Positions 1 to 64,000 of a stretch of 64,000 nucleotides of DNA are shown in pieces. The DNA lies in NCBI RefSeq assembly GCF_019891175.1, contig NZ_CP072600.1, positions 2,108,001 through 2,172,000 of the forward strand, written 5' to 3'. The stretch comes from Leptothermofonsia sichuanensis E412. Its GTDB lineage: Bacteria; Cyanobacteriota; Cyanobacteriia; Leptolyngbyales; Leptolyngbyaceae. Within the stretch, counting starts at the first letter, position 1, and every line of letters begins with the position of its first letter. Below the pieces are notes generated by a model. The model was not told the DNA's origin. It did not search any database and saw only the letters and a list, made by a program, of their open reading frames with translations. Made by a program: the position numbers and the translations under genes.

Positions 1-98
1 CACCCTTCACAATACCTTAGAGTCGCTGTACTGTCTTCCCTGGGCCGGGGTCCTTGCCAGAGACTTCATGACCAGTTAATTCTCCCTCGCGATTTATG

Positions 99-188
99 GC
101 GTTGCTGAATCTGGGTATGAGTTAGAGCGAGTATGAATTGAAACTTCGTTCCAATTCATACTGCTATTCTAATTTGGCCTGATCTGGA
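99..188. repeat. Dispersed hairpin repeat, family B, copy 1 (degenerate)
   Basis: It begins with GTTGCTGAATCTGGG and contains the inverted pair ATGAATTG / CAATTCAT around a short loop. Aligned in reverse orientation it matches the copies at 8629-8706 and 19267-19346, but the end that should read TTCAGCAAC has decayed. Confidence 0.6.
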
Positions 189-253
189 TGGCTACTGCTA
201 CGGTTTATCCCTCTTCTGTCACTTCTGCTGAAAAAATTTATAACCAACCCTTG

Positions 254-345
254 TTCCAGGCTTCTAGCCTGGAATAGAGGTTCAGAGGCTCTGCCTCAAG
301 TAAACCTGAAGGAAGGCAGAGCCTCGGATTTGCCATTTCCAGGCA
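254..345. repeat. Cluster of small palindromes (GAGGCAGAGCCTC-type)
   Basis: A perfect hairpin with arms TTCCAGGCT / AGCCTGGAA lies at 254-274. It is followed by an inverted pair around GAGGCTCTGCCTC (285-297) and GGCAGAGCCTC (315-325). Such modules are common in cyanobacterial spacers. Lying just past the 3' end of the RND gene they could act as transcript ends, but no U tract is evident. Confidence 0.5.
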
Positions 346-475
346 GAGCCGTGGAAACGAGGTATTTTCAGAATTTATCTGCTTCAAGAGTGATTCAAGA
401 GGGATAGAAAAGGAATTCAGGAGACAGGTGAAGGCTGAAGGCTGCCCTGCCCACCATCCCGGTGAACATTCTGCT

Positions 476-3400
476 TCAGTTAAAAACTTCCTGGGCAATA
501 CCTGGCGGTTCTGGCAGGTCAAGGTCGCGTTTATGACTGGCGCGATCGCCGTAATACATCAGTGGAATGACAATCAGGGTCAGGACAGAAGAGGTCAACA
601 TCCCGCCCAACAATGCCCACGCCAAACCTGACCAGACAGGATCATTGAGGATGGCAAGGGTGCCCAACATGGTGGTTACACTGGTCAGCAAAATTGGGCG
701 AAAGCGCACGGCTCCAGCTTCCAGAATCGACTCCTTTAAATCTGCCCCTTCCTTCAGTTTGTCCCCAATAAATTCCAGGAGAACGATCGCATTTCGCACG
801 ACAATTCCTGCCAGGGCAATGACGCCAATCATGGCTGTGGCACTAAAATAGACTCCATTGACGGCAAAGGCAAGCAGAATGCCAATCAATGCTAAGGGAA
901 TGCTGCCCAGGATAATCAACGGGACTTTGAAACTGCGGAACTGTCCCACCAGGATCAGGTAAATCAGTAGAATGGCTACCAGCATTGCCAGTCCCAGGTC
1001 CCGGAATACATCCAGGGTCAGTTTCCATTCGCCATCCCACTGAATCCAGTAGCCCTGGGGCAGGGGATGCCGGAAAAAGTAAATGAGTTGATCCAGAACC
1101 GCGTAGACTGAGGAGCGATCGCCCATTTCACCCATGACGTAGGCAACAGGACGCTGATCTTTGTGCAAAATGGGCTGATCAACGGTAGTAGGCTGAAAGG
1201 TGACCAGTTCTGTCAGGGGCACCAGGGAACCCTGGGAAGTCGGCAGTTGAATCCGGGTGAGGTCATCAATGCTCTGCCGGTCAGCATCGGCAAAGCGTAC
1301 CTGAATCGCTACTGGAGCCAGTTCACCGGGTACTTTCAGGGTAGAAACCTGGGACCCTGCGATCGCCATACTTAAGGTTTGGGCAATGTCCTGGGTGGTG
1401 AGTCCGGCGCGGCTCACCTTCTCCCGATCCACTATCAGCCGCATCTGGGGCATCTGGTTCTTTACAGAGTCGTCAATGTCCACAACTTCGTCAGTTTGAG
1501 CAAAGACCTGCCTGACCTGTCGGGCAAGTTGCCGCAACCGGGTGTAGTCGGGTCCATAGACCTCTGCCAGCATGGTTGAGCGAACGGGGGGACCGGGCGG
1601 ATCCTCCACCAGTTTGACAATGGCATTGTGCTGCCGGGCAATTTCTGTCAGCCGGGGCCGCAACCGGAAGACGATTCCTTCAGATTGAATGGAACGGGCA
1701 TCCTTGTTGGTCAAATGAACCCGGATGTCAGCAAAGTGTTCACCAATGCGATCAGTAGCGCCGCGCAACATGCCATTAAAGTCAATTGGTGCGCCCAGTC
1801 CCACATAGGTTTCAAAATTAGTAATCTCCGGCTCCTGTTTAAGCACAGCTTCTATATCCTGTACCATGCGATCGGTGGCTACCAGTTTCGTTCCCAGGGG
1901 AGCATCTAACTGCACCAGAAAGGTGTCTTTATTGGCTTTGGGCAGCATCCGAAACCTGACCATCTGGGTCAGGGGCAGAATAAACGAAGCCAGCAGCAAC
2001 CCAGTAATACAGAGCAGAACAAAGCGACGGCGACTGGCGGAATCCAGCAGGGGAGCCATGATGCTGTGATACCAGCGATAGATGCGGGTCTGTTCGATCG
2101 GTTTTGCACTGTTTTCGCCCGGCGGATGGTTGGATCGGGGGGGGATCTTAATTAATCGCAGGGCCAGAAAGGGTGTCACGGTGAGTGCCAGGGTGGTGCT
2201 GACCAGCATGGCAACCGGAACATTGAAGGGAATAGGTCCCATGTACGGTCCCATCATGCCTGTGACAAATGCCATTGGAATGAACGCAAGGATGACTGTA
2301 ATCGTGGAGAGAATCACGGGTGTACCCAGTTCATTCACAGCACTGATGGCGGCATGAGTTTTCTCCTGCCAGTTCATACCTGGTTTTTCTTCAAAGTGAC
2401 GGTGGATGTTTTCGGTCACTGCGATCGCGTCATCTACCAGGGTTCCCAATGCCAGGATGAGCGCGAACAGGGTAATCCGGTTAATGGTCTGCCCGGATAC
2501 CCAACCCACAGCCAGGGTGCCTGCCAGGGTCAAAGGAATGACAAATGCCACAATCATAGACTCGCGCCAGCCCAGGAAAATCACCAGCAAACCAACCACC
2601 GTAGCAATGGCAATGCCTAAACTCTGATAGAGGTCGCCTACGGCTCTGGCGGCTGTTTGCCCATCGTTGCGGGTGACGGCGATTGTGATTCCGGGAGGTA
2701 ATTGTGGTTTCAGCTCCTCAACCCGCTTAAAAATCTGACGGGCAACAGTAACCGCATTGGTGCCTTTTTGCTTGGCAATCCCAATTGTAATTGCCGGTTG
2801 AGTCACAAACCCTTCGGTCGGTCGAGCCTTTGAGTTGGGATAGGGGTTACTGACATCCCAGTCCTGCCGATAATGGATGCGCGACAGGGTGGTGCGATCG
2901 CCAAAATCATCCACAACGGTTGCTACATCCCGCAGATAAATCGGTGAAGTCGAACCCTGACCAAAGCCAACAATGATGTCTCCAACATCGGTTACGGACT
3001 GAAACAGGTTGCCGCCATCAATAAACAGGCGGTTAGTTCCTACGGACACATCTCCCGCCGGCAGTCGAGCATTTTCTCCCTGCAACCGTTGAGCAAGCTG
3101 GGCAGGAGATAGTTTATAGCTGGCAAGTTTGTCAGGGTCAAGGTCTACCCGAATAGTGCGGGGTTGCCCACCTGTAATGGTCAGATTGGCCGTGTTGGGA
3201 ATGCTGCGCAAGTCCTCCAGCAGACGCTCACCAACCCGTCGCAGTTGATTATCACTGTAGGCTTTGCCCGTTATGGTCAGCGTCACAATCGGGACATCGT
3301 CGATAATGACTGGCTTGACCAGATAGCTGGCACCGGGGGGAAGTAGATCCTGGTAGCTATACAGATGGTTTTGCAGCTTGAACAGGGAAGCTTCCCAATT

Positions 3401-3736
3401 TTGGCCCACAAAAAATTGCACTGTAATTTTGGCACCCGAATCTTGAGAGGCGGAGTAGATATGTTCCACCCCAGGTAATTCCCGTAGTTTTGCTTCAATC
3501 GGAGTGGTCAGTGTTTTTTCAACAACCTCTGCGGGTGCTCCGGGATAGGGTAAATAAACGTCTGCCGCTGGAACAACAATCTGTGGATTTTCTTCTTTAG
3601 GTGTCAATATCACCGCTCCCAACCCCAAAATCACCAGTGTTACAATGACCAGAATTGTCAGTTGGGAGTTGATGAAGTAGGCAGTCACCCGCCCGATGAT
3701 ACTGTACTGGCGGGAAGTGTCGGTGGAGTGGGACAT
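476..3736 (-). CDS. RND efflux transporter, AcrB/HAE1-like inner-membrane pump
   Basis: Proton-driven resistance-nodulation-division pump of about 1086 residues, the full length for the family. A first membrane segment lies near residues 25-45. A large periplasmic loop follows, then a membrane block whose TM4 carries the proton-relay pair Asp435-Asp436 in GTLVDDAIAVTEN. The second half repeats this plan. An in-frame ATG lies at 3895, but the extra 53 codons are the translation of hairpin repeat A, so I take the ATG at 3736, where the hydrophobic N-terminus begins. The periplasmic adaptor gene is directly upstream. Both are last in a leftward operon with sulfide oxidoreductase, ArsR and rhodanese genes. 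The substrate is unknown; the context suggests a sulfur species or thiol-linked compound, which is inference. Confidence 0.9.
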   Translation of the reverse strand: MSHSTDTSRQYSIIGRVTAYFINSQLTILVIVTLVILGLGAVILTPKEENPQIVVPAADVYLPYPGAPAEVVEKTLTTPIEAKLRELPGVEHIYSASQDSGAKITVQFFVGQNWEASLFKLQNHLYSYQDLLPPGASYLVKPVIIDDVPIVTLTITGKAYSDNQLRRVGERLLEDLRSIPNTANLTITGGQPRTIRVDLDPDKLASYKLSPAQLAQRLQGENARLPAGDVSVGTNRLFIDGGNLFQSVTDVGDIIVGFGQGSTSPIYLRDVATVVDDFGDRTTLSRIHYRQDWDVSNPYPNSKARPTEGFVTQPAITIGIAKQKGTNAVTVARQIFKRVEELKPQLPPGITIAVTRNDGQTAARAVGDLYQSLGIAIATVVGLLVIFLGWRESMIVAFVIPLTLAGTLAVGWVSGQTINRITLFALILALGTLVDDAIAVTENIHRHFEEKPGMNWQEKTHAAISAVNELGTPVILSTITVILAFIPMAFVTGMMGPYMGPIPFNVPVAMLVSTTLALTVTPFLALRLIKIPPRSNHPPGENSAKPIEQTRIYRWYHSIMAPLLDSASRRRFVLLCITGLLLASFILPLTQMVRFRMLPKANKDTFLVQLDAPLGTKLVATDRMVQDIEAVLKQEPEITNFETYVGLGAPIDFNGMLRGATDRIGEHFADIRVHLTNKDARSIQSEGIVFRLRPRLTEIARQHNAIVKLVEDPPGPPVRSTMLAEVYGPDYTRLRQLARQVRQVFAQTDEVVDIDDSVKNQMPQMRLIVDREKVSRAGLTTQDIAQTLSMAIAGSQVSTLKVPGELAPVAIQVRFADADRQSIDDLTRIQLPTSQGSLVPLTELVTFQPTTVDQPILHKDQRPVAYVMGEMGDRSSVYAVLDQLIYFFRHPLPQGYWIQWDGEWKLTLDVFRDLGLAMLVAILLIYLILVGQFRSFKVPLIILGSIPLALIGILLAFAVNGVYFSATAMIGVIALAGIVVRNAIVLLEFIGDKLKEGADLKESILEAGAVRFRPILLTSVTTMLGTLAILNDPVWSGLAWALLGGMLTSSVLTLIVIPLMYYGDRASHKRDLDLPEPPGIAQEVFN

Positions 3737-3760
3737 AATCTGAGTCCTTACAATTAATGC

Positions 3761-3860
3761 CATGGGCAACCTGGAAGCCAAGATCCCCGGTGTCTCGTTG
3801 ACTTCAGCCAAATTGACTGAATGATTCTCCCAGACACCGGGGATCTGGGGATTGTCGCAC
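3761..3860. repeat. Dispersed hairpin repeat, family A, copy 1
   Basis: About 100 bp with perfect 15-bp inverted arms, AGATCCCCGGTGTCT at 3781-3795 and its complement at 3832-3846, and outer borders GCAACCTGGAAG and ATTGTCGCAC. Related copies lie at 62251-62350 and about 23236-23330. It sits between the adaptor and pump genes of the efflux operon, so it is transcribed within that mRNA. Confidence 0.85.
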
Positions 3861-3869
3861 ATCCGGTGA

Positions 3870-5156
3870 TTAATTGACCTGGATAGCCATCCCATCTTTC
3901 AGGTCAGGAGGTGGTTCCAGAACCAGGCGATCGCCCGCTTTTAACCCTGAAAATACTTCTATATCAGAACCATGCATTTTGCCTGTCGTGATTGGCTGAA
4001 AGGCAGCCTGACCATTGACAACCTTGTAAACGCCTGTGATGCCAAATTGCTGCACCATTGCTGCCTGCGGAATCACTAAAGTTGTGCGAGCAGCCAGATT
4101 TTGAGTATTTGGTTGATTGGCCAGCTTAAGTCGTCCAAACATGCCCGGAAATACATCTGAAGTACTATTCAATGTCACTCTGACAGTGAAGTTCCGAGTT
4201 GCAGGATCAGCGGCAGGAATAATCTGGCTCACGGTACCGGACAAGTCCCGGTTCAACGCATCCAGATGGATGGAAACCCTTTTCCCCTGGCGAACCTGGG
4301 TAATCAAAGATTCCGGAACCTGGGTGGTAAAGCGCAGGCGATCGCGGCTTTCCAGGGTCACAATAGACTGCCCGGCTCCTGCCATCGCTCCCACTTCCGC
4401 GTACTTGCGAGTAATCACCCCATCAAACGGAGCGGTGATCGTCCCATAGTTGAGATTTGCCGACACCTGAGCGACCTGCGCCTGCGCCTGGGCGACCTGT
4501 GCCTGCGCCTGGTTCATCGTCGCTTGAGATTGGGTAATTCCGGCTTTGATCTGTTGAATTCGCGCCTGGGTCATGGAAACCCGCGTATTTGCCTGATCCA
4601 GCAATTGCTGACTGACGGCTCCTTCAGACTGCAACATCCTCATGCGACGCTGCTGCAACTGAGCATCTGCCAGTTCGGCCTCAGCTTCCAACAGTTGGGC
4701 ACGAGATTCTTGCAACCGTGCCTGGGCATTCTGGTAATTAGATTGTGCCATGTTCACGCCAGCCAGAGCCTGACCGCCCTGGGCCTGGATGTCGGCGACA
4801 TCGATGACCGCCAGGGTGTCTCCGGCATTGACGCGATCGCCTTCCTGGACATTTAACTGACGAATTTGCCCCATCACACGACTGGTCAGGGTAACGGTTT
4901 CCATTGGTTCCACCGTTCCAGTCAGGACCCGATTCGTTTCAATGCCCTGTAGGTGGGCAATTGCAGTTTTCACCTGCACTGGAGCCTCTGCCGACGCTGG
5001 AGTGGCCAGGGACTGTTCACTTTTTCCAGATTGACTCAGCCACCAGCCAGTTCCTCCGGAAACCAGCATCAACCCTATCAGTAAGCCAACCATCTGGATG
5101 GGTCGAAGCCGCAACAAAGCGTGAGTCAGCGGGGGGGATACCTTATCCATCACCAT
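3870..5156 (-). CDS. RND efflux periplasmic adaptor (membrane fusion protein)
   Basis: HlyD/AcrA-type adaptor of 428 residues that links the RND pump to an outer-membrane channel. One membrane anchor lies at about residues 22-42. A lipoyl half-motif follows, then an Ala/Gln-rich coiled coil at about 120-215, the second lipoyl half (GTITAPFDGVITRK) and beta-barrel domains ending in GLKAGDRLV. A ribosome site AGGAG lies 8 bases before the ATG at 5156. The rhodanese gene ends 19 bases upstream. No TolC-like gene is in the window, so an outer-membrane partner must be encoded elsewhere. Confidence 0.9.
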   Translation of the reverse strand: MVMDKVSPPLTHALLRLRPIQMVGLLIGLMLVSGGTGWWLSQSGKSEQSLATPASAEAPVQVKTAIAHLQGIETNRVLTGTVEPMETVTLTSRVMGQIRQLNVQEGDRVNAGDTLAVIDVADIQAQGGQALAGVNMAQSNYQNAQARLQESRAQLLEAEAELADAQLQQRRMRMLQSEGAVSQQLLDQANTRVSMTQARIQQIKAGITQSQATMNQAQAQVAQAQAQVAQVSANLNYGTITAPFDGVITRKYAEVGAMAGAGQSIVTLESRDRLRFTTQVPESLITQVRQGKRVSIHLDALNRDLSGTVSQIIPAADPATRNFTVRVTLNSTSDVFPGMFGRLKLANQPNTQNLAARTTLVIPQAAMVQQFGITGVYKVVNGQAAFQPITTGKMHGSDIEVFSGLKAGDRLVLEPPPDLKDGMAIQVN

Positions 5157-5175
5157 AATTCATTCTCCTGCTTAA

Positions 5176-5703
5176 CTATGGTTGACTGCCCCGTTGCAAA
5201 GGATAACCCGCCTGCTGCCATGCGATGGTTCCCCCTTGCAGGTTATAGACCTGATGGTAACCCTGCGAGACAAGCCAGTGAGCCGTGATCGCGCTTCGAT
5301 GGCCGGAGAGACAGGTAATCGCGATCGCCTGGTCTTTGGGAATCTCTTTAAGAATAGCGCTCCGACTCAACCGTTTTGCGCCCGGAATATGTCCCATCCA
5401 GTATTCCAACCCACTACGAACATCAATGACCAGCAATTGATTCTGGCGGGATTTCAGTTGAACCGGTGTGAGTGGAACCGGATTTATTGCTGATTTTTGG
5501 GTTGATTTCAGTTTCATATTTCCATACTGATCCTTGAGGGTTTGCTGGGACTGATACACCATCTGTCTAGGGGCTTCCTCTAGCTGCCGGATGGCCGCCG
5601 CCGCACTGGGAGAGTTGAGCAGCCCGGATCCCAAGAGGACACCGAAAATAATGACTCCTATCAGGAGTAACCAGGAAAAAAATTTCCGAATTCTGCATCC
5701 CAT
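5176..5703 (-). CDS. Membrane-anchored rhodanese-domain protein
   Basis: A 175-residue protein with an N-terminal membrane segment (about residues 8-28) and one rhodanese domain at about 78-172. The active-site loop is CLSGHRS with the nucleophile Cys131, and LLVIDVRSGLEYWMGHIPGA is the canonical CH2A-type motif. Rhodaneses carry persulfide sulfur from donors such as polysulfide or glutathione persulfide. Position directly after an ArsR gene and a sulfide:quinone oxidoreductase suggests it handles the sulfane sulfur made by that enzyme. The ribosome site GAGGTGA precedes the ATG at 5703. Confidence 0.88.
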   Translation of the reverse strand: MGCRIRKFFSWLLLIGVIIFGVLLGSGLLNSPSAAAAIRQLEEAPRQMVYQSQQTLKDQYGNMKLKSTQKSAINPVPLTPVQLKSRQNQLLVIDVRSGLEYWMGHIPGAKRLSRSAILKEIPKDQAIAITCLSGHRSAITAHWLVSQGYHQVYNLQGGTIAWQQAGYPLQRGSQP

Positions 5704-5724
5704 AGAGAATCTTCACCTCATATC

Positions 5725-6039
5725 TCATATAGTCTGATGTTGCTGATTTTGGGAATGAATCAGGCGAGTATGAGCACACAGAGCCAGTAGTTCCGTATCA
5801 ATCACCCGGTAATAGCGCCAGATCCCTTCCCGGCGACAGGCGACGACCCCAGCATCTTTCATCAGTCGCAGGTGTTTGGAGACATTGCCTTGAAGTAATC
5901 CTGTGCGATCGCAGATTTCCTGGACACTGCGTTCCTGATTACATAAGGCAGCCAGAATTTGCAGTCGAGCGGGTTCTGCCAGAATTTTAAATCGGCTTGC
6001 TAATAGTTCTAATTCGTGGCTATCAAGCGCGATGTCCAT
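5725..6039 (-). CDS. ArsR/SmtB-family repressor, probable sulfide/persulfide sensor
   Basis: Winged-helix dimeric repressor of 104 residues. The family core reads LAEPARLQILAALC, and the recognition helix region is GNVSKHLRLMKDAGVV. I prefer the ATG at 6039 (MDIALD), because AAGGAG lies about 6 bases upstream; the ATG at 6075 has AGGAG directly abutting it, leaving no spacing. Cysteines at 33, 43, 68 and 88 could form a dithiol sensor. In the persulfide sensors BigR and SqrR a Cys pair sits in helix 2 and the last helix; here the first Cys is about one helical turn later. Sensing of sulfide is inferred from this and from the neighbouring SQR gene. Confidence 0.85.
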   Translation of the reverse strand: MDIALDSHELELLASRFKILAEPARLQILAALCNQERSVQEICDRTGLLQGNVSKHLRLMKDAGVVACRREGIWRYYRVIDTELLALCAHTRLIHSQNQQHQTI

Positions 6040-6122
6040 GGTGGCTCCTTGTTCAAATATCGGGGCATTGCTCATCTCCTGTGTATCGCTCTCCCTTCAC
6101 CCCTCCCTCCCTTCCTTATTCC

Positions 6123-7415
6123 TCATCCCCTTACCTGAAGCGGTTCTAAGCTCCCAACTGGCTCTACCAGGGGTAACCCAATCGCCCGCAGTCCTGCCCG
6201 TTCAAACCAGGGCATCGTCCACCCCACCCGCATTTTGGCCATAAAGTATTTCTCAAAGGCTGTTTTCGCCCATGAAACCCAGATGCCCCTGGTGGTGAAG
6301 GCACGGCGGCGATGACCAGCATGGTCTGGGAGTAGGGGATCTGCCAGAAATAGGGCACCGGTATCCCCAAAGTCAGCAAAACAAATTGCCTGCAAGGTCG
6401 GCTTGATTGGCTGACCAGAAATGACACCCAGGTCAAGGGCAATATTGTGGGCCACACTGATAACCATTTCCTCGGTCATCTGGCCCACCTTCGGTACACC
6501 AATGGGAATCGGAGTGGGTTCAACGGGTTTCAGTTGAGTCACCACACCCACAGCATAGACAGAGTCAAAGTCCGGGTGGCGATAGGTTGGAAGCACTGGA
6601 ACAAATCCCCTGGCATCGGTTAGTCCTGGCGCTTCACGCAGAAAACGGGGACCCCGAAATGGTGGCAGGATCATGGCATATTTGAAGGGCAATTGGCGTC
6701 CGTCTGTCAGATGTACGGTGTCTGGTTCAATCCGGGAAATTGCCGTGTTATCCATCACGTCTATGTGCCGATCTGCCAGCACCGCTCGAATTAACCAGCG
6801 CGAGTCTGCCATGCCACCAATCCCCAGATGTCCGGCATAGGGTTCTGAAGTAACCAAGGTGATTGGAACGCGATCGCGCAGCTTCTTCTGGCGCAGCGTG
6901 TGGTGAGCCAGAAGCGCAAATTCGTAGGCGGGACCAAAACAACTCGCTCCTGGTGCTGCCCCCACCACCATTGGTCCAGGGTCCTGTAAGAAGCGGTCCC
7001 AGGCTTCCCGTGCGAGTAGAGCATGGTGGGGATTGCACACCGATTGGGTGTAGCCACCTTCTGGTCCCAGGCCTGGCAGGGCATCCAGCGCCAGTTCTGG
7101 TCCGGTTGCAATCACAACATAGTCATAATCCAGGGTTTGTTCCTTTAACCGGATCTGCCTGGAAGCTGGATCGATGGCAGTAACTGCCTCAAGCATTAAA
7201 TCAATGCCATGTTGGGGCACGATTTTGGCAAGCTCCAGTTGAATCCGAGCCAGCGATCGCAATCCCAACCCAACCCAGGGGAGTGAGGGAACAAAGGTAA
7301 ATTTGGGTTGATTTGAAATCAACGTTACCCGATGTTGGCGGGGTAATAGATGCCTCAGTTCATAAGCAGCAGGAAGCCCACCCAATCCAGCCCCAATGAC
7401 TACAACGTGAGCCAT
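6123..7415 (-). CDS. sqr: Sulfide:quinone oxidoreductase
   Basis: FAD enzyme of 430 residues that oxidises sulfide to sulfane sulfur and passes electrons to the quinone pool at the membrane. The N-terminal dinucleotide motif is VVVIGAGLGGLPAA. Three cysteines, Cys127, Cys159 and Cys345, lie where the family has its conserved redox cysteines, which favours SQR over NDH-2. The second nucleotide-related motif VYAVGVV lies near residue 287. The ATG at 7415 is chosen because AGGAG stands 8 bases before it; an ATG seven codons upstream lacks this. It is first in an operon with the repressor, rhodanese and RND pump. In Synechocystis a plasmid operon also pairs SQR with an ArsR-type regulator. Confidence 0.88.
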   Translation of the reverse strand: MAHVVVIGAGLGGLPAAYELRHLLPRQHRVTLISNQPKFTFVPSLPWVGLGLRSLARIQLELAKIVPQHGIDLMLEAVTAIDPASRQIRLKEQTLDYDYVVIATGPELALDALPGLGPEGGYTQSVCNPHHALLAREAWDRFLQDPGPMVVGAAPGASCFGPAYEFALLAHHTLRQKKLRDRVPITLVTSEPYAGHLGIGGMADSRWLIRAVLADRHIDVMDNTAISRIEPDTVHLTDGRQLPFKYAMILPPFRGPRFLREAPGLTDARGFVPVLPTYRHPDFDSVYAVGVVTQLKPVEPTPIPIGVPKVGQMTEEMVISVAHNIALDLGVISGQPIKPTLQAICFADFGDTGALFLADPLLPDHAGHRRRAFTTRGIWVSWAKTAFEKYFMAKMRVGWTMPWFERAGLRAIGLPLVEPVGSLEPLQVRG

Positions 7416-7536
7416 GATGACGACTCCTAAATTCAAGTTTCTAAACTTAAGTTTTGAACCACTGCCTCCTCACTCCTCTCCCTTCACCAGATGAACGCAT
7501 TCGTGAAAGTAAAAGTAAGATTGCTTTCACTATACT

Positions 7537-7554
7537 ACTATATAGGAATATAGT
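7537..7554. promoter_or_regulatory. Candidate ArsR-type operator upstream of the sqr operon
   Basis: A perfect inverted repeat, ACTATAT, four bases, ATATAGT, lies about 120 bases upstream of the sqr start in an AT-rich stretch that could also hold the promoter. ArsR/SmtB repressors bind AT-rich palindromes of this kind. The assignment to the operon's own repressor is inference. Confidence 0.5.
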
Positions 7555-7630
7555 CAAATCTAAGGGGCTTTAATTTAAGAGACTTCAAATGAGCAGGGGC
7601 TGACGCTATGCCTGCCCTATCTTTCCTATC

Positions 7631-7685
7631 TTTACAGTGGTTATCAATTGATTTCGCCACGCCCGGTACCCGGCACCCAACGCCC
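7631..7685. repeat. Dispersed repeat, family G, copy 1
   Basis: The segment TTATCAATTGATTTCGCCAC followed by CCxGxTACCCxGCACCC is nearly identical to 25967-26015. The IS1-family element begins about a dozen bases after it. Confidence 0.65.
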
Positions 7686-7725
7686 AACAATTGTGGGGGT
7701 CGTGTTCTAGACTTGTTGTTTTAGG

Positions 7726-8193
7726 TTAGATAGCAAAACCAAACTCATAACGGTTAATAAATAGCCCAATCACAATGTCATGCATCAGAATGGACTTAGA
7801 AAAGCAAATAGTTTTGCGAGCTAATCGCTTCAAGCGCGTGCGTAAAGTCAAATGCTTACGCTCAATCTTCTGCGTGTTCTGTTTGCCAACGGTATGAAGA
7901 CTTGGGTCAAGCTGCCGCTCATAGGTTCCCCAACCATCTGTGTAAAACTGCATAATTCCAAACGGTTCTAATAACGCTTTGAGTTGGAGGAATGCTTCAT
8001 CTTGATGCGTCGCCAACACATAAGCTAATATTTTTCCACTGTGATGGTCAATTGCATGCCATAACCAACGTTGCTGGGCTTTAGACTGGACAAAACTCCA
8101 CATTTCATCGGCTTCTGCCTCTGTATCTTCCCCCTGGCAAAGCTTTACGATGCTTTGAGCGGGTTCCAACTCAGCCAGTTTGAGTTCATTCAC
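7726..8193 (-). CDS. IS1-family transposase, InsB-like catalytic part
   Basis: 155 residues from the first ATG, with the IS1 DDE core: ADEMWSFV, the AIDHHSGKILAYV strand, FYTDGWGTY and the KIERKHLTLRTRLKRLARKT segment with its acidic residue. The frame is open upstream into the A-rich run at 8212-8220. A -1 slip from the InsA frame there would give the fused transposase, reading on as DRQLKAVNELKL. The catalytic motifs are intact. Confidence 0.85.
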   Translation of the reverse strand: MNELKLAELEPAQSIVKLCQGEDTEAEADEMWSFVQSKAQQRWLWHAIDHHSGKILAYVLATHQDEAFLQLKALLEPFGIMQFYTDGWGTYERQLDPSLHTVGKQNTQKIERKHLTLRTRLKRLARKTICFSKSILMHDIVIGLFINRYEFGFAI

Positions 8194-8510
8194 GGCTTTG
8201 AGTTGACGATCTTTTTTTTTAATTCCTCAATCACCGTCGTTGGACTAATGTGAAGGACACGGGCAGTGTCTCGAATCCCACTCCCATTCATTGCCATATC
8301 GCTGATTTGTTGCTTGACTTCAGGCAGATACCCTTGATAGGTGTATTGCAAAATAAAGGTGCGCCGATGGCATCCTGAGTTTTGACAAAAGTAGCGCTGT
8401 TTGCCGTCTGGTGTTGTGCCGTGTTTGATCACCTCAATCCCATCACACACAGGGCAGTGAATTGGTTCTAATACCATAACTTGAGTTCCCGCAACTACTG
8501 ACTTCTCCAT
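8190..8510 (-). CDS. IS1-family InsA-like DNA-binding protein
   Basis: 106 residues with an N-terminal zinc-binding region (CPVCDG, CQNSGC) followed by the insertion-element helix-turn-helix (SGIRDTARVLHISPTTV). On its own it acts in IS1 as DNA-binding regulator; joined to InsB by frameshift it forms the transposase. The slippery run of nine A residues (8212-8220 on this strand) lies just before its stop. Confidence 0.85.
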   Translation of the reverse strand: MEKSVVAGTQVMVLEPIHCPVCDGIEVIKHGTTPDGKQRYFCQNSGCHRRTFILQYTYQGYLPEVKQQISDMAMNGSGIRDTARVLHISPTTVIEELKKKIVNSKP

Positions 8511-8628
8511 CTAACCAGTTCTTCGTAAGGAAAACAACAAACCTAGAACATTACCAAATCGCTATCAGAATATCAGAATGGGAATTTATGGCAGGAGACG
8601 GGGGCCAGGGATCGGGAAGGAACGATGA

Positions 8629-8706
8629 CGTTGCTGAAAAGTGGGATGAATTGAAACGTCGTTTCAATTCATCCTGCACGTTTTTTATCCCCAGATTCAG
8701 CAATGC
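8629..8706. repeat. Dispersed hairpin repeat, family B, copy 2
   Basis: Outer inverted borders GTTGCTGAA / TTCAGCAA enclose a perfect inner hairpin at 8644-8674 with 14-base arms GGATGAATTGAAAC and their complement around GTC. The best-preserved copy in the window; related copies lie at 99-188 and 19267-19346. Confidence 0.85.
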
Positions 8707-8739
8707 CGGAAAGATGACGGGACCAGGCTTTGCCGTTGC

Positions 8740-9204
8740 TTACTTCTTCCCTTCCTGTTCCTTCTGGCTGATTTCTGCTTCTGCCCTAAACCGCTTCAAA
8801 TAGTCCCACCCCCGCTGGGGATAAACATCCCGGCCAATTTTTGCTGCAATCCAGCGGGCAACTTTGGGTCCAGACCAGTCACCGCCTTCAGCCGGTGGGT
8901 TCTTGAGTGCCTGCCAGAGTTCCTGCTGTTGTTCAGGTGTGAGGAGCGATCGCGGCGATGGCGGTCGTTTCTGGCTCCGGTTTTTGATCGCAGTCGGGCC
9001 TTCCCGATTATACCGGCGGACAATTTCTTTGGCGTAGTCGTAGTTCAACCCAACGACATGGGCAGCCTGCTTGATTGTCCACTGTTCGGCAACGAGATGA
9101 AGCAAATGCCATCGACGAGCTTCTGTAGTGTCCTGTGCTTGTCGATAAAGACGCTTGAGTTCTTCAGCCGTCAGGTGGGGAGTCAGGTGAGCTTTCGGTG
9201 GCAT
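8740..9204 (-). CDS. Winged helix-turn-helix protein, IS630-type transposase N-terminal part
   Basis: 154 residues resembling only the DNA-binding half of IS630/Tc1-type transposases. A first HTH (WTIKQAAHVVGLNYDYAKEIV) is followed by GPTAIKNRSQKRPPSP and a second winged-helix region ending QRGWDYLKRF. The frame then stops, and no DDE catalytic domain follows; the next 90 bases hold repeat B. Such stand-alone halves are frequent in cyanobacteria. It is either a remnant of a transposon or a domesticated DNA-binding protein. Confidence 0.7.
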   Translation of the reverse strand: MPPKAHLTPHLTAEELKRLYRQAQDTTEARRWHLLHLVAEQWTIKQAAHVVGLNYDYAKEIVRRYNREGPTAIKNRSQKRPPSPRSLLTPEQQQELWQALKNPPAEGGDWSGPKVARWIAAKIGRDVYPQRGWDYLKRFRAEAEISQKEQEGKK

Positions 9205-9384
9205 CCCTCAGGGGTCAGAAGGGGTAGAGAAGGAGAGGGGGAAGGGGAGAGGGGTTAGCGGGGACACGCTTCATTTATCAGGAGTTTTGAGTACCCTCCG
9301 GATAAAAGCGGGGGGTGTCAGATTTTTTGTGGCAATTTTGAAGCGGAGGTCGAGCCAATTCAAACAAACCGAAACCCAACATTC

Positions 9385-11565
9385 CTATGGACTCACCTCT
9401 CGCAAATAGCTGCCAGGGTTGAGGTCCTGGATGTGAGAGATGGGTACAGTCAGGGTGGAAGATGGGGCAGGTGTGAGGGACAGGCGATCAGAAAATGAAT
9501 CCCGCTTAGAGGCGATCGCCTCTGTCTCAACGGGTTGTAACACGCCAGCCTGTTTCTGCTGCTGCAACCGGGCATACTCGCCCATTTTCTCGCGGGCTTC
9601 GCTGTAAGCAGGAGTGCCTAAGGGAATCTGCTTCAGCAATTCCAGGGCGCTGGAGTAGTCCTGTTTGGTTGCCTGCTGGCTGGCTTTTTGCAGCAGATCA
9701 TCTGACCAGACAGAGAGCCGGTCAGTATACTCGGCTGTTTTTTCCTCAACTTTGGCATCTATTGAAGAGCCAGCCGGAATTTTTTCCAGGGACGCCAGGG
9801 CACTCAGGTAACTGCTTGCATTGGCCTGCCTTTCAGCCGTTTCTAACCAGGCTCTCAGGCGAATTTCTTGTTTTCTGGTGTACTCCTGGATTTTGTTTTT
9901 AGCCGTTGCATAGGCAGAGGTTTCTGGAGAAATCTGGCGCAGGTAGACTAAGGCACCTTCAAAATCACGCTTCATCGCCCGATTGTATGCCTCTTGCAGG
10001 AGTGCCGTTGCCCTGATTTCCCGCTTTTGAGCGTACTCACGAATTTTTTCCTGTGCCTGGGAGTAAACGGTTGTCCCTTCAGGAATCTGTTTGAGTGTGT
10101 CGAGGGCACGGGTGAAGTTTTTGGCGATCGCATCCCCATAGGCCTTCACCATCAACTGGGTTGCTTTGTCTTCCGCAATCCGATTCGCCTGCTGCACCAG
10201 ATCTGCCGTGCGCTCTTTCCAGTAAGCATTCTGGGGTAAAGCCTTTGCTTCCTGCAATACTGCCTGCCAATTGGACTGCTTCAGCGCCGCCTGCATTTTC
10301 TGGTAAACAGCCGTTGCCTCGCGCCAGTCCTGTTGCCAGGCATCGATCGCATCCCGCGCTGAGGTATAAGCCTGACTGGTAATGGGAATGGATTCTGCCA
10401 GACTGATTGCCTGTGGCAGTTTTCCTGACTGATATTGAGTTTTTGCCTGTTCTAAGACCTGGGGTCCCCGATCCGTCAGGTCTGGCGGACTCATGAGAAA
10501 AGCATAACCAACGCTGGTGGCTGTGACGACAGTCCCAATGCCTAACCCCACCATTAAAGCCATGCCCTGCCGTTCAGCAGGGGACAGCTTTTGGGAGGAC
10601 AAAGGGCTTTGGGCAACGGGATAAAGCACAGAACCCGGCTCTACCGCAACCGTTAAGGAAGCATCCCCCAATGACTCTGGAACAACGGACTGGGCAAATT
10701 CCTGCACCGCTTCTAAGGCTTCTCTGGCGGAGGCATAGCGCTGGTTGCAATCGGGATGAACCATCCGGTTCAGTAGGGCAATAAACTCTTCACGGGGATG
10801 CAATTCAGCTTTTTGGAGGGAAGTCTGCCAGGAAAATTCTCCCTGGGTTGACCCCGTCTGGAACAGGGAGGGGTGGGTGCCGGTCAGGGCATGAATGGCA
10901 ATCACCCCAATGGAATACACATCACTGGCAAGGCAGGGCATCCCCTGAAGTTGCTCTGGAGCCTGATATCCCTGATTGATAATCTCTGCGGGCGCAATTC
11001 CATACCCGTGCAGAGACAGCAACGACAGGTGAAGCTGCCGAATGCTATCAAACCCCACCAGTACAAATTTACCGTCGTGCATCCGTCGCACGAGATTTTC
11101 AGGTGTCAGGTTTCCATGCCGAATTCCCTGATTGTGGACGAATGACAATGGCTCCAGACACTCCAGCAACAATTGAACCACCTCATTCTCATCCCAGAAG
11201 CGGTCAGTCTGAAGTTCCAGACTGAGGGGATAACCACTGACAAACTCCTGTACCAGATAAAATCCCTCTTCATCTTCAAAGCAGGCTAACAGTTGGGGGA
11301 TCTGGTCATGGTCTGCCAGCTTCTCAAGAATGGCTGCCTCCCGGACAAACAGGTGGCGGATGGCATCTTGATATTCAGGTTCAACAGCAATCGGCCTGAC
11401 ATGCTGGATAATGCATTGGGGCTGGCTGGGACGACGAGTATCCTGTGCCAGATAGACCTGTCCCCAGTCTTCTGTACTCAATATCTGCACCACCCGGTAC
11501 CGCCCATCTAACAGTGCTTCCAGTTCCAGGTAGGTTGTCCCCTCACGCGATAGCAAGTTTGACAT
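9385..11565 (-). CDS. Membrane-anchored pseudokinase with C-terminal helical repeats
   Basis: 726 residues. Residues 20-290 have the fold pattern of a bacterial Ser/Thr kinase (RYRVVQIL, YQAPEQLQG, SDVYSIGVIAIHALTGTHPS). However, the VAIK lysine is replaced (CIIQHV, Gln54), HRDxKPEN reads HGNLTPEN (Asn152, Thr154), DFG reads GFD at 171-173, and the glycine loop is STEDWG. All catalytic positions I can place are changed. One membrane segment lies at about 336-358. The rest is several 60-residue alpha-helical repeats with ALxxLKQIPxGTxxYSxAxEKI, TPR-like and probably outside the membrane. A scaffold or sensor role is inference; phosphotransfer looks unlikely. No operon partner is apparent. Confidence 0.85.
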   Translation of the reverse strand: MSNLLSREGTTYLELEALLDGRYRVVQILSTEDWGQVYLAQDTRRPSQPQCIIQHVRPIAVEPEYQDAIRHLFVREAAILEKLADHDQIPQLLACFEDEEGFYLVQEFVSGYPLSLELQTDRFWDENEVVQLLLECLEPLSFVHNQGIRHGNLTPENLVRRMHDGKFVLVGFDSIRQLHLSLLSLHGYGIAPAEIINQGYQAPEQLQGMPCLASDVYSIGVIAIHALTGTHPSLFQTGSTQGEFSWQTSLQKAELHPREEFIALLNRMVHPDCNQRYASAREALEAVQEFAQSVVPESLGDASLTVAVEPGSVLYPVAQSPLSSQKLSPAERQGMALMVGLGIGTVVTATSVGYAFLMSPPDLTDRGPQVLEQAKTQYQSGKLPQAISLAESIPITSQAYTSARDAIDAWQQDWREATAVYQKMQAALKQSNWQAVLQEAKALPQNAYWKERTADLVQQANRIAEDKATQLMVKAYGDAIAKNFTRALDTLKQIPEGTTVYSQAQEKIREYAQKREIRATALLQEAYNRAMKRDFEGALVYLRQISPETSAYATAKNKIQEYTRKQEIRLRAWLETAERQANASSYLSALASLEKIPAGSSIDAKVEEKTAEYTDRLSVWSDDLLQKASQQATKQDYSSALELLKQIPLGTPAYSEAREKMGEYARLQQQKQAGVLQPVETEAIASKRDSFSDRLSLTPAPSSTLTVPISHIQDLNPGSYLREVSP

Positions 11566-11727
11566 GGGTTTTTCTTTCGGTATATGGCTTAACGGTTGAT
11601 AGAGTGCTCCTTAATCCCTCTTTCGCCACCCGTTACCAATCTCCGGATACCCCACCCAAGTTGAATTATTTAGTTTTCAGCGAAATTCATACCGATCATG
11701 TTCCTATCTGCCTAGAGCATGGGTTCA

Positions 11728-11802
11728 GAATTCCAAGAAATCGGATTTCTGGTGAGAAATTTAACAAAACCTGGGTAGCCAGTAGAAGAAATCCGATTTC
11801 TG
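11728..11802. repeat. Dispersed repeat, family F, copy 1
   Basis: Contains GAATTCCAAGAAATCGGATTTC and a second GAAATCCGATTTCTG, giving a palindromic structure. The first half matches, in inverted orientation, 15228-15268 (AAATCCGATTTCCTGGAATTC). Confidence 0.7.
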
Positions 11803-11900
11803 TACCGCCGGTCTAGCGCCATTTACGCTCGTTGTCAGGCTCCTGCTAACCGGGTTTGAACAGAACCTGTCTACCTGCCCAAAATGTGGGGCTGCCAGGG

Positions 11901-12002
11901 TAACCACAGAGGCACGGAGAACACAGAGCCATTCCTCTGTGCCCTCTGTGTCTCTGTGGTAAAACGCTAAGTTTTTCGGTTTATTTAATCGGCGATCATT
12001 AG
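11901..12002. repeat. Dispersed repeat, family D, copy 1 (CACAGAGGCACGGAG type)
   Basis: ACCACAGAGGCACGGAGAACA followed by its near complement CTCTGTGCCCTCTGTG forms a long hairpin. A tail GTTTATTTAATC with GATC nearby follows and is shared with the copy at 52275. Related copies are at 21398-21600, 26087-26166, 32052-32085 and 54370-54415. Confidence 0.8.
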
Positions 12003-12053
12003 AGTCAGCCGATCAGTTGTCGCCATGATTGTTTACTCCAGCAGGTTGCCCAA

Positions 12054-12938
12054 TTAATGCATTTTCTTGCGATAACCACCTGTTTTCCGTTCCAGAATCT
12101 CCTTCAATACCAGCGTGACCAGTGCCAGCAGTGCCAGCAATACCGCGGCTGAATAGGCCGCTTCTGTGTCATAGCTTTTGTAAGCTTCCTCCACAAACAG
12201 GGGTAAGCTTTGAGTCTTCCCGATAATGTTTCCAGATACGACTGAAACCGCCCCAAACTCACCCATTGCCCTGGCATTCGTCAACAGCACACCATAGAGC
12301 AAGCCCCAGCGAATATTGGGCACAGTCACTCGCCAGAAGGTTTGCCAGTAATTTGCTCCCAACGTGTAAGCAGCTTCCTCCTGATCCACCCCTTCTTCTT
12401 CCAGTACCGGGATTACCTCACGGGCAACAAAGGGCATACTGACAAACAGCGTTGCCAGTACCATTGCCGGAAAGGCAAACACAATTTGAATCCCCCGTTC
12501 TTGCAGGAAAGGACCAAACCACCCCTGCCGCCCATACAGCAGCACAATCATCAAACCAGCCACAACGGGTGAGATGGCAAAGGGGAGATCCACAATACTC
12601 AGAAGCAGAGTCCGTCCCCGAAACCGCTTGTTTGCCAGTGCCCAGGCAGTTGCCAGCCCGAAGATGACATTAATTGGGACGGCGATCGCTGCCAGCGCCA
12701 GGGTCATTCGGACCGCAGAAATAAAATTTGGCTCCGTCAGATTATGCAGAAAGGGACCAAGTCCCCGATGAAATGCAAAATAAAAGACATTGATGGCTGG
12801 AATGTAGAGCACCAGGCCCAAAAAGAGCACTGCAATTCCGATCAATACTACAGGTACCCAGCTCTTCTTTTCTACGGCAGGCTTTGGCGCAGGATTATCG
12901 GAGGTTTGCATTGAGGATTCAAGGGTGTTATCCGTCAT
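12054..12938 (-). CDS. cysW: Sulfate/thiosulfate ABC transporter permease CysW
   Basis: 294-residue inner-membrane permease with about six membrane segments and the BPD-transporter loop EEAAYTLGANYWQTFWRVTVPNIRWGL that docks the ATPase. Strong similarity to CysT in the same operon, and the pair order T-W is that of known sulfate transporters. Its start overlaps the cysT end by 11 bases, implying coupled translation. A hydrophilic N-terminal tail of about 25 residues precedes the first membrane segment. The ATPase gene cysA is not adjacent. Confidence 0.9.
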   Translation of the reverse strand: MTDNTLESSMQTSDNPAPKPAVEKKSWVPVVLIGIAVLFLGLVLYIPAINVFYFAFHRGLGPFLHNLTEPNFISAVRMTLALAAIAVPINVIFGLATAWALANKRFRGRTLLLSIVDLPFAISPVVAGLMIVLLYGRQGWFGPFLQERGIQIVFAFPAMVLATLFVSMPFVAREVIPVLEEEGVDQEEAAYTLGANYWQTFWRVTVPNIRWGLLYGVLLTNARAMGEFGAVSVVSGNIIGKTQSLPLFVEEAYKSYDTEAAYSAAVLLALLALVTLVLKEILERKTGGYRKKMH

Positions 12939-13797
12939 AGCGTTTCCCCCAGGCTTGAATAAAGTTAATCACCAACAACATGAGTAGGGAAATGATCAGT
13001 AGCACCATGCCAATCACCGTGGCACCGGTATAGTCATACTGCTCCAGCCGTTGAAAGATCAGAATTGGGGCAATCAAATCCCGAAACGGCGTGTTCGATG
13101 AAATGATCACCGTCGAGCCATATTCCCCAACGGCACGGGAGAAGCCCAAAGCAACCCCGGTCAGAATAGCTGGAAACAACGGGGGTAAAACCACCCGCCA
13201 GAACGTCTGCCAGGAGGAAGCGCCCAGACACCAGGCAGCCTCTTCAATTTCTCTTTCCATCTGCATCAAAACTGGCTGCACAGTCCGCACCACAAACGGT
13301 AGCGAAATAAACATCATCGCAATGCCAACCCCAATGCGGTTAAAGGCAAGCTTGATACCGAATGGAGCGAATAGAGACCCAATCCAGCCAGTTTCACTGT
13401 AAACCGTTGCCAGGGTTAAACCAGCGACCGCGGTTGGCAACGCAAAGGGAAGGTCGATGGTGGCATCGATAATTCGCTTGAAGGGAAAGTTATATCGCAC
13501 CAGCACCCAGGCAACCAGAACCCCAAATACCCCATCAATCGATGCCGCCATCAGAGAAGTGGTGAAAGTGACATCGTAAGTGGACAGCGCAATGGGACTG
13601 GTCGCAATCCGCCAAAATTCACCTGGACCCAACGTGCCTGACTTCACCAGCATGGCGGATACGGGAAGAAACAGCATGAAGAACAGGTAGCCCAGCATAA
13701 TTCGCCAGGTCCACGGCATGTGGATTACGGAGTGCAGGAAGACCTTCCATCGGGAAGCATCTGGGGGAACTGGTTGAATGGGAGGAGAAACCGTCAT
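12928..13797 (-). CDS. cysT: Sulfate/thiosulfate ABC transporter permease CysT
   Basis: 289 residues, about six membrane segments, with the EAA loop EEAAWCLGASSWQTFWRVVLPPLFPAIL. It forms the transport channel with CysW and receives sulfate from the binding protein encoded 74 bases upstream. The family assignment rests on sequence motifs and on the sbpA-cysT-cysW order. Confidence 0.9.
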   Translation of the reverse strand: MTVSPPIQPVPPDASRWKVFLHSVIHMPWTWRIMLGYLFFMLFLPVSAMLVKSGTLGPGEFWRIATSPIALSTYDVTFTTSLMAASIDGVFGVLVAWVLVRYNFPFKRIIDATIDLPFALPTAVAGLTLATVYSETGWIGSLFAPFGIKLAFNRIGVGIAMMFISLPFVVRTVQPVLMQMEREIEEAAWCLGASSWQTFWRVVLPPLFPAILTGVALGFSRAVGEYGSTVIISSNTPFRDLIAPILIFQRLEQYDYTGATVIGMVLLIISLLMLLVINFIQAWGKRYDG

Positions 13798-13871
13798 TGG
13801 CTTGAGCTTGAAAAAGAGTGTGGAAAAAGAGTGTGGTTGTCAGATTTGAAAACCGCTGTAATTCCTATTTC

Positions 13872-15014
13872 CTATCGTCCCAGTTGGGCGCGAATTTCGT
13901 CAAAAACGGCACCATCTTCAAAGAAGCGCTTTTGAGCTTTATCCCAGCCACCAAAGTCTTCCACACTGCCCAGCGTCTTGATCGGAGGATAGTTGAGTTC
14001 CTTCAGTTTGCCGGGATCATCCTCTAAGGGGCGGTAACCCAACTTGATAAACTCCTCCTGAGCTTCTGGAGTATAGAGGAATTTGACAAAGCCTTCCGCG
14101 ACTTCGCGGGTGCCATGCCTGTCTACATTTTTGTCCACTACAGCCACTGGGGTATCAATCGCAAAGTTAATTTCAGGCACAATATAGTCCAACTTTTCAC
14201 CCTTCTGCTTTGCCAGAATTACCTCGTTTTCGTAGTTCAGCAACGCATCTCCCTGTCCCTGCTTAATGAAGGCATCTGTGGACTCCCGTGCATCCTTCGA
14301 CAGAACCGCAACATTCTGATATGCCCGGGTGACAAAATTCTGTGCCTTAGCATCATCGCCCCCGGTTTTGAGAATGTAATCCCACAAAGCCAGAAAGTTC
14401 CAGCGCGCACCGCCAGAAGTCTTCGGGTCAGCCGTCACCCATTTGACATCGTCCCGCACCAGATCCTGAAAGGACCTGATATTTTTCGGGTTGCCTTCGC
14501 GAGTAATGATTGCCACAGTGGTTTTGCCAATCGTGCCATTGTGGGGTACGCGCTTCTGCCAGTCTTCGCTCACAAAACCGGCAGATACCAGTTTGTTGAC
14601 ATCCACACCTACGGCCAGGTGGACCACATCCGCTGGTAGACCATCAATAATGGCGCGGGTTTGAGACCCCGAACCGCCATAACTCTGACTGAATCTAACC
14701 TGTTGCCCGTGTTCTTGTTTCCAGTATTCCTGAAATTTTGGGATGATGACATTGTAGGCAGCTCTGGGAATTGCATATCCCACCAAAGTCAGCTCCACAT
14801 CCTGCTTCTGTGCCGATGCAGGACTGGCTCCCCCGGTCGGGCTGGCATCTGTAGCCGTATTGTTGCCAGGAGAGCAGGCAGCAACGGCTAAACTCAACGA
14901 GGCTCCCACCAGAAAGAGGGAAATGAAGCCTCTGGATGAATTTAACCGAAGCCCGATCGCCACCCATCCCATCGCACGCTTCCAGATCTTCCCGGCAGAC
15001 TGCCACAGTTTCAT
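13872..15014 (-). CDS. sbpA: Sulfate-binding lipoprotein
   Basis: 380-residue periplasmic binding protein that captures sulfate or thiosulfate for CysT/CysW. A signal peptide ends in a lipobox VAAC with Cys47, so it is probably membrane-tethered. Family motifs include LTLVGYAIPRAAYNVIIPKF, FSQSYGGSGSQTRAI and WNFLALWDY. The ATG at 15014 is preceded by GGAGG at proper spacing; the frame is open 31 codons further upstream, but that stretch contains the palindrome at 15035-15060 and is unlikely to be translated. Confidence 0.9.
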   Translation of the reverse strand: MKLWQSAGKIWKRAMGWVAIGLRLNSSRGFISLFLVGASLSLAVAACSPGNNTATDASPTGGASPASAQKQDVELTLVGYAIPRAAYNVIIPKFQEYWKQEHGQQVRFSQSYGGSGSQTRAIIDGLPADVVHLAVGVDVNKLVSAGFVSEDWQKRVPHNGTIGKTTVAIITREGNPKNIRSFQDLVRDDVKWVTADPKTSGGARWNFLALWDYILKTGGDDAKAQNFVTRAYQNVAVLSKDARESTDAFIKQGQGDALLNYENEVILAKQKGEKLDYIVPEINFAIDTPVAVVDKNVDRHGTREVAEGFVKFLYTPEAQEEFIKLGYRPLEDDPGKLKELNYPPIKTLGSVEDFGGWDKAQKRFFEDGAVFDEIRAQLGR

Positions 15015-15034
15015 GTCCTTGCCTCCGTTGATTC

Positions 15035-15060
15035 TACGGTATAACGGTAGGAATACCGTA
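15035..15060. promoter_or_regulatory. Palindromic operator-like site upstream of sbpA
   Basis: TACGGTAT and its exact complement ATACCGTA are separated by ten bases that themselves contain ACGGTA. The site lies 20-46 bases before the sbpA start codon, where a regulator of the sulfate operon could bind. The regulator is unknown; binding is inference. Confidence 0.45.
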
Positions 15061-15107
15061 TTTAATGCCTGACTTCCGATTCTACAGACCTGTGCAGTAA
15101 AAAGCAA

Positions 15108-15390
15108 GAAGAATCTTCACTATCTTGATCGATCTAGTGGATTTTTGAATGAGAATTGTGGATGCCATCAACCGGAAAAATTGTTCGCTCAGATCTCCAG
15201 CTTCTCGAAGAAGTTGGAGATCTTTATTGAATTTCTCACAAGAAATCCGATTTCCTGGAATTCTGATCTGGAGGGGTATCGTTCGGAGATGAAGCTTGAG
15301 CGGGGAGACGGGACAATGCCCTGGGTGCAGAACGGCACCGCAGCTCGCGGCAATCATTGCTGCCACTGGCAAGGGTTTGCCATCGCCCAA
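15108..15390. other. Spacer upstream of the sulfate operon with repeat F
   Basis: No gene seen. The stretch includes repeat F copy 2 and the presumed promoter of sbpA. Confidence 0.5.
15191..15268. repeat. Dispersed repeat, family F, copy 2
   Basis: A hairpin AGATCTCCA / TGGAGATCT (15191-15222) is followed by AATTTCTCACAAGAAATCCG and CTGGAATTC, the inverted match of 11728-11765. Confidence 0.7.
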
Positions 15391-15987
15391 CTAATCCATC
15401 TTTGCCTGTAAAATCTGGGATGCAGTCAGTTGTAACTCTGGAAAGAGCGCCGAGACAATCCGCTGCTCTCCCTTAAATACCGCCTCTTCATACAACCCCG
15501 CTACCCACGTCAGCACCATCACCTGCTCCGCCGCTGGATCGACTATCCAGTATTCCTGGATTTCCCGTGCCGCATACTCTGATCGCTTGTAACGATAATC
15601 CCGCTGCTCATTTTCGATGCCTGGTGACACCACTTCCACAACCAGTGCTGGCGGCGGCATGTCTGGTAGCAAAATACTTCTTGCCGCTCCCTGTAGTGCC
15701 GCTGCCGCTTCTTCCGTCAGCACCATCAGATCAGGAACCCGGACCGTTGCCCGATAGCCACTCACCGCGATTTCAGTTCTGATGCGGAAGCGATCGGGTC
15801 GCACAAAGCGACTCAGAGCAAACATCAGAATCACGACAATTAACCCATTAATGTCGCTCTCTGAAGGCATTTCCACCAGTTTTCCGCTGACTAATTCATA
15901 CCGAGTGTCCGTACCATCGTCGTAGGCCAGATAGTCTTCCAGAGTCAAATACTTTTGGATGGGCGTTGGGTTGGTGGCTTGAGTCAT
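15391..15987 (-). CDS. Uma2-family (DUF820) predicted endonuclease
   Basis: 198 residues with the PD-(D/E)XK-like pattern of the Uma2 family: LEDYLAYDDGTDTRYELVSGKLVEM, a VRVPDLMVL strand with the acidic residue, and PALVVEVVSP followed by RYKRSEYAAREIQEYWIVD. The family is greatly expanded in cyanobacteria; its biological role is not established. The ATG at 15987 (MTQATNP) is chosen because upstream codons do not look like this family's N-terminus. Confidence 0.85.
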   Translation of the reverse strand: MTQATNPTPIQKYLTLEDYLAYDDGTDTRYELVSGKLVEMPSESDINGLIVVILMFALSRFVRPDRFRIRTEIAVSGYRATVRVPDLMVLTEEAAAALQGAARSILLPDMPPPALVVEVVSPGIENEQRDYRYKRSEYAAREIQEYWIVDPAAEQVMVLTWVAGLYEEAVFKGEQRIVSALFPELQLTASQILQAKMD

Positions 15988-16100
15988 GGGTAAGCCCTGG
16001 AATGATGCTATGACTATTCTGACATCCTCGATCAAGGAATTGAGAAAGGCACAAGGATGAAACTGCGCCCATCGTCTCTGCGATGCCAACCATGCCTCTA

Positions 16101-16169
16101 AAAGGCTATCCGAAAACTTTCTGAGTCTGGTATCAGCTCTGGTAGTTTTCGGCTTTTCGGATAGGCTTT
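16101..16169. repeat. Imperfect inverted repeat of 16-base arms (MITE-like)
   Basis: AAAGGCTATCCGAAAA at 16101-16116 and TTTTCGGATAGGCTTT at 16154-16169 pair at 15 of 16 positions. The 69-bp unit truncates the coding-like remnant described next, as expected for a small inserted element. Confidence 0.6.
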
Positions 16170-16318
16170 AAATCCGACTGGCTGGCAAAGTCCAACAATG
16201 CTCCTGCCAACGTTTCCAGTTGAGTCAGGGAGAGGGGGTTGATTTGCATTCTGAACAGAGAATCAGCGATCGCTCCCCCCGTCCCAACCCGCATTTCGTC
16301 TTCCAGACTGGGATTTTG
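16133..16318 (-). pseudogene. Remnant of a DUF4351-type C-terminal domain
   Basis: Reading leftward from about 16318 gives a short frame containing INPLSLTQLETLAGALLDFA and then SDLKPIRK. This resembles the C-terminal DUF4351 domain (LxLEQLExLGEALLDF) that ends many cyanobacterial Rpn/PD-(D/E)XK transposase-related proteins. There is no start codon or upstream domain, and the end runs into the inverted repeat at 16154. It is a decayed fragment. Confidence 0.55.
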
Positions 16319-16358
16319 AAGTCAAAAGGTCGAAGTTCCAGCGTCTGAACTCAGACTC

Positions 16359-19112
16359 TCATTGAAGGCGGGCAAGGCGGGTTCGCAGAATCTCTGCCTG
16401 GGTTTCTAATTCTGCCAGGGAGTTCCTGGCTCCCTCGACTACCTCAGCCGGGGCTTTGTTGACAAAATTGGGATTTTCCAGCCGTCCCCGAATAGATTGA
16501 GCTTCTGCTTCAATTTTCTTCAGATCTTTCTCAATTTTGGCTCGCAGGGCATCCACATCGACAACTCCAGCCAGGGGCATGAGTACCTGCACGGTGCCAG
16601 TAACACCAGCAAACATCTGGGTCGATTCAGTGGGAGTTGTTGAGGTAATGGTGAGAGACTCAACCTTTGCCAGATCCTGAATGTAGGCCTGTCCAGCGGT
16701 GAGAATCTGGCGTTCGCGATCGCGCTCGGTTTGCAAAATCACTGCTACCTTCACATTGGGCTTGACTTCTGCCTCTGCCCGCAGGTTCCGGATAGTCCGA
16801 ATCACCCCAATCAGCAGTTCAAACTGTTGCTCCAGGTCCGGATCAATGAAAGTGGGCCTGGGTTCTGGGTAAGGCTGCAACGCCAGATATTGTCCCTCTT
16901 CTGCCTGAGTCAATGTATGCCAGATTTCCTCGGTAATATGGGGCATAAATGGGTGCAGTAGCCTGAGGGTCCCTTCCAGCACCGTGATGAGAACCTGTTG
17001 CGCCGTCCGCCGGGAGTCCTGATCCTCTCCTTGCAGGCGAGATTTGACCAGTTCAATATACCAGTCGCAGAAATCGCCCCAGATAAATTCATACAAGCCT
17101 TTTGCCGCTTCACCTAAACCAAATTTTTCAATCTGGTCACGGGTCTGACGGGTAACCTGGTGGAAGCGGGACAGGAGCCAGCGATCGGCGAGTTCCAGAG
17201 AATCTGTGGACGTTTGGAGGGTTTGAGCAAACTCAGCGCTCAAAGCTGAGAACGCATAATTGGTGTCCAGATTCATCAACACAAACCGGGAAGCGTTCCA
17301 CAGCTTGTTGGTAAAATTACGAGATGCTTCCACAGAGGCGGACTCATCTGTCTTACGGTTGTATTCCAGGCGGATGTCCTGCCCGGCTCCAGCCACTTCT
17401 CGAACCAGAGTATAGCGCAGTGCATCGGTACCGTATTTGTTAATCAGCAGCAGCGGATCAATGCCGTTGTTGGCAGATTTCGACATCTTTTTGTTGTTCT
17501 CATCCCGCACCAGCCCGTGAATGTAAACGGTCTGGAAGGGCATCTGTCCAGTAAAGTGACCCGCCATCATGGTCATGCGGGCAACCCAGAAGAAGATGAT
17601 GTCAAAACCTGTGACCAGGGTGGTGGTGGGGTAGTAACGCTCCAGGTCTACTGTTTGCTGAGGCCAGCCCAGTGTCGAGAAGGGCCACAAGCCTGAGGAA
17701 AACCAGGTATCCAATACATCCGGGTCTTGCTCTAGCTGGACGCTGGCACCAAACTGGGCGATCGCCTTTTTCCGTGCCTCAGGCTCATTCCGCGCCACCA
17801 CAAAGGGGGTGTGATCGGTAATCTCACCGCCAGTCTCGCTGACCGCATACCAGGCGGGAATCTGGTGTCCCCACCAGAGTTGGCGGGAAATGCACCAGTC
17901 TCTTAAGTTCACCAGCCAGTCCCGATAAACCTTCATCCAGCGCTCTGGAACAAAGACAGGCAAGTTTTTCTGATCCAGAAAGTCCAGTGCTCTGGTCGCC
18001 AGCGGTTCAATCTTGACAAACCACTGGGTAGAAAGCAGGGGTTCAACGGGCACCTTGCCGCGATCGCTGTAGGGAACCGTGTGCTTATAGTCCTCGACCT
18101 TGACCAGTAGACCTTCCGCTTCCAGACGGGCAACCACATTCTTGCGGGCAACAAACCGATCCTGTCCCTGAAATGGTCCCCCATTCTCATTCAGAGATCC
18201 ATCCTTATTCAAAATATTGATAAACGGCAATTTGTGGCGCTTACCCATTTCAAAGTCATTGGGGTCATGGGCAGGAGTGACTTTAACAACCCCGGTGCCA
18301 AAGGCTGAATCAACGAACTCATCCGCAATGATGGGAATCGGACGGTTCATGATTGGCAGGGTGACGGTTTTGCCGATTAAATGCTGGTAGCGATCGTCAT
18401 GGGGGTTCACGGCTACGGCTGAATCTCCCAGCATTGTTTCCGGGCGAGTGGTGGCAACTTCCACGTACCCGGCCCCATCGGTCAGGGGATAACGCAGGTG
18501 CCACAGGTGCCCATTCACTTCCTGGTTTTCCACCTCCAGGTCAGAAACGGCTGACTGACTGGCAGGGCACCAGTTGACCAGATAATTGCCCCGGTAGATC
18601 AATCCTTCCTCATACAGTTGAATGAAGGCTTCCAGCACCGCACTGGTCAGCCCTTCATCCATCGTGAACCGTTCCCGTGTCCAGTCTACCGACAGCCCCA
18701 ACCGGCGCAACTGACCCACAATTGTGCCACCAGATTCCTCCTTCCACTGCCAGGCTCGCTTCAGGTAGGCCTCGCGCCCCACATCCTGGCGAGTTTTGCC
18801 CTGGGACTGAAGCTCCCGATCCAGGATGGTGCTGACGGCAATACTGGCGTGATCGGTTCCGGGTAGCCAGAGGGTATTGCGCCCAATCATCCGGTGATAG
18901 CGAATCAGCACATCAATCAGGGAGTGCTCAAAGGCGTGCCCCATGTGCAGACTGCCTGTGACATTGGGGGGAGGAATAACAATGCAGTAGGGTTCACCTG
19001 GATGGTCAGGATCCGCTTTGAAGACCTGATCGGCTTCCCAAGCTTGCTGCCATCTGGCTTCGGTGATGGTCGGGTCGTACTGGCTGGGCAGGTTTGGGAT
19101 ATTCGCAGTCAT
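16359..19112 (-). CDS. valS: Valyl-tRNA synthetase
   Basis: 917-residue class I aminoacyl-tRNA synthetase that charges tRNA-Val. The HIGH motif is HMGH at residues 56-59 and KMSKS is in [14 protein letters not shown] near residue 545. The large CP1 editing domain lies between them, and a C-terminal coiled coil (about 850-915, [20 protein letters not shown]) contacts the tRNA elbow. Full length. The start ATG at 19112 follows a leader that contains repeat C. Confidence 0.97.
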
Positions 19113-19165
19113 GGATATTGGCTCGGTGAAGACGAAGAAAAACCGGGTAAAGATGAGAAAGGTTA

Positions 19166-19256
19166 GCGTTTCTCAATTGAGTGAGGTACGGGGATATAAG
19201 GCACAGTGGGGTGCTCCGACCCTCACTGTACCTCACACCCTTGAAAAGGGCTATAG
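19166..19256. repeat. Dispersed hairpin repeat, family C, copy 1
   Basis: GCGTTTCTCAATTGAG, GAGGTACGGG, a central inverted pair ending in GTACCTCAC, then CTTGAAAAGGGCTATA. The same order of blocks recurs at 58376-58461. It lies in the valS leader region. Confidence 0.85.
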
Positions 19257-19266
19257 TTTGTTTTCG

Positions 19267-19346
19267 GGCGTTGCTGAAAAGCAGGATGAATTGAAAGGAC
19301 GTTTCAAGCATCCAGCACTTTTTTCATTTCCAGATTCAGCAACGCC
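19267..19346. repeat. Dispersed hairpin repeat, family B, copy 3
   Basis: Borders CGTTGCTGAAAAG and CCAGATTCAGCAACG with the inner pair GGATGAATTGAAA / TTTCAAGCATCC. It is separated from repeat C by only ten bases. Confidence 0.85.
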
Positions 19347-19388
19347 TGCTTTCGAGAAATTGCTCAAGCTGCGGACTGTATTGCACAG

Positions 19389-19460
19389 AGCCCTTGACGA
19401 GGATTGAACTCGTGACCTCACCCTTACCAAGGGTGTGCTCTACCACTGAGCTACAAGGGC
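19389..19460 (-). tRNA. tRNA-Thr (anticodon GGT)
   Basis: 72 nt. Acceptor arms GCCCTTG / CAAGGGC, D arm GCTCAGTGGTAGAGC, anticodon stem CACCC/GGGTG around TTGGTAA, and T arm ACGAGTTCAATCCTCGT fold as a normal tRNA. CCA is not encoded. Confidence 0.95.
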
Positions 19461-19474
19461 AGGATGGGAGGATA

Positions 19475-19555
19475 AAGACTGAGGGATGAAGGATGAAAAA
19501 TAGATTATCTTCTGAGATATTCATCTTTTCGCTTTCATCCTTCCGTCTTTCACCG
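19475..19555. repeat. Inverted low-complexity repeat between two tRNA genes
   Basis: GACTGAGGGATGAAGGATGAA and, in inverted form, GAAAGACGGAAGGATGAAAG could form a long imperfect hairpin between the tRNA-Tyr and tRNA-Thr genes. Confidence 0.45.
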
Positions 19556-19559
19556 TGGA

Positions 19560-19641
19560 TGGGCCGGGCTAGATTCGAACTAGCGTAGGCATAGCCAGCG
19601 GATTTACAGTCCGCCCCCATTAACCACTCGGGCACCGACCC
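19560..19641 (-). tRNA. tRNA-Tyr (anticodon GTA)
   Basis: 82 nt with a long variable arm as expected for bacterial tRNA-Tyr. Acceptor arms GGGTCGG / CCGGCCC, anticodon loop CTGTAAA, T arm CTAGTTCGAATCTAG. It lies upstream of tRNA-Thr on the same strand and may be co-transcribed. Confidence 0.95.
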
Positions 19642-19779
19642 GCTCACCCACGGATATTGATATTAGCACAATCAGATCGCAGATCAGATGCAAATTATTT
19701 CTGAATTTGTGGCTACTTCCGCAAAACCTTAATATAATCACCGGAGCAGTTGACCCTTCTTCTGTCAAGCCTCAAATTC

Positions 19780-21270
19780 ATGACCTTCATTTCTCTAACC
19801 TATGCCCTCTTTCTGGTCAGTGTCCTTGGGATTTTCTGGTCAGTTCAACAGCAGTGGCTCCGGATGTGGGCGCTTCTGGTTGCCAGCATTGTCTTCTATG
19901 CTTCTCTTCAGCCGCAGTATATTCCTTTATTGCTTGCTGCCGCCTGGATTACTTTTCGCATCGGGCAGGTGATTGGGTCACCACCGGACTGGCGACTGGA
20001 AGACTGGCAGTTTGCGCAACAAGACTGGAACCGACAACGCCTGAAACTGCTATGGTTTGGCATTGTTCTGAATGTGCTGCTGTTGTTTGGGTTCAAGTAT
20101 GTGCCGTTTGTCCTGTCCAGTGTGGGTTCTCTGTTGGGGGTAACGGCGCTGCAAGCGGGTGCGGAATGGACGGGGCAAAATCTGATTGCGCCCCTGGGAT
20201 TAAGTTTCTTTAGCTTTGAGTGCATTGCTTACCTGGTCGATGTTTATCGGGGAGCACCCGCCGCACAACAATTCCTCAAGTTTTCTGCTTATAAACTATT
20301 TTTCCCAAAGCTAATCAGTGGTCCCATCACCCGTTACCAGCTTTTTGCGACCCAAACCCAGAATCAGCGCTTTCCGACGATCGATCGCATCTCGGAAGGG
20401 TTGTGGTTAATTGCCTGCGGGGCGGTGAAGAAAGGGCTACTGGCGGATAACCTGGGTGTACTGGTGGATCTGAGCTTTCAAAACCTGCAACGGGCGGGGA
20501 GTGGAGATTTGTGGTTGGCCGCGATCGCCTACGGCTTCCAGATCTACCTGGACTTCAGTGGCTATGTTGACATGGCACGGGGCAGTGCCATTCTGCTGGG
20601 CTTCAACCTGCCCCAAAACTTTGACTTCCCTTACTTTTCCACCAGCATTGCTGACTTCTGGCGACGCTGGCACATGACCCTGGGAGACTGGCTCCGAAAC
20701 TACCTGTATTTTCCGTTGGGAGGTTCTCGCCAGGGTCTGGCCCGTACCTGCCTTAACCTGATGCTGGTGATGCTGATTGCTGGTATCTGGCATGGAGCTG
20801 CCTGGGGATTCATTGTCTGGGGGGTGTTGCATGGTCTGGGACTGGTCCTCCATCGCCTGACAGATGTTTTGTCAGACCGCAGTGAACCCCTCAAGCGCTT
20901 CTGGCAGGGAGGATTGGGTATCATTTTGGCCTGGGTTTTGACCCAGACGATGGTCTTCGTCACCTGGATTTTCTTCCGTCTACCGGATTTGAAAGACTCC
21001 GGGCTGGTTATCCAGCGACTGTGGGGGCATCCGGCGGATGCCCAGTTCGCCCAGAAAGTTTACCTGGAAACCTTTGGGCTGGAACCCGTCCAGATTGCTT
21101 TTCTGCTGGGTATCCTGATTGCCCTGATGGGAATTGCTTATACCTTCAACCGGGTCCTGAAGTTACAGATTAACTGGTACATTAAGCTACTGTTGGTGCC
21201 TGCCTGCCTGTTTGCAGTCTGGTTGCTAGCTCCTGAAGGATCTCTGCCCTACATTTACTTTGATTTCTAG
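19780..21270 (+). CDS. MBOAT-family membrane O-acyltransferase, AlgI-like
   Basis: 496 residues with about ten membrane segments. Family motifs are SFFSFECIAYLVDVYRG, FFPKLISGPITRY, DFSGYVDMARGSA, DFWRRWHMTLGDWLRNYLYF and the catalytic-histidine region IAGIWHGAAWGF. AlgI-type proteins pass acetyl groups across the membrane to exported polysaccharides. No DltD/AlgJ-like partner is adjacent, so the acceptor is unknown. I use the ATG at 19780 (MTFISL), the usual N-terminus of the family, rather than one ten codons upstream. Confidence 0.9.
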   Translation: MTFISLTYALFLVSVLGIFWSVQQQWLRMWALLVASIVFYASLQPQYIPLLLAAAWITFRIGQVIGSPPDWRLEDWQFAQQDWNRQRLKLLWFGIVLNVLLLFGFKYVPFVLSSVGSLLGVTALQAGAEWTGQNLIAPLGLSFFSFECIAYLVDVYRGAPAAQQFLKFSAYKLFFPKLISGPITRYQLFATQTQNQRFPTIDRISEGLWLIACGAVKKGLLADNLGVLVDLSFQNLQRAGSGDLWLAAIAYGFQIYLDFSGYVDMARGSAILLGFNLPQNFDFPYFSTSIADFWRRWHMTLGDWLRNYLYFPLGGSRQGLARTCLNLMLVMLIAGIWHGAAWGFIVWGVLHGLGLVLHRLTDVLSDRSEPLKRFWQGGLGIILAWVLTQTMVFVTWIFFRLPDLKDSGLVIQRLWGHPADAQFAQKVYLETFGLEPVQIAFLLGILIALMGIAYTFNRVLKLQINWYIKLLLVPACLFAVWLLAPEGSLPYIYFDF

Positions 21271-21627
21271 TGTTCCGTCAAGAAAATTTTGACGGGTCGC
21301 AGACCCTCAAAATTTAACTTCAATCAGCCTTTCAGTATTCAGTTACCTGTCAAATTAAATTTGACAGACCACTAGCGCATTACGGCAGAAGTTTTTCATC
21401 ACAAAGGCACAAACGTTTCTTCGTGCACTTGGTGTCTTTGTGGTTCAAACTAAAACTGGCGGGTTATTTTCGGCAACCTGCACTAGAAAAGTTTATCAAG
21501 AAATGGGGATTTTATAAGCTGACATTTCACTACAGAAGCACGGAGAACATAAAGCGATTTCTCTATGTCTCTATGGTGAAATGCCAACGTTTTCGGTTAT
21601 CACGCCTATCTTTAGGCTGGAGCAGTA
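21271..21627. other. Spacer with palindromes and repeat D
   Basis: No gene. Hairpin CCGTCAA/TTGACGG at 21275-21295 lies directly after the acyltransferase stop and may end its transcript, although no U run follows. A 21-bp palindrome CTGTCAAATT-A-AATTTGACAG lies at 21347-21367. Repeat D fragments fill the rest. Confidence 0.6.
21398..21600. repeat. Dispersed repeat, family D, copy 3 (composite)
   Basis: Contains ACAAAGGCACAAACG and CTTTGTGGTTCAAACTAAAAC with GGTTATT and CAACCTGCACT, also seen at 52371-52420. A second block, CACTACAGAAGCACGGAGAAC with CTCTATGGTGAAA, follows. Confidence 0.65.
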
Positions 21628-23112
21628 TTAATACTTAAACAGTCCTGTCCCTTCGACCCGATATCCGGTGGGTTCCAGAATCGCAGCGGCTGCCTGCTTA
21701 CCGGAGATGGTGGCTCCCTCCATACTATCGATGTAATCCTGTTGAGTGTAACTTCCCGCCAGGAAAAAGTTGGGAATGGGGGTTTTCTGGCTGGGACGAT
21801 AGAGATCCATACCGGGGGCTTCCCGATAGAGGGACTGGGCAAGTTTGACAACACTGTACCAGGTCATGGTCAGTTCGCGGGCAGAGGGGAACAGGTCTTG
21901 CACCTGCTTGAGGACATGCTGGGCGATCGCCTCGTTGCTCTGTTTAATAAAGGGGTCACCGGGGGTCAATACCAGTTGCAGCAGGGAACCCTGACCTTCC
22001 CGGTAGTAATTGCTGGGGCTGGTCAGGGCCAGGTCAGCAAAGCAGGAGAAATCAGCGTCGGGGGTATAGAGCAGGTTATCCAGTCCGGCAGCCTGTTTGA
22101 GTTGTTGTCGTTTCTCTGGATCGTTAAGTTCAGTGACCCAACCATTGAATCGCAGTTGCACCGTAGCCACAGGAACCGCTTCCAGCTTGTAGATATTGTC
22201 AAATTCCTTCCATTTGCGCCATGCCTGGGGGAGCAGGCGATGGATCCCAGGCACATCACAGGCGGCGACGTAAGTATCGGCAGTAATGGTTTCTTCGGCA
22301 AAGCTATCTTCGCCTTCACTCCTGCCAATTCGCAAACCAGTGACTCGAATTTGTCCCTCCTGCTCTTCAAACAGCACCTGACGCACTCGCCGCCGCAGAT
22401 GAATTTTTACCCCCCGGTCTTGCAGGTACTGAACAATCGGTTTGTGCAGATACTCATCGGGCGACCCCTCCAGCATTCGCAGCACCGACGCTTCCGTTCT
22501 GGCCGCGAAAAACTGGAAGATGGTGAGCATGCAGCGGGCAGAAATGTTTTCCGTATCGATGAAGCCCAGGGCATAAGCGATCGGATTCCACATCCGTTTG
22601 AGGCTACCGTTGGACCCCCCGTGCTGCCGAAACCAATCTGCAAAGCTGATGCCATCCAGGCTGCGGATAGTTTTCATGGCACCATCAAAATCAATCAAGC
22701 CACGAACCAGGGGACTGGTGCCGAGGGCGATCGCATTTTGGGCCTTGTCCTGTAAGGAAAGCTGGGAGGTGGTGAAAAATGCCTTTAACCCGTTGAAGGG
22801 GGCACCTGTAATAAAGCGAAAGTCCAGCGCACCGAGCTGCCCACCGCGATTCACAAAGGTGTGAGTGTGTTCTTTCAGCCGCAGGTGTTGAAACGCGCCT
22901 ACTTTTCTCATCAGGTCAAACAGGTTGTAGTAACAGCCAAAGAAGACATGCAGCCCCATCTCGAGGTGATTGCCCTCAGCGTCTACCCAGCTACCGACCT
23001 TGCCGCCGACAAAGGGACGCGCTTCAAAGATTTCAACTTCATGTCCGGCATCCACCAGTTCCACGGCTGTTGCCAGCCCTGCCAGCCCTGCTCCAACGAT
23101 CGCAACTCGCAT
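21628..23112 (-). CDS. crtQ: Zeta-carotene desaturase (plant-type)
   Basis: 494-residue FAD-dependent desaturase that converts zeta-carotene to lycopene in carotenoid synthesis at the thylakoid membrane. The dinucleotide motif [13 protein letters not shown] lies at residues 4-16 and is followed by the [13 protein letters not shown] signature. [15 protein letters not shown]-type sequence ([15 protein letters not shown]) and the C-terminal [18 protein letters not shown] carotenoid-desaturase motif distinguish it as CrtQ/ZDS rather than CrtI. Full length, monocistronic, with repeat A copy 3 about 120 bases upstream. Confidence 0.93.
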
Positions 23113-23235
23113 CTATCTGTCCTTTGCAATTCCTTAAAGTATTGTAAAGGAACGATGCATTCTTTAGGGATATAGAGCAGCAGCCATCCAGGTCAGGACA
23201 AATTAGAATACTCAAAGCCTGCTCCCGTCATCCCC

Positions 23236-23330
23236 CCTTCTTCCCCGTTCCTCCCTCCTCTGCTATGATGGTTCGGACAATTTGACGGGAGTCAACGAGA
23301 CACCAGGGATCTTCGCTTCCAGTTTGTCCA
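23236..23330. repeat. Dispersed hairpin repeat, family A, copy 3 (one arm decayed)
   Basis: On the minus strand it reads CTGGAAGCGAAGATCCCTGG, then TGTCTCGTTGACTCC, then CAAATTG, matching the left half and loop of the copies at 3761 and 62251. The second arm is no longer recognisable. Confidence 0.7.
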
Positions 23331-23343
23331 TAGCGTTACTGGA

Positions 23344-24075
23344 TCAATAAATCAATCCTCGATAACGCCTGACAGGAAGGGATTCAGGTTCAACCGGGCT
23401 GCCAGCTTCTAAAAATTTGGGCTTACTGGTGGAACGGACACGAGCACGCTCGCCCAGGGAATAATTGCCTTTGCCATACCCAGAGGGTAGTTGAGTCTTG
23501 ACTTCCAGTCGTGTTTCTGGGGGCGTGTCCACAGAAATTGCCTTTTTTTCAGGTTCTCGATAGGGAGCGGGCTGGAGCTGAGAACGATCCGTTGAACGGG
23601 CGTCTAGCTGACGCTTCATCGATAGCAGCACGGAAATTAAGGCACCATTATTTAATGGATGACTATCCAGAATGTCCAGAACACGCTTGACAGAGAACGC
23701 AACACTACTGACCAGGTTTTCCAATTGAAACCCCGGCAGAAAATCGGATGCACCCTGATGAATTGCCCACTGCCGTTCTGATGGCAAAATCTCTTTTTGG
23801 GATGGGTTTGTTAAAACTATGTTAGTCGTGGGGTGGTTTTCCCGACACCAGCGACAGAAGGCATAGGGATTAAAGTTCTCGATTCGCACATCAATCAATA
23901 GCAAATCGGGCAAAGCCAGCCCAGCCTGTTCAAGTTGAGTCAGGCTGTCAAACAAATCAATCTCGGGGGTTTCCCAGATAACAGAAAGCTGTTGAGACTT
24001 GAGAACCGTTTGCCAGATGAGTCCCTGAAGTCTCGTCATCTGTACCATCAGAACAAGCTTCTGTGAGTCAGCCAT
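23344..24075 (-). CDS. Receiver-like (CheY-type) domain protein
   Basis: 243 residues. Residues 5-130 follow a receiver-domain pattern: KLVLMVQMTRLQGLI, then PDLLLIDVRIENFNPYAFC with the probable phosphoacceptor Asp, and GASDFLPGF near the domain end. The N-terminal acidic pair of typical receivers is not evident, so phosphorylation is uncertain. The C-terminal 100 residues are polar and probably disordered, ending in RRYRGLIY, reminiscent of the YRG-type short motif of DUF4278. No kinase or output domain is seen nearby. Function unknown. Confidence 0.6.
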   Translation of the reverse strand: MADSQKLVLMVQMTRLQGLIWQTVLKSQQLSVIWETPEIDLFDSLTQLEQAGLALPDLLLIDVRIENFNPYAFCRWCRENHPTTNIVLTNPSQKEILPSERQWAIHQGASDFLPGFQLENLVSSVAFSVKRVLDILDSHPLNNGALISVLLSMKRQLDARSTDRSQLQPAPYREPEKKAISVDTPPETRLEVKTQLPSGYGKGNYSLGERARVRSTSKPKFLEAGSPVEPESLPVRRYRGLIY

Positions 24076-24131
24076 AGGTCTTGATGAATGGTAGAGCCTG
24101 AATGCAGGGTTCAGAAGGGTATTGATTAATC

Positions 24132-24290
24132 GAATCTGCTTTAGAAACTGTTTGTAAATAAGTATAAACGCCCTGATAAGCGAGGAATTTGAGGTTTTCT
24201 AGAGCAAATGGCCTGAACTTCGAAACCTTGCAATTGCAAATGCCTGGACGGTTTTAATACTAGTTAACAAACAGTTTCTTAACCAGAGTC
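24132..24290. repeat. MITE-like element, family H, copy 1
   Basis: About 159 bp with inverted ends: GAATCTGCTTTAGAAACTG... on the left and the complement of AACAAACAGTTTCTTAACC on the right. The interior block CGCCCTGATAAG with AGGAATTTGAGGTTTTCT matches 46296-46350 in the opposite orientation. No coding capacity. Confidence 0.75.
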
Positions 24291-24303
24291 TGTAATAACA
24301 AAA

Positions 24304-24393
24304 ATTATCTCCCTCAAAAGGGTGAGACGCCTCTCAGATAATAGTACCGAGGAAAGATCCCGTAGATCGGTATCCTGGGATGCACTTGCGTCC
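24304..24393 (+). promoter_or_regulatory. Structured 5' leader of the ammonium transporter gene
   Basis: Three adjacent stem structures: ATTATCT/AGATAAT (24304-24342) enclosing small CCCT/AGGG and GAGA/TCTC hairpins, TACCGA/TCGGTA (24345-24372) enclosing GGA/TCC, and GGGATGC/GCGTCC (24378-24393). The first ends as a three-way junction. It lies 18 bases before the start codon. I cannot assign it to a known riboswitch class; it does not show the conserved core of the glnA RNA. Confidence 0.4.
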
Positions 24394-24410
24394 GTACCCT
24401 TCAGGACAAG

Positions 24411-25922
24411 ATGAATCCTCAAACTCCCCGCTGCGTTTTGCCTTTTAAGAGATCCCTGAAAACCATGCCGAAGCACTTGAAGTCGAAATCAAAAAGAGCA
24501 CCTGGATTTCAACCATGGTTGAGAGGGGGGATTGGTTGGGCGATCGCTCCCATCTTCCTGCTTGGTTTTAGCTGGAGTGTGGCAGCCGTAGAGCCAGCCT
24601 CAACCGGAATACCGGTTGAAGTCAAGGTGGTGTTGGATACGCTCTGGGTCCTCTTTGCTGGGGTACTGGTGTTTTTCATGAATGCCGGATTTTGTATGCT
24701 GGAAACGGGCTTCTGCCGTCGCAAGAATGCCGTTAACCTGCTGACCAAAAATTTGATCGTCTTCGCCCTGTCAACAGTTGCTTACTGGGCGATCGGTTTT
24801 GGGATTATGTTTGGGGACGGTACAGCCTATTTTGGTTCCAATGGGTTCTTTTTAGTCGGGGCTGACAATAGTCCAGCTACTGGAACCAGCTACCAGGGTA
24901 TATTTGGCTCCCTCAGTTGGGCAGGCATTCCCCTCACAGTCAAATTCTTTTTCCAACTGGCATTTGCCGGCACGGCTGCCACCATTGTCTCTGGTGCGGT
25001 TGCGGAACGAATTCGATTTCTTGCTTTTTTTGTCTTCAGCCTGTTGCTGGTTGGGGTGTCTTACCCTATAACCGGGCACTGGGTTTGGGGGAATGGCTGG
25101 CTATCCAAACTGGGCTTTTATGATTTTGCTGGCTCTACTGTTGTCCATTCGGTTGGGGGTTGGGCAGGCCTGATGGGTGCCATGCTACTGGGTCCACGGC
25201 TGGGGCGCTATCGGGGAAATGTGGGAGTAGCCATGCCTGCCCACAATCTCAGTATTTCTACACTGGGCTGTCTCATCCTCTGGCTGGGCTGGTTTGGATT
25301 TAATCCAGGTTCTACACTGAGCGCAAACCCGCTGCAAATTGGGCACATCGTGCTTACAACCAACCTATCAGCCGCATTGGGTGGAATTGGAGCCATGATC
25401 GCTTCCTGGCTTTATTTAGGCAAGCCCGATCTATCTATGATTATCAATGGCATTCTGGCAGGACTGGTTGGTATTACCGCCGCCTGTGCCTATGTCACAA
25501 CCGGGAGTGCTACCATCATTGGGCTAATCGCTGGGGTCATTGTCGTGTTCTCTGTGACCGTGCTGGATCGATTACAGGTGGATGATCCGGTGGGGGCAAT
25601 TTCAGTTCACCTGGTTTGTGGCATCTGGGGGACCCTGGCGGTTGGGCTATTCAGTGTGGGACCCGATATCTACGCCTGGTATGGTAAGGGGGAGGGACCT
25701 GGTATTGGTTTGCTACTCAGTGGGGACTTGCAGCAACTCTTTGCTCAATTGATTGGCATTATTGCGATCGGAGGCTTCACAGCCCTGTTTGCTTTGATGG
25801 TCTGGATTGGATTGAAGTATACGATTGGGATCCGAGTGTCTCCCAACCAGGAACTCAGGGGACTGGATCTGAGTGAACATGGGATGGAGGCGTACAGCGG
25901 TTTTGTTGAGTCAGAAAATTAA
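24411..25922 (+). CDS. amt: Ammonium transporter, Amt family
   Basis: 503 residues, about eleven membrane helices after a positively charged N-terminal leader of about 45 residues. Family motifs: VFFMNAGFCMLETGFCRRKNAV, GAVAERIRF, GHWVWGNGWLS, VVHSVGGWAGLMGA, WLGWFGFNPGS and the conserved pore histidines (HSVGG and a second in SVHLVCGIWG). It moves ammonium across the cell membrane. Start ATG at 24411 follows AGGACAAG. Nitrogen control is usual for this family, but I find no GTA-N8-TAC NtcA site in the leader. Confidence 0.95.
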   Translation: MNPQTPRCVLPFKRSLKTMPKHLKSKSKRAPGFQPWLRGGIGWAIAPIFLLGFSWSVAAVEPASTGIPVEVKVVLDTLWVLFAGVLVFFMNAGFCMLETGFCRRKNAVNLLTKNLIVFALSTVAYWAIGFGIMFGDGTAYFGSNGFFLVGADNSPATGTSYQGIFGSLSWAGIPLTVKFFFQLAFAGTAATIVSGAVAERIRFLAFFVFSLLLVGVSYPITGHWVWGNGWLSKLGFYDFAGSTVVHSVGGWAGLMGAMLLGPRLGRYRGNVGVAMPAHNLSISTLGCLILWLGWFGFNPGSTLSANPLQIGHIVLTTNLSAALGGIGAMIASWLYLGKPDLSMIINGILAGLVGITAACAYVTTGSATIIGLIAGVIVVFSVTVLDRLQVDDPVGAISVHLVCGIWGTLAVGLFSVGPDIYAWYGKGEGPGIGLLLSGDLQQLFAQLIGIIAIGGFTALFALMVWIGLKYTIGIRVSPNQELRGLDLSEHGMEAYSGFVESEN

Positions 25923-25966
25923 CTGGGGATTGCTGAATATTGGAGATGCGAGCGATCGCGCCTGGC

Positions 25967-26015
25967 TTTACAGCGGTTATCAATTGATTTCGCCACACCT
26001 GTTACCCAGCACCCC
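25967..26015. repeat. Dispersed repeat, family G, copy 2
   Basis: TTTACAGCGGTTATCAATTG and ATTTCGCCAC with the following TACCCAGCACCC match 7631-7685. Confidence 0.65.
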
Positions 26016-26086
26016 AATCCCAAATTGGGGTTAACCCATTGGAGGATTGCTTAAGGATCCCGGATTAAATGAACCGGGATGCTTAG

Positions 26087-26166
26087 CGTTCTACTACAGA
26101 GACACAGAAAACAAAACAGAGAAATGGCTCCGTGTTCTCTGTGCCCTCTGTGGTGAATTTCAGGCT
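26087..26166. repeat. Dispersed repeat, family D, copy 2
   Basis: CTACTACAGAGACACAGAAA and, inverted, GTGTTCTCTGTGCCCTCTGT form the hairpin typical of the family; about 20 bases from the 3' end of the iron permease gene. Confidence 0.75.
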
Positions 26167-26192
26167 ATAGAATCCTCGTGCCTGAGTCAGCA

Positions 26193-27884
26193 TCATCCGG
26201 TTTTTGAAGTGGGGCGCGATCGCGTCATTCCGAGACTCAGCAGAATTACGGGCAATAAGCCTACCAGGACGATCGCCAGGGCCGCTCCCGATGCCTCTGC
26301 CAGCCGTTCGTCCGACGCCAGGTTGTAGACCCGCACTGCCAGGGTGTCAAAGTTAAAAGGGCGGACAATCAGGGTGGCAGGCAGTTCCTTCATAACATCC
26401 ACAAACACCAGGGTGGCGGCTGTCAGCAACCCCCCTGCCATCAATGGGATATGAACCCGCACCAGGGTACTGAGGGTGCTGTGTCCCAGGCTGCGGGCCG
26501 CATCATCCAGACTGGGCTTAATTTTGGTTAAACTGGCTTCTACGGTACCAAACGAAACTGCCAGAAACCGTACCAGATAGGCGAAGACCAGCGCCGCAAT
26601 GGTGCCACTCAACAGCAAGCCAGTAGAGATGCCAAAGGTCGCCTGCATCCAGGCGTCGATCGCATTATCCAGCCCTCCAATCGGTACCAGAATCCCAACG
26701 GCAATCACAGAACCAGGGATCGCATAGCCCATTGCCGCTGTCTGGGTGGCTAACCGGATGCCCAGGGTCGGGTAGAGACGCAGACCATAGGCCATCAGGA
26801 CAGCAATTACCACTGCCAGAGCAGCGGTCACCACCGCCAGCGTCAGGCTATGGGTGGCAAACTCCCAAAATCGCTGGTCAAAAGATTGACTGGGGTCTTC
26901 CAGTGCCATCTGGAGTAAGACTCCTCCTGGTACCAGAAAACCGAGGCTGACCGGGATCAGGCAGGTAAGGATGGCTGCGATCGCCCCCCGCCAGCTCAAC
27001 CGATAGCTGACCAGTTGCTGATGGGAACTGACGGTCTGGTAATATTTCGCCCGCCCCCGGGACCATCGCTCCAATAACACCAGCCAGAAGACAAACAGTA
27101 ACAGACAAACTGACAACTGGGCGGCTGCCAGCCGCTCATCCAGCCCAAACCAGGTACGGTAGATCCCCGTCGTGAAGGTGTCAACAGAGAAAAATTGCAC
27201 TGTAGCGAAGTCATTCAGGGTTTCCATCAGTGCCAGCGCCAACCCCGCCATGATTGCTGGACGGGCCAGGGGCAGGGCAACGGTAAAAAAACTCTGCCAG
27301 GGTCCACACCCCAAGTTACGACTGGCTTCCAGGGTGGCAACCGATTGACTCAAAAACGCCGATCGCGCCAGCAGGTAAACATAGGGATACAGCACCAGGG
27401 TCAGCATGAGAATGGCTCCCCACAGCGATCGCACATTGGGGAACCAGTAATCCGCCACACTTTCCCACCCAAAGGTGTTGCGTAATCCAGTCTGGACCGG
27501 ACCGTAGAACGCCAGCACCTCCGTATACACATAGGCCAGAATGTAGGCTGGAGCCGCCAGTGGCAACAGCAGCGCCCACTGAAACAGCCACCTGCCTGGA
27601 AACTGGCACATGGTCACCAGCCATGCCGTTGCAGTGCCAATCACCGTGACACCGACACCCACGCCCAGCATGAGCCAGAGAGAGTTCATCACATAGGTCC
27701 ATAGAACGGTTTCTGCCAGATGTCGCCATACCTCAGCCGTATCGGCCAGGATCGTACTCAAGATCACCAGCACCGGAGCCGCCAGTAACAGGGCGATCGC
27801 CCCCACCACCACCGTCCAGAGGTAAGCCGGGAAATGACGGGCGGGCAAGGGAGCCGGAGAGGTTGGAAGATCGCTATTTACCAC
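26193..27884 (-). CDS. futB: Ferric-iron ABC transporter permease (FutB/FbpB-like)
   Basis: 563 residues made of two homologous permease halves, about twelve membrane segments, as in FbpB/FutB. Each half has an EAA loop: EASRNLGCGPWQSFFTVALPLARPAI in the first and DDAARSLGHSTLSTLVRVHIPLMAGG in the second. The start is GTG at 27884. The ATPase gene lies divergently 136 bases away, so both probably share a regulatory spacer. No iron-binding FutA gene is in the window. Iron as substrate is inferred from family resemblance. Confidence 0.85.
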   Translation of the reverse strand: MVNSDLPTSPAPLPARHFPAYLWTVVVGAIALLLAAPVLVILSTILADTAEVWRHLAETVLWTYVMNSLWLMLGVGVGVTVIGTATAWLVTMCQFPGRWLFQWALLLPLAAPAYILAYVYTEVLAFYGPVQTGLRNTFGWESVADYWFPNVRSLWGAILMLTLVLYPYVYLLARSAFLSQSVATLEASRNLGCGPWQSFFTVALPLARPAIMAGLALALMETLNDFATVQFFSVDTFTTGIYRTWFGLDERLAAAQLSVCLLLFVFWLVLLERWSRGRAKYYQTVSSHQQLVSYRLSWRGAIAAILTCLIPVSLGFLVPGGVLLQMALEDPSQSFDQRFWEFATHSLTLAVVTAALAVVIAVLMAYGLRLYPTLGIRLATQTAAMGYAIPGSVIAVGILVPIGGLDNAIDAWMQATFGISTGLLLSGTIAALVFAYLVRFLAVSFGTVEASLTKIKPSLDDAARSLGHSTLSTLVRVHIPLMAGGLLTAATLVFVDVMKELPATLIVRPFNFDTLAVRVYNLASDERLAEASGAALAIVLVGLLPVILLSLGMTRSRPTSKTG

Positions 27885-28020
27885 GACATGTCACACTATT
27901 TCGCTGTTTAATGAGAAGGAATTTCAAAAATCCCTTTACTAAGGTACCGAAATTGTTGATGATAAGTCTCAACAATTTATTTTTAATCGCTCAACTGCCT
28001 GAAATCTTCTGAAATCTTCA
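27885..28020. promoter_or_regulatory. Divergent promoter region of the iron transporter genes
   Basis: 136 AT-rich bases between two divergent transporter genes. TTGTTGATGATAAGTCTCAACAA is a 6-7 base inverted pair (TTGTTGA / TCAACAA) that could be an operator. A Fur site cannot be assigned with certainty. Confidence 0.35.
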
Positions 28021-29208
28021 ATGAGTCAGCCTGTTATTCTGCAACTGGAGGGCGTCACCAAATGCTTTTCGCCTCAGACGCCTGCTGCTGTCAACCACAT
28101 TACCTTAAAGCTCCACCAGGGAGATATTCTGGGGCTTTTGGGTCCTTCTGGTTGCGGCAAGACAACCCTGCTTCGGTTAATTGCGGGATTTGAGCACCCC
28201 CAGTCCGGGATCATTCGGCTGAACGGACAAACCGTTGCCGGCGGTGGATACTGGTTGCCGCCAGAGCGCCGGGACGTGGGGATGGTATTTCAAGACTATG
28301 CCCTGTTTCCCCACCTGACGGTAGCTGGCAATGTTGCCTTTGGTCTGAAAAATCGACGCCAGTTTCGCCGGTTCTCTCCCCAGCAGGTGAGGCAGCGGGT
28401 GGGAGAGGTAATCGCTCTGGTGGGGCTACAGGGGCTGGAAAACCGCTACCCCCATGAGATCTCTGGTGGACAACAGCAACGGGTTGCCCTTGCCCGTGCC
28501 CTTGCCCCCCAACCAGCCCTGATTTTACTGGATGAACCCTTAAGCAATCTGGATGTCCAGGTCCGGTTGCGACTGCGCCAGCAAATTCGTGACATCCTCA
28601 AGCGGACCGGAACCTCTGCCCTGTTCGTCACCCATGACCAGGAAGAAGCCCTTTCCATCTGCGATCAGGTCGCTGTCATCCACCAGGGACAACTGGAGCA
28701 ATTGGGTTCCCCAGAGACGATTTACCAGAAACCAGCCTCTCGATTTGTGGCAGAATTTGTGACCCAGGCAAATTTTCTACCGGCCCACTGGAATGGGCAG
28801 GCATGGGAGACCGAGGTGGGCTGTTTTGCAGGCAAAGGCATTGAGGGAACGGCCCCTGAGGGGCCAGGGAATGGTCACGGTTCAGGGGCAAACTCCCCCA
28901 GGACAGCGGCGAAACCATCCCTGGCTGATTTGATGATCCGGCAGGAAGATTGTTTCCTGGAGCCGGATGAAGCCGGGGTGATGGTGGTGCGCGATCGCCA
29001 GTTCCTGGGACGGGAGCATCGCTATTGTGTGGTAAATCCCTCTGGGCTGGAACTTCATGCCCGCAGTACCACGGAAAATCCCCTGCCCATTGGTACTCGC
29101 GTCAAACTCTCAGTGCTGGACTCCGCTTTGAGAGTGTTTCCAGCCGATGCTTACACTCCAACTAAATCTTCCAGTTCCTCGACACTCAGTGGCGCGGAGT
29201 TGAGATAG
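28021..29208 (+). CDS. futC: Ferric-iron ABC transporter ATPase (FutC/FbpC-like)
   Basis: 395 residues. Walker A GPSGCGKT at 41-48, Q-loop VFQDYALFPHLTV, signature SGGQQQRVALARAL, Walker B LILLDEPLSNLD and the H-loop VTHDQEEAL form an intact ATPase; a TOBE-like domain follows (about 300-380). Between the two, about residues 255-300 is a Gly/Pro/Ala-rich linker. The DNA for the last 19 residues overlaps the convergent TonB-like gene by 58 bases. The ribosome site is weak, so the exact start is less certain. Confidence 0.85.
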   Translation: MSQPVILQLEGVTKCFSPQTPAAVNHITLKLHQGDILGLLGPSGCGKTTLLRLIAGFEHPQSGIIRLNGQTVAGGGYWLPPERRDVGMVFQDYALFPHLTVAGNVAFGLKNRRQFRRFSPQQVRQRVGEVIALVGLQGLENRYPHEISGGQQQRVALARALAPQPALILLDEPLSNLDVQVRLRLRQQIRDILKRTGTSALFVTHDQEEALSICDQVAVIHQGQLEQLGSPETIYQKPASRFVAEFVTQANFLPAHWNGQAWETEVGCFAGKGIEGTAPEGPGNGHGSGANSPRTAAKPSLADLMIRQEDCFLEPDEAGVMVVRDRQFLGREHRYCVVNPSGLELHARSTTENPLPIGTRVKLSVLDSALRVFPADAYTPTKSSSSSTLSGAELR

Positions 29209-29834
29209 TAAACTGTTCCTTTCAGGGTGGAAAAAAAGTGGAGGTAGGAAGAGGGTTTACCCGGTTTTGAAACCTTATAGATCTTCATGCCTGTCTCAGA
29301 ATAGTCGTCCATTTCCCCAATCTCATAGCCTTGAGCTTCAAAACGCTCCTCTAGAGTAACTGCCACCGATCGCATCTGAGTGTTTTCCAGTCGCCAGCAA
29401 TCGTTCCTGGAATCTTTACAACCGGGTGTGGCTCCGTCCTCTTTCGCAAAGGTCGAAAGCAGTTCCCCTAAGCCAGCAGTTTCTGGAGAAGGTTCGGGGG
29501 TGGGAGTCAGGGAAGGGGACGGTGCTGGAGCGGGGGCTTTTGGAGTTGGGGTGGGGGTTGCCACCGGGCTGACAATAATGGTTGGGGGACGTTGGGGCAG
29601 GGATGGTTTGGGGGAAGGTTTTGCCTTTGCTACAGGCGACTTCTTCGGGATGACCCGTGGAGATCGCAGCTTTTGTAGAGGTTGCCTGGAACGCTCGACC
29701 ACCTTTACGGTTTGCGCCTCAATCGGAGGGTCTGAATCAGAAACTGGCACCATGAGAATCAGCCCGTGCAGTCCCAGAGAACCGATCCAGAATAACCAAA
29801 CAGCTACTTTTGTAGAGGGTAGGAAGCGTTTCAC
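29151..29834 (-). CDS. TonB-like protein with proline-rich linker
   Basis: 227 residues: one N-terminal membrane segment (about 9-30), a Pro/Lys/Thr-rich span (about 55-120, with repeated TPTP and APAP), and a C-terminal globular domain of about 100 residues (EERFEAQGYEIGEMDDYSE, SSYLHFFSTLKGTVYYL). The layout is that of TonB-type energy transducers, and the gene abuts a ferric-iron ATPase gene. The C-terminal domain does not show a clear TonB YP box, so the role is unproven; it could equally be an envelope-spanning protein of another kind. It overlaps futC 3' end by 58 bases. Confidence 0.65.
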   Translation of the reverse strand: MKRFLPSTKVAVWLFWIGSLGLHGLILMVPVSDSDPPIEAQTVKVVERSRQPLQKLRSPRVIPKKSPVAKAKPSPKPSLPQRPPTIIVSPVATPTPTPKAPAPAPSPSLTPTPEPSPETAGLGELLSTFAKEDGATPGCKDSRNDCWRLENTQMRSVAVTLEERFEAQGYEIGEMDDYSETGMKIYKVSKPGKPSSYLHFFSTLKGTVYYLNSAPLSVEELEDLVGV

Positions 29835-30143
29835 TCAGTTTAAGTTGCAGGAAAACCAAGTTTCATCTTAAGGACATTTGAGAATAGCCGTCAATAACTT
29901 GTTTGCAAAAAGCCGCACTTATGATCGCAGGTCCTTCCTGGGGAAGGTCTGCCTCAACTGTTTGACTCAAGGGTTCTACCGCGATACATGTACCTCAGTA
30001 GACTTAAAAAACCATTTACGCTCTGCCCTCTGCTCCACTTTCCCTTTGCCTTCTACCTTCTGCCTTCTCTCGATTTTGGACTTGCGATTTTAGATTTTGG
30101 ATTTTGCCTTCTACCTTCTACCCTCTGCCTTCTACCTTCTGCC
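29835..30143. other. Spacer with pyrimidine-rich tandem repeat
   Basis: No gene. From about 30008 to 30143 the strand is built from variations of CCTTCTACCTTCTGCC, a low-complexity array common in cyanobacterial spacers. Confidence 0.6.
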
Positions 30144-31772
30144 TCATTCCAGCAGGGAGCAGTCTGATTGGGTAAACAAACTGGCATCCAGATAACTGAG
30201 GCGAGCCAGAGGATTGAGTGCCGTTAGCACCTGGTTACCATAGTTGCGGTGAACAACACGGCTGTCGAGCAGGGCAACAATCCCCTGGTTTTCTCGCACC
30301 GGGGCGATCGCCTGCTGCAACTTACTCAACGCCTCTGGTAGCAGGTAAAGGCGAAACCAGTCCTGCCGCTGTTGCTTGTAGTGGGCAACTCGCCCGGCAA
30401 TCAGCGGATTTTCCAGGGAGGGGATAGGCAGGGTAGCGATCGCCAGCAATTGAGGCGCAGGCAGCACACTCTGATGCTGTTGCCAGAACTCCCAGCCGGT
30501 CACCAGAACCCCATTGTCATCCAGGCAGGTGCGCTCGACCTGAACCCGTGAGCCAAATTCAGAGGCCAGAATCGAGCCGACCTGTGCCTTCAGGGGAACA
30601 TCTCCCACAATCAGAACCGTCAAGCCCTGGGCGCTAAAACTAACCCTCAACAGCGTATGCATTTCCCGGATCAACGCGGACTGAAACTCCGGTGTATTGG
30701 GCATGGGCAGTTTATCGGGCAAGTAAAGATGGATCAGCTCGTCCTGGCGATCGCTGGCAAACTTGAGGCAGGTAAGATCGGCGAGTCCCAGCCGTTGCCG
30801 GTAAACCGTTGCCTCTGCATCCAGATCAAGTGCGCCCCCAATCAACACCATCGGCTGTTTTAACCATATGGGAGCCAGGGCAGACGCCACCTCCACTGGA
30901 CCAGCGGTGAGGGAAAACTGCCCCTGCCGTCGAGCAATATCAGCCCAGAGCAGGGATGTTTCGGACTGGAGGGATTGATAGAAGCGCTGCCAGGAGTGGG
31001 GGAGCAGGGGGGCAGGCGTCAGAAGCGCCGGGGAAGTCGGAACCGGGGAAGATAGGGAAGGGATTTGCAGCGTCTGAAACAGCGCCTCTAAAATCTGGCG
31101 CTCGTAAGGTTCCAGGAGAAAACACTCGTAGGGATTGGCAGGACGCTCAAAGATGGTTTTGGTCAACTGCACACGGGCGTCTCGAATCGATTCCGTGTGA
31201 CCGGGGCAGGCAAGCATTAGTTCATCCCAATCACCCGGCTGGATGGGGGTAGCCAGTTGTTCACAGGTCCAGCCTTCCAGATCGTCAACCCCATCCAGAA
31301 TCGTAGGAATTCCCTCCGGGAAACGCCCGTGGCCAAACAGGCGATCGCTCAACCAGCTTGCAGGCGTTGTCAGCAGCAATCCCTGAAAGCTGGGATCGGG
31401 GAAGCGATCGCCCGTTTGAATCGGCTTACAGGATTGAATCCACTGGCGTAACTGGGGAATCTCTACCATCAGCAACCGCTGTTGTACCGCTTCAGTTGCT
31501 ACCAGTACCACAGGTCCCTGCCACATCAGAACCGACACCAGATAGCTCAACCGATAACGCCCCTGGTAGCGAGAGAGCGAATCTGTTTGCATCAAAGCGC
31601 TCCGCCCCAGTCTAAGCGCCCGTGCTACCAGACGCGCCATCGTCAGGTGATGCGACCAGTAGGGCTTGCCCTGCTCGCGCAGGTAAGCACGTAATTGCTG
31701 GTGGACTTCTACCTCAATCACAGATTTCAGACCCTCGTCTACCAAATGACCTTCATTCTGACACAGATGCAA
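30144..31772 (-). CDS. Degenerate DinG/XPD-like helicase-family protein
   Basis: 542 residues. The C-terminus, LPEALSKLQQAIAPVRENQG with VALLDSRVVHRNYGNQVLTAL, has the layout of DinG/XPD helicase domain 2, where active enzymes read QGxGRLIR and then LDxR. The region where Walker A (GxGKT) belongs reads ALRLGRSALMQTDSLSR, and the DEAH site reads ILDGVDDLEGW. An ATP-binding lysine and the arginine fingers are not evident. It therefore looks like a helicase relative without ATPase activity, kept at full length without frameshifts. Its role is unknown. The gene stands alone. Confidence 0.6.
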   Translation of the reverse strand: MHLCQNEGHLVDEGLKSVIEVEVHQQLRAYLREQGKPYWSHHLTMARLVARALRLGRSALMQTDSLSRYQGRYRLSYLVSVLMWQGPVVLVATEAVQQRLLMVEIPQLRQWIQSCKPIQTGDRFPDPSFQGLLLTTPASWLSDRLFGHGRFPEGIPTILDGVDDLEGWTCEQLATPIQPGDWDELMLACPGHTESIRDARVQLTKTIFERPANPYECFLLEPYERQILEALFQTLQIPSLSSPVPTSPALLTPAPLLPHSWQRFYQSLQSETSLLWADIARRQGQFSLTAGPVEVASALAPIWLKQPMVLIGGALDLDAEATVYRQRLGLADLTCLKFASDRQDELIHLYLPDKLPMPNTPEFQSALIREMHTLLRVSFSAQGLTVLIVGDVPLKAQVGSILASEFGSRVQVERTCLDDNGVLVTGWEFWQQHQSVLPAPQLLAIATLPIPSLENPLIAGRVAHYKQQRQDWFRLYLLPEALSKLQQAIAPVRENQGIVALLDSRVVHRNYGNQVLTALNPLARLSYLDASLFTQSDCSLLE

Positions 31773-32051
31773 GAAGCACCGGCAACCCCAGTATCCGTAA
31801 GTTTTGCTGTCACGATGCCCAAAAGTCTACCTGCCAGTAGAGAAAGCCAGCGGCAATCTGGCTGAGGTTCTCTTGAGTTTCTCTACTGTTGTGTCCTGAG
31901 GAGTGGGGATTAATTACAGCAATTTCAAATGGGTTAACCACAATTCTGGATATTGGGTACCGGATATCAGGCATGGCAAACCCATCGGGTGAGAGCTGTA
32001 AGATGCCGTATTGAAATAGAACCACTCAGATACAGGATCACCAGGAACGTA

Positions 32052-32085
32052 CTTTGTGTCCTTTGTGCCTTAGTGGTGCGTTTTA
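32052..32085. repeat. Repeat D fragment, copy 6
   Basis: TTTGTGTCCTTTGTGCCTTA and GTGGTGCG resemble one arm of family D. The paired arm is absent. Confidence 0.5.
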
Positions 32086-32282
32086 GATCAAGTTTCAGGG
32101 TATAAAATCCTCATTCCTGACGCTCGTGGCTACCGACATACCAGGAAAAACCAACGTTTAACTGGAACTGTCTTAATTTCTCATACCCTGAAGGCAAAGG
32201 GAATACAGCACACAACAAGGAGTTTGCCAAGCGTTGTAATCGGCGGCAGGGTACCGGGACGGGAAGAAAAATCGCAGCAACT

Positions 32283-32344
32283 CAATACTCCCAATATTCG
32301 ATACCTAAATACCCGATACCCAATACCCAATACCCGATACCCGC
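32283..32344. repeat. Low-complexity ATACCC tandem run
   Basis: Repeated units of CAATACCC and CGATACCC immediately after the 3' end of the pentapeptide gene on the opposite strand. Typical cyanobacterial spacer filler. Confidence 0.65.
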
Positions 32345-32347
32345 TGT

Positions 32348-33895
32348 CTAATGAAACCCCTGAATGAAATCAACCAGGGTTGATAGGGATGGTAATTCTG
32401 GAGAATGCTCTGGCTGGCTGAATATGGGAGCATTGATGGGGTCTACCTGGTCAGCCACTCTTTTGCCAAACAGGGGATGACTGTAAATGGTCAATGTCCG
32501 GTTGCTGGAATTGACCAGCGTTGTTTTGGTCGGAGCCTGAAAGAATTGGATCTTTCCAAGGGTATTAAGAGAGTTTTCGGATAGAGTCAGTTTGTCAGAT
32601 CGGGCTAATACCTGGTTGACACTGGCATTCAACGGCTGGATCTGGCTGGAATTTTCAAGGTTGCTGATGACTTCTGGAGATTGGGTTAATTTGATCAGGG
32701 CGATCGCAACCTTCTGGATGCTGGCAGCATCCTTAAATGGCAGAACAGCGATATAGGATAGCAAAAATAACTCGTAGTCAGTTTCCAGCTCAAAGGTAAG
32801 GCTGGTTCGGCGGCGACCAACCTGAATACTAGGAGAGTTAAAGGGTATCTGGTAGTGCTGAGCAATCTGGCGGTAGCTGAGGGCCAGCGCATGGTGAGCA
32901 TCATGATTCAGCATGGCGTCAACTGTAATCCGGACGGCGGGGGCGGTTTCCCGAAAGAAGGGTCTGCTGGTATCCTCCCCCAGTCGATAGATTTTGCTCT
33001 GGTCGCCGTTGGGGCTGAGATCAACCCAGTCACAAATCAGCCCCTCTGTTTTAATTCCATAGCGGGGAGTCGCATACAGTTTTGCCCCCGTCAGGGTCGC
33101 TCCGCTCAGATCCGCGCCTGCCCAGTCCACCCCAATCAAATTGGCACGGGTCAGGTCTACATGAACCAGGGTTGTACCCAGCAGGGTGGCGTTGCTCAAG
33201 TTGGCCCCCGTCAGGTTTGCCCCACTTAACCGCGCCCCACTCAGGTCTGCCCCACTCAAGTCTGCCCCGCTCAGGTCCGCCCAGCGCAGATTTGCCCCAA
33301 TCAAATTCGCCCCCCGCAGATTTGCCCGGCTCATGTTTGCCTGCCGCAGTTCGGCATTGCTGAGATCGGCTCCACTGAAGTCGGCACTACTGAGGTCTGT
33401 GCCATGCAGGTTTGCCTGGGAAAGGTTGGCAGCCGTAAAGGTGGACCACTTCAGGTCTGCCCGACTGAGATTGGCATGGGTCAGATTGACATGCCGCAAC
33501 TTCGCGTCTTTCAGGTCTGCTCCACTGAAATTGGCCCGGCACAGGTTGGCTCCACTCAAATCCGCCCGACTCAATTCCGCGCGGACAAGAGATGCCTGAC
33601 CCATTTCAGCCCCACTCAAGTCTGCCAGGGTCAGGTTGGCAACATTGAGAATCGCCTGACCAAGGTTAGCCTTACCCAGATTTGCTCCGCTGAGCCTGGC
33701 AACATTGAGCTTGGCTTTGGTCAGATTTGCTCCGCTCAGATTCGCCCCACTCAGATTTGCCACACTCAGGTTTGCTCCACTGAGATTACTTGTACTCAAG
33801 TTAGCTCCACTCAGGTTAACCTCTGTTAAGACGGCTCCGGAGAACTCTCGTTCGCCCGCTGCATATTTGCTCAGAAATTCATCAGCTTTCATCAA
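32348..33895 (-). CDS. Pentapeptide-repeat protein with C-terminal domain
   Basis: 515 residues. Residues about 20-280 are tandem A(D/N)LSx pentapeptides (such as ANLSG, ADLSG), which fold as a right-handed quadrilateral beta-helix. Residues 300-515 form a separate globular domain without recognised motif, beginning after YGIKTEGLICDWVDLSPNGD. Pentapeptide proteins are numerous in cyanobacteria and mostly of unknown function. The long open frames seen on the opposite strand here are by-products of the repeats. Start at the first or second Met of MMKADEF. Confidence 0.88.
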   Translation of the reverse strand: MMKADEFLSKYAAGEREFSGAVLTEVNLSGANLSTSNLSGANLSVANLSGANLSGANLTKAKLNVARLSGANLGKANLGQAILNVANLTLADLSGAEMGQASLVRAELSRADLSGANLCRANFSGADLKDAKLRHVNLTHANLSRADLKWSTFTAANLSQANLHGTDLSSADFSGADLSNAELRQANMSRANLRGANLIGANLRWADLSGADLSGADLSGARLSGANLTGANLSNATLLGTTLVHVDLTRANLIGVDWAGADLSGATLTGAKLYATPRYGIKTEGLICDWVDLSPNGDQSKIYRLGEDTSRPFFRETAPAVRITVDAMLNHDAHHALALSYRQIAQHYQIPFNSPSIQVGRRRTSLTFELETDYELFLLSYIAVLPFKDAASIQKVAIALIKLTQSPEVISNLENSSQIQPLNASVNQVLARSDKLTLSENSLNTLGKIQFFQAPTKTTLVNSSNRTLTIYSHPLFGKRVADQVDPINAPIFSQPEHSPELPSLSTLVDFIQGFH

Positions 33896-34022
33896 ATTGC
33901 CTTTTAACTGTCCCAGGTTAATGCTGAAAACCCAACGTTAGCATGCCCAGATTTGAGCTAAATATGCCTGTTGGACTTTAGACTGTTGACGCTGGATGGT
34001 GTAAGCGTCTGGAGAAACAGGC

Positions 34023-34910
34023 ATGAATATTGGCATTGTAGGGCTGGGATTGATTGGTGGATCACTGGGACTGGATTTGCGATCGCAGGGTCACCATATT
34101 TCAGGGGTGAGCCGCAAGCAGGAAACCTGCCAGCGGGCGATCGAACGTGGTGCTGTGGATGATGCCAGCACCAGTCTGAGTCTGATGGAGCGGGCGGAGG
34201 TAGTGTTTATTTGCACGCCGCTGGGGGTGATGCGCTCAACGGTTGCCGCACTCATTCCCCACCTTGCACCGGAAACCGTGTTGACCGATGTGGGGTCTGT
34301 CAAGGGCTGGGTTGTGGAGGAAATTGCTCCCCTGTGGGCAAATTTTGTGGGGGGGCACCCCATGGCAGGAACCGCCGAGAGTGGCATTGAAGCGGCTTTG
34401 CCCAATCTATTTGTGAATGCTCCCTATGTGTTGACCCCGATCGCCTCAACACCCGCCAGAGCGACCCAACTCGTTGAAGAAATTGTGCGTCCCCTGCAAG
34501 TCCAGATCTATCACTGTCAACCGGAGGAGCACGATCGCGCCGTTGCCTGGATCTCTCACCTGCCGGTCATGGTGAGTGCCAGCCTGATTGCTGCCTGCCT
34601 GGGCGAGTCCAGTCCAGCGGTTCTAGAGATGGCGAAATCCCTTGCCAGTTCAGGCTTTCGAGATACCAGTCGGGTAGGTGGAGGCAATCCAGAGTTGGGG
34701 ATGATGATGGCGACCTATAATCGGAGCGCCCTGGTGCGATCCCTTCATGCCTATCGGGAAATCCTGAACCAGTTCATTCACTGGATTGAACAGGAAAACT
34801 GGGTTGCCCTGGAGCAAGCCTTACAGCACACCCGACAGGCAAGACCAGCATTCACCGATCAGGGGTCTCCCTGCCAGTCAGGGCAGGCATCTTCCTTTTC
34901 CCAGCCATAG
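34023..34910 (+). CDS. tyrA: Prephenate/arogenate dehydrogenase
   Basis: 295 residues. NAD(P)-binding motif GLGLIGGSLG at 7-16, catalytic-domain motifs VFICTPLGVM, TDVGSVKGW, VGGHPMAGTAESGI and DRAVAWISHLPVMVSASL with the conserved His. The enzyme makes the tyrosine precursor; cyanobacterial enzymes generally prefer arogenate and NADP. Ribosome site GGAG upstream of the ATG at 34023. The 3' end overlaps the convergent Cys-rich gene by 52 bases. Confidence 0.92.
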   Translation: MNIGIVGLGLIGGSLGLDLRSQGHHISGVSRKQETCQRAIERGAVDDASTSLSLMERAEVVFICTPLGVMRSTVAALIPHLAPETVLTDVGSVKGWVVEEIAPLWANFVGGHPMAGTAESGIEAALPNLFVNAPYVLTPIASTPARATQLVEEIVRPLQVQIYHCQPEEHDRAVAWISHLPVMVSASLIAACLGESSPAVLEMAKSLASSGFRDTSRVGGGNPELGMMMATYNRSALVRSLHAYREILNQFIHWIEQENWVALEQALQHTRQARPAFTDQGSPCQSGQASSFSQP

Positions 34911-35146
34911 GGATGGAAGCCACAGATGAGCGTAGTTCGGGTGTCTCGCGTGTAGCCATAAGCAACCCCGTGGTAGTGGGCACAGCCAGCACAGGACCTG
35001 GGACGGGACGGCGTCAAGTCCCCAAAGCCTAATTGCGATCGCAAAATATGACGTTTGCTTTCCTGACGGTGCCAGCGAGTATAGTCGGCTTTTCTAAAAA
35101 AATAGTGGATTTTGCCAAATGGATATTGGGCAGCATCAGCATTCAT
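34859..35146 (-). CDS. Small Cys/His-rich conserved protein
   Basis: 95 residues. The C-terminal half carries CAGCAHYHG, a Tyr-Gly-Tyr stretch, LICGFHPYGW and ACPDW. Four cysteines and histidines are spaced like a small zinc or iron site, and similar short proteins recur in cyanobacteria as unnamed families. The N-terminal 40 residues are less characteristic, so the start is uncertain. It converges with tyrA and is divergent from the permease gene. Function unknown. Confidence 0.6.
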   Translation of the reverse strand: MNADAAQYPFGKIHYFFRKADYTRWHRQESKRHILRSQLGFGDLTPSRPRSCAGCAHYHGVAYGYTRDTRTTLICGFHPYGWEKEDACPDWQGDP

Positions 35147-35231
35147 GGGTTTAATGATGAGGAGCTACCTTCTAGCCTACCCACAATTGCCCCTCACTTC
35201 CTGCACGCGCAGGGTTTATATACATATCTCC

Positions 35232-36965
35232 ATGCTGAAACGAACGTTTCCCTCTCCTGAAGCATTACGACGGCTACCCTTTGGTTTAGCAGATGTGGCA
35301 GTCATTCTGGGCACACTGGCCCTGCTGGCGCTGATTGCACGGGTCGGTGCCGGGGCACTGGTCTCCTTTACGCCCCCGGATGATGTGCCAGGAATTAGCC
35401 TTGACCCGCGTAACCTGCCTTACTATGCAGCCCGATCAACGCTGCGTATGTTTATTGCCCTTTTTTTCTCCACACTGTTTACGCTGATCTATGGCTATGT
35501 GGCTGCCAACAGTCGCCGTGCCGAGCAGGTGTTAATCCCTTTGCTGGATATTTTGCAGTCAGTGCCGGTTCTGGGATTTCTATCAGTAACGGTGACCGGG
35601 TTCATTGCTCTGTTTCCCGGTAGTTTGCTGGGGCTGGAGGCGGCATCTATATTTGCCATTTTCACCAGTCAGGTCTGGAACATGACCTTTTCCTTTTACC
35701 AGTCCTTAAAAACAGTGCCCCGCGAACTGGATGAAGCCGTAACGCTTTATCGGCTGACAGGCTGGCAGCGGTTTACCCGGCTGGAAGTTCCTTCCGCCAT
35801 GATCGGGTTGATCTGGAATGGAATGATGAGCTTTGGCGGGGGCTGGTTTTTTGTGGCTGCCAGCGAAGCAATCAGTGTCCTGAACCAGGAGTATACCCTG
35901 CCAGGGATTGGGTCTTATGTAGCAGCGGCGATCGCCGCTGAGAATCTGGCAGCTTTGGGGTGGGCACTGGTGGCGATCGCCCTCGTCATTGTGCTGGTGG
36001 ATCAGTTGTTCTGGCGACCCTTGATTGCCTGGTCTGACAAGTTTCGGATGGAGCAAAGTTCTGCGGTGACAGCTCCAGAATCCTGGCTCCTGGACTTGCT
36101 GAAGACAGCCCGGATTCCCCGGTTGCTGGGACAGGCACTTACCCCGGTCACAGAAAGGGTCAACCGGATCCTGTCTTCATTGACCCCACCGCGATCGCCC
36201 TACACCCTCGAATCGCCTCAGTCCAGCCTGGGAAATCGCCTCTACAATCTGACTTTGCTGGTGATCATCGCCGCCCTGATCGCCATTGGACTGCACTTTA
36301 TCCTGATCACCGTTGGGCTGGGTGAGGTGTTCAAAACCGCCTGGTTGGGCTTCCTGACGCTGTTACGCGTCGTGGTGTTGCTGATTTTTGCGACCCTAGT
36401 CTGGACCCCGATTGGAGTTGCGATCGGGTTCAATCCTAAGCTGGCACGGCTGTTACAGCCTGTGGTGCAGTTCCTGGCATCCTTTCCGGCGAACTTTATC
36501 TTTCCTTTTGCCACCCTGTTCTTCATTCGTGCCCATATCAGCATTGAGTGGGGCAGCATTCTGTTGATGGCACTGGGTGCCCAATGGTATATCCTGTTCA
36601 ACTCCATTGCAGGTGCCATGAGCATTCCCACCGATCTTCGCGAAATGGCAACAGATGTGGGACTGAGAAGCTGGCAACTCTGGCGCAAGCTGATCATTCC
36701 TGGCATTTTTTCTGCCTGGGTGACGGGAGGTGTGACCGCCAGTGGCGGCGCCTGGAACGCCAGTATCGTGTCAGAAATTGTGTCCTGGGGGCAAACCACT
36801 CTGACGGCCACTGGACTGGGCACGTATATTACAAAGGCCACGGAAGCCGGAGATTGGCCCCGGATTACCTTAGGCATCAGTATGATGAGCCTGTACGTGG
36901 TGGGGCTGAACCGTGTGTTCTGGCGGCGACTATATCATCTGGCTGAAACCAAGTACCATCTGTAA
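35232..36965 (+). CDS. ABC transporter double permease, NitT/TauT-related
   Basis: 577 residues with two tandem permease domains in one chain, about twelve membrane segments. EAA loops read ELDEAVTLYRLTGWQRFTRLEVPSAM and EMATDVGLRSWQLWRKLIIPGIF. Related to nitrate/sulfonate/taurine permeases, in which two copies normally form a dimer; here they are fused. I use the ATG at 35232 (MLKRTF), since the upstream 40 codons are not typical. It is followed after 23 bases by its ATPase gene. No substrate-binding protein gene is adjacent; the substrate is unknown. Confidence 0.85.
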   Translation: MLKRTFPSPEALRRLPFGLADVAVILGTLALLALIARVGAGALVSFTPPDDVPGISLDPRNLPYYAARSTLRMFIALFFSTLFTLIYGYVAANSRRAEQVLIPLLDILQSVPVLGFLSVTVTGFIALFPGSLLGLEAASIFAIFTSQVWNMTFSFYQSLKTVPRELDEAVTLYRLTGWQRFTRLEVPSAMIGLIWNGMMSFGGGWFFVAASEAISVLNQEYTLPGIGSYVAAAIAAENLAALGWALVAIALVIVLVDQLFWRPLIAWSDKFRMEQSSAVTAPESWLLDLLKTARIPRLLGQALTPVTERVNRILSSLTPPRSPYTLESPQSSLGNRLYNLTLLVIIAALIAIGLHFILITVGLGEVFKTAWLGFLTLLRVVVLLIFATLVWTPIGVAIGFNPKLARLLQPVVQFLASFPANFIFPFATLFFIRAHISIEWGSILLMALGAQWYILFNSIAGAMSIPTDLREMATDVGLRSWQLWRKLIIPGIFSAWVTGGVTASGGAWNASIVSEIVSWGQTTLTATGLGTYITKATEAGDWPRITLGISMMSLYVVGLNRVFWRRLYHLAETKYHL

Positions 36966-36988
36966 AACGCGGCACGAGGAAACTTTGC

Positions 36989-38350
36989 ATGACAACCATC
37001 ACCCATCAGGAAACATTGATTGCTGTTGAGCAGGTACATAAGAGTTTTCCACTGCCGGAAGGAAAGGGAGAATTCCCTGTCCTGCACAACATCAACCTGA
37101 CTGTGAAATCAGGAGAAGTGGTGGCGCTGTTGGGACGTAGTGGCAGCGGCAAAAGCACACTCCTGCGGATTATGGCGGGGTTGTTACCCCCCAGCCAGGG
37201 GCAGGTGATTAGCCGCGGCAAGCGGTTGCAGGGAGCAAATAATGATGTGGCAATGGTCTTCCAGAGTTTTGCCCTGTTACCCTGGCTGACCGTACAGGAG
37301 AATGTTGAGCTCGGGTTAGAGGCACGCGGGGTCCAGCGCGAAGAACGCCGGCAACGGGCACTCAAAGCGATCGACCTGGTGGGTTTAGACGGGTTTGAAA
37401 GTGCTTATCCCAAAGAGCTATCGGGGGGGATGCGACAACGGGTTGGGTTTGCCCGTGCCTTTGTGATTCAGCCCCAGGTGCTGTTTATGGATGAACCCTT
37501 TAGCGCCCTGGATGTGCTGACAGCAGAGAACCTGCGGGGTGAAATTGATGACCTCTGGAACGCAGGCACGTTTCCCTCTAAAAGTATTGTGATTGTCACC
37601 CATAATATTGAAGAAGCTGTCTTTCTGGCAGATCGCGTCGTTATTCTGGGTGCCAATCCGGGGCGGATTCGGGGAGAAGTCATCATCAGCCTGCCGCGAT
37701 CCCATGACCGTTCCAGCAAGCGCTTCGAAGCGTTAGTGGATTATATTTACACGGTGATGACCAACCCTGAAGCGGAAGTAACAGGTGTAGCTGTAGCCGC
37801 TCCAAAGGCGGCATTCGAAGTCCGGCAATCACCCTATGCCCAGGCTCTACCCCATGTGCGTGTGGGAGGGATTAGTGGTCTGCTGGAGCTAATCGTTGAT
37901 CAACCCGAAGGTAAGGATGACATTCCCCGACTGGCAGAACGACTTCAACTGGAAGTAGATGATTTGCTACCTATTCTGGATGCGGCTGTGTTGCTTGGTT
38001 TTGCAGAAGTGTCCCAGGGTGATGTTAAATTGACTGAGATTGGTCACGACTTTGCAACGACTACAATTCTGCGCAGTAAAGATCTATTCCGGCAGCAAGC
38101 CCTGAAGAACGTTCCCGTCCTGAGCAGCATGGTGCAAACATTACGGGAAAAGCGCAACCAGTCGATGCGAGCAGATTTCTTTCTGGATTTACTGGATGAG
38201 CACTTTCCCCATGAAGAAGCCGAACGTCAGTTTGCCACAGCCGTTGACTGGGGACGTTATGCAGAATTGTTTGAATACGATGCCGGGGAAGAACGGCTTT
38301 ACCTGCCAGAGCCTGTTGGAGTTGGGGAGAATGCGGGCGATGGAGAGTAG
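36989..38350 (+). CDS. ABC transporter ATPase with AAA-associated C-terminal domain
   Basis: 453 residues. Walker A GRSGSGKST near residue 48, Q-loop VFQSFALLPWLTV, signature LSGGMRQRVGFARAF, Walker B VLFMDEPFSALD. About residues 275-440 form an extra domain (LLELIVDQPEGKDDIPRLAERL, DLLPILDAAVLLGFAEV) of the AAA-associated type seen in a subset of nitrate/sulfonate-like transporters. Start ATG at 36989 follows GAGGAA. It forms an operon with the double permease. The IS5-type element is inserted about 60 bases downstream of its stop. Confidence 0.88.
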   Translation: MTTITHQETLIAVEQVHKSFPLPEGKGEFPVLHNINLTVKSGEVVALLGRSGSGKSTLLRIMAGLLPPSQGQVISRGKRLQGANNDVAMVFQSFALLPWLTVQENVELGLEARGVQREERRQRALKAIDLVGLDGFESAYPKELSGGMRQRVGFARAFVIQPQVLFMDEPFSALDVLTAENLRGEIDDLWNAGTFPSKSIVIVTHNIEEAVFLADRVVILGANPGRIRGEVIISLPRSHDRSSKRFEALVDYIYTVMTNPEAEVTGVAVAAPKAAFEVRQSPYAQALPHVRVGGISGLLELIVDQPEGKDDIPRLAERLQLEVDDLLPILDAAVLLGFAEVSQGDVKLTEIGHDFATTTILRSKDLFRQQALKNVPVLSSMVQTLREKRNQSMRADFFLDLLDEHFPHEEAERQFATAVDWGRYAELFEYDAGEERLYLPEPVGVGENAGDGE

Positions 38351-38465
38351 ACTCTACTCGCTTGACAACGACGAGTCTATGGTGCACCAAGATTGACAAC
38401 CTTCTACTTTAGACTTGTTGCTATATAAGGTAGATTGGTTCTACGCTCTGACAAGGCAGTAGACG

Positions 38466-39377
38466 ATGCTCAACATTCAACGGGCTTTAGAGAATGACCG
38501 TCTGTTGAGGGCGTTGACTGGACTGAATCGCCAAGCGTTTGACGAGTTGTGCGAAGTCTTTGGTCACGTCTATCAAGAGACACTCCAAAGCGATTTCAAG
38601 CCACGCAAACGCGCTAGAGGCGGAGGGAGGAAAGCTCGGTTGCAGAGTGTGGAGTCCAAATTATTCTTCATCTTGTTCTATTTCAAGTGTTACCCGAGGT
38701 TTGATGTTTTAAGCTTCTTGTTTGACTTAGAACGGGGACGAGCCAATCGGTGGATGCACCGTCTACAGGCGATTTTGGAAACAGCACTGGGCAAAAAGAT
38801 GGTGTTGCCCGAGCGTAAACTGGAAAGTATGGAGCAGTTTCTAGACCGATTTCCAGCAGTCAAGGAGGTGATCTTGGATGGCACAGAACGTCCAGTGCAA
38901 CGTCCTAAAGATGCCGAGAAACAGAAGGAATACTACTCTGGCAAGAAAAAGCGGCATACAGGCAAACACATCACGGGCAGCACGCGAAAAAAGCGTGTGA
39001 TTCTCCTCACAAAAGCCAGCGGTGGGAAGATGCATGATAAGCGGCAACTTGATGCAGCAGACCTAGTGGGTAAGATTCCTGATGAAGTCAGTGTTGAAGG
39101 TGATCTCGGCTTTCAAGGATTGCAAAACGAGTTTGTTAACATCCATCTGCCCCACAAAAAGCCGAGAGGCAAAGAGTTGAGCGCAGCCCAAAAGCAAGAA
39201 AACAAAACATTCAGCAGTCAACGAGTAGTCTGTGAACATGCCCACGCAGGCATAAAACGTTATGGCGCGCTAGCGGCAATCTACCGGAATCGTGTGCCTG
39301 ACTTCGATGACCACCTTATGCTCACGGCAGCTGGCTTATGGAACTTCTACTTGGAAGCTGCTTACAGCCGTTATTGA
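38466..39377 (+). CDS. IS5-superfamily transposase (HTH_Tnp_4 / DDE_Tnp_4 type)
   Basis: 303 residues. N-terminal helix-turn-helix region LTGLNRQAFDELCEVF, then the DDE core: ILDGTERPVQRP (first Asp), EGDLGFQGL (second Asp) and VCEHAHAGIKRYG (Glu). All three acidic residues are present. The last four codons, YSRY, and the stop are supplied by the inserted IS630 end; the uninterrupted gene would end ...EAA with TAA. So the protein is practically intact. Confidence 0.85.
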   Translation: MLNIQRALENDRLLRALTGLNRQAFDELCEVFGHVYQETLQSDFKPRKRARGGGRKARLQSVESKLFFILFYFKCYPRFDVLSFLFDLERGRANRWMHRLQAILETALGKKMVLPERKLESMEQFLDRFPAVKEVILDGTERPVQRPKDAEKQKEYYSGKKKRHTGKHITGSTRKKRVILLTKASGGKMHDKRQLDAADLVGKIPDEVSVEGDLGFQGLQNEFVNIHLPHKKPRGKELSAAQKQENKTFSSQRVVCEHAHAGIKRYGALAAIYRNRVPDFDDHLMLTAAGLWNFYLEAAYSRY

Positions 39378-39437
39378 TTGAGTAAGCCACATTCTGGTAG
39401 GCTAAAACAACTATCAAAAGCTAGGAGCTAGCTGCTT

Positions 39438-39893
39438 ATGCCCGCCCCTCTGTCAGTTGATCTACGGCAACGAATCATGGCAGCCTATGAAGCTCAAGAA
39501 GGATCACAACGGCAACTGGCAGAGCGCTTCAAGGTGAGCTTATCGTTCATTCGAGATCTAAGGCGACACTATTGTGAGACAGGCACCGTGGAGCCTAAAG
39601 CGCACGGAGGAGGAGCCATTGCCAAGTTGGGCAAAGAGCAGTTGCCCATCGTTGAAGCCCTAGTCACGGCTCAACCGGATGCCCTACTCAAGGAGTTGTG
39701 TGAACGCTTTGCCCAACAAAGTGGAGTGGAGGTGAGTATATCAACCATGCAACAGGCTGTGTCTAAGCTCAAGCTCAGCGTCAAAAAAAACACTGATTGC
39801 CTCCCAGCAAGATACTCAAAGGGTGAAGGATTTGCGGTTTGCTTATCGCCTGTGGAGTTTTACAATCGACCCGCGCAACTTGGTTTTCATTGA
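39438..39893 (+). CDS. IS630-family transposase, N-terminal frame
   Basis: 151 residues in this frame, of which about 115 are the paired HTH DNA-binding region (SQRQLAERFKVSLSFIRDLRR and the second HTH ending SISTMQQAVSKLKL). After SVKK, at a run of eight A (39783-39790), the true product continues in the +1 frame as TLIASQQDTQRV. The remaining residues here are frameshift product. Confidence 0.8.
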   Translation: MPAPLSVDLRQRIMAAYEAQEGSQRQLAERFKVSLSFIRDLRRHYCETGTVEPKAHGGGAIAKLGKEQLPIVEALVTAQPDALLKELCERFAQQSGVEVSISTMQQAVSKLKLSVKKNTDCLPARYSKGEGFAVCLSPVEFYNRPAQLGFH

Positions 39894-40392
39894 TGAAACG
39901 GGCATCCATCTGGCAATGACTCGTTTGTCTGGTCGTGCCCCCATCGGTGAACGCTTGTATGACACTGAGGCTCCTGGCGATGGGGGCAAGAATATCTCGT
40001 TGATTGGTGGCATGAGTATTGATGGGTTGATTGCTAGCATGAGTATTGTTGGCAGTGTCAATACTGACGTGTTCTTGTTCTACATCCAGGAGATTCTGAT
40101 TCCGCAATTGTGGGTAGGGGCGATCGTGCTGATGGATAATCTACCCGTGCATCATGCTTCAGTCGTGCAAGCGGCAATTGAATCGGTTGGAGCCAAGGTT
40201 GTGTTTCTGCCGCCTTATTCCCCAGACCTTTCACCGATTGAACTATGTTGGTCAAAACTCAAGCAGCTCCTGCGTTCAGCCAAGGCTCGAACGCAGGAAG
40301 CGCTCGACCAAGCTTTAACCAGGATTATCAACGAGTGTATTTCTGCTGACGATGCCCTTGGCTGGTTCAATCACTGTGGCTTATTCATCTGA
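39823..40392 (+). CDS. IS630-family transposase, C-terminal DDE frame
   Basis: 189 residues from the first Met; the frame is open upstream to the A8 run. DDE motifs: FIDETGIHL (Asp), VLMDNLPVHH (Asp) and PPYSPDLSPIELCWSKLKQ (Glu), all intact. Its stop TGA lies inside the right inverted repeat. Expression as one protein needs a programmed frameshift at the A run, or the gene is inactivated by an indel. Confidence 0.82.
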   Translation: MKDLRFAYRLWSFTIDPRNLVFIDETGIHLAMTRLSGRAPIGERLYDTEAPGDGGKNISLIGGMSIDGLIASMSIVGSVNTDVFLFYIQEILIPQLWVGAIVLMDNLPVHHASVVQAAIESVGAKVVFLPPYSPDLSPIELCWSKLKQLLRSAKARTQEALDQALTRIINECISADDALGWFNHCGLFI

Positions 40393-40553
40393 GAACCGCT
40401 GTAAGTTGGATACGGAAGGGAAATGTAGTCCTAAGCCTTGCTGTTAGAGGTTTTTTATTAAGCAACAAGTCTTTTCTATAGCGCGATCGCAGTCTCACTC
40501 CCCGTGCGTCTGATATCCTTAAACACAAGGCACTCAAATAATGGCATCTGCCC

Positions 40554-43500
40554 ATGAAGATTCTTCACGGCACCTGGATTCCTGAAACGGGGGGAGAGTT
40601 CATCCAGAATGGGGCATTTTACCTCTGGGTTGAAACAACCGAGCAGAAGAAATTTCGCAAGGACAAGCAGCGGCATCCCCGCCAATTGCTCCAGGAGGAG
40701 CTGGCAGCTCTGCTAAAGGACGAACTGGGGATTCAGCCCCCCAACTACCGTCAATGGGAAGACCTGATTTCACCGCGCCACTTCCTGCTGCCCAGTGTAG
40801 ACAATCAACCCCTCCCCTCCCTGGAGCTTTCCCGTTACCTGGAAGAGGAGATACCAGAGACATTTGAGTGGCAGTACTGGCAGGTGGACTGTTATAAAAC
40901 GATGACTTCTGCCAAAACGAGCACTTACACGGCTGCTCAGGTCAACAACGTCATCAGCTTGCTGAATGATCTGCATTTCATTGCCCTCAACAACCTGGCA
41001 GAAGTGCAACTGGGGGCTGATCTGCTGTTCTGGTTTCATTACACCCAGGCACTTAAACGGATTATTTATAAAGATCAGTACATTCCAGCCCTGAAATATC
41101 GAGAACTGGAGCTTGATTCAAAGAAAAAAGCTGGCACGAAACAGAAATCTGCTGAGAAAACCTGTGAAGTTGAGGCTGAGGTGTTGCCAGAGGGGCAACG
41201 CAACTATGTACCTGAAACTCGAAGAAGCCGGTCAACAGCAAAACGATACTCTCGTCGATCGCAACCTGCCCGAATGCCTGAGTCCCGCGCCGTGGTGACA
41301 CGAGCAGAGTCCAAATCGACAACCGGAAAATTTGAGATTTATCCAGGCTGGGAATTCATTGGCGAAGAATATGAAGACATTATTCAGGAATACCTTTCGT
41401 ATATGCCACTCATTTGTGTGGCAGGATTTGCAGAACCAAAAGAAACACCCGAATTTTACGATCGCGCAACTCTACTCCGCCATTTTTCAGAATCAATTTT
41501 GACTGATATTGTGAGCCATACTTACACCACCCAGGCATTTGAAAAAAATATTGATGGCTCTCTTCTCAGTGCCTGTTTAAAGTCCCCTCATTCACCATCG
41601 CTGATTAGTTTAGATCAGTTCAAACAATGGCAGGCATGGCGCGATCGCATCGTTCGCACTCAGACCGATCTGCCCTTCCACCTTTACTTTCATTTGCAAG
41701 ACCCCGCCAAAGCAGAAGACCCCTGGTTGCTCCAGTTTCAGGTTGCCCCCAAAAGTGACCCTTCCCTGCGCGTGGCACTGGATGATTACTGGCAGATGCG
41801 TCCGAAGCAGAAACAGCAGGTCCAAAAGCAGATGGGAGAGAGTTTTGAGCAAAATCTACTGATGAACCTGGGCTATGCTGCCCGTATCTATCCCCGTCTC
41901 TGGAGTGGGTTGGAAACCGATCAACCAGCTCATATCCAGTTGGATCTGGATAGTGCCTTTGGATTCCTGAAAGAGTCTGCCTGGGTGCTGGAAAATGCAG
42001 GCTATAAGGTGATTGTGCCTGCCTGGTACACCCCTCAAGGACGGCAGCGAGCAAAGGTGCGTCTGCGGGCAAAGGGCAAATCCCTCACAGGCGGGGAAGA
42101 CAAAGCCAAGAAATACTTTTCCTTTAAAACCCTGGTGCAGTACCAGTATGAACTGGCGATCGGAGGCGAACCTGTCAGCGAGCAGGAATGGAACCAACTG
42201 GTCAACGCCAAAACGCCGCTGGTCAAGTTCCGGGGGCAGTGGATGGAACTGGATCAGGACAAAATGAAGCAGATGCTGGAGTTCTGGAAAACCCAGCAGC
42301 AGGACAATCCAGAACTGAGCTTGCTGGACTTCCTCAAACTCACTGCCAGCAGTGATGACACCCTGGAACTGGAATATGACCGCAACAGTAACCTGGCAGA
42401 GATGATGGCGAAACTGAGTGATAAGAGCCATCTGGAACCTGTGGAAAATCCCAAAAATCTGCAAGGCAACCTGCGGGAATACCAGAAGCGGGGTGTTTCC
42501 TGGCTGCAATATCTGGAGCAACTGGGACTCAACGGCTGTCTCGCTGACGATATGGGTCTGGGCAAAACCGTCCAGGTAATCGCCCGACTGCTTCAGGAAC
42601 GGGAACAGGCAAAGAAAAGCGGCATTAAAAACCTGCCACCCACGCTCCTGATTGCTCCCACCTCCGTCGTCGGGAACTGGTTCCATGAACTGGCAAAATT
42701 TGCCCCCGACTTGAAAGCGATCGTGCATCACGGCAACCAGCGGGCAAAGGATGCCAAAGAATTCAAACAAGCCTGCCGGGAACATGATGTGCTGATCACC
42801 TCCTTTGCCCTGGCACGTAAGGATGCCAGGCTGTTGGGAGATGTGAACTGGCACCGGGTTGTGCTGGATGAAGCGCAGAACATCAAAAATCCTAAAGCCG
42901 GACTGACCAGATCCATTCTCACCCTTCCTTCGACTCACCGACTGGCACTGACCGGCACCCCGATCGAAAATCGCCTGCTGGATCTGTGGTCAATTTTCAA
43001 CTTTCTTAATCCCGGCTATCTGGGGAATCAAACCCAGTTTCGCCGCAATTTTGAACTGCCGATTCAGAAGAATAACAGTCCTCAGCAGTCCGCGATCTTG
43101 AAAAAGCTGGTGGAACCCTTCATTCTACGGCGGGTGAAAACCGATCAGTCGATTATCAAAGACCTGCCCGATAAGGTAGAGCAAAAGCTGTTCTGTAACC
43201 TGACCAAAGAGCAGGCATCGCTCTATGAAGCCGTGGTCAAAGATGTGGGGAAACAAATTCAGGGAACGGGAGGGATTCAGCGCAAAGGTTTAATTCTCGC
43301 AACGCTAACGAAGTTGAAACAGATTTGCAATCATCCGATGCAATTTCTGCAAGATGGGAGCGACTTTACACCAGAGCGATCGCACAAACTCACCCGCCTC
43401 ACCGAAATGGTAGAAGAGGTAATAGATGAGGGGGAAAGTTTACTCATTTTTACCCAATTCAATGAACTCGGTTCCGCCCTGGAAAAATACCTGCGCCAGA

Positions 43501-43922
43501 CCTGCCATTACAACACCTATTATCTACACGGTGGCACCTCCCGTAAAAAACGGGAACAGATGATCGAGGAATTTCAAGACCCGGAATCAGAACCCTCCAT
43601 CTTTGTCCTCTCCCTCAAAGCCGGAGGTGTTGGCATTACCCTGACCAGAGCCAACCATGTGTTTCACTTCGATCGCTGGTGGAATCCCGCTGTAGAGGAT
43701 CAGGCAACCGATCGCGCCTTCCGGATTGGACAGAAGAAAAATGTCTTTGTGCACAAGTTTGTCGCCATCGGCACCCTGGAAGAACGCATTGACGAAATGA
43801 TTCAGGACAAGAAAAAACTGGCAGGGGCGATCGTCGGTTCCGATGAGTCCTGGCTCACCGAACTGGACAACGAAGCCTTCAAAAAGTTAATTGCTCTCAA
43901 CAAAAGCGCCATCATGGAATGA
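40554..43922 (+). CDS. SNF2-family DEAD/H helicase-like ATPase
   Basis: 1122 residues. The N-terminal 600 residues contain the SNF2-associated region (GYAARIYPRLWSGL and KFRGQWMELDQDKM). The ATPase core has motif I DDMGLGKT near residue 665, motif II DEAQNIKN near 772, and ALTGTPIENRLLDLWSIF. The second domain has LHGGTSRKKREQMIEEF, SLKAGGVGITLTRANHVFHFDRWWNPAVEDQA and motif VI QATDRAFRIGQ. It is an intact duplex-DNA translocase of the bacterial SNF2 type; such genes are widespread in cyanobacteria. The ATPase/TOPRIM pair follows on the same strand 33 bases later. Confidence 0.92.
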   Translation: MKILHGTWIPETGGEFIQNGAFYLWVETTEQKKFRKDKQRHPRQLLQEELAALLKDELGIQPPNYRQWEDLISPRHFLLPSVDNQPLPSLELSRYLEEEIPETFEWQYWQVDCYKTMTSAKTSTYTAAQVNNVISLLNDLHFIALNNLAEVQLGADLLFWFHYTQALKRIIYKDQYIPALKYRELELDSKKKAGTKQKSAEKTCEVEAEVLPEGQRNYVPETRRSRSTAKRYSRRSQPARMPESRAVVTRAESKSTTGKFEIYPGWEFIGEEYEDIIQEYLSYMPLICVAGFAEPKETPEFYDRATLLRHFSESILTDIVSHTYTTQAFEKNIDGSLLSACLKSPHSPSLISLDQFKQWQAWRDRIVRTQTDLPFHLYFHLQDPAKAEDPWLLQFQVAPKSDPSLRVALDDYWQMRPKQKQQVQKQMGESFEQNLLMNLGYAARIYPRLWSGLETDQPAHIQLDLDSAFGFLKESAWVLENAGYKVIVPAWYTPQGRQRAKVRLRAKGKSLTGGEDKAKKYFSFKTLVQYQYELAIGGEPVSEQEWNQLVNAKTPLVKFRGQWMELDQDKMKQMLEFWKTQQQDNPELSLLDFLKLTASSDDTLELEYDRNSNLAEMMAKLSDKSHLEPVENPKNLQGNLREYQKRGVSWLQYLEQLGLNGCLADDMGLGKTVQVIARLLQEREQAKKSGIKNLPPTLLIAPTSVVGNWFHELAKFAPDLKAIVHHGNQRAKDAKEFKQACREHDVLITSFALARKDARLLGDVNWHRVVLDEAQNIKNPKAGLTRSILTLPSTHRLALTGTPIENRLLDLWSIFNFLNPGYLGNQTQFRRNFELPIQKNNSPQQSAILKKLVEPFILRRVKTDQSIIKDLPDKVEQKLFCNLTKEQASLYEAVVKDVGKQIQGTGGIQRKGLILATLTKLKQICNHPMQFLQDGSDFTPERSHKLTRLTEMVEEVIDEGESLLIFTQFNELGSALEKYLRQTCHYNTYYLHGGTSRKKREQMIEEFQDPESEPSIFVLSLKAGGVGITLTRANHVFHFDRWWNPAVEDQATDRAFRIGQKKNVFVHKFVAIGTLEERIDEMIQDKKKLAGAIVGSDESWLTELDNEAFKKLIALNKSAIME

Positions 43923-43955
43923 CATATATTGGGGATAACTATCTAGTGAGCAGCT

Positions 43956-45491
43956 ATGCTGACCCGACTAAAAGTTTCTGGCTTTAAAAACCTGGTGGAT
44001 GTGGATGTGCGATTTGGACCCTTTACCTGTGTTGCAGGGGCAAATGGTGTTGGTAAATCCAATCTCTTTGATGCAATCCGGTTTTTGAGCGCCTTAGCTG
44101 ATATGCCCTTGATCCAGGCTGCCCTATCCGTAAGGGATCAGGAAGGTAAAACAGGTGATATTCGCAGCCTATTTCATCGGGTAGGCAGTAATTATGTAAA
44201 TGAGATGTCCTTTGAAGCAGAAATGATTGTGCCCGCTGAAGGGCTAGATGATTTAGGTCAAACAGCTAAAGCCAGTATTACCTTTCTTCGCTACTCACTT
44301 AAACTGGCCTATCGAGAAGATGACAATCTATTGTCTCTAGGATCTTTAGAACTATTAAAAGAAGAGTTAACTCACATCAATTTAAGAGACGCGAATAAAA
44401 ACTTACTGTTCAGACCGAGTACTAACTGGCTTAAGTCCGCATTGAAAGGACGACGAACCTCTTCATTTATTTCAACCGAGGAGAAAGAAGGGCAGCGAGT
44501 GATTAAACTCCATCAGGACAATCGAAAAGGTAAACCGTTGTCTCGATTGGCGGGAAGTCTTCCTAGAACTGTTTTGTCTGTGGCAAATTCCGCTGAAAGT
44601 CCTACAGCCCTGCTTGCTCGCCGTGAGATGCAATCCTGGCAACTCTTGCAGTTAGAACCCTCCGCTTTACGTCAGCCTGATGAGTTCACGGCTCCCAGCA
44701 AATTAGAGCCAAACGGTTCTCATCTCGCTGCTACACTTTATCACCTGGCTCGATTAAGCAAATCTTCCAACGGGAAGGCAAACGACGATTCTGTTAAACA
44801 GGTATATGCTCAGGTCGCTAACCGTCTAGCACAGCTTATTAACGACGTGGACAGTGTTTGGATTGACCGAGATGATCGGCGTGAACTTCTCACCCTCACT
44901 GTAACAGGTCGAGATGGCACCTCTCACCCCGCACGGGCACTTTCAGATGGAACATTGCGGTTTCTTGCCTTAGCTGTTCTGGAACTCGATCCTCAAACTC
45001 AAGGGTTACTTTGCCTGGAAGAACCTGAAAATGGCATTCACCCAGAGCGGATCCCTAAAATCCTTCAACTTCTGCAAGATATTTCTACAGATATCAATGA
45101 GCCTATCGGAACAGATAATCCTTTACGCCAAGTGATTGTCAATACTCACTCTCCCTCTGTCGTCCAGCAGGTTCCCGAAGATAGTCTTTTAGTCGCTGAA
45201 CTCAAGGAGTCTATACGATCCGGGCAACGATTTAAACGAGTTTGTTTTGGTTGTCTACCAGGCACCTGGCGGCACCAGAATAGCTCAGAACCAGAAAAAA
45301 TTATAACGGTCTCTAAAGGACAACTTCTCGCTTACTTAAATCCAGTTCCTACAGAGGATTTAGAGACCAATGGAAATAGGTGCTACTCGGATGAACAGCA
45401 ACCTAAACAGTTACGATCCAAAAGCCGTCGAGTCAGGGACAGGGATGACCTTCAACTATTGCTTCCAGGGTTTTCCCACGAATCACTATGA
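43956..45491 (+). CDS. AAA-family (OLD/SMC-like) ATPase of a candidate defence pair
   Basis: 511 residues with the ABC/SMC-like split ATPase seen in OLD, RecF and PARIS AriA proteins. Walker A is GANGVGKS at 28-35, signature LSDGT at 329-333, Walker B LLCLEEPENGIHP from 351, H-loop VNTHSPS at 395-401. The lid region between Walker A and signature is about 290 residues. There is no TOPRIM domain in this chain; instead the next gene encodes one and overlaps by ATGA. Base composition looks more AT-rich than the SNF2 gene before it, which hints at acquisition. Function is not proven. Confidence 0.88.
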   Translation: MLTRLKVSGFKNLVDVDVRFGPFTCVAGANGVGKSNLFDAIRFLSALADMPLIQAALSVRDQEGKTGDIRSLFHRVGSNYVNEMSFEAEMIVPAEGLDDLGQTAKASITFLRYSLKLAYREDDNLLSLGSLELLKEELTHINLRDANKNLLFRPSTNWLKSALKGRRTSSFISTEEKEGQRVIKLHQDNRKGKPLSRLAGSLPRTVLSVANSAESPTALLARREMQSWQLLQLEPSALRQPDEFTAPSKLEPNGSHLAATLYHLARLSKSSNGKANDDSVKQVYAQVANRLAQLINDVDSVWIDRDDRRELLTLTVTGRDGTSHPARALSDGTLRFLALAVLELDPQTQGLLCLEEPENGIHPERIPKILQLLQDISTDINEPIGTDNPLRQVIVNTHSPSVVQQVPEDSLLVAELKESIRSGQRFKRVCFGCLPGTWRHQNSSEPEKIITVSKGQLLAYLNPVPTEDLETNGNRCYSDEQQPKQLRSKSRRVRDRDDLQLLLPGFSHESL

Positions 45492-46129
45492 GAGAAATAC
45501 GTTACACCTTACTCGCCGATGGTAGTTCAGATAGAGCGCTCCTGCCGATTTTAACCTGGCTCCTGCAAACCCATCTTCCAACTTATGCAACTCAAGCCCA
45601 ATGGGCAGATCTCCGACGTTTAAACCAAGCCATGAAAAAAACGCCTGCCAGGAGAATTCAAACCAGTCTGGACCTCTACCCATGTGATTTATTGTTCATT
45701 CACCGTGATGCCGAAAAGGAATCACGGCAAAAGCGCGTAGAGGAAATTTATCAGGCTCTAGAACAGGTTAAGGATTTCGTTTCTGTTCCAGTGACTTGTG
45801 TCATTCCTGTCCGTATGACAGAAGCATGGTTACTTTTTCATGAAGTTGCCATCCGTCGTGCAGCGTCCAATCCCAATGGAAGAACCCTTTTAGAAGTTCC
45901 AGTACTTAAAAGCCTTGAAGAGATTCCCGATCCTAAACAACTGCTTTACGGGCTTCTACGTCAAGCTAGTGAACTTTCCTCCAGGCGATTGAAGAAATTT
46001 AGGGAAAGTGAACGGGTTCATCGGATTGCAGAACTCATTGACGACTTTTCTCCACTTCGTCAGTTAAATGCTTTTACAGCGTTAGAACAGGAACTTAAAA
46101 CCGTTATTGAGGAGCAGAGGTGGTTGTAA
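45488..46129 (+). CDS. TOPRIM-like protein (DUF4276-like), ATPase partner
   Basis: 213 residues. The N-terminus YTLLADGSSDRALLPIL fits the first TOPRIM strand and acidic motif (usually EGxxD; here Asp11). A second acidic motif follows a hydrophobic strand in DLLFIHRDAEKES at residues 67-79. VTCVIPVRMTEAWLLF and the C-terminal helices match the layout of DUF4276-type proteins. The start ATG overlaps the stop of the ATPase gene (ATGA), implying coupled translation. A nuclease effector activated by the ATPase is a likely role by analogy with OLD and PARIS; this is inference. Confidence 0.7.
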   Translation: MREIRYTLLADGSSDRALLPILTWLLQTHLPTYATQAQWADLRRLNQAMKKTPARRIQTSLDLYPCDLLFIHRDAEKESRQKRVEEIYQALEQVKDFVSVPVTCVIPVRMTEAWLLFHEVAIRRAASNPNGRTLLEVPVLKSLEEIPDPKQLLYGLLRQASELSSRRLKKFRESERVHRIAELIDDFSPLRQLNAFTALEQELKTVIEEQRWL

Positions 46130-46498
46130 TAACATTCCTACTGGCACCATCGCGAGCGCTCCCACTGGGGTTTCTGCCTCTCCTATGTTTTTTGTAGTGT
46201 AACGAACCCTGAAAAAGTGTTTGTAAATTGGTGTTGAATCCATTCAGACGTTTGCAGCTCAAAGGTTTCAAGAGCAGGTCATTTGTTCTATCATTTGTTC
46301 TATAAAACCTTGAATTCCTTTCCTATCAGGGCGTTTATATTCATTTACAAACAGTTTCTAAACCAGATTCTCCAGATCAGGCTTTTTCTGTTCTTCACGT
46401 CAGTGGACTACTGAACCGCTCCATGCAGGTCAGCGGTATCGATTAAAATCTTGTTACAAATCGCAGCAAAACTATAAATAAATTTTAACAATCCTGCC
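46130..46498. other. Spacer after the candidate defence genes
   Basis: No gene. Repeat H copy 2 fills 46208-46371. The rest (46380-46498) shows nothing recognisable. Confidence 0.6.
46208..46371. repeat. MITE-like element, family H, copy 2
   Basis: About 164 bp ending in TTACAAACAGTTTCTAAACC and beginning with AAAAAGTGTTTGTAAATTGG, an inverted match. The interior TATCAGGGCGTTTATA and AACCTTGAATTCCTTTCC match the copy at 24132 in reverse orientation. Confidence 0.75.
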
Positions 46499-46537
46499 AA
46501 AAAAAATTGGGCAGAATTTCGATGAATCCTGCCCAAT
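46499..46537 (-). terminator. Rho-independent terminator of the tRNA-Leu gene
   Basis: Stem ATTGGGCAG / CTGCCCAAT (46506-46514 and 46529-46537) is followed on the minus strand by a run of eight T. It lies 18 bases past the 3' end of the tRNA. Confidence 0.85.
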
Positions 46538-46555
46538 CAAGTGAAAGAGGTGGTA

Positions 46556-46639
46556 TGCGGAACCCGGGACTTGAACCCGGAAGTCCTTGCGGACACTAGA
46601 ACCTGAATCTAGCGCGTCTGCCAATTCCGCCAGTTCCGC
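46556..46639 (-). tRNA. tRNA-Leu (anticodon CAG)
   Basis: 84 nt with a long variable arm (TGTCCGCAAGGACTT). Acceptor arms GCGGAAC / GTTCCGC, anticodon stem CTAGA/TCTAG around TTCAGGT, T arm CCGGGTTCAAGTCCCGG. CCA not encoded. Confidence 0.95.
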
Positions 46640-46858
46640 TTGGGTTTGACGATGCGTTTAACAAAGCCGCGATTTTTAATGATTCCCTAAAACGAAGTCC
46701 CTGTCAATTATTTTAATCCGGAATCCAGTAGTTCTTCGGCAATGGTAATCTGTCAGGGGGCGATCGCTCAATCTGGAAAAATCTGGACAACCCAAATCTT
46801 TCCTGTAGAATCTAAACCAATCTTTTAACTTTTCAGCGTTCCACCTGTATCTATTGAT

Positions 46859-48226
46859 TTGGAGGACAGACCAATTACTCTCTCATCGACCCTACCCAAT
46901 ACTCCTGCTTCCCCAGAAGAAAGCAATTCCGTTTTACACATCTGGGGCGGTTCCCCTCTGAGCGGGCACGTTACCGTCAGTGGAGCCAAGAACTCGGCTC
47001 TGGTCATCATGGCTGGGGCGCTACTTTGCCCGCAGGAGTGTCGAATCCGCAATGTTCCTTTCCTGGTAGATGTATCTCGCATGGGCGAGATCATTGCCTC
47101 CTTAGGCGTCAGGCTGGAGCGCCAGGCAGACAGTCTGACAATGGATGCTTCCCATATTGCTCAGTCCAAAGCCCCCTATGAGCTGGTCAGTCAGTTGCGT
47201 GCCAGCTTTTTCATTATTGGCCCTTTGCTGGCCCGGTTGGGCGTTGCCAGAATCCCATTGCCTGGAGGATGCGCAATTGGTGCCCGTCCAGTTGACTTGC
47301 ATGTTCGTGGGTTGCAGGCAATGGGAGCCGATGTGCAGATTGATCATGGCATGGTCTATGCCAATGTTCGGGGGGCTGCCAGGCGACTCCAGGGAGCGCG
47401 GATTTACCTCGACTATCCCAGCGTTGGGGCGACCGAAACGTTGATGATGGCAGCAACCCTCGCTGATGGCGAGACAATTCTTGAAAATGCCGCGCAGGAA
47501 CCAGAAGTCGTCGATCTGGCAAACTTCTGCCGGGCGATGGGTGCCAGAATTCGTGGTGCAGGCACCAATACGATTGTGATTTCTGGGGTACCCAGCTTGC
47601 ATACGGCTGATTACGCCATCATTCCCGATCGCGTCGAAGCCGGGACGTTTCTGGTTGCTGGAGCCATCACTCGCTCGGAAATTAGCCTGGCTCCAGTGGT
47701 GCCTGATCATCTCACTGCGGTGATTGCAAAACTTCAGGCAATGGGGGTTCAGATTTTGATGGAAGGACCGAATCGACTTCGGGTTGTTTCCGCTCAGCGC
47801 CCTATCGCAACAGACATTGAAACCCTTCCCTATCCAGGCTTTCCAACGGATATGCAGGCTCAGTTCATGGCCCTGTTGACCCTCAGCGAAGGCGACAGTG
47901 TGATTACCGAAACCGTGTTTGAGAATCGTCTACGGCATGTCGCGGAACTCAGTCGCATGGGGGCAGATATCCGGGTGAAGGGGAACCATGCGATTGTGCG
48001 GGGGGTTCCTCTGCTGTCTGGTGCACCCGTGGTGGCAACAGATTTGCGGGCTTCAGCCGCTCTTGTACTGGCAGGGCTGGCGGCACAGGGGCAAACAACC
48101 ATTCAGGGCTTACATCACCTTGACCGTGGTTATGAAAACCTGGACCTGAAGCTGCAAAAGCTGGGTGCCCGAATGTTGCGAACCTCAGGCAGTGCTGATG
48201 TGGACAAAGTCCTCACCCCTCACTAA
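46859..48226 (+). CDS. murA: UDP-N-acetylglucosamine 1-carboxyvinyltransferase
   Basis: 455 residues; first committed step of peptidoglycan synthesis, adding enolpyruvate to UDP-GlcNAc. Motifs: [19 protein letters not shown], the active-site loop [13 protein letters not shown] with the fosfomycin-target Cys near residue 137, and [15 protein letters not shown]. The start appears to be TTG at 46859, giving a 35-residue polar N-terminal extension; the frame has an upstream stop at 46826 and no ATG between them. An alternative non-ATG start cannot be excluded. Confidence 0.93.
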
Positions 48227-48292
48227 CAACGCCCAACGCTTTCCCCCTGCCCAAACGCTATACTGGCGTTAAGCCTGTACTCACCAGATCGT

Positions 48293-49153
48293 ATGTCCCT
48301 CCTGAAAACCCCGCTGCTTGGACTCAGAGCCGATCATTTTCGTCATCCTTTAGACTTACAGGCAACCGAGAATTTGAAGCAGTTGCCTGGTTTTGATATG
48401 GTGATTCGCAACCTGTTAGGACCGCTTGCCGAACAGGTTTTCTATCTGGACAACATTGCTTCCAGCGTTTTGGTGAGTGAAAAGCAGCTTCCTGATCTGC
48501 ACAGGTTGCTATTGGAAGCGTGCAGAACTCTGGATTTGGAACCCCCCCAACTTTACATTCGGCAACACCCGGCACCCAATGCCTACACCTTTGCCATGCG
48601 GGGCAAGAGGCCGTTTATTGTGGTGCATACATCGCTGGTTGATCTGTTGACACCGGAAGAAATTCAGGCAGTGATTGCCCACGAACTGGGGCATCTGAAG
48701 TGTGATCATGGTGTTTACCTGACCCTGGCAAATATCTTGATTCAGTTAGCCAGTCTGGGTGGACTGGCTCAGGGATTGCAGGCTCAGTTAATGGAGTGGG
48801 TACGCTGTGCCGAGTTTACCTGCGATCGCGCGGCCCTCCTGGCTACCCAAAATCCCAAAGTAGTGGCTTCGGTATTGATGAAATTGTCTGGGGGATCTCC
48901 CAAGCTATCAGCGCAATTAAACCTGGAAGCCTTCCTGGAGCAGGCACGCGCCTACGACGATATCAGCAATGATCAACTGGGTGCCATGTTGAAGCAGGCA
49001 ATGACCGAGCAGCTAACCCATCCGGTGCCCGTTTTACGGGCGCGCGAAATTGATCGCTGGTCATGCAGTCAGGAATATCAGGCACTACTTCAAAGTCGCC
49101 CGGTTCAGTCTTACGAGCACAGTGACACCAGAGGCGGATGGCGGAATTGGTAG
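48293..49153 (+). CDS. M48-family zinc metalloprotease
   Basis: 286 residues. The zinc motif is HELGHLKCDH near residue 130, with the third ligand Glu in CAEFTCDRAALL about 45 residues later. There is a hydrophobic stretch between them (LTLANILIQLASLGGLAQGL). No N-terminal membrane segment is obvious, unlike HtpX. It follows murA by 66 bases on the same strand. Many cyanobacteria have one such soluble M48 protein; its substrate is unknown. Confidence 0.88.
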   Translation: MSLLKTPLLGLRADHFRHPLDLQATENLKQLPGFDMVIRNLLGPLAEQVFYLDNIASSVLVSEKQLPDLHRLLLEACRTLDLEPPQLYIRQHPAPNAYTFAMRGKRPFIVVHTSLVDLLTPEEIQAVIAHELGHLKCDHGVYLTLANILIQLASLGGLAQGLQAQLMEWVRCAEFTCDRAALLATQNPKVVASVLMKLSGGSPKLSAQLNLEAFLEQARAYDDISNDQLGAMLKQAMTEQLTHPVPVLRAREIDRWSCSQEYQALLQSRPVQSYEHSDTRGGWRNW

Positions 49154-49337
49154 GTTGAATGGGTGGATTGCAGATTTCAGTGCTTTCCAGGGTGAAGAAT
49201 ACCCGGGTTCCACAGTGGGTCAATCGCTTCTGGTCAGGAGCATTAACCATTCTGGATGAAACTTAATTTTTCTTCTTGAATGGTGTAGATATATCACCAG
49301 GTTTTGTTACAATCATTAAAACTTTAGAGGATCATTC

Positions 49338-49508
49338 ATGCGATATACCACGGAAGACGGCGGTCGTTTGAACAACTTTGCAATTGAGCCAAAGATGTAC
49401 AAAGCTGAACCCCCCACCAAACGTCAGCAGCTCAACTACATCATTATGGGTCTTGGTGCGCTGGTTCTGGTTGCGGGTCTGGTGTTTGTGGCTGCTTCAG
49501 TGTCTTAA
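49338..49508 (+). CDS. psb34: Photosystem II assembly protein Psb34
   Basis: 56-residue protein beginning MRYTTEDGGRLNNFAIEPKM, with a single C-terminal membrane helix (YIIMGLGALVLVAGLVFVAA). This N-terminal arginine-rich arm plus one helix matches the cyanobacterial Psb34 family (Synechocystis ssl1498), which binds the CP47 assembly intermediate RC47 at the site used by high-light-inducible proteins. Start preceded by AGAGGATCA. A terminator lies about 90 bases downstream, so it is probably transcribed alone. Confidence 0.88.
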   Translation: MRYTTEDGGRLNNFAIEPKMYKAEPPTKRQQLNYIIMGLGALVLVAGLVFVAASVS

Positions 49509-49600
49509 GGTGATGGCGTCGTTGAATTATTCGTTTAGTAAACTCTAAAAACATCATTGCTCCAGTGAGGGCTTAAAGTCATCCAGGATTTGCAGAATAG

Positions 49601-49635
49601 CCGGATTGTTTGCGATCGCAAACATCCGGTTTTTT
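49601..49635 (+). terminator. Rho-independent terminator downstream of psb34
   Basis: Stem CCGGAT-T-GTTTGC / GCAAAC-ATCCGG followed by TTTTTT. The apex is the HIP1 octamer GCGATCGC, so the stem core is built on this palindrome. Confidence 0.85.
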
Positions 49636-49778
49636 GTGGGGGTTTATTCTGACTTGTCTGCTCCAATCTTGTCTGCTCCAATAAAGTCAGGCATTCATCC
49701 TGACATGAGCGGAAAGGTTCTGAAAAGATTTGTATCTTTGACCGAAAGGACACTCTGTGCCCCAGCGCAACCCCTGTA

Positions 49779-52235
49779 ATGCAACTTGCTGATCGTTTAT
49801 CCCTGGTTGACAGTACCCTCTCTGAGAGTAATTCCCAGTCTTTGTCGGGGTTCAATCAGAGTGTCTATCAACGGCTAAAAAAGTCCCTCAGCCTGAACCT
49901 GCGCCGCCAAATTTTTCTGGCAGTCTGTGATGACCTGGCGCTCCGGAATCGTCTGGCAGCCCAGCTCTATGCGGAACTGGCTTACCCCCCTCAACCTTCC
50001 CCCCTGGCTGTCCATACCTCTGTGCCCCAACAGGGGTCTGCTTCTGTTGCCGGCGATCGCATCCTGGCTGAAACCCTAGCAGTCGAACCCTCCCTGTCCC
50101 TGCTCTACCCCCGCCTGGTCAGCCTGAATCTAAATCCGGGCAACCCCGATCCCGTTGCCCAGATTGCCCAGTGGCTTGTTCAGTATCCTCCTCCCAAAGG
50201 GATTTATCACCCGATTGATCCCCCTGGGTTTCAAATCCTGGGAGTGGAGCGATTAACCCGTCAACCTGCCCGGGTTCAGAAACAGTTTCTCAATTCCCTG
50301 CAACAGATTGAAAAGGTGTTGCCCAACCTTGAATATTCGTTGTTGCTATGGTTACCACGTCCCTGGCTGCATGTGGTTCAGCAGTCTGCTCCGGCTTTCT
50401 GGAACTGGCGGACAGCTTTATTTGAGTTTGAGGGTGACCCAACGCCAGTGCCTGCTGGCACCTTTATGGGCAACGCCGATCCCCATGCATCAGGCCCTTT
50501 CCCTGATGGGACGGCCCAATCGCCAAAACTTCCAGGCAGTCCGGGCGATCGCTCTCGTGCAACCAGTTCAACCCTGGAGTCTGTGACAGAACGGAAACCA
50601 GGACAAAAAGATGCCAGAACGCCAGGACAGCGGGATGCAGAGAAACTGGAGTATCCCCAGCCCCATGGAGCAGCGGCAAAGGGACGGGTCCCCCAGGCAA
50701 CCCCAACCAGGAAACCAGCTCAACAGCCAGCCAGCCCAGCCAGGCCAACGGACCAGGTGGTACCAGGACTCACCCCATCCCCCTCTTCCCACCCCATCGT
50801 CCTCCCCTATCCTCCCCATTCCGTACAAGACCTGGCAAATCTGGTGATGGCGATCGCCCTGCGGGAAGACGGCGAAGCCTCTGCGGGTGAACATTCAGAC
50901 CTGATCCTAGCCCTGGAGCAAATTCAGCAACTCCATCAGCAGCAGGCATCCAGTTCTGATCTGGCAGAAGCTTATCAAACCCTGGGCAATCTTTACCGCG
51001 ATCGGGTTGAACAGGGAGAGAATTCCGAATCCACTCTACTGGTTGCCATCAGTGCCTATGAACTGGCCGTGCAATGGCTGGATCAGTCCTCTCCCCTGGC
51101 GGCAGATGTGCTAAACGACATCGGCAATCTTTACTGGATGCTTTCCAGGGAAGCGCGGGATACCGGCAAGGCTCAGTCCAGCCTGGAGCGGGCAATTGCA
51201 GCTTACCAGTGCAGCCTCAGCCAGATTAACCCCCAATCCTGTCCGCACAACTATGCCATGACCCAGAATAATCTGGGTTCTGCCTATGGCGATCTTGCCC
51301 GCTACCGGTCTCCGGCAGAGGCATTGAAACAGTCGGTCCATGCCTATGAAGAGGCTCTGCGTTATCGCCAGCAGGAAGATGATCCGGCTCGTTATGCCGC
51401 GACCCAAAACAACCTGGGTACGGCCTATTGGAATCTGGCTCAACATTACCAGCCAGTGCTGTGCCTGAAGCGAGCGATCGCGGCTTATACCGAAGCACTG
51501 CACTACTACAGGCCAGAGCGTGAACCCCTCTACTACGCCATGATCCAAAACAACCTGGGAACCGCTTACTGGAATCTGGCACAACATAAACAATCTGCTC
51601 CAGATATGGTGACAGCTTGGGGAGAAGGAGAGGAGACAGGGACACCAGGATATGGGGACACGGAGAAAGGGGGAAAATCAGCGTCTCCTTCAGACTGGCT
51701 GCATCGGGCAATTTCGGCTTACCAGGCTGCCCTCACCTACCGCACGGTGGAAACGGCCCCCGCAGCCTATGCGGCTACCCAAAATAACCTGGGAACGGCT
51801 CACTGGCACTTGGCAAATCTCTCTGGTACCCCAGTGAACGAACGCCACGAGCATCTGCAACAGGCGATCGCGGCTTACACAGCCGCCCTGACAGCCATTA
51901 AACCGCTCTCAAATGGGAAAGCACAGGCTCCTGCCCTTACCTTTGACCCATCTGCCACCCACACCAATCTGGCCCTTGCCCATTACCAGATCGCTACAGA
52001 CAAACACAAGCAGGAGCAGGACATCAACCGTTCAACCCATCTGGAGGCTGCTCTGCACCATCACTTGCAGGCACTCCAGGGCTGGCAACAAAATCCTGAT
52101 CTCTATCAAACGGTGCTTGGCTACGTCGTTCAAACAGTCCGCACTTTTTACAATGAACTTGGTACCAAAGGAGAAAACCTGGCATTCTCGAAGATTCCGG
52201 CTCAACTATTACCTGAGATTATGAAACGATTGTAG
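49779..52235 (+). CDS. Large TPR-repeat protein with in-frame low-complexity inserts
   Basis: 818 residues. The N-terminal 220 residues form a globular region (LNLRRQIFLAVCDDLALRNRLAAQLY, LLLWLPRPWLHVVQQSAPAFWNWR) related in layout to cyanobacterial NTPase-less TPR proteins; no P-loop is seen. About residues 240-345 are low-complexity. From about 360 on there are tandem TPRs with the signature ATQNNLGTAYWNLAQ. One repeat is broken near residue 608 by about 30 residues rich in Gly/Glu/Thr that derive from a spacer-type repeat. A protein-interaction scaffold is likely; specific role unknown. Confidence 0.85.
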   Translation: MQLADRLSLVDSTLSESNSQSLSGFNQSVYQRLKKSLSLNLRRQIFLAVCDDLALRNRLAAQLYAELAYPPQPSPLAVHTSVPQQGSASVAGDRILAETLAVEPSLSLLYPRLVSLNLNPGNPDPVAQIAQWLVQYPPPKGIYHPIDPPGFQILGVERLTRQPARVQKQFLNSLQQIEKVLPNLEYSLLLWLPRPWLHVVQQSAPAFWNWRTALFEFEGDPTPVPAGTFMGNADPHASGPFPDGTAQSPKLPGSPGDRSRATSSTLESVTERKPGQKDARTPGQRDAEKLEYPQPHGAAAKGRVPQATPTRKPAQQPASPARPTDQVVPGLTPSPSSHPIVLPYPPHSVQDLANLVMAIALREDGEASAGEHSDLILALEQIQQLHQQQASSSDLAEAYQTLGNLYRDRVEQGENSESTLLVAISAYELAVQWLDQSSPLAADVLNDIGNLYWMLSREARDTGKAQSSLERAIAAYQCSLSQINPQSCPHNYAMTQNNLGSAYGDLARYRSPAEALKQSVHAYEEALRYRQQEDDPARYAATQNNLGTAYWNLAQHYQPVLCLKRAIAAYTEALHYYRPEREPLYYAMIQNNLGTAYWNLAQHKQSAPDMVTAWGEGEETGTPGYGDTEKGGKSASPSDWLHRAISAYQAALTYRTVETAPAAYAATQNNLGTAHWHLANLSGTPVNERHEHLQQAIAAYTAALTAIKPLSNGKAQAPALTFDPSATHTNLALAHYQIATDKHKQEQDINRSTHLEAALHHHLQALQGWQQNPDLYQTVLGYVVQTVRTFYNELGTKGENLAFSKIPAQLLPEIMKRL

Positions 52236-52274
52236 GCACCAACCCGTTGGATAGCCTGGAGGAAAAGCCTGAAA

Positions 52275-52420
52275 TTTCACCACAGAGGCACGGAGAACAC
52301 AGAGCAATTCCTCTGTGCCCTCTGTGGTAGAACCCTGAATTTTTCAGTTTATTTAATCCACGATCCTTAGTGTCTTTGTGGTTCAAACTAAGACTGGTCG
52401 GTTATTGACAACCTGCACTT
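52275..52420. repeat. Dispersed repeat, family D, copy 4
   Basis: TTCACCACAGAGGCACGGAG and its inverted arm CTCTGTGCCCTCTGTGGT are followed by GTTTATTTAATCCACGATCC and CTTTGTGGTTCAAACTAAGAC, the last shared with 21398-21485. Confidence 0.8.
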
Positions 52421-52453
52421 GAGCTTTATATAGACTGGTGGGTAATTTCCGAA

Positions 52454-54223
52454 ATGCCCATGTCTGTATTCACCTGGTTTGCCAATAAACTTGCTGGAGA
52501 TCTGAACCATTTTCATCCCCGGATCTCAAAAAGCATCCTGCCACCTGCTCAAACAGCGCCATCCTGGCAACTGGTCTGGGGTTCCTGCGGTGCTTCCTCT
52601 GAAACCGTTGTCTGGCAGGATGATTACATTGCATTTCTGGCTTCGTCCCGGCCTGTCTTGAGTTCCTCCCAGCGATTTGTACTGGTGGGGGATGTGTGGC
52701 TACCCACCCGCTCAAAATTATGGCAAAACCTGGATTCTGTGCCCCTGAACAGGCAAAAGAGTGACCTGGATCTGGTCGCTCACCTGTGGGAATGGTATGG
52801 CACTGAAACCTGGGCCATGCTGGAAGGAGCCTTTGCTCTAGCCATCTGGGATCGAGAGCGGCAGGTACTCTGGCTGGGGCGCGATCGCTCCGGCATCTAC
52901 ACGCTTTACTACACCATAGAGGGGGCTACTCGTCGGGTAGCTCCCCAATTGCATCCCCTGACTGCCCACTGTTCCCGGGATTTGGATCTGGTTGCTTTGC
53001 GGGACTACCTCTGCTGTGCCTTTGTGCCGGGAAGTCGTACCCTCTGGCAATCCATCCGGGAAGTGCGTCCCGGTACCAGCATCAACCTGACTGAAGGCAC
53101 CACCCATCCCTACTGGCGGTTACAGGAGCAGCCTGGGGATTTTGCCCAACCCCTGGCCTGGCACGGCGATCGCCTCCGCTCCCTACTGGAACACGTCATT
53201 CAGGAATACCTGCCTGCTGGAGAACCACTGGGTGTTTTTCTGTCCGGTGGACTCGACTCCAGTTGTATTACAGCCCTGGCTGCAAAATTCCATGACGCTC
53301 CGGTTCATACCTATTCGATTCACTTCGGCCACCAATTTCCAAATGAGTTGGAGTTTTCTGGGGCGGTTGCTGCCCATTGTCAGACGCACCATTCCATCCT
53401 GGAAATTTCGTTGCCGGATATGTGGAGCCATCTACCTGAAACAATGGCATTCCTGGATGACCCAATCGGCGATCCGCTGACAGTGCCCAACCTGCTGCTG
53501 GGGCGATTGGCGCAGAAATCAGTCCGGGTGGTGCTGAATGGGGAAGGGGGCGACCCCTGTTTCGGTGGACCCAAGAATCAACCGATGTTGCTCAACTCCC
53601 TTTACAGCACGGTAAATCAGCAAGGAGCGCTCCAGGCGTATCTGATGTCCTTCCAGAAATGTGCTGCCGATTTGCCCCAACTCTTGCAACCCGGAATCTG
53701 GTCAAAGGTAGAGGCAGCGCCCTCTCCATTCTTTTCGGACCTCCACTCCAGCGATCGCTACCTGAACCGACTGATGGCACTCAATATCAAGTTCAAGGGT
53801 GCCGACCACATTCTCACCAAAGTTAACAATCTGACCCGCGCTGCCGGGATTGAGGGGCGATCGCCCCTCTTTGACCCACGGGTGGTTGACCTCAGTATGC
53901 AGATTCCACCGGAATACAAACTATCGGGTGTGCAGGAAAAAGCCGTATTAAAACAAGCGGTGACGGATCTGTTACCCGACTTCATTATTCACCGCCCCAA
54001 AAGCGGCATGATGGTGCCCGTCCACATTGGTTTCCGGGACTACTGGAATCGACAGGCACGGCAATTATTGTTAAGCAAACGAGCGGCGATCGCCCCCTAC
54101 CTAAACCAATCCCTGATTTGTGACTGGCTTAACTACCAGGGCGATACCTGGAACCGTTACGGGGTCAAACTCTGGCTTCTGGTCAGCCTGGAACTATGGC
54201 TGGCAATGCGCGGATTTCAATGA
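52454..54223 (+). CDS. Asparagine-synthase-like protein lacking the glutaminase Cys
   Basis: 589 residues with two parts. Residues 1-190 have the class II glutamine amidotransferase layout (LEGAFALAIWDRERQVLWLGRDRSG), but the chain starts MPMSVFTW, so the nucleophile Cys normally at residue 2 is absent. Residues 230-585 are the synthetase domain with the PP-loop SGGLDSS near residue 264, GEGGDPCFGG and the RSPLFDPRVVDL motif. Glutamine-dependent asparagine synthesis is therefore unlikely unless ammonia is used. AsnB relatives of this kind amidate or cyclise other substrates. No tailoring genes are adjacent. Confidence 0.85.
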   Translation: MPMSVFTWFANKLAGDLNHFHPRISKSILPPAQTAPSWQLVWGSCGASSETVVWQDDYIAFLASSRPVLSSSQRFVLVGDVWLPTRSKLWQNLDSVPLNRQKSDLDLVAHLWEWYGTETWAMLEGAFALAIWDRERQVLWLGRDRSGIYTLYYTIEGATRRVAPQLHPLTAHCSRDLDLVALRDYLCCAFVPGSRTLWQSIREVRPGTSINLTEGTTHPYWRLQEQPGDFAQPLAWHGDRLRSLLEHVIQEYLPAGEPLGVFLSGGLDSSCITALAAKFHDAPVHTYSIHFGHQFPNELEFSGAVAAHCQTHHSILEISLPDMWSHLPETMAFLDDPIGDPLTVPNLLLGRLAQKSVRVVLNGEGGDPCFGGPKNQPMLLNSLYSTVNQQGALQAYLMSFQKCAADLPQLLQPGIWSKVEAAPSPFFSDLHSSDRYLNRLMALNIKFKGADHILTKVNNLTRAAGIEGRSPLFDPRVVDLSMQIPPEYKLSGVQEKAVLKQAVTDLLPDFIIHRPKSGMMVPVHIGFRDYWNRQARQLLLSKRAAIAPYLNQSLICDWLNYQGDTWNRYGVKLWLLVSLELWLAMRGFQ

Positions 54224-54601
54224 ATCCGGCTTCAGAGATAGGAATTCCATCGATCCCTCTTCAAGATTGAGGACTATACCTATAGCCATAAGAGTTAGGA
54301 CAAATTGGCACTCTTTTTCACCCTATTCCCTGCCCCTGCTATACAAACTTATTATTCCATCATCAAAAAATCTCTGTGTTCTCCGTGCCTCTGTGGTGAA
54401 ATTGTGGTGAAATTTCAGATCATAAAACCTCAGATTATAAAATCCCCATTCCTGAAAGCGATCCTCCGATCTCGTCAGTTGTAAACAAAACCTTCAGATC
54501 TGAGGACTCCAAGTGACTCCAGACCCTATACTCAATAGTTGGGATTTCCCAAGATTCATTGGTTTTCCCTGTCCTCTAACGACCCAAACCCTTTTTACAC
54601 C
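54224..54601. other. Spacer upstream of ycf54 with repeat D
   Basis: No gene. Repeat D copy 5 lies at 54370-54415. The ycf54 promoter is presumably in the last 150 bases. Confidence 0.55.
54370..54415. repeat. Repeat D, copy 5 (single arm)
   Basis: TCTCTGTGTTCTCCGTGCCT followed by CTGTGGTGAAATTG, one arm of the family with a short duplicated GTGGTGAAAT. Confidence 0.6.
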
Positions 54602-54931
54602 ATGCAAACCTATTACTATGTGCTGGCCAGTCAGCGCTTTTTGACTGAAGAAGAACCCCTCGAAGAAGTCTTTCGGGAACGCACCCGCCATTACCAGGAG
54701 CAGGAAAAAGCGATTGACTTCTGGATGGTAAACCAGCCAGCTTTCCTGGAAGCACCTGAGATGAGAGAAGTCAAGGCAAAATGCCCCCAGCCAGCGACTG
54801 CCATCCTGTCAACCAATTCCCAATTCATCACCTGGCTTAAATTGCGATTGGAATATGTGATTACCGGAGAATTTCAGGCTCCTTCTGATACGATCCCTCA
54901 ACCGTTAGCATCCTTAACAACGGCATCCTGA
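54602..54931 (+). CDS. ycf54: Ycf54, Mg-protoporphyrin IX monomethyl ester cyclase accessory protein
   Basis: 109 residues from the ATG at 54602 (MQTYYYVLASQRFL), the characteristic N-terminus of Ycf54. Conserved stretches: ERTRHYQEQEKAIDFW, QPAFLEAPEM, VKAKCPQPATAILST and FITWLKLRLEYVITGEF. Ycf54 is needed for stability and activity of the oxygen-dependent cyclase (AcsF/CycI), which makes the isocyclic ring of chlorophyll. An in-frame ATG 21 codons upstream exists, but the upstream sequence is not part of the family. Cyclase gene not in this window. Confidence 0.92.
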   Translation: MQTYYYVLASQRFLTEEEPLEEVFRERTRHYQEQEKAIDFWMVNQPAFLEAPEMREVKAKCPQPATAILSTNSQFITWLKLRLEYVITGEFQAPSDTIPQPLASLTTAS

Positions 54932-55024
54932 TCGATTTGGGAAATATTCTGTAGAATAGTGCTTCAAAACTCTCCAGGCGAAAAGGGCTGTCTACCCTCT
55001 CCAGACCCCTGAAAGGAAGATCCT

Positions 55025-55840
55025 ATGCACCGAACGATCCACACGTTGAAAGGTCTAGTGCGGCTGATACTATTCCCAGCGATTGGTTTTTGTTTTGCCT
55101 CAACCGCCGCTTCCCAGGTTCCACCGCCCCCTGCTTTCCCTGGTGAGCCTGCCCCGGCTCAAGCTCCGGACTATCCAACCTGTCAACCGCCAAGCTCTGG
55201 TGAATATCTGCTGCTGGTCAAAAGCCATACTGTGGAGAGTCAGAACCAGGTACGTCGGGCACTGCCAGCCAGTGCTCGCTCTAACGTTTGTAACTATCTG
55301 GATGATGTGGTCACGCGGGTCAGTGGCTTCACTAATATTGATACCGCCAATGCCTGGGCAAGATACTTAAACGAGTCGATTGGGCTGTCTGCCTTTGTCG
55401 CTCGCCCTTCAGAATCTGCTGCGGATATGTCCTCATCTGGTGCGCCCGTTTCAGTGACTTCCAGTCAACCCGCTGGTGCCGATCAGGCGATACCCGGCGG
55501 CAGTTCTTCTAACCCCCCAACTCAGTCAGTGGCGGCTTCTCGCCTGCCTCCCCGGTTTAATCCCAGACCGTTAGGGGTGGGGTACGCGGTCCTGGTGAAT
55601 TACTTTAATCGTCCAGAACTGGCCGTCCAGGTATACCAGCTACTCAGCACAGAGGTGGGGTTGGTTTCCTACGGACAGCGTCCCTATTTACTGGCAATTC
55701 ATACGGCTGACCAAACGGCGGCAAATGCCACGCTCCAAAAGCTCACGGATCGCGGTTTCCTGGCAATGGTGGTGGATAGTCGCCGTGTCACCCTGTTGCG
55801 GCAGGCAGTCAATTTGCAACAACCCACGGCCCAAAATTAA
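55025..55840 (+). CDS. Secreted protein with two SPOR-like segments
   Basis: 271 residues. A signal peptide (about 1-30, ending near ASTAASQ) is followed by a Pro-rich stretch. Two similar domains follow: residues about 60-125 (YLLLVKSHTVESQNQVRRAL) and 190-262 (GYAVLVNYFNRPELAVQVYQ, PYLLAIHTADQTAANATLQKL), separated by a Ser/Gly/Pro linker. The alpha-beta pattern resembles SPOR peptidoglycan-binding domains, but key residues cannot be verified. Probably periplasmic. Function unknown. Confidence 0.6.
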   Translation: MHRTIHTLKGLVRLILFPAIGFCFASTAASQVPPPPAFPGEPAPAQAPDYPTCQPPSSGEYLLLVKSHTVESQNQVRRALPASARSNVCNYLDDVVTRVSGFTNIDTANAWARYLNESIGLSAFVARPSESAADMSSSGAPVSVTSSQPAGADQAIPGGSSSNPPTQSVAASRLPPRFNPRPLGVGYAVLVNYFNRPELAVQVYQLLSTEVGLVSYGQRPYLLAIHTADQTAANATLQKLTDRGFLAMVVDSRRVTLLRQAVNLQQPTAQN

Positions 55841-57597
<1,757 letters not shown>

Positions 57598-57707
57598 GCC
57601 TGAGAGATGTCAGGGGTGAGGGGTGAGGGGTCAGATAATCCCTTTCGTACCCCTCTCCCGGCACTTCATACCCTGCACTTTTCACTCAACTAGCGAATCA
57701 AAACATT

Positions 57708-58121
57708 ATGGCTTTAACTGTTCGCGTTATCGCTCCCGACAAGACCGTATGGGATTCAGAGGCAGAAGAAGTAATTCTTCCCAGCACCACGGGCCAGTTG
57801 GGTATTTTGTCGGGGCACGCTCCCCTGCTAACGGCACTTGATACGGGGGTCATGCGGGTTCGCGCTGACAAAACCTGGATACCCATTGCGCTCATGGGTG
57901 GGTTTGCCGAAGTAGAAAACAATGAGGTCACCATTCTGGTGAATGCGGCTGAACGGGGTGACGCCATCAATAAAGAAGAAGCCCGTGTTGCTTTTGCAGA
58001 AGCGGAAGCAAAGTTCAACCAGGCGCAGTCTACAGACGATCGCCAGAAGCGGATTCAGGCAACCCAGGCATATAAGCGTGCCCGCGCCCGCTTCCAGGCA
58101 GCAGGCGGCATGATGTCTTAG
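57708..58121 (+). CDS. atpC: F0F1 ATP synthase subunit epsilon
   Basis: 137 residues. N-terminal beta-sandwich ([47 protein letters not shown]) and a C-terminal helical hairpin ([17 protein letters not shown]). It sits in the central stalk with gamma and can inhibit ATP hydrolysis. 110 bases after atpB on the same strand, likely co-transcribed. Confidence 0.95.
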
Positions 58122-58683
58122 CTTCGGCAAGCTGAATCACCCGGCCAGGAATTATCCCACCCATTTGATAAATAACCTGATGGTGATCGTCCTTTTCCTG
58201 TTGGGCGATCGCTTTCTCGTTTTAGGGAGAGCGATGGTGTTCTTTAATGGGATTTCAACCATGGAGGAAGTCATTCGCAGCATTCAAGCCTCCACCGAAC
58301 CTATGGATCGCCTCTTGACTACTTGATTGGTCGCAATCAAACCCAGTCAGAATGATTCCTGAGACCAGGAATATCGCGTTTCTCAATTGAGAGAGGTACG
58401 GGAGTGTGAGGTACACTGGGGCACTCCCCACGGTACCTCACAGCCTTGAAAAGGGCTATAACACCACTGAGCGTGGACTGTTGCTGAGCAAACCCCGGAA
58501 TTGCAGCAGCAGATGTTGAGCTGGCTAACTTGTCTTGACATGGATAGCCACCGCTATACAATCTAAAATCGCAAATTCAAAATCGTATCAGTACGGAAAG
58601 GGCGATCGCAAGACGACTTCAAGATACAGATATGTACCTGGAATTATGTTTATGATTTTGGAGCTTACTAGGGATGGGTAGAC
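58122..58683. other. Spacer after atpC with repeat C
   Basis: 562 bases with no clear gene. A 30-codon frame beginning ATGGTGTTCTTTAATGGG (about 58233) could be a fragment (contains MEEVIRSIQAST). Repeat C copy 2 occupies 58376-58461. Confidence 0.5.
58376..58461. repeat. Dispersed hairpin repeat, family C, copy 2
   Basis: GCGTTTCTCAATTGAG, GAGGTACGGGAG, the inner hairpin GGTACACTGGGG with its partner CCCCACGGTACC, then CTTGAAAAGGGCTATA. Same block order as 19166-19256. Confidence 0.85.
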
Positions 58684-60381
58684 ATGCAACTCGAATATGC
58701 GCAATCTTCTCCGGCAATGACGGAAACGCAATCAACGGCTGGTCAACGGTTTCAGCCTCGAACAATTTACCCGCTGGGTGCCTATGCAATTCACGGTATT
58801 GCCACCTTAAACGATGCTTTGATTGCGCTTGACTCCGTGCGGGGGTATCTGCTGAAAATTGACCCGGTGACTGACAACACTACCATCCTTAATTCCTGCC
58901 AGGTGGATGAGTTCATCGATGCAACCGGGTTGGCAATCTGGGAAAATACCCTCTGGTTTGCCCGAGAGCAAACAGTTTACTTCTGTGACCTGAACACCCT
59001 GAAGCCTCAGATTTTTACCACAATGCCCTATCCAGTAGACGGGGTGGGGGTATGGCAAACTACCATTTATGTGTCCAGCCAGAAAGAAGGCTACATTTCC
59101 ATCTTTGAGTTCAATCCACAGCGGCTGATCACCCGGTTTCCACTGCCAGGCGTCGGGGCTGAAAATCTGATGATTCGAGGAGAAGAACTGTGGCTCTGCG
59201 ATCGCACCGAGCAAAGCGTTTACTGTCTGGATCGGGCAACGGGTGAGCTGCAATTCAGCGTGTTAACCCCCTATGAAGGCCCCTCAGGACTGACCTTTCT
59301 GCCCCATCCCCAGACTGGCGAAGACCTGCTCTATGTCTCCTATGCCGGAGAAGAACCCTATATTCGGGATAATCCCAACAATCCAGAGGGGCAGTTTGAG
59401 TTGACCTTTCGCGATCGCACCTTCATTCATCCGCTTTACATTCAGTTCAATGCCAAAGACCATTACGCCCTATCCAATGGCTTTCTAATAGAAATGTCCT
59501 ATGCCGAGGAGATGTTGCCACTGGAGGAATTTGATCTGAAAAATGTAGAGTGGCGCATTGCCCTGCCAGCAGAGACTCACCGTCAGCGCGTCCTCAAAGT
59601 AGAACCCATTGGGCTACCCTTTACAGAAGAAATTCAGGATGGGCAACGGGTGGCTGTTTTCCGGTTTGATGGGTTGAAGTTCCATGAACGTCACCTGTTT
59701 GGTTGGAAAGCCCTGCTGGAAGTACGCGGCATTAAGTACCTGTTCCAGCCTGATGATGTTGATAACATCCCGCCCCTGCCGCCAGAGTACCAGGCACGTT
59801 ATCTGGTTGATGATGATGAACTGGCGATGGAGACACCAATCATTCAGCAAGCCGCCCGGGAGGCGATCGGCACTGAAACCAACCTGCTGCGTAAGCTCCT
59901 CAAAATTCGCAACTATGTCTACGATCGCCTCTCCTACAGCCTTACTCCCAAAATTGACACCCCCGATGTTGTGCTGGAACGGGGGATTGGCTCCTGTGGC
60001 GAATATGTCGGTGTATTGCTGGCACTGGCACGGTTGAATGGAATTGCCTGCCGAACCGTCGGACGGTATAAGTGCCCCCCCAAAGCAAACCAGCAAAACA
60101 TCCCCCTGGAACCAGACTACAATCACGTCTGGTTGGAGTTTTACATTCCTGGCTACGGCTGGTTGCCAATGGAGTCAAACCCTGACGATGTAGTGGAGCG
60201 GGGCCCCTATCCCACCCGCTTTTTTATGGGTTTGCCCTGGTATCACGCAGAAATTGGCAAGGGCATTCCGTTTGAGACCGTCAGTGCTGCCAATCAAGGC
60301 ATTGATATTTCTATTGGCGAGCTGGCGATCAACCATGTCCGGTTTACCATTCTGGGGGAATTACCACCTTCCCTTGAGTAG
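58684..60381 (+). CDS. Transglutaminase-fold protein with N-terminal propeller-like domain
   Basis: 565 residues. About residues 30-270 are beta-rich with repeated blocks (HGIATLNDALIALDSVRGYLL, IDATGLAIWENTLWFA, VDGVGVWQTTIYVSS, SGLTFLPHPQTGEDLLYVSY) that read like a beta-propeller. The C-terminal domain is a transglutaminase core: Cys near residue 437 in GIGSCGEYVGVLLALARLNGIACRTVG, His near 480 in DYNHVWLEFYIPGYGW, and an Asp in ESNPDD near 500. The catalytic triad is present. No signal peptide. Peptidase or amide-exchange activity is possible; substrate unknown. Confidence 0.8.
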   Translation: MQLEYAQSSPAMTETQSTAGQRFQPRTIYPLGAYAIHGIATLNDALIALDSVRGYLLKIDPVTDNTTILNSCQVDEFIDATGLAIWENTLWFAREQTVYFCDLNTLKPQIFTTMPYPVDGVGVWQTTIYVSSQKEGYISIFEFNPQRLITRFPLPGVGAENLMIRGEELWLCDRTEQSVYCLDRATGELQFSVLTPYEGPSGLTFLPHPQTGEDLLYVSYAGEEPYIRDNPNNPEGQFELTFRDRTFIHPLYIQFNAKDHYALSNGFLIEMSYAEEMLPLEEFDLKNVEWRIALPAETHRQRVLKVEPIGLPFTEEIQDGQRVAVFRFDGLKFHERHLFGWKALLEVRGIKYLFQPDDVDNIPPLPPEYQARYLVDDDELAMETPIIQQAAREAIGTETNLLRKLLKIRNYVYDRLSYSLTPKIDTPDVVLERGIGSCGEYVGVLLALARLNGIACRTVGRYKCPPKANQQNIPLEPDYNHVWLEFYIPGYGWLPMESNPDDVVERGPYPTRFFMGLPWYHAEIGKGIPFETVSAANQGIDISIGELAINHVRFTILGELPPSLE

Positions 60382-60489
60382 AGAGAGATTAAAAAAATCC
60401 CCTTCCATGTGTCTCTGCATAGGAGGGGGGAGAGCGTTGACTAGAGGTTATTCGGGAGGAAACCGAATCTTGCAAACGGTTACTGCACT

Positions 60490-60723
60490 TTATGCATCCG
60501 GCAAAAGGCTGCTGGTGTAAGCATCGGAAACGTTGAATGCCGGAACACGGGTGTTGTAGTCAATCCTGGTACCTGTGATCGATTCAGCCAGCTTTTCAAA
60601 GGATGCAGAACGCCAGTTACGCTCATGGATCGGCTTGGTTTGCTCGCCGCGGAAGTAAGCCTGAGTTCCGAGGACGGCTGCGGCAGCCCAACCGATAAGA
60701 AATACAGCAATCAGGACAACCAT
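60490..60723 (-). CDS. Small membrane protein, possibly photosystem II-associated (Psb35-like)
   Basis: 77 residues from the ATG at 60723 (MVVLIAVFLIGWAAAAVLGT), which has AGG just upstream; a longer frame begins 22 codons earlier but lacks a convincing ribosome site. One membrane helix at the N-terminus is followed by AYFRGEQTKPIHERNWRSAS and a soluble tail. The layout recalls the small cyanobacterial protein Psb35 that accompanies the CP47 module, but I am not certain of the match, so no symbol is given. Confidence 0.55.
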   Translation of the reverse strand: MVVLIAVFLIGWAAAAVLGTQAYFRGEQTKPIHERNWRSASFEKLAESITGTRIDYNTRVPAFNVSDAYTSSLLPDA

Positions 60724-60843
60724 ACCAACCTCAATAAACTTTTGTTGCTTTATGTAAATGAATGTAACAAGTATTTGCAAAAATTGCAAATCTGCCCATG
60801 GGTAGGGAAAACCGATGCCCTGGCCCCTGCTATAACAGAAACT

Positions 60844-61149
60844 ATGGTCAGCTCAAACATTACAGTTATTGTTAAACTCTTCGCGGCTTATCAAGAAGCC
60901 TGTGGCACACCGGAGATGATATTGGATTTCCCTGTAGGGACTGCGGTGGCAGAGGTCCGTGATCGCCTCATTGCCCAACATCCCCAACTGGCTGAGTGGC
61001 GTGATCTGACCCGCTTTGGGATCAACCTCCAGTTCGTGGAACCCGATACACTGCTTCGAGATGGAGATGAAGTGGTGTTGATTCCACCCGTGAGTGGGGG
61101 AATGGGATTGTCCCCCTCCGCAACTTACTGCCGCTCCAGTGCCAGTTGA
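60844..61149 (+). CDS. moaD: MoaD/ThiS-family sulfur carrier with extended C-terminus
   Basis: 101 residues. The ubiquitin-like fold pattern is clear: [35 protein letters not shown] and [14 protein letters not shown]. In MoaD the chain ends at this GG, whose carboxylate is thiolated for molybdopterin synthesis. Here GG (61096-61101) is followed by 15 more codons, [15 protein letters not shown], and no single-base indel in the G run restores an immediate stop. The tail lies mostly in the overlap with ddl on the other strand. It would need proteolytic removal or the protein is not a carrier. Confidence 0.75.
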
Positions 61150-62186
61150 ACCAGGCGATCAACCAGTTGAGGGAAGGAAATACCCGTTGCTGCCCACAAC
61201 TGAGGGTACATACTGGTTGCCGTAAACCCTGGCATTGTATTGATTTCGTTGATCAGAACTTCACCAGTTGCTTCCACATAAAAAAAGTCAACACGCGCCA
61301 GCCCGGCTGCATCGACTGCCATAAAAGCTTGTAGCGCCATCTCCTGAATCTCAGCGGTGATTGATTCAGGAATGGGAGCGGGAATGATCAGATCGGCTCT
61401 GCCTTCAGTGTATTTGGTTTCGTAATCATAAAATTCGCTCTGGTAAGTAATTTCGCCTACTACAGAAGCACTGGGATTATCGTTACCCAGTACAGCGCAT
61501 TCCACTTCCCTGGCAACAACCCCGGCTTCCACAATCAGGCGGCGATCGAAGCTGGCAGCACTGTCTAAAGCGGTTTCTAACTGATGGCGATTGCGGGCTT
61601 TTGAAATGCCAACGGAAGACCCCAGATTGGCTGGTTTGACAAAGCAGGGATAGCCCAGAGTTGCCTCAATTTCATCACAGAGCCTGGGGTAGACACAGGG
61701 ATTTGACCAGACCTGGGCACGATTAATTGCCAGGTACCTGACCTGGGGGAGTCCTGCCTGGGCAAAGGCCGTTTTCATGGCCAGTTTGTCCATGCCAATG
61801 GCTGAACCCAATACGCCAGAGCCAACAAAGGGCACCTGCATCAATGTCAGCAGCCCCTGAATGGTGCCATCTTCACCATTTGGACCGTGCAGAACTGGAA
61901 ACCACACATCGATCGCCTGGGCTGTGTCCGGAAAGTGCCAGTGAGGCGATCGCACACTCTCTCCAGAAGACTCGATCGGCAGCGCATTGCCAGACTCCAA
62001 AACGCCCTGAGCAACAGACCCATCATGCCAGTGTCCATCTTTTTGAATGTAGAAGGGCAGTAGTTCATAGGCGGCTTGATTGGCGGCATCAGCAAAGGCG
62101 TTTGCGATCGCCCGCGCCGAAGCGATCGATACCTCATGTTCCCCGGAACACCCTCCAAACAACAGTCCTACTCGTCGTTTTGCCAT
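61125..62186 (-). CDS. ddl: D-alanine--D-alanine ligase
   Basis: 353 residues, ATP-grasp enzyme that joins two D-Ala for peptidoglycan. Motifs: [52 protein letters not shown], and [17 protein letters not shown]. Length is normal for the family. Converges with the MoaD-like gene, overlapping by 25 bases. A family A hairpin lies about 65 bases upstream of its start. Confidence 0.95.
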
Positions 62187-62795
62187 GAATCTACTGCCTT
62201 AACCCCATAAATTTAGTCATTGTAACCATCCAGGCTGACACCAGCTAACGCCATGTGCAACTTGGAAGCTAAGATCCCAGGTGTCTCGTGGACTTCAATC
62301 GAATTGACTGGCTAACCTTGCCAGACACCGGGGATCTGAAGATTGTCGCACTTCGCGTAACTAATTTAGTCAAAGGAATCGGGAATTGAACATTCAGGAC
62401 TGGTAGTCAGTTACTGGTTACTGGTCACTGAGGAATCCATCGCTTCAGGGTTTCCCCATACCCTGTACCCCCTATCCCCTCTCTCAGATACTCAGCCTCT
62501 CATCCTAATACCCAATAGTCCCCATCTCAACTGTCAAGATTTTTTGTTGAGAGAAGCGACATTTTTTACACTGGCACACTGAGCTGTGCAGTCATTCGTT
62601 GGGTCTGGGTACTATGTAACTGGCTAATCTTGAGAAGGGTTACAGAAGGTATCGGTTCTCTAATACAAGTCCCAGAAGGTTATAGAATTTGCTGGGCATA
62701 AGGTGTGTCTGCGTGGTGACTCTACCAAACTCGTCAATATTGCAAACATTGGGGTATTTGACGAAGACTGCTCACGCTCACTTACCTGAATTCAT
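62187..62795. other. 609-bp spacer with repeat A and low-complexity runs
   Basis: No gene seen. It holds repeat A copy 2 (62251-62350), a run of CAGTTACTGGTTACTGGTCA (about 62408-62428), and a CCCC-rich stretch (62450-62530). The last 250 bases are unremarkable. Confidence 0.6.
62251..62350. repeat. Dispersed hairpin repeat, family A, copy 2
   Basis: GTGCAACTTGGAAGCTAAG, left arm AGATCCCAGGTGTCT (62272-62286), right arm AGACACCGGGGATCT (62323-62337, one mismatch) and GATTGTCGCAC. The termini GTGCAAC and GTCGCAC suggest short imperfect terminal repeats. Confidence 0.85.
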
Positions 62796-63335
62796 ATGAA
62801 ACGGCGAATGACAGCGATCAACCAATTTACGAAAGCAAAGTCAGAAGACGTTAGTTTTTGGAATGAAAAGGGTTCTGCTCTGGTAGAAGAGAAACGCTAT
62901 GAGGAAGCAATTTCCCTTTTTAGCCGCTCGCTTCAGCTTAAACCAGATAACTATGACGCCTGGTATGGTCAGGGAGATGCACTGGCAAACCTGGGGCGTT
63001 ATTCTGAAGCGTTGCGGTGCTTTGGTAAAGCCATTGAGTTAAGACCGTCAAGCCACGCAGCCTGGACATTTCGCGGGGTTGTGTTGATTCACCTGCAACG
63101 TTACCAGGAAGCCCTGGAAAGTTGCGATCGCGCCCTTGCCATTGCGCCTGAAGACCGGGAAGCCTGGACATTTCGAGGAGTCGTTTTGCAACGCCTGGGG
63201 CGCTATCAGGATGCTTATGCCAGCTATAACCGGGCGACGGGTACACAAAGGAGCTGGTGTTGGGAAAAGGTTCTCCAGTTTATTCTTCATCCCTTTCAGC
63301 CCCATCCTCAACCCTTAAGTCATGGACCAGACTGA
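62796..63335 (+). CDS. Tetratricopeptide-repeat protein
   Basis: 179 residues. Four TPR units at about residues 21-155, including AISLFSRSLQLKPDNYDAWYG, ALRCFGKAIELRPSSHAAW and ALESCDRALAIAPEDREAW. The C-terminal 25 residues (RSWCWEKVLQFILHPF...) are hydrophobic and proline-rich, not TPR. A protein-binding role is likely; partner unknown. Start ATG at 62796, with an alternative Met at residue 5. Confidence 0.8.
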   Translation: MKRRMTAINQFTKAKSEDVSFWNEKGSALVEEKRYEEAISLFSRSLQLKPDNYDAWYGQGDALANLGRYSEALRCFGKAIELRPSSHAAWTFRGVVLIHLQRYQEALESCDRALAIAPEDREAWTFRGVVLQRLGRYQDAYASYNRATGTQRSWCWEKVLQFILHPFQPHPQPLSHGPD

Positions 63336-63424
63336 AGCGATGCAGCACAACTCACCCTATCACCTGCTGCACCACCCATTGCCGTAGACTTGAAACACAA
63401 AGTCTACCCAACAGTTGGAATGGA

Positions 63425-64000
63425 ATGATGGTCAGCACGTCAGTTGAACACAGTACCCAGGTTTTGGGAATTGATCTGGGTGGCACAGCAATTAAACTCG
63501 GTCGTTTCAGCAAAAATGGCACCTGCCTGGCCGCACTCAATATGCCTACCCCCCAACCCTCTACGCCGGAGGCCGTTTTAGCCGCTGTTGTAGATGCAAT
63601 TACTCAAATTGATCCAGATAATCAGGTAGCCGCAATTGGAGTGGGTACTCCAGGTCCAGCCGATGCCACTGGACGCATTGCCAGAGTTGCCATCAATCTG
63701 GCAGGCTGGCACGATGTTCCCCTGGCAGACTGGCTGGAGGCAAAAGTGGGACGACCTGCCATGATTGCTAATGATGCTAACTGCGCTGGTTTAGGAGAAG
63801 CCTGGTTAGGAGCAGGACGGTGGTACAACAATCTCATTTTATTGACATTGGGCACTGGCGTCGGTGGTGCCATCATTCTGGACGGCAAACTCTTTGTTGG
63901 ACATCATGGCACGGCTGGTGAATTGGGCTTGATTACACTCAATCCTGACGGTCCAGCCTGTAACAGCGGTAACCAGGGTTCTCTGGAGTCCTATACTTCT
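63425..64000 (+). CDS. ROK-family sugar kinase (glucokinase-like), cut by window end
   Basis: Open from ATG ATG at 63425 to the window edge, 192 codons seen of a family length near 300. Phosphate-binding motif GIDLGGTAIKLG at about residues 15-26, IGVGTPGPAD, NDANCAGLGEAWLGAG with the catalytic Asp, LLTLGTGVGGAIILDG and HHGTAGELGLI with the conserved His. The ROK zinc motif C-x-C-G-x-x-G-C-L-E reads CNSGNQGSLES, retaining only the first Cys, so zinc binding is probably lost. Glucose as substrate is inferred. Confidence 0.88.
   Translation, partial: MMVSTSVEHSTQVLGIDLGGTAIKLGRFSKNGTCLAALNMPTPQPSTPEAVLAAVVDAITQIDPDNQVAAIGVGTPGPADATGRIARVAINLAGWHDVPLADWLEAKVGRPAMIANDANCAGLGEAWLGAGRWYNNLILLTLGTGVGGAIILDGKLFVGHHGTAGELGLITLNPDGPACNSGNQGSLESYTS

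Follow-up and report, generated by a model that had tools for sequence, protein, structure and literature searches.

Enzymes of the sulfide:quinone oxidoreductase (SQR) family oxidise sulfide with the transfer of electrons to quinone and release polysulfide or zero-valent sulfur, and the route by which this sulfur reaches the exterior of the cell is, to our knowledge, not settled. According to the review PMC4307280, the Synechocystis protein SuoS belongs to the type I SQRs, and the regulator SuoR is a repressor that binds the promoter region common to suoSR and suoCT. According to PMC4918915 and PMC5061849, the SuoR system is controlled by both arsenite and sulfide, and these sources, together with PMC4307280, describe an arsenite transporter as one of its components. 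RND pumps have been listed among the neighbours of ArsR genes responding to sulfane sulfur (PMC12423496), and in Geitlerinema a multidrug efflux pump gene is mentioned upstream of sqr2 in PMC5061849. The first-pass annotation of the locus presented here had proposed the export of a sulfide-oxidation product or of a toxic thiol, unusual for such a pump; since the link between RND pumps and sulfane-sulfur ArsR regulators was already in print (PMC12423496), this role is less unexpected than claimed. The literature searched, with most subscription papers outside its scope, contained no description of the cluster, of its operator or of the dual recruitment of the pump.

The genome of Leptothermofonsia sichuanensis E412 is a single contig of 6.43 Mb, in which the window, i.e., the whole 64-kb stretch analysed, covers positions 2,108,001-2,172,000. 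Searches against Pfam, NCBIfam and PDB bore out the proposed series of five leftward genes, SQR, ArsR, rhodanese, adaptor and RND (Table 1), with intergenic gaps of 47, 21, 19 and 133 bp on the minus strand from sqr to the RND gene. The gene previously read as a membrane rhodanese had to be reinterpreted, as it corresponds to a DUF3122-rhodanese deletion fusion and not to a conserved membrane rhodanese. The gene arrangement is far from chance because it recurs in many cyanobacterial genomes. An IS1-like transposase pair (7726-8510) was observed immediately upstream of the sqr promoter, and two dispersed repeats, with about 20 genomic copies each, lie downstream of the RND gene (97-169 and 204-418).

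Table 1. Predicted features of the sqr-RND cluster (positions in the window).
Feature	Position	Strand	Observations
Operator dyad ACTATA-N6-TATAGT	7537..7554	-	Between -35 TTGACT and -10 TATAGT; 12/12 match
Operon promoter-like site TTGACT-17-TATAGT	7529..7557	-	10/12 consensus; top-scoring in region
sqr, type I sulfide:quinone oxidoreductase, 429 aa	6123..7412	-	PDB 3hyv and SuoS homology; Cys126/Cys158/Cys344
ArsR/SmtB repressor, SuoR type, 116 aa	5725..6075	-	Cys45/55/80/100; HTH_5, HTH_metalloreg above cut-off
Chimeric DUF3122 (residues 1-62)-rhodanese (62-175) gene	5176..5703	-	Pfam matches; separate genes in relatives
RND periplasmic adaptor (membrane fusion protein), 428 aa	3870..5156	-	TIGR01730 above cut-off
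Dispersed hairpin repeat, adaptor/permease gap	3737..3869	-	About 40 genomic copies, 78-89% identity
RND permease, clade A, 1086 aa	476..3736	-	PF00873, E 2.4e-183; tree of 83 RNDs

The product of the first gene, whose start is placed at the ATG at 7412, is by homology and by its cysteines a type I SQR. It aligns with PDB 3hyv over residues 2-408 (E 2.5e-102), its three cysteines matching the three SQR cysteines of this structure, and shares 51.6% identity with Synechocystis SuoS over 99% of the length. A second, decaying sqr locus is present in the E412 genome (G000:C1:1007254-1011054, L074); it contains YgaP_TM, an SQR without residues ~196-363, the third cysteine included, an ArsR and broken pieces of P131, a conserved 131-aa protein discussed below.

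The arsR gene directly follows the type I sqr, as expected for a candidate SuoR-type repressor, and the conserved dyad, its putative binding site, overlaps the promoter. At the sequence level, the gene order and the operator are those of a putative suo operon. The ArsR proteins of the clusters share Cys45, 55, 80 and 100, with Cys45 and Cys55 varying in a few of them, and the same four cysteines are found in Synechocystis SuoR. The alignment with YgaV (3cuo as reference) revealed no counterpart of the Cys pair of SqrR, BigR and YgaV (about 66 residues apart, alpha2/alpha5), since Cys31 of YgaV corresponds to Ala42 in the window ArsR and no Cys occupies the alpha5 position of Cys98. With both cysteines missing, a dithiol sensor of the SqrR/BigR/YgaV type was ruled out.

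The sequence ACTATATTCCTATATAGT separates the -35 and -10 hexamers upstream of sqr, and the dyad it participates in is the only perfect site of the 6.4-Mb genome. A dyad of at least 10/12 precedes the first gene in 24 of the 28 clusters, compared with 2.8% of shuffled upstream regions, and 1.4 Mb of loci contained 44 sites of at least 11/12, where the shuffles gave 0-3; the divergent layouts L053 and L054 have weaker dyads (9-10/12) between their two units. Ahead of arsR and of the rhodanese, adaptor and RND genes the dyad scores only 6-9, and the internal genes are therefore devoid of an operator of their own. Nothing promoter-like was seen on the coding strand between the rhodanese and adaptor genes, the place where a promoter with separate regulation would, according to the first-pass annotation, have refuted its proposal. 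As predicted from these data, one operator-bearing promoter, ahead of the first gene, serves the unit. The dyad was also observed ahead of psbA variants and of a persulfide dioxygenase-like gene (L044, L045, L186, L197, L046, L051 and L201), which suggests a wider sulfide regulon.

Concerning the third gene, its rhodanese part belongs to PF00581 and corresponds to a separate rhodanese gene in the relatives, and its signal-peptide-like beginning matches the N-terminal part encoded by a DUF3122 gene that also stands alone; in these relatives the two genes enclose the gene of P131. About 800 bp separate the DUF3122 text '...aaagatcaacatggcaat' from the rhodanese start 'atgaaatcaact' in L197, and the window shows the two fused in frame. 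As judged from this comparison, the gene is a deletion chimera, and its product, if exported, would act outside the cytoplasm, unlike the rhodanese of the relatives. No match to the YgaP-like TM domain (PF11127) was detected in it, the DUF3122 N-terminus being there instead, and a genuine YgaP-type membrane rhodanese was consequently discarded. P131 (e.g., L042:12468-12863 and its homologues) is annotated by RefSeq as a member of the SCP-2 sterol transfer family in Pseudanabaena, and sequence searches returned no usefully significant match for it, either in Pfam or among solved structures; with these searches empty and the RefSeq annotation as sole support, P131 was not retained as an SCP-2 protein. 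The E412 cluster has lost P131, its DUF3122 gene is reduced to a truncated form and its RND gene is preceded by a repeat; full function in E412 is thus not certain.

The permease matches ACR_tran (PF00873) over its full length and the adaptor matches RND_mfp. The RND open reading frame (476-3895) overlaps the adaptor gene by reading through the 133-bp repeat, and the start at 3736 (MSHSTD) was placed by comparison with the relatives, most of which have an adaptor-RND gap of 16-55 bp in contrast to the 133 bp of the window. This repeat forms a strong hairpin (z -4.1) without a U tract and is predicted to be neither a terminator nor a promoter; as neither kind of signal was seen in the repeat on the coding strand, separate transcription of the pump was rejected as the main reading. 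The Asp pair of TM4 (D435/D436) is invariant, and Arg981 of the permease is at what we take to be the position of AcrB Lys940. By sequence the permease is HAE1-like, with multidrug pumps as its nearest matches in PDB; its scores against the NCBIfam equivalogs of named multidrug pumps are all far below cut-off, and its score for the heavy-metal (CusA/CzcA) subfamily does not reach the cut-off either. Such RND pumps draw their substrates from the membrane or the periplasm, which would suit hydrophobic S0 or organic persulfides.

To place the cluster, SQR was searched in 386 cyanobacterial genomes, 34 of which have a full-length relative of the window SQR, and 40 further loci were added around relatives of the permease by a class-wide search. 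Synteny, whose absence outside this strain would have refuted the proposal according to the first-pass annotation, extends well beyond it, the cluster being found in many other genomes, among which Kovacikia minuta, of the same family, and Pseudanabaena, with the recurrent order YgaP_TM-SQR-ArsR-(Tll0287)-DUF3122-P131-rhodanese-adaptor-RND and often a psbA, cydA or persulfide dioxygenase-like gene nearby. SQR lies within 5 kb in 29 of the 46 sampled cyanobacterial loci with this type of RND, belonging to several families (21/24 for clade B and 8/22 for clade A, several others ending at contig edges), these figures being counts and not rates since the class sample was chosen to include close relatives. 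In the even sample of the phylum, the pump is present at 6 of 35 SQR loci, window included, and RND is absent at the 29 others; SQR function thus does not require the pump, an RND being absent from the majority of cyanobacterial SQR loci. On plasmid pPg_03 of Pseudanabaena galeata (L213, L172), some 90 kb separate the SQR half of the cluster from its pump half, and a Tn3 transposase follows the SQR half.

The tree of 83 RND permeases (FastTree) separates two lineages with strong local support, clade A grouping with Nitrospirota/Nitrospinota and clade B branching among Acidobacteriota, Verrucomicrobiota and others. Both non-orthologous RND/adaptor pairs occupy the same slot after the rhodanese, and the finding of two unrelated RND types there implies at least two separate recruitments of a pump to this unit. 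Several detached clade-A pumps keep the operator, with a dyad of 12/12 before YgaP_TM-adaptor-RND in L167, of 11/12 before adaptor-RND in L169 and of 10/12 at -92, -85 and -52 of the RND gene in L173, L176 and L178, respectively; the chance of three such dyads among nine units is about 6e-6, a post hoc value based on the shuffled rate. Several other clade-A RNDs (L180, L181 and L183) have neither a nearby SQR nor a good operator. Outside the cyanobacteria, most of the 80 loci among the matches listed have a YgaP-like TM gene adjoining the RND gene, in some cases accompanied by a rhodanese, an ArsR or an SQR, and among these matches the RND subfamily is linked to such TM genes in many phyla. 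A protein of about 100 aa, possibly PII-like, is encoded in the interval between the RND and YgaP-like TM genes in L123 (13167-13496) and in at least 24 other loci, many from Bacteroidota.

Taken together, the synteny, the single operator-bearing promoter and the operator of the detached pumps are in agreement with the initial proposal that the pump is part of a sulfide-oxidation unit. We consider it probable that the cluster is a SuoR-type, ArsR-repressed sulfide operon whose tripartite RND pump exports a sulfur product as its putative substrate. Against this reading stand the HAE1-like character of the permease and its resemblance to multidrug pumps, the many SQR loci that lack a pump, the clade-A RNDs with neither SQR nor a good operator, and the losses in the E412 cluster. 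In the absence of sulfide, as the motif and the SuoR precedent suggest, ArsR would occupy the ACTATA-N6-TATAGT dyad and the whole unit would be off; once its cysteines encounter reactive sulfur or arsenite, ArsR would, by analogy with SuoR, be released. The SQR would oxidise sulfide, transferring the electrons to plastoquinone and yielding polysulfide or zero-valent sulfur, and the rhodanese would handle the sulfane sulfur, probably at the outer face of the membrane in view of the fused DUF3122 signal peptide. In the weakest step of this scheme, the adaptor and the permease, together with a TolC-type channel whose gene lies elsewhere, would expel a hydrophobic sulfur product or an organic persulfide from the membrane or the periplasm. 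The linkage and the operator kept on detached pumps suggest that the pump removes something made in sulfide oxidation, its putative substrate being perhaps polysulfide or S0. The stronger proposal, that the pump is the exit route of the zero-valent sulfur or polysulfide made by SQR and that its RND subfamily serves generally in sulfane-sulfur export, would, if true, explain how cyanobacteria deposit sulfur outside the cell; it is possible in our opinion and still doubtful.

Other cargoes could be issued for the same pump. It could have no sulfur substrate of its own and clear membrane lipids or quinones that are damaged or displaced, or general toxic amphiphiles, under sulfide stress, with P131 as a lipid-binding partner; the HAE1-like character of the permease, the adjacency of P131 and the pump genes in most clusters and the SCP-2 annotation of P131 in Pseudanabaena are compatible with this, but neither the searches of Pfam nor those of structures gave P131 a useful match, and the window and L191 have kept the pump and lost P131, so that we regard this explanation as rather unlikely. 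The operon could also serve mainly in the response to arsenic or metalloids, the pump exporting metalloid-thiol conjugates, as might be expected from a SuoR system that answers arsenite as well as sulfide and has an arsenite transporter (PMC4918915, PMC5061849 and PMC4307280). However, among the genes tested for as neighbours, the recurrent ones are the sulfur genes PDO, rhodanese and YgaP_TM, and psbA/cydA, and the RND scores below the CusA/CzcA heavy-metal cut-off, which makes a metalloid function improbable.

The location of clusters on plasmids (Kovacikia minuta, Pseudanabaena) and beside IS or Tn3 elements raises the further question of whether the pump genes are passengers hitch-hiking with a mobile sqr island. 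The arrival of two RND types in one slot by independent events, the retention of the cluster across several families and the existence of detached pump units with the same operator are hardly compatible with this, and we hold it to be very unlikely. A pump co-regulated with SQR, twice recruited and keeping the operator when detached is a specific and testable candidate for sulfur exit, and the operator motif offers a sequence handle on the cyanobacterial sulfide regulon (sqr, psbA variants, persulfide dioxygenase and pump) that is relevant to anoxygenic photosynthesis and to sulfide tolerance.

The cluster can finally be compared with the systems already described. It resembles E. coli ygaVP in the association of a rhodanese and a membrane-targeting sequence with an adjoining ArsR gene, but differs from YgaP in that the window gene has no YgaP-like TM domain, its N-terminus being a DUF3122 signal peptide. 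As in the sulfane-sulfur ArsR regulons (SqrR, BigR, YgaV, SoxR and sHdrR), the ArsR gene adjoins sqr, rhodanese and transporter genes. The sqr operons of Geitlerinema PCC 9228 likewise combine sqr with arsR and have psbA variants near sqr, and the accessible portion of PMC5061849 describes neither an RND/adaptor pair in the sqr operon nor a shared operator. The suo unit of Synechocystis PCC 6803 differs in having a divergent suoC-suoT (chromate-type transporter) instead of rhodanese, adaptor and RND, and its SQR-DUF302 intergenic region carries a dyad of 9/12, weak on its own; its suoS-suoR genes on pSYSM nevertheless present the same succession as the clusters, i.e., type I SQR and ArsR followed by DUF3365 (Tll0287) and DUF3122.
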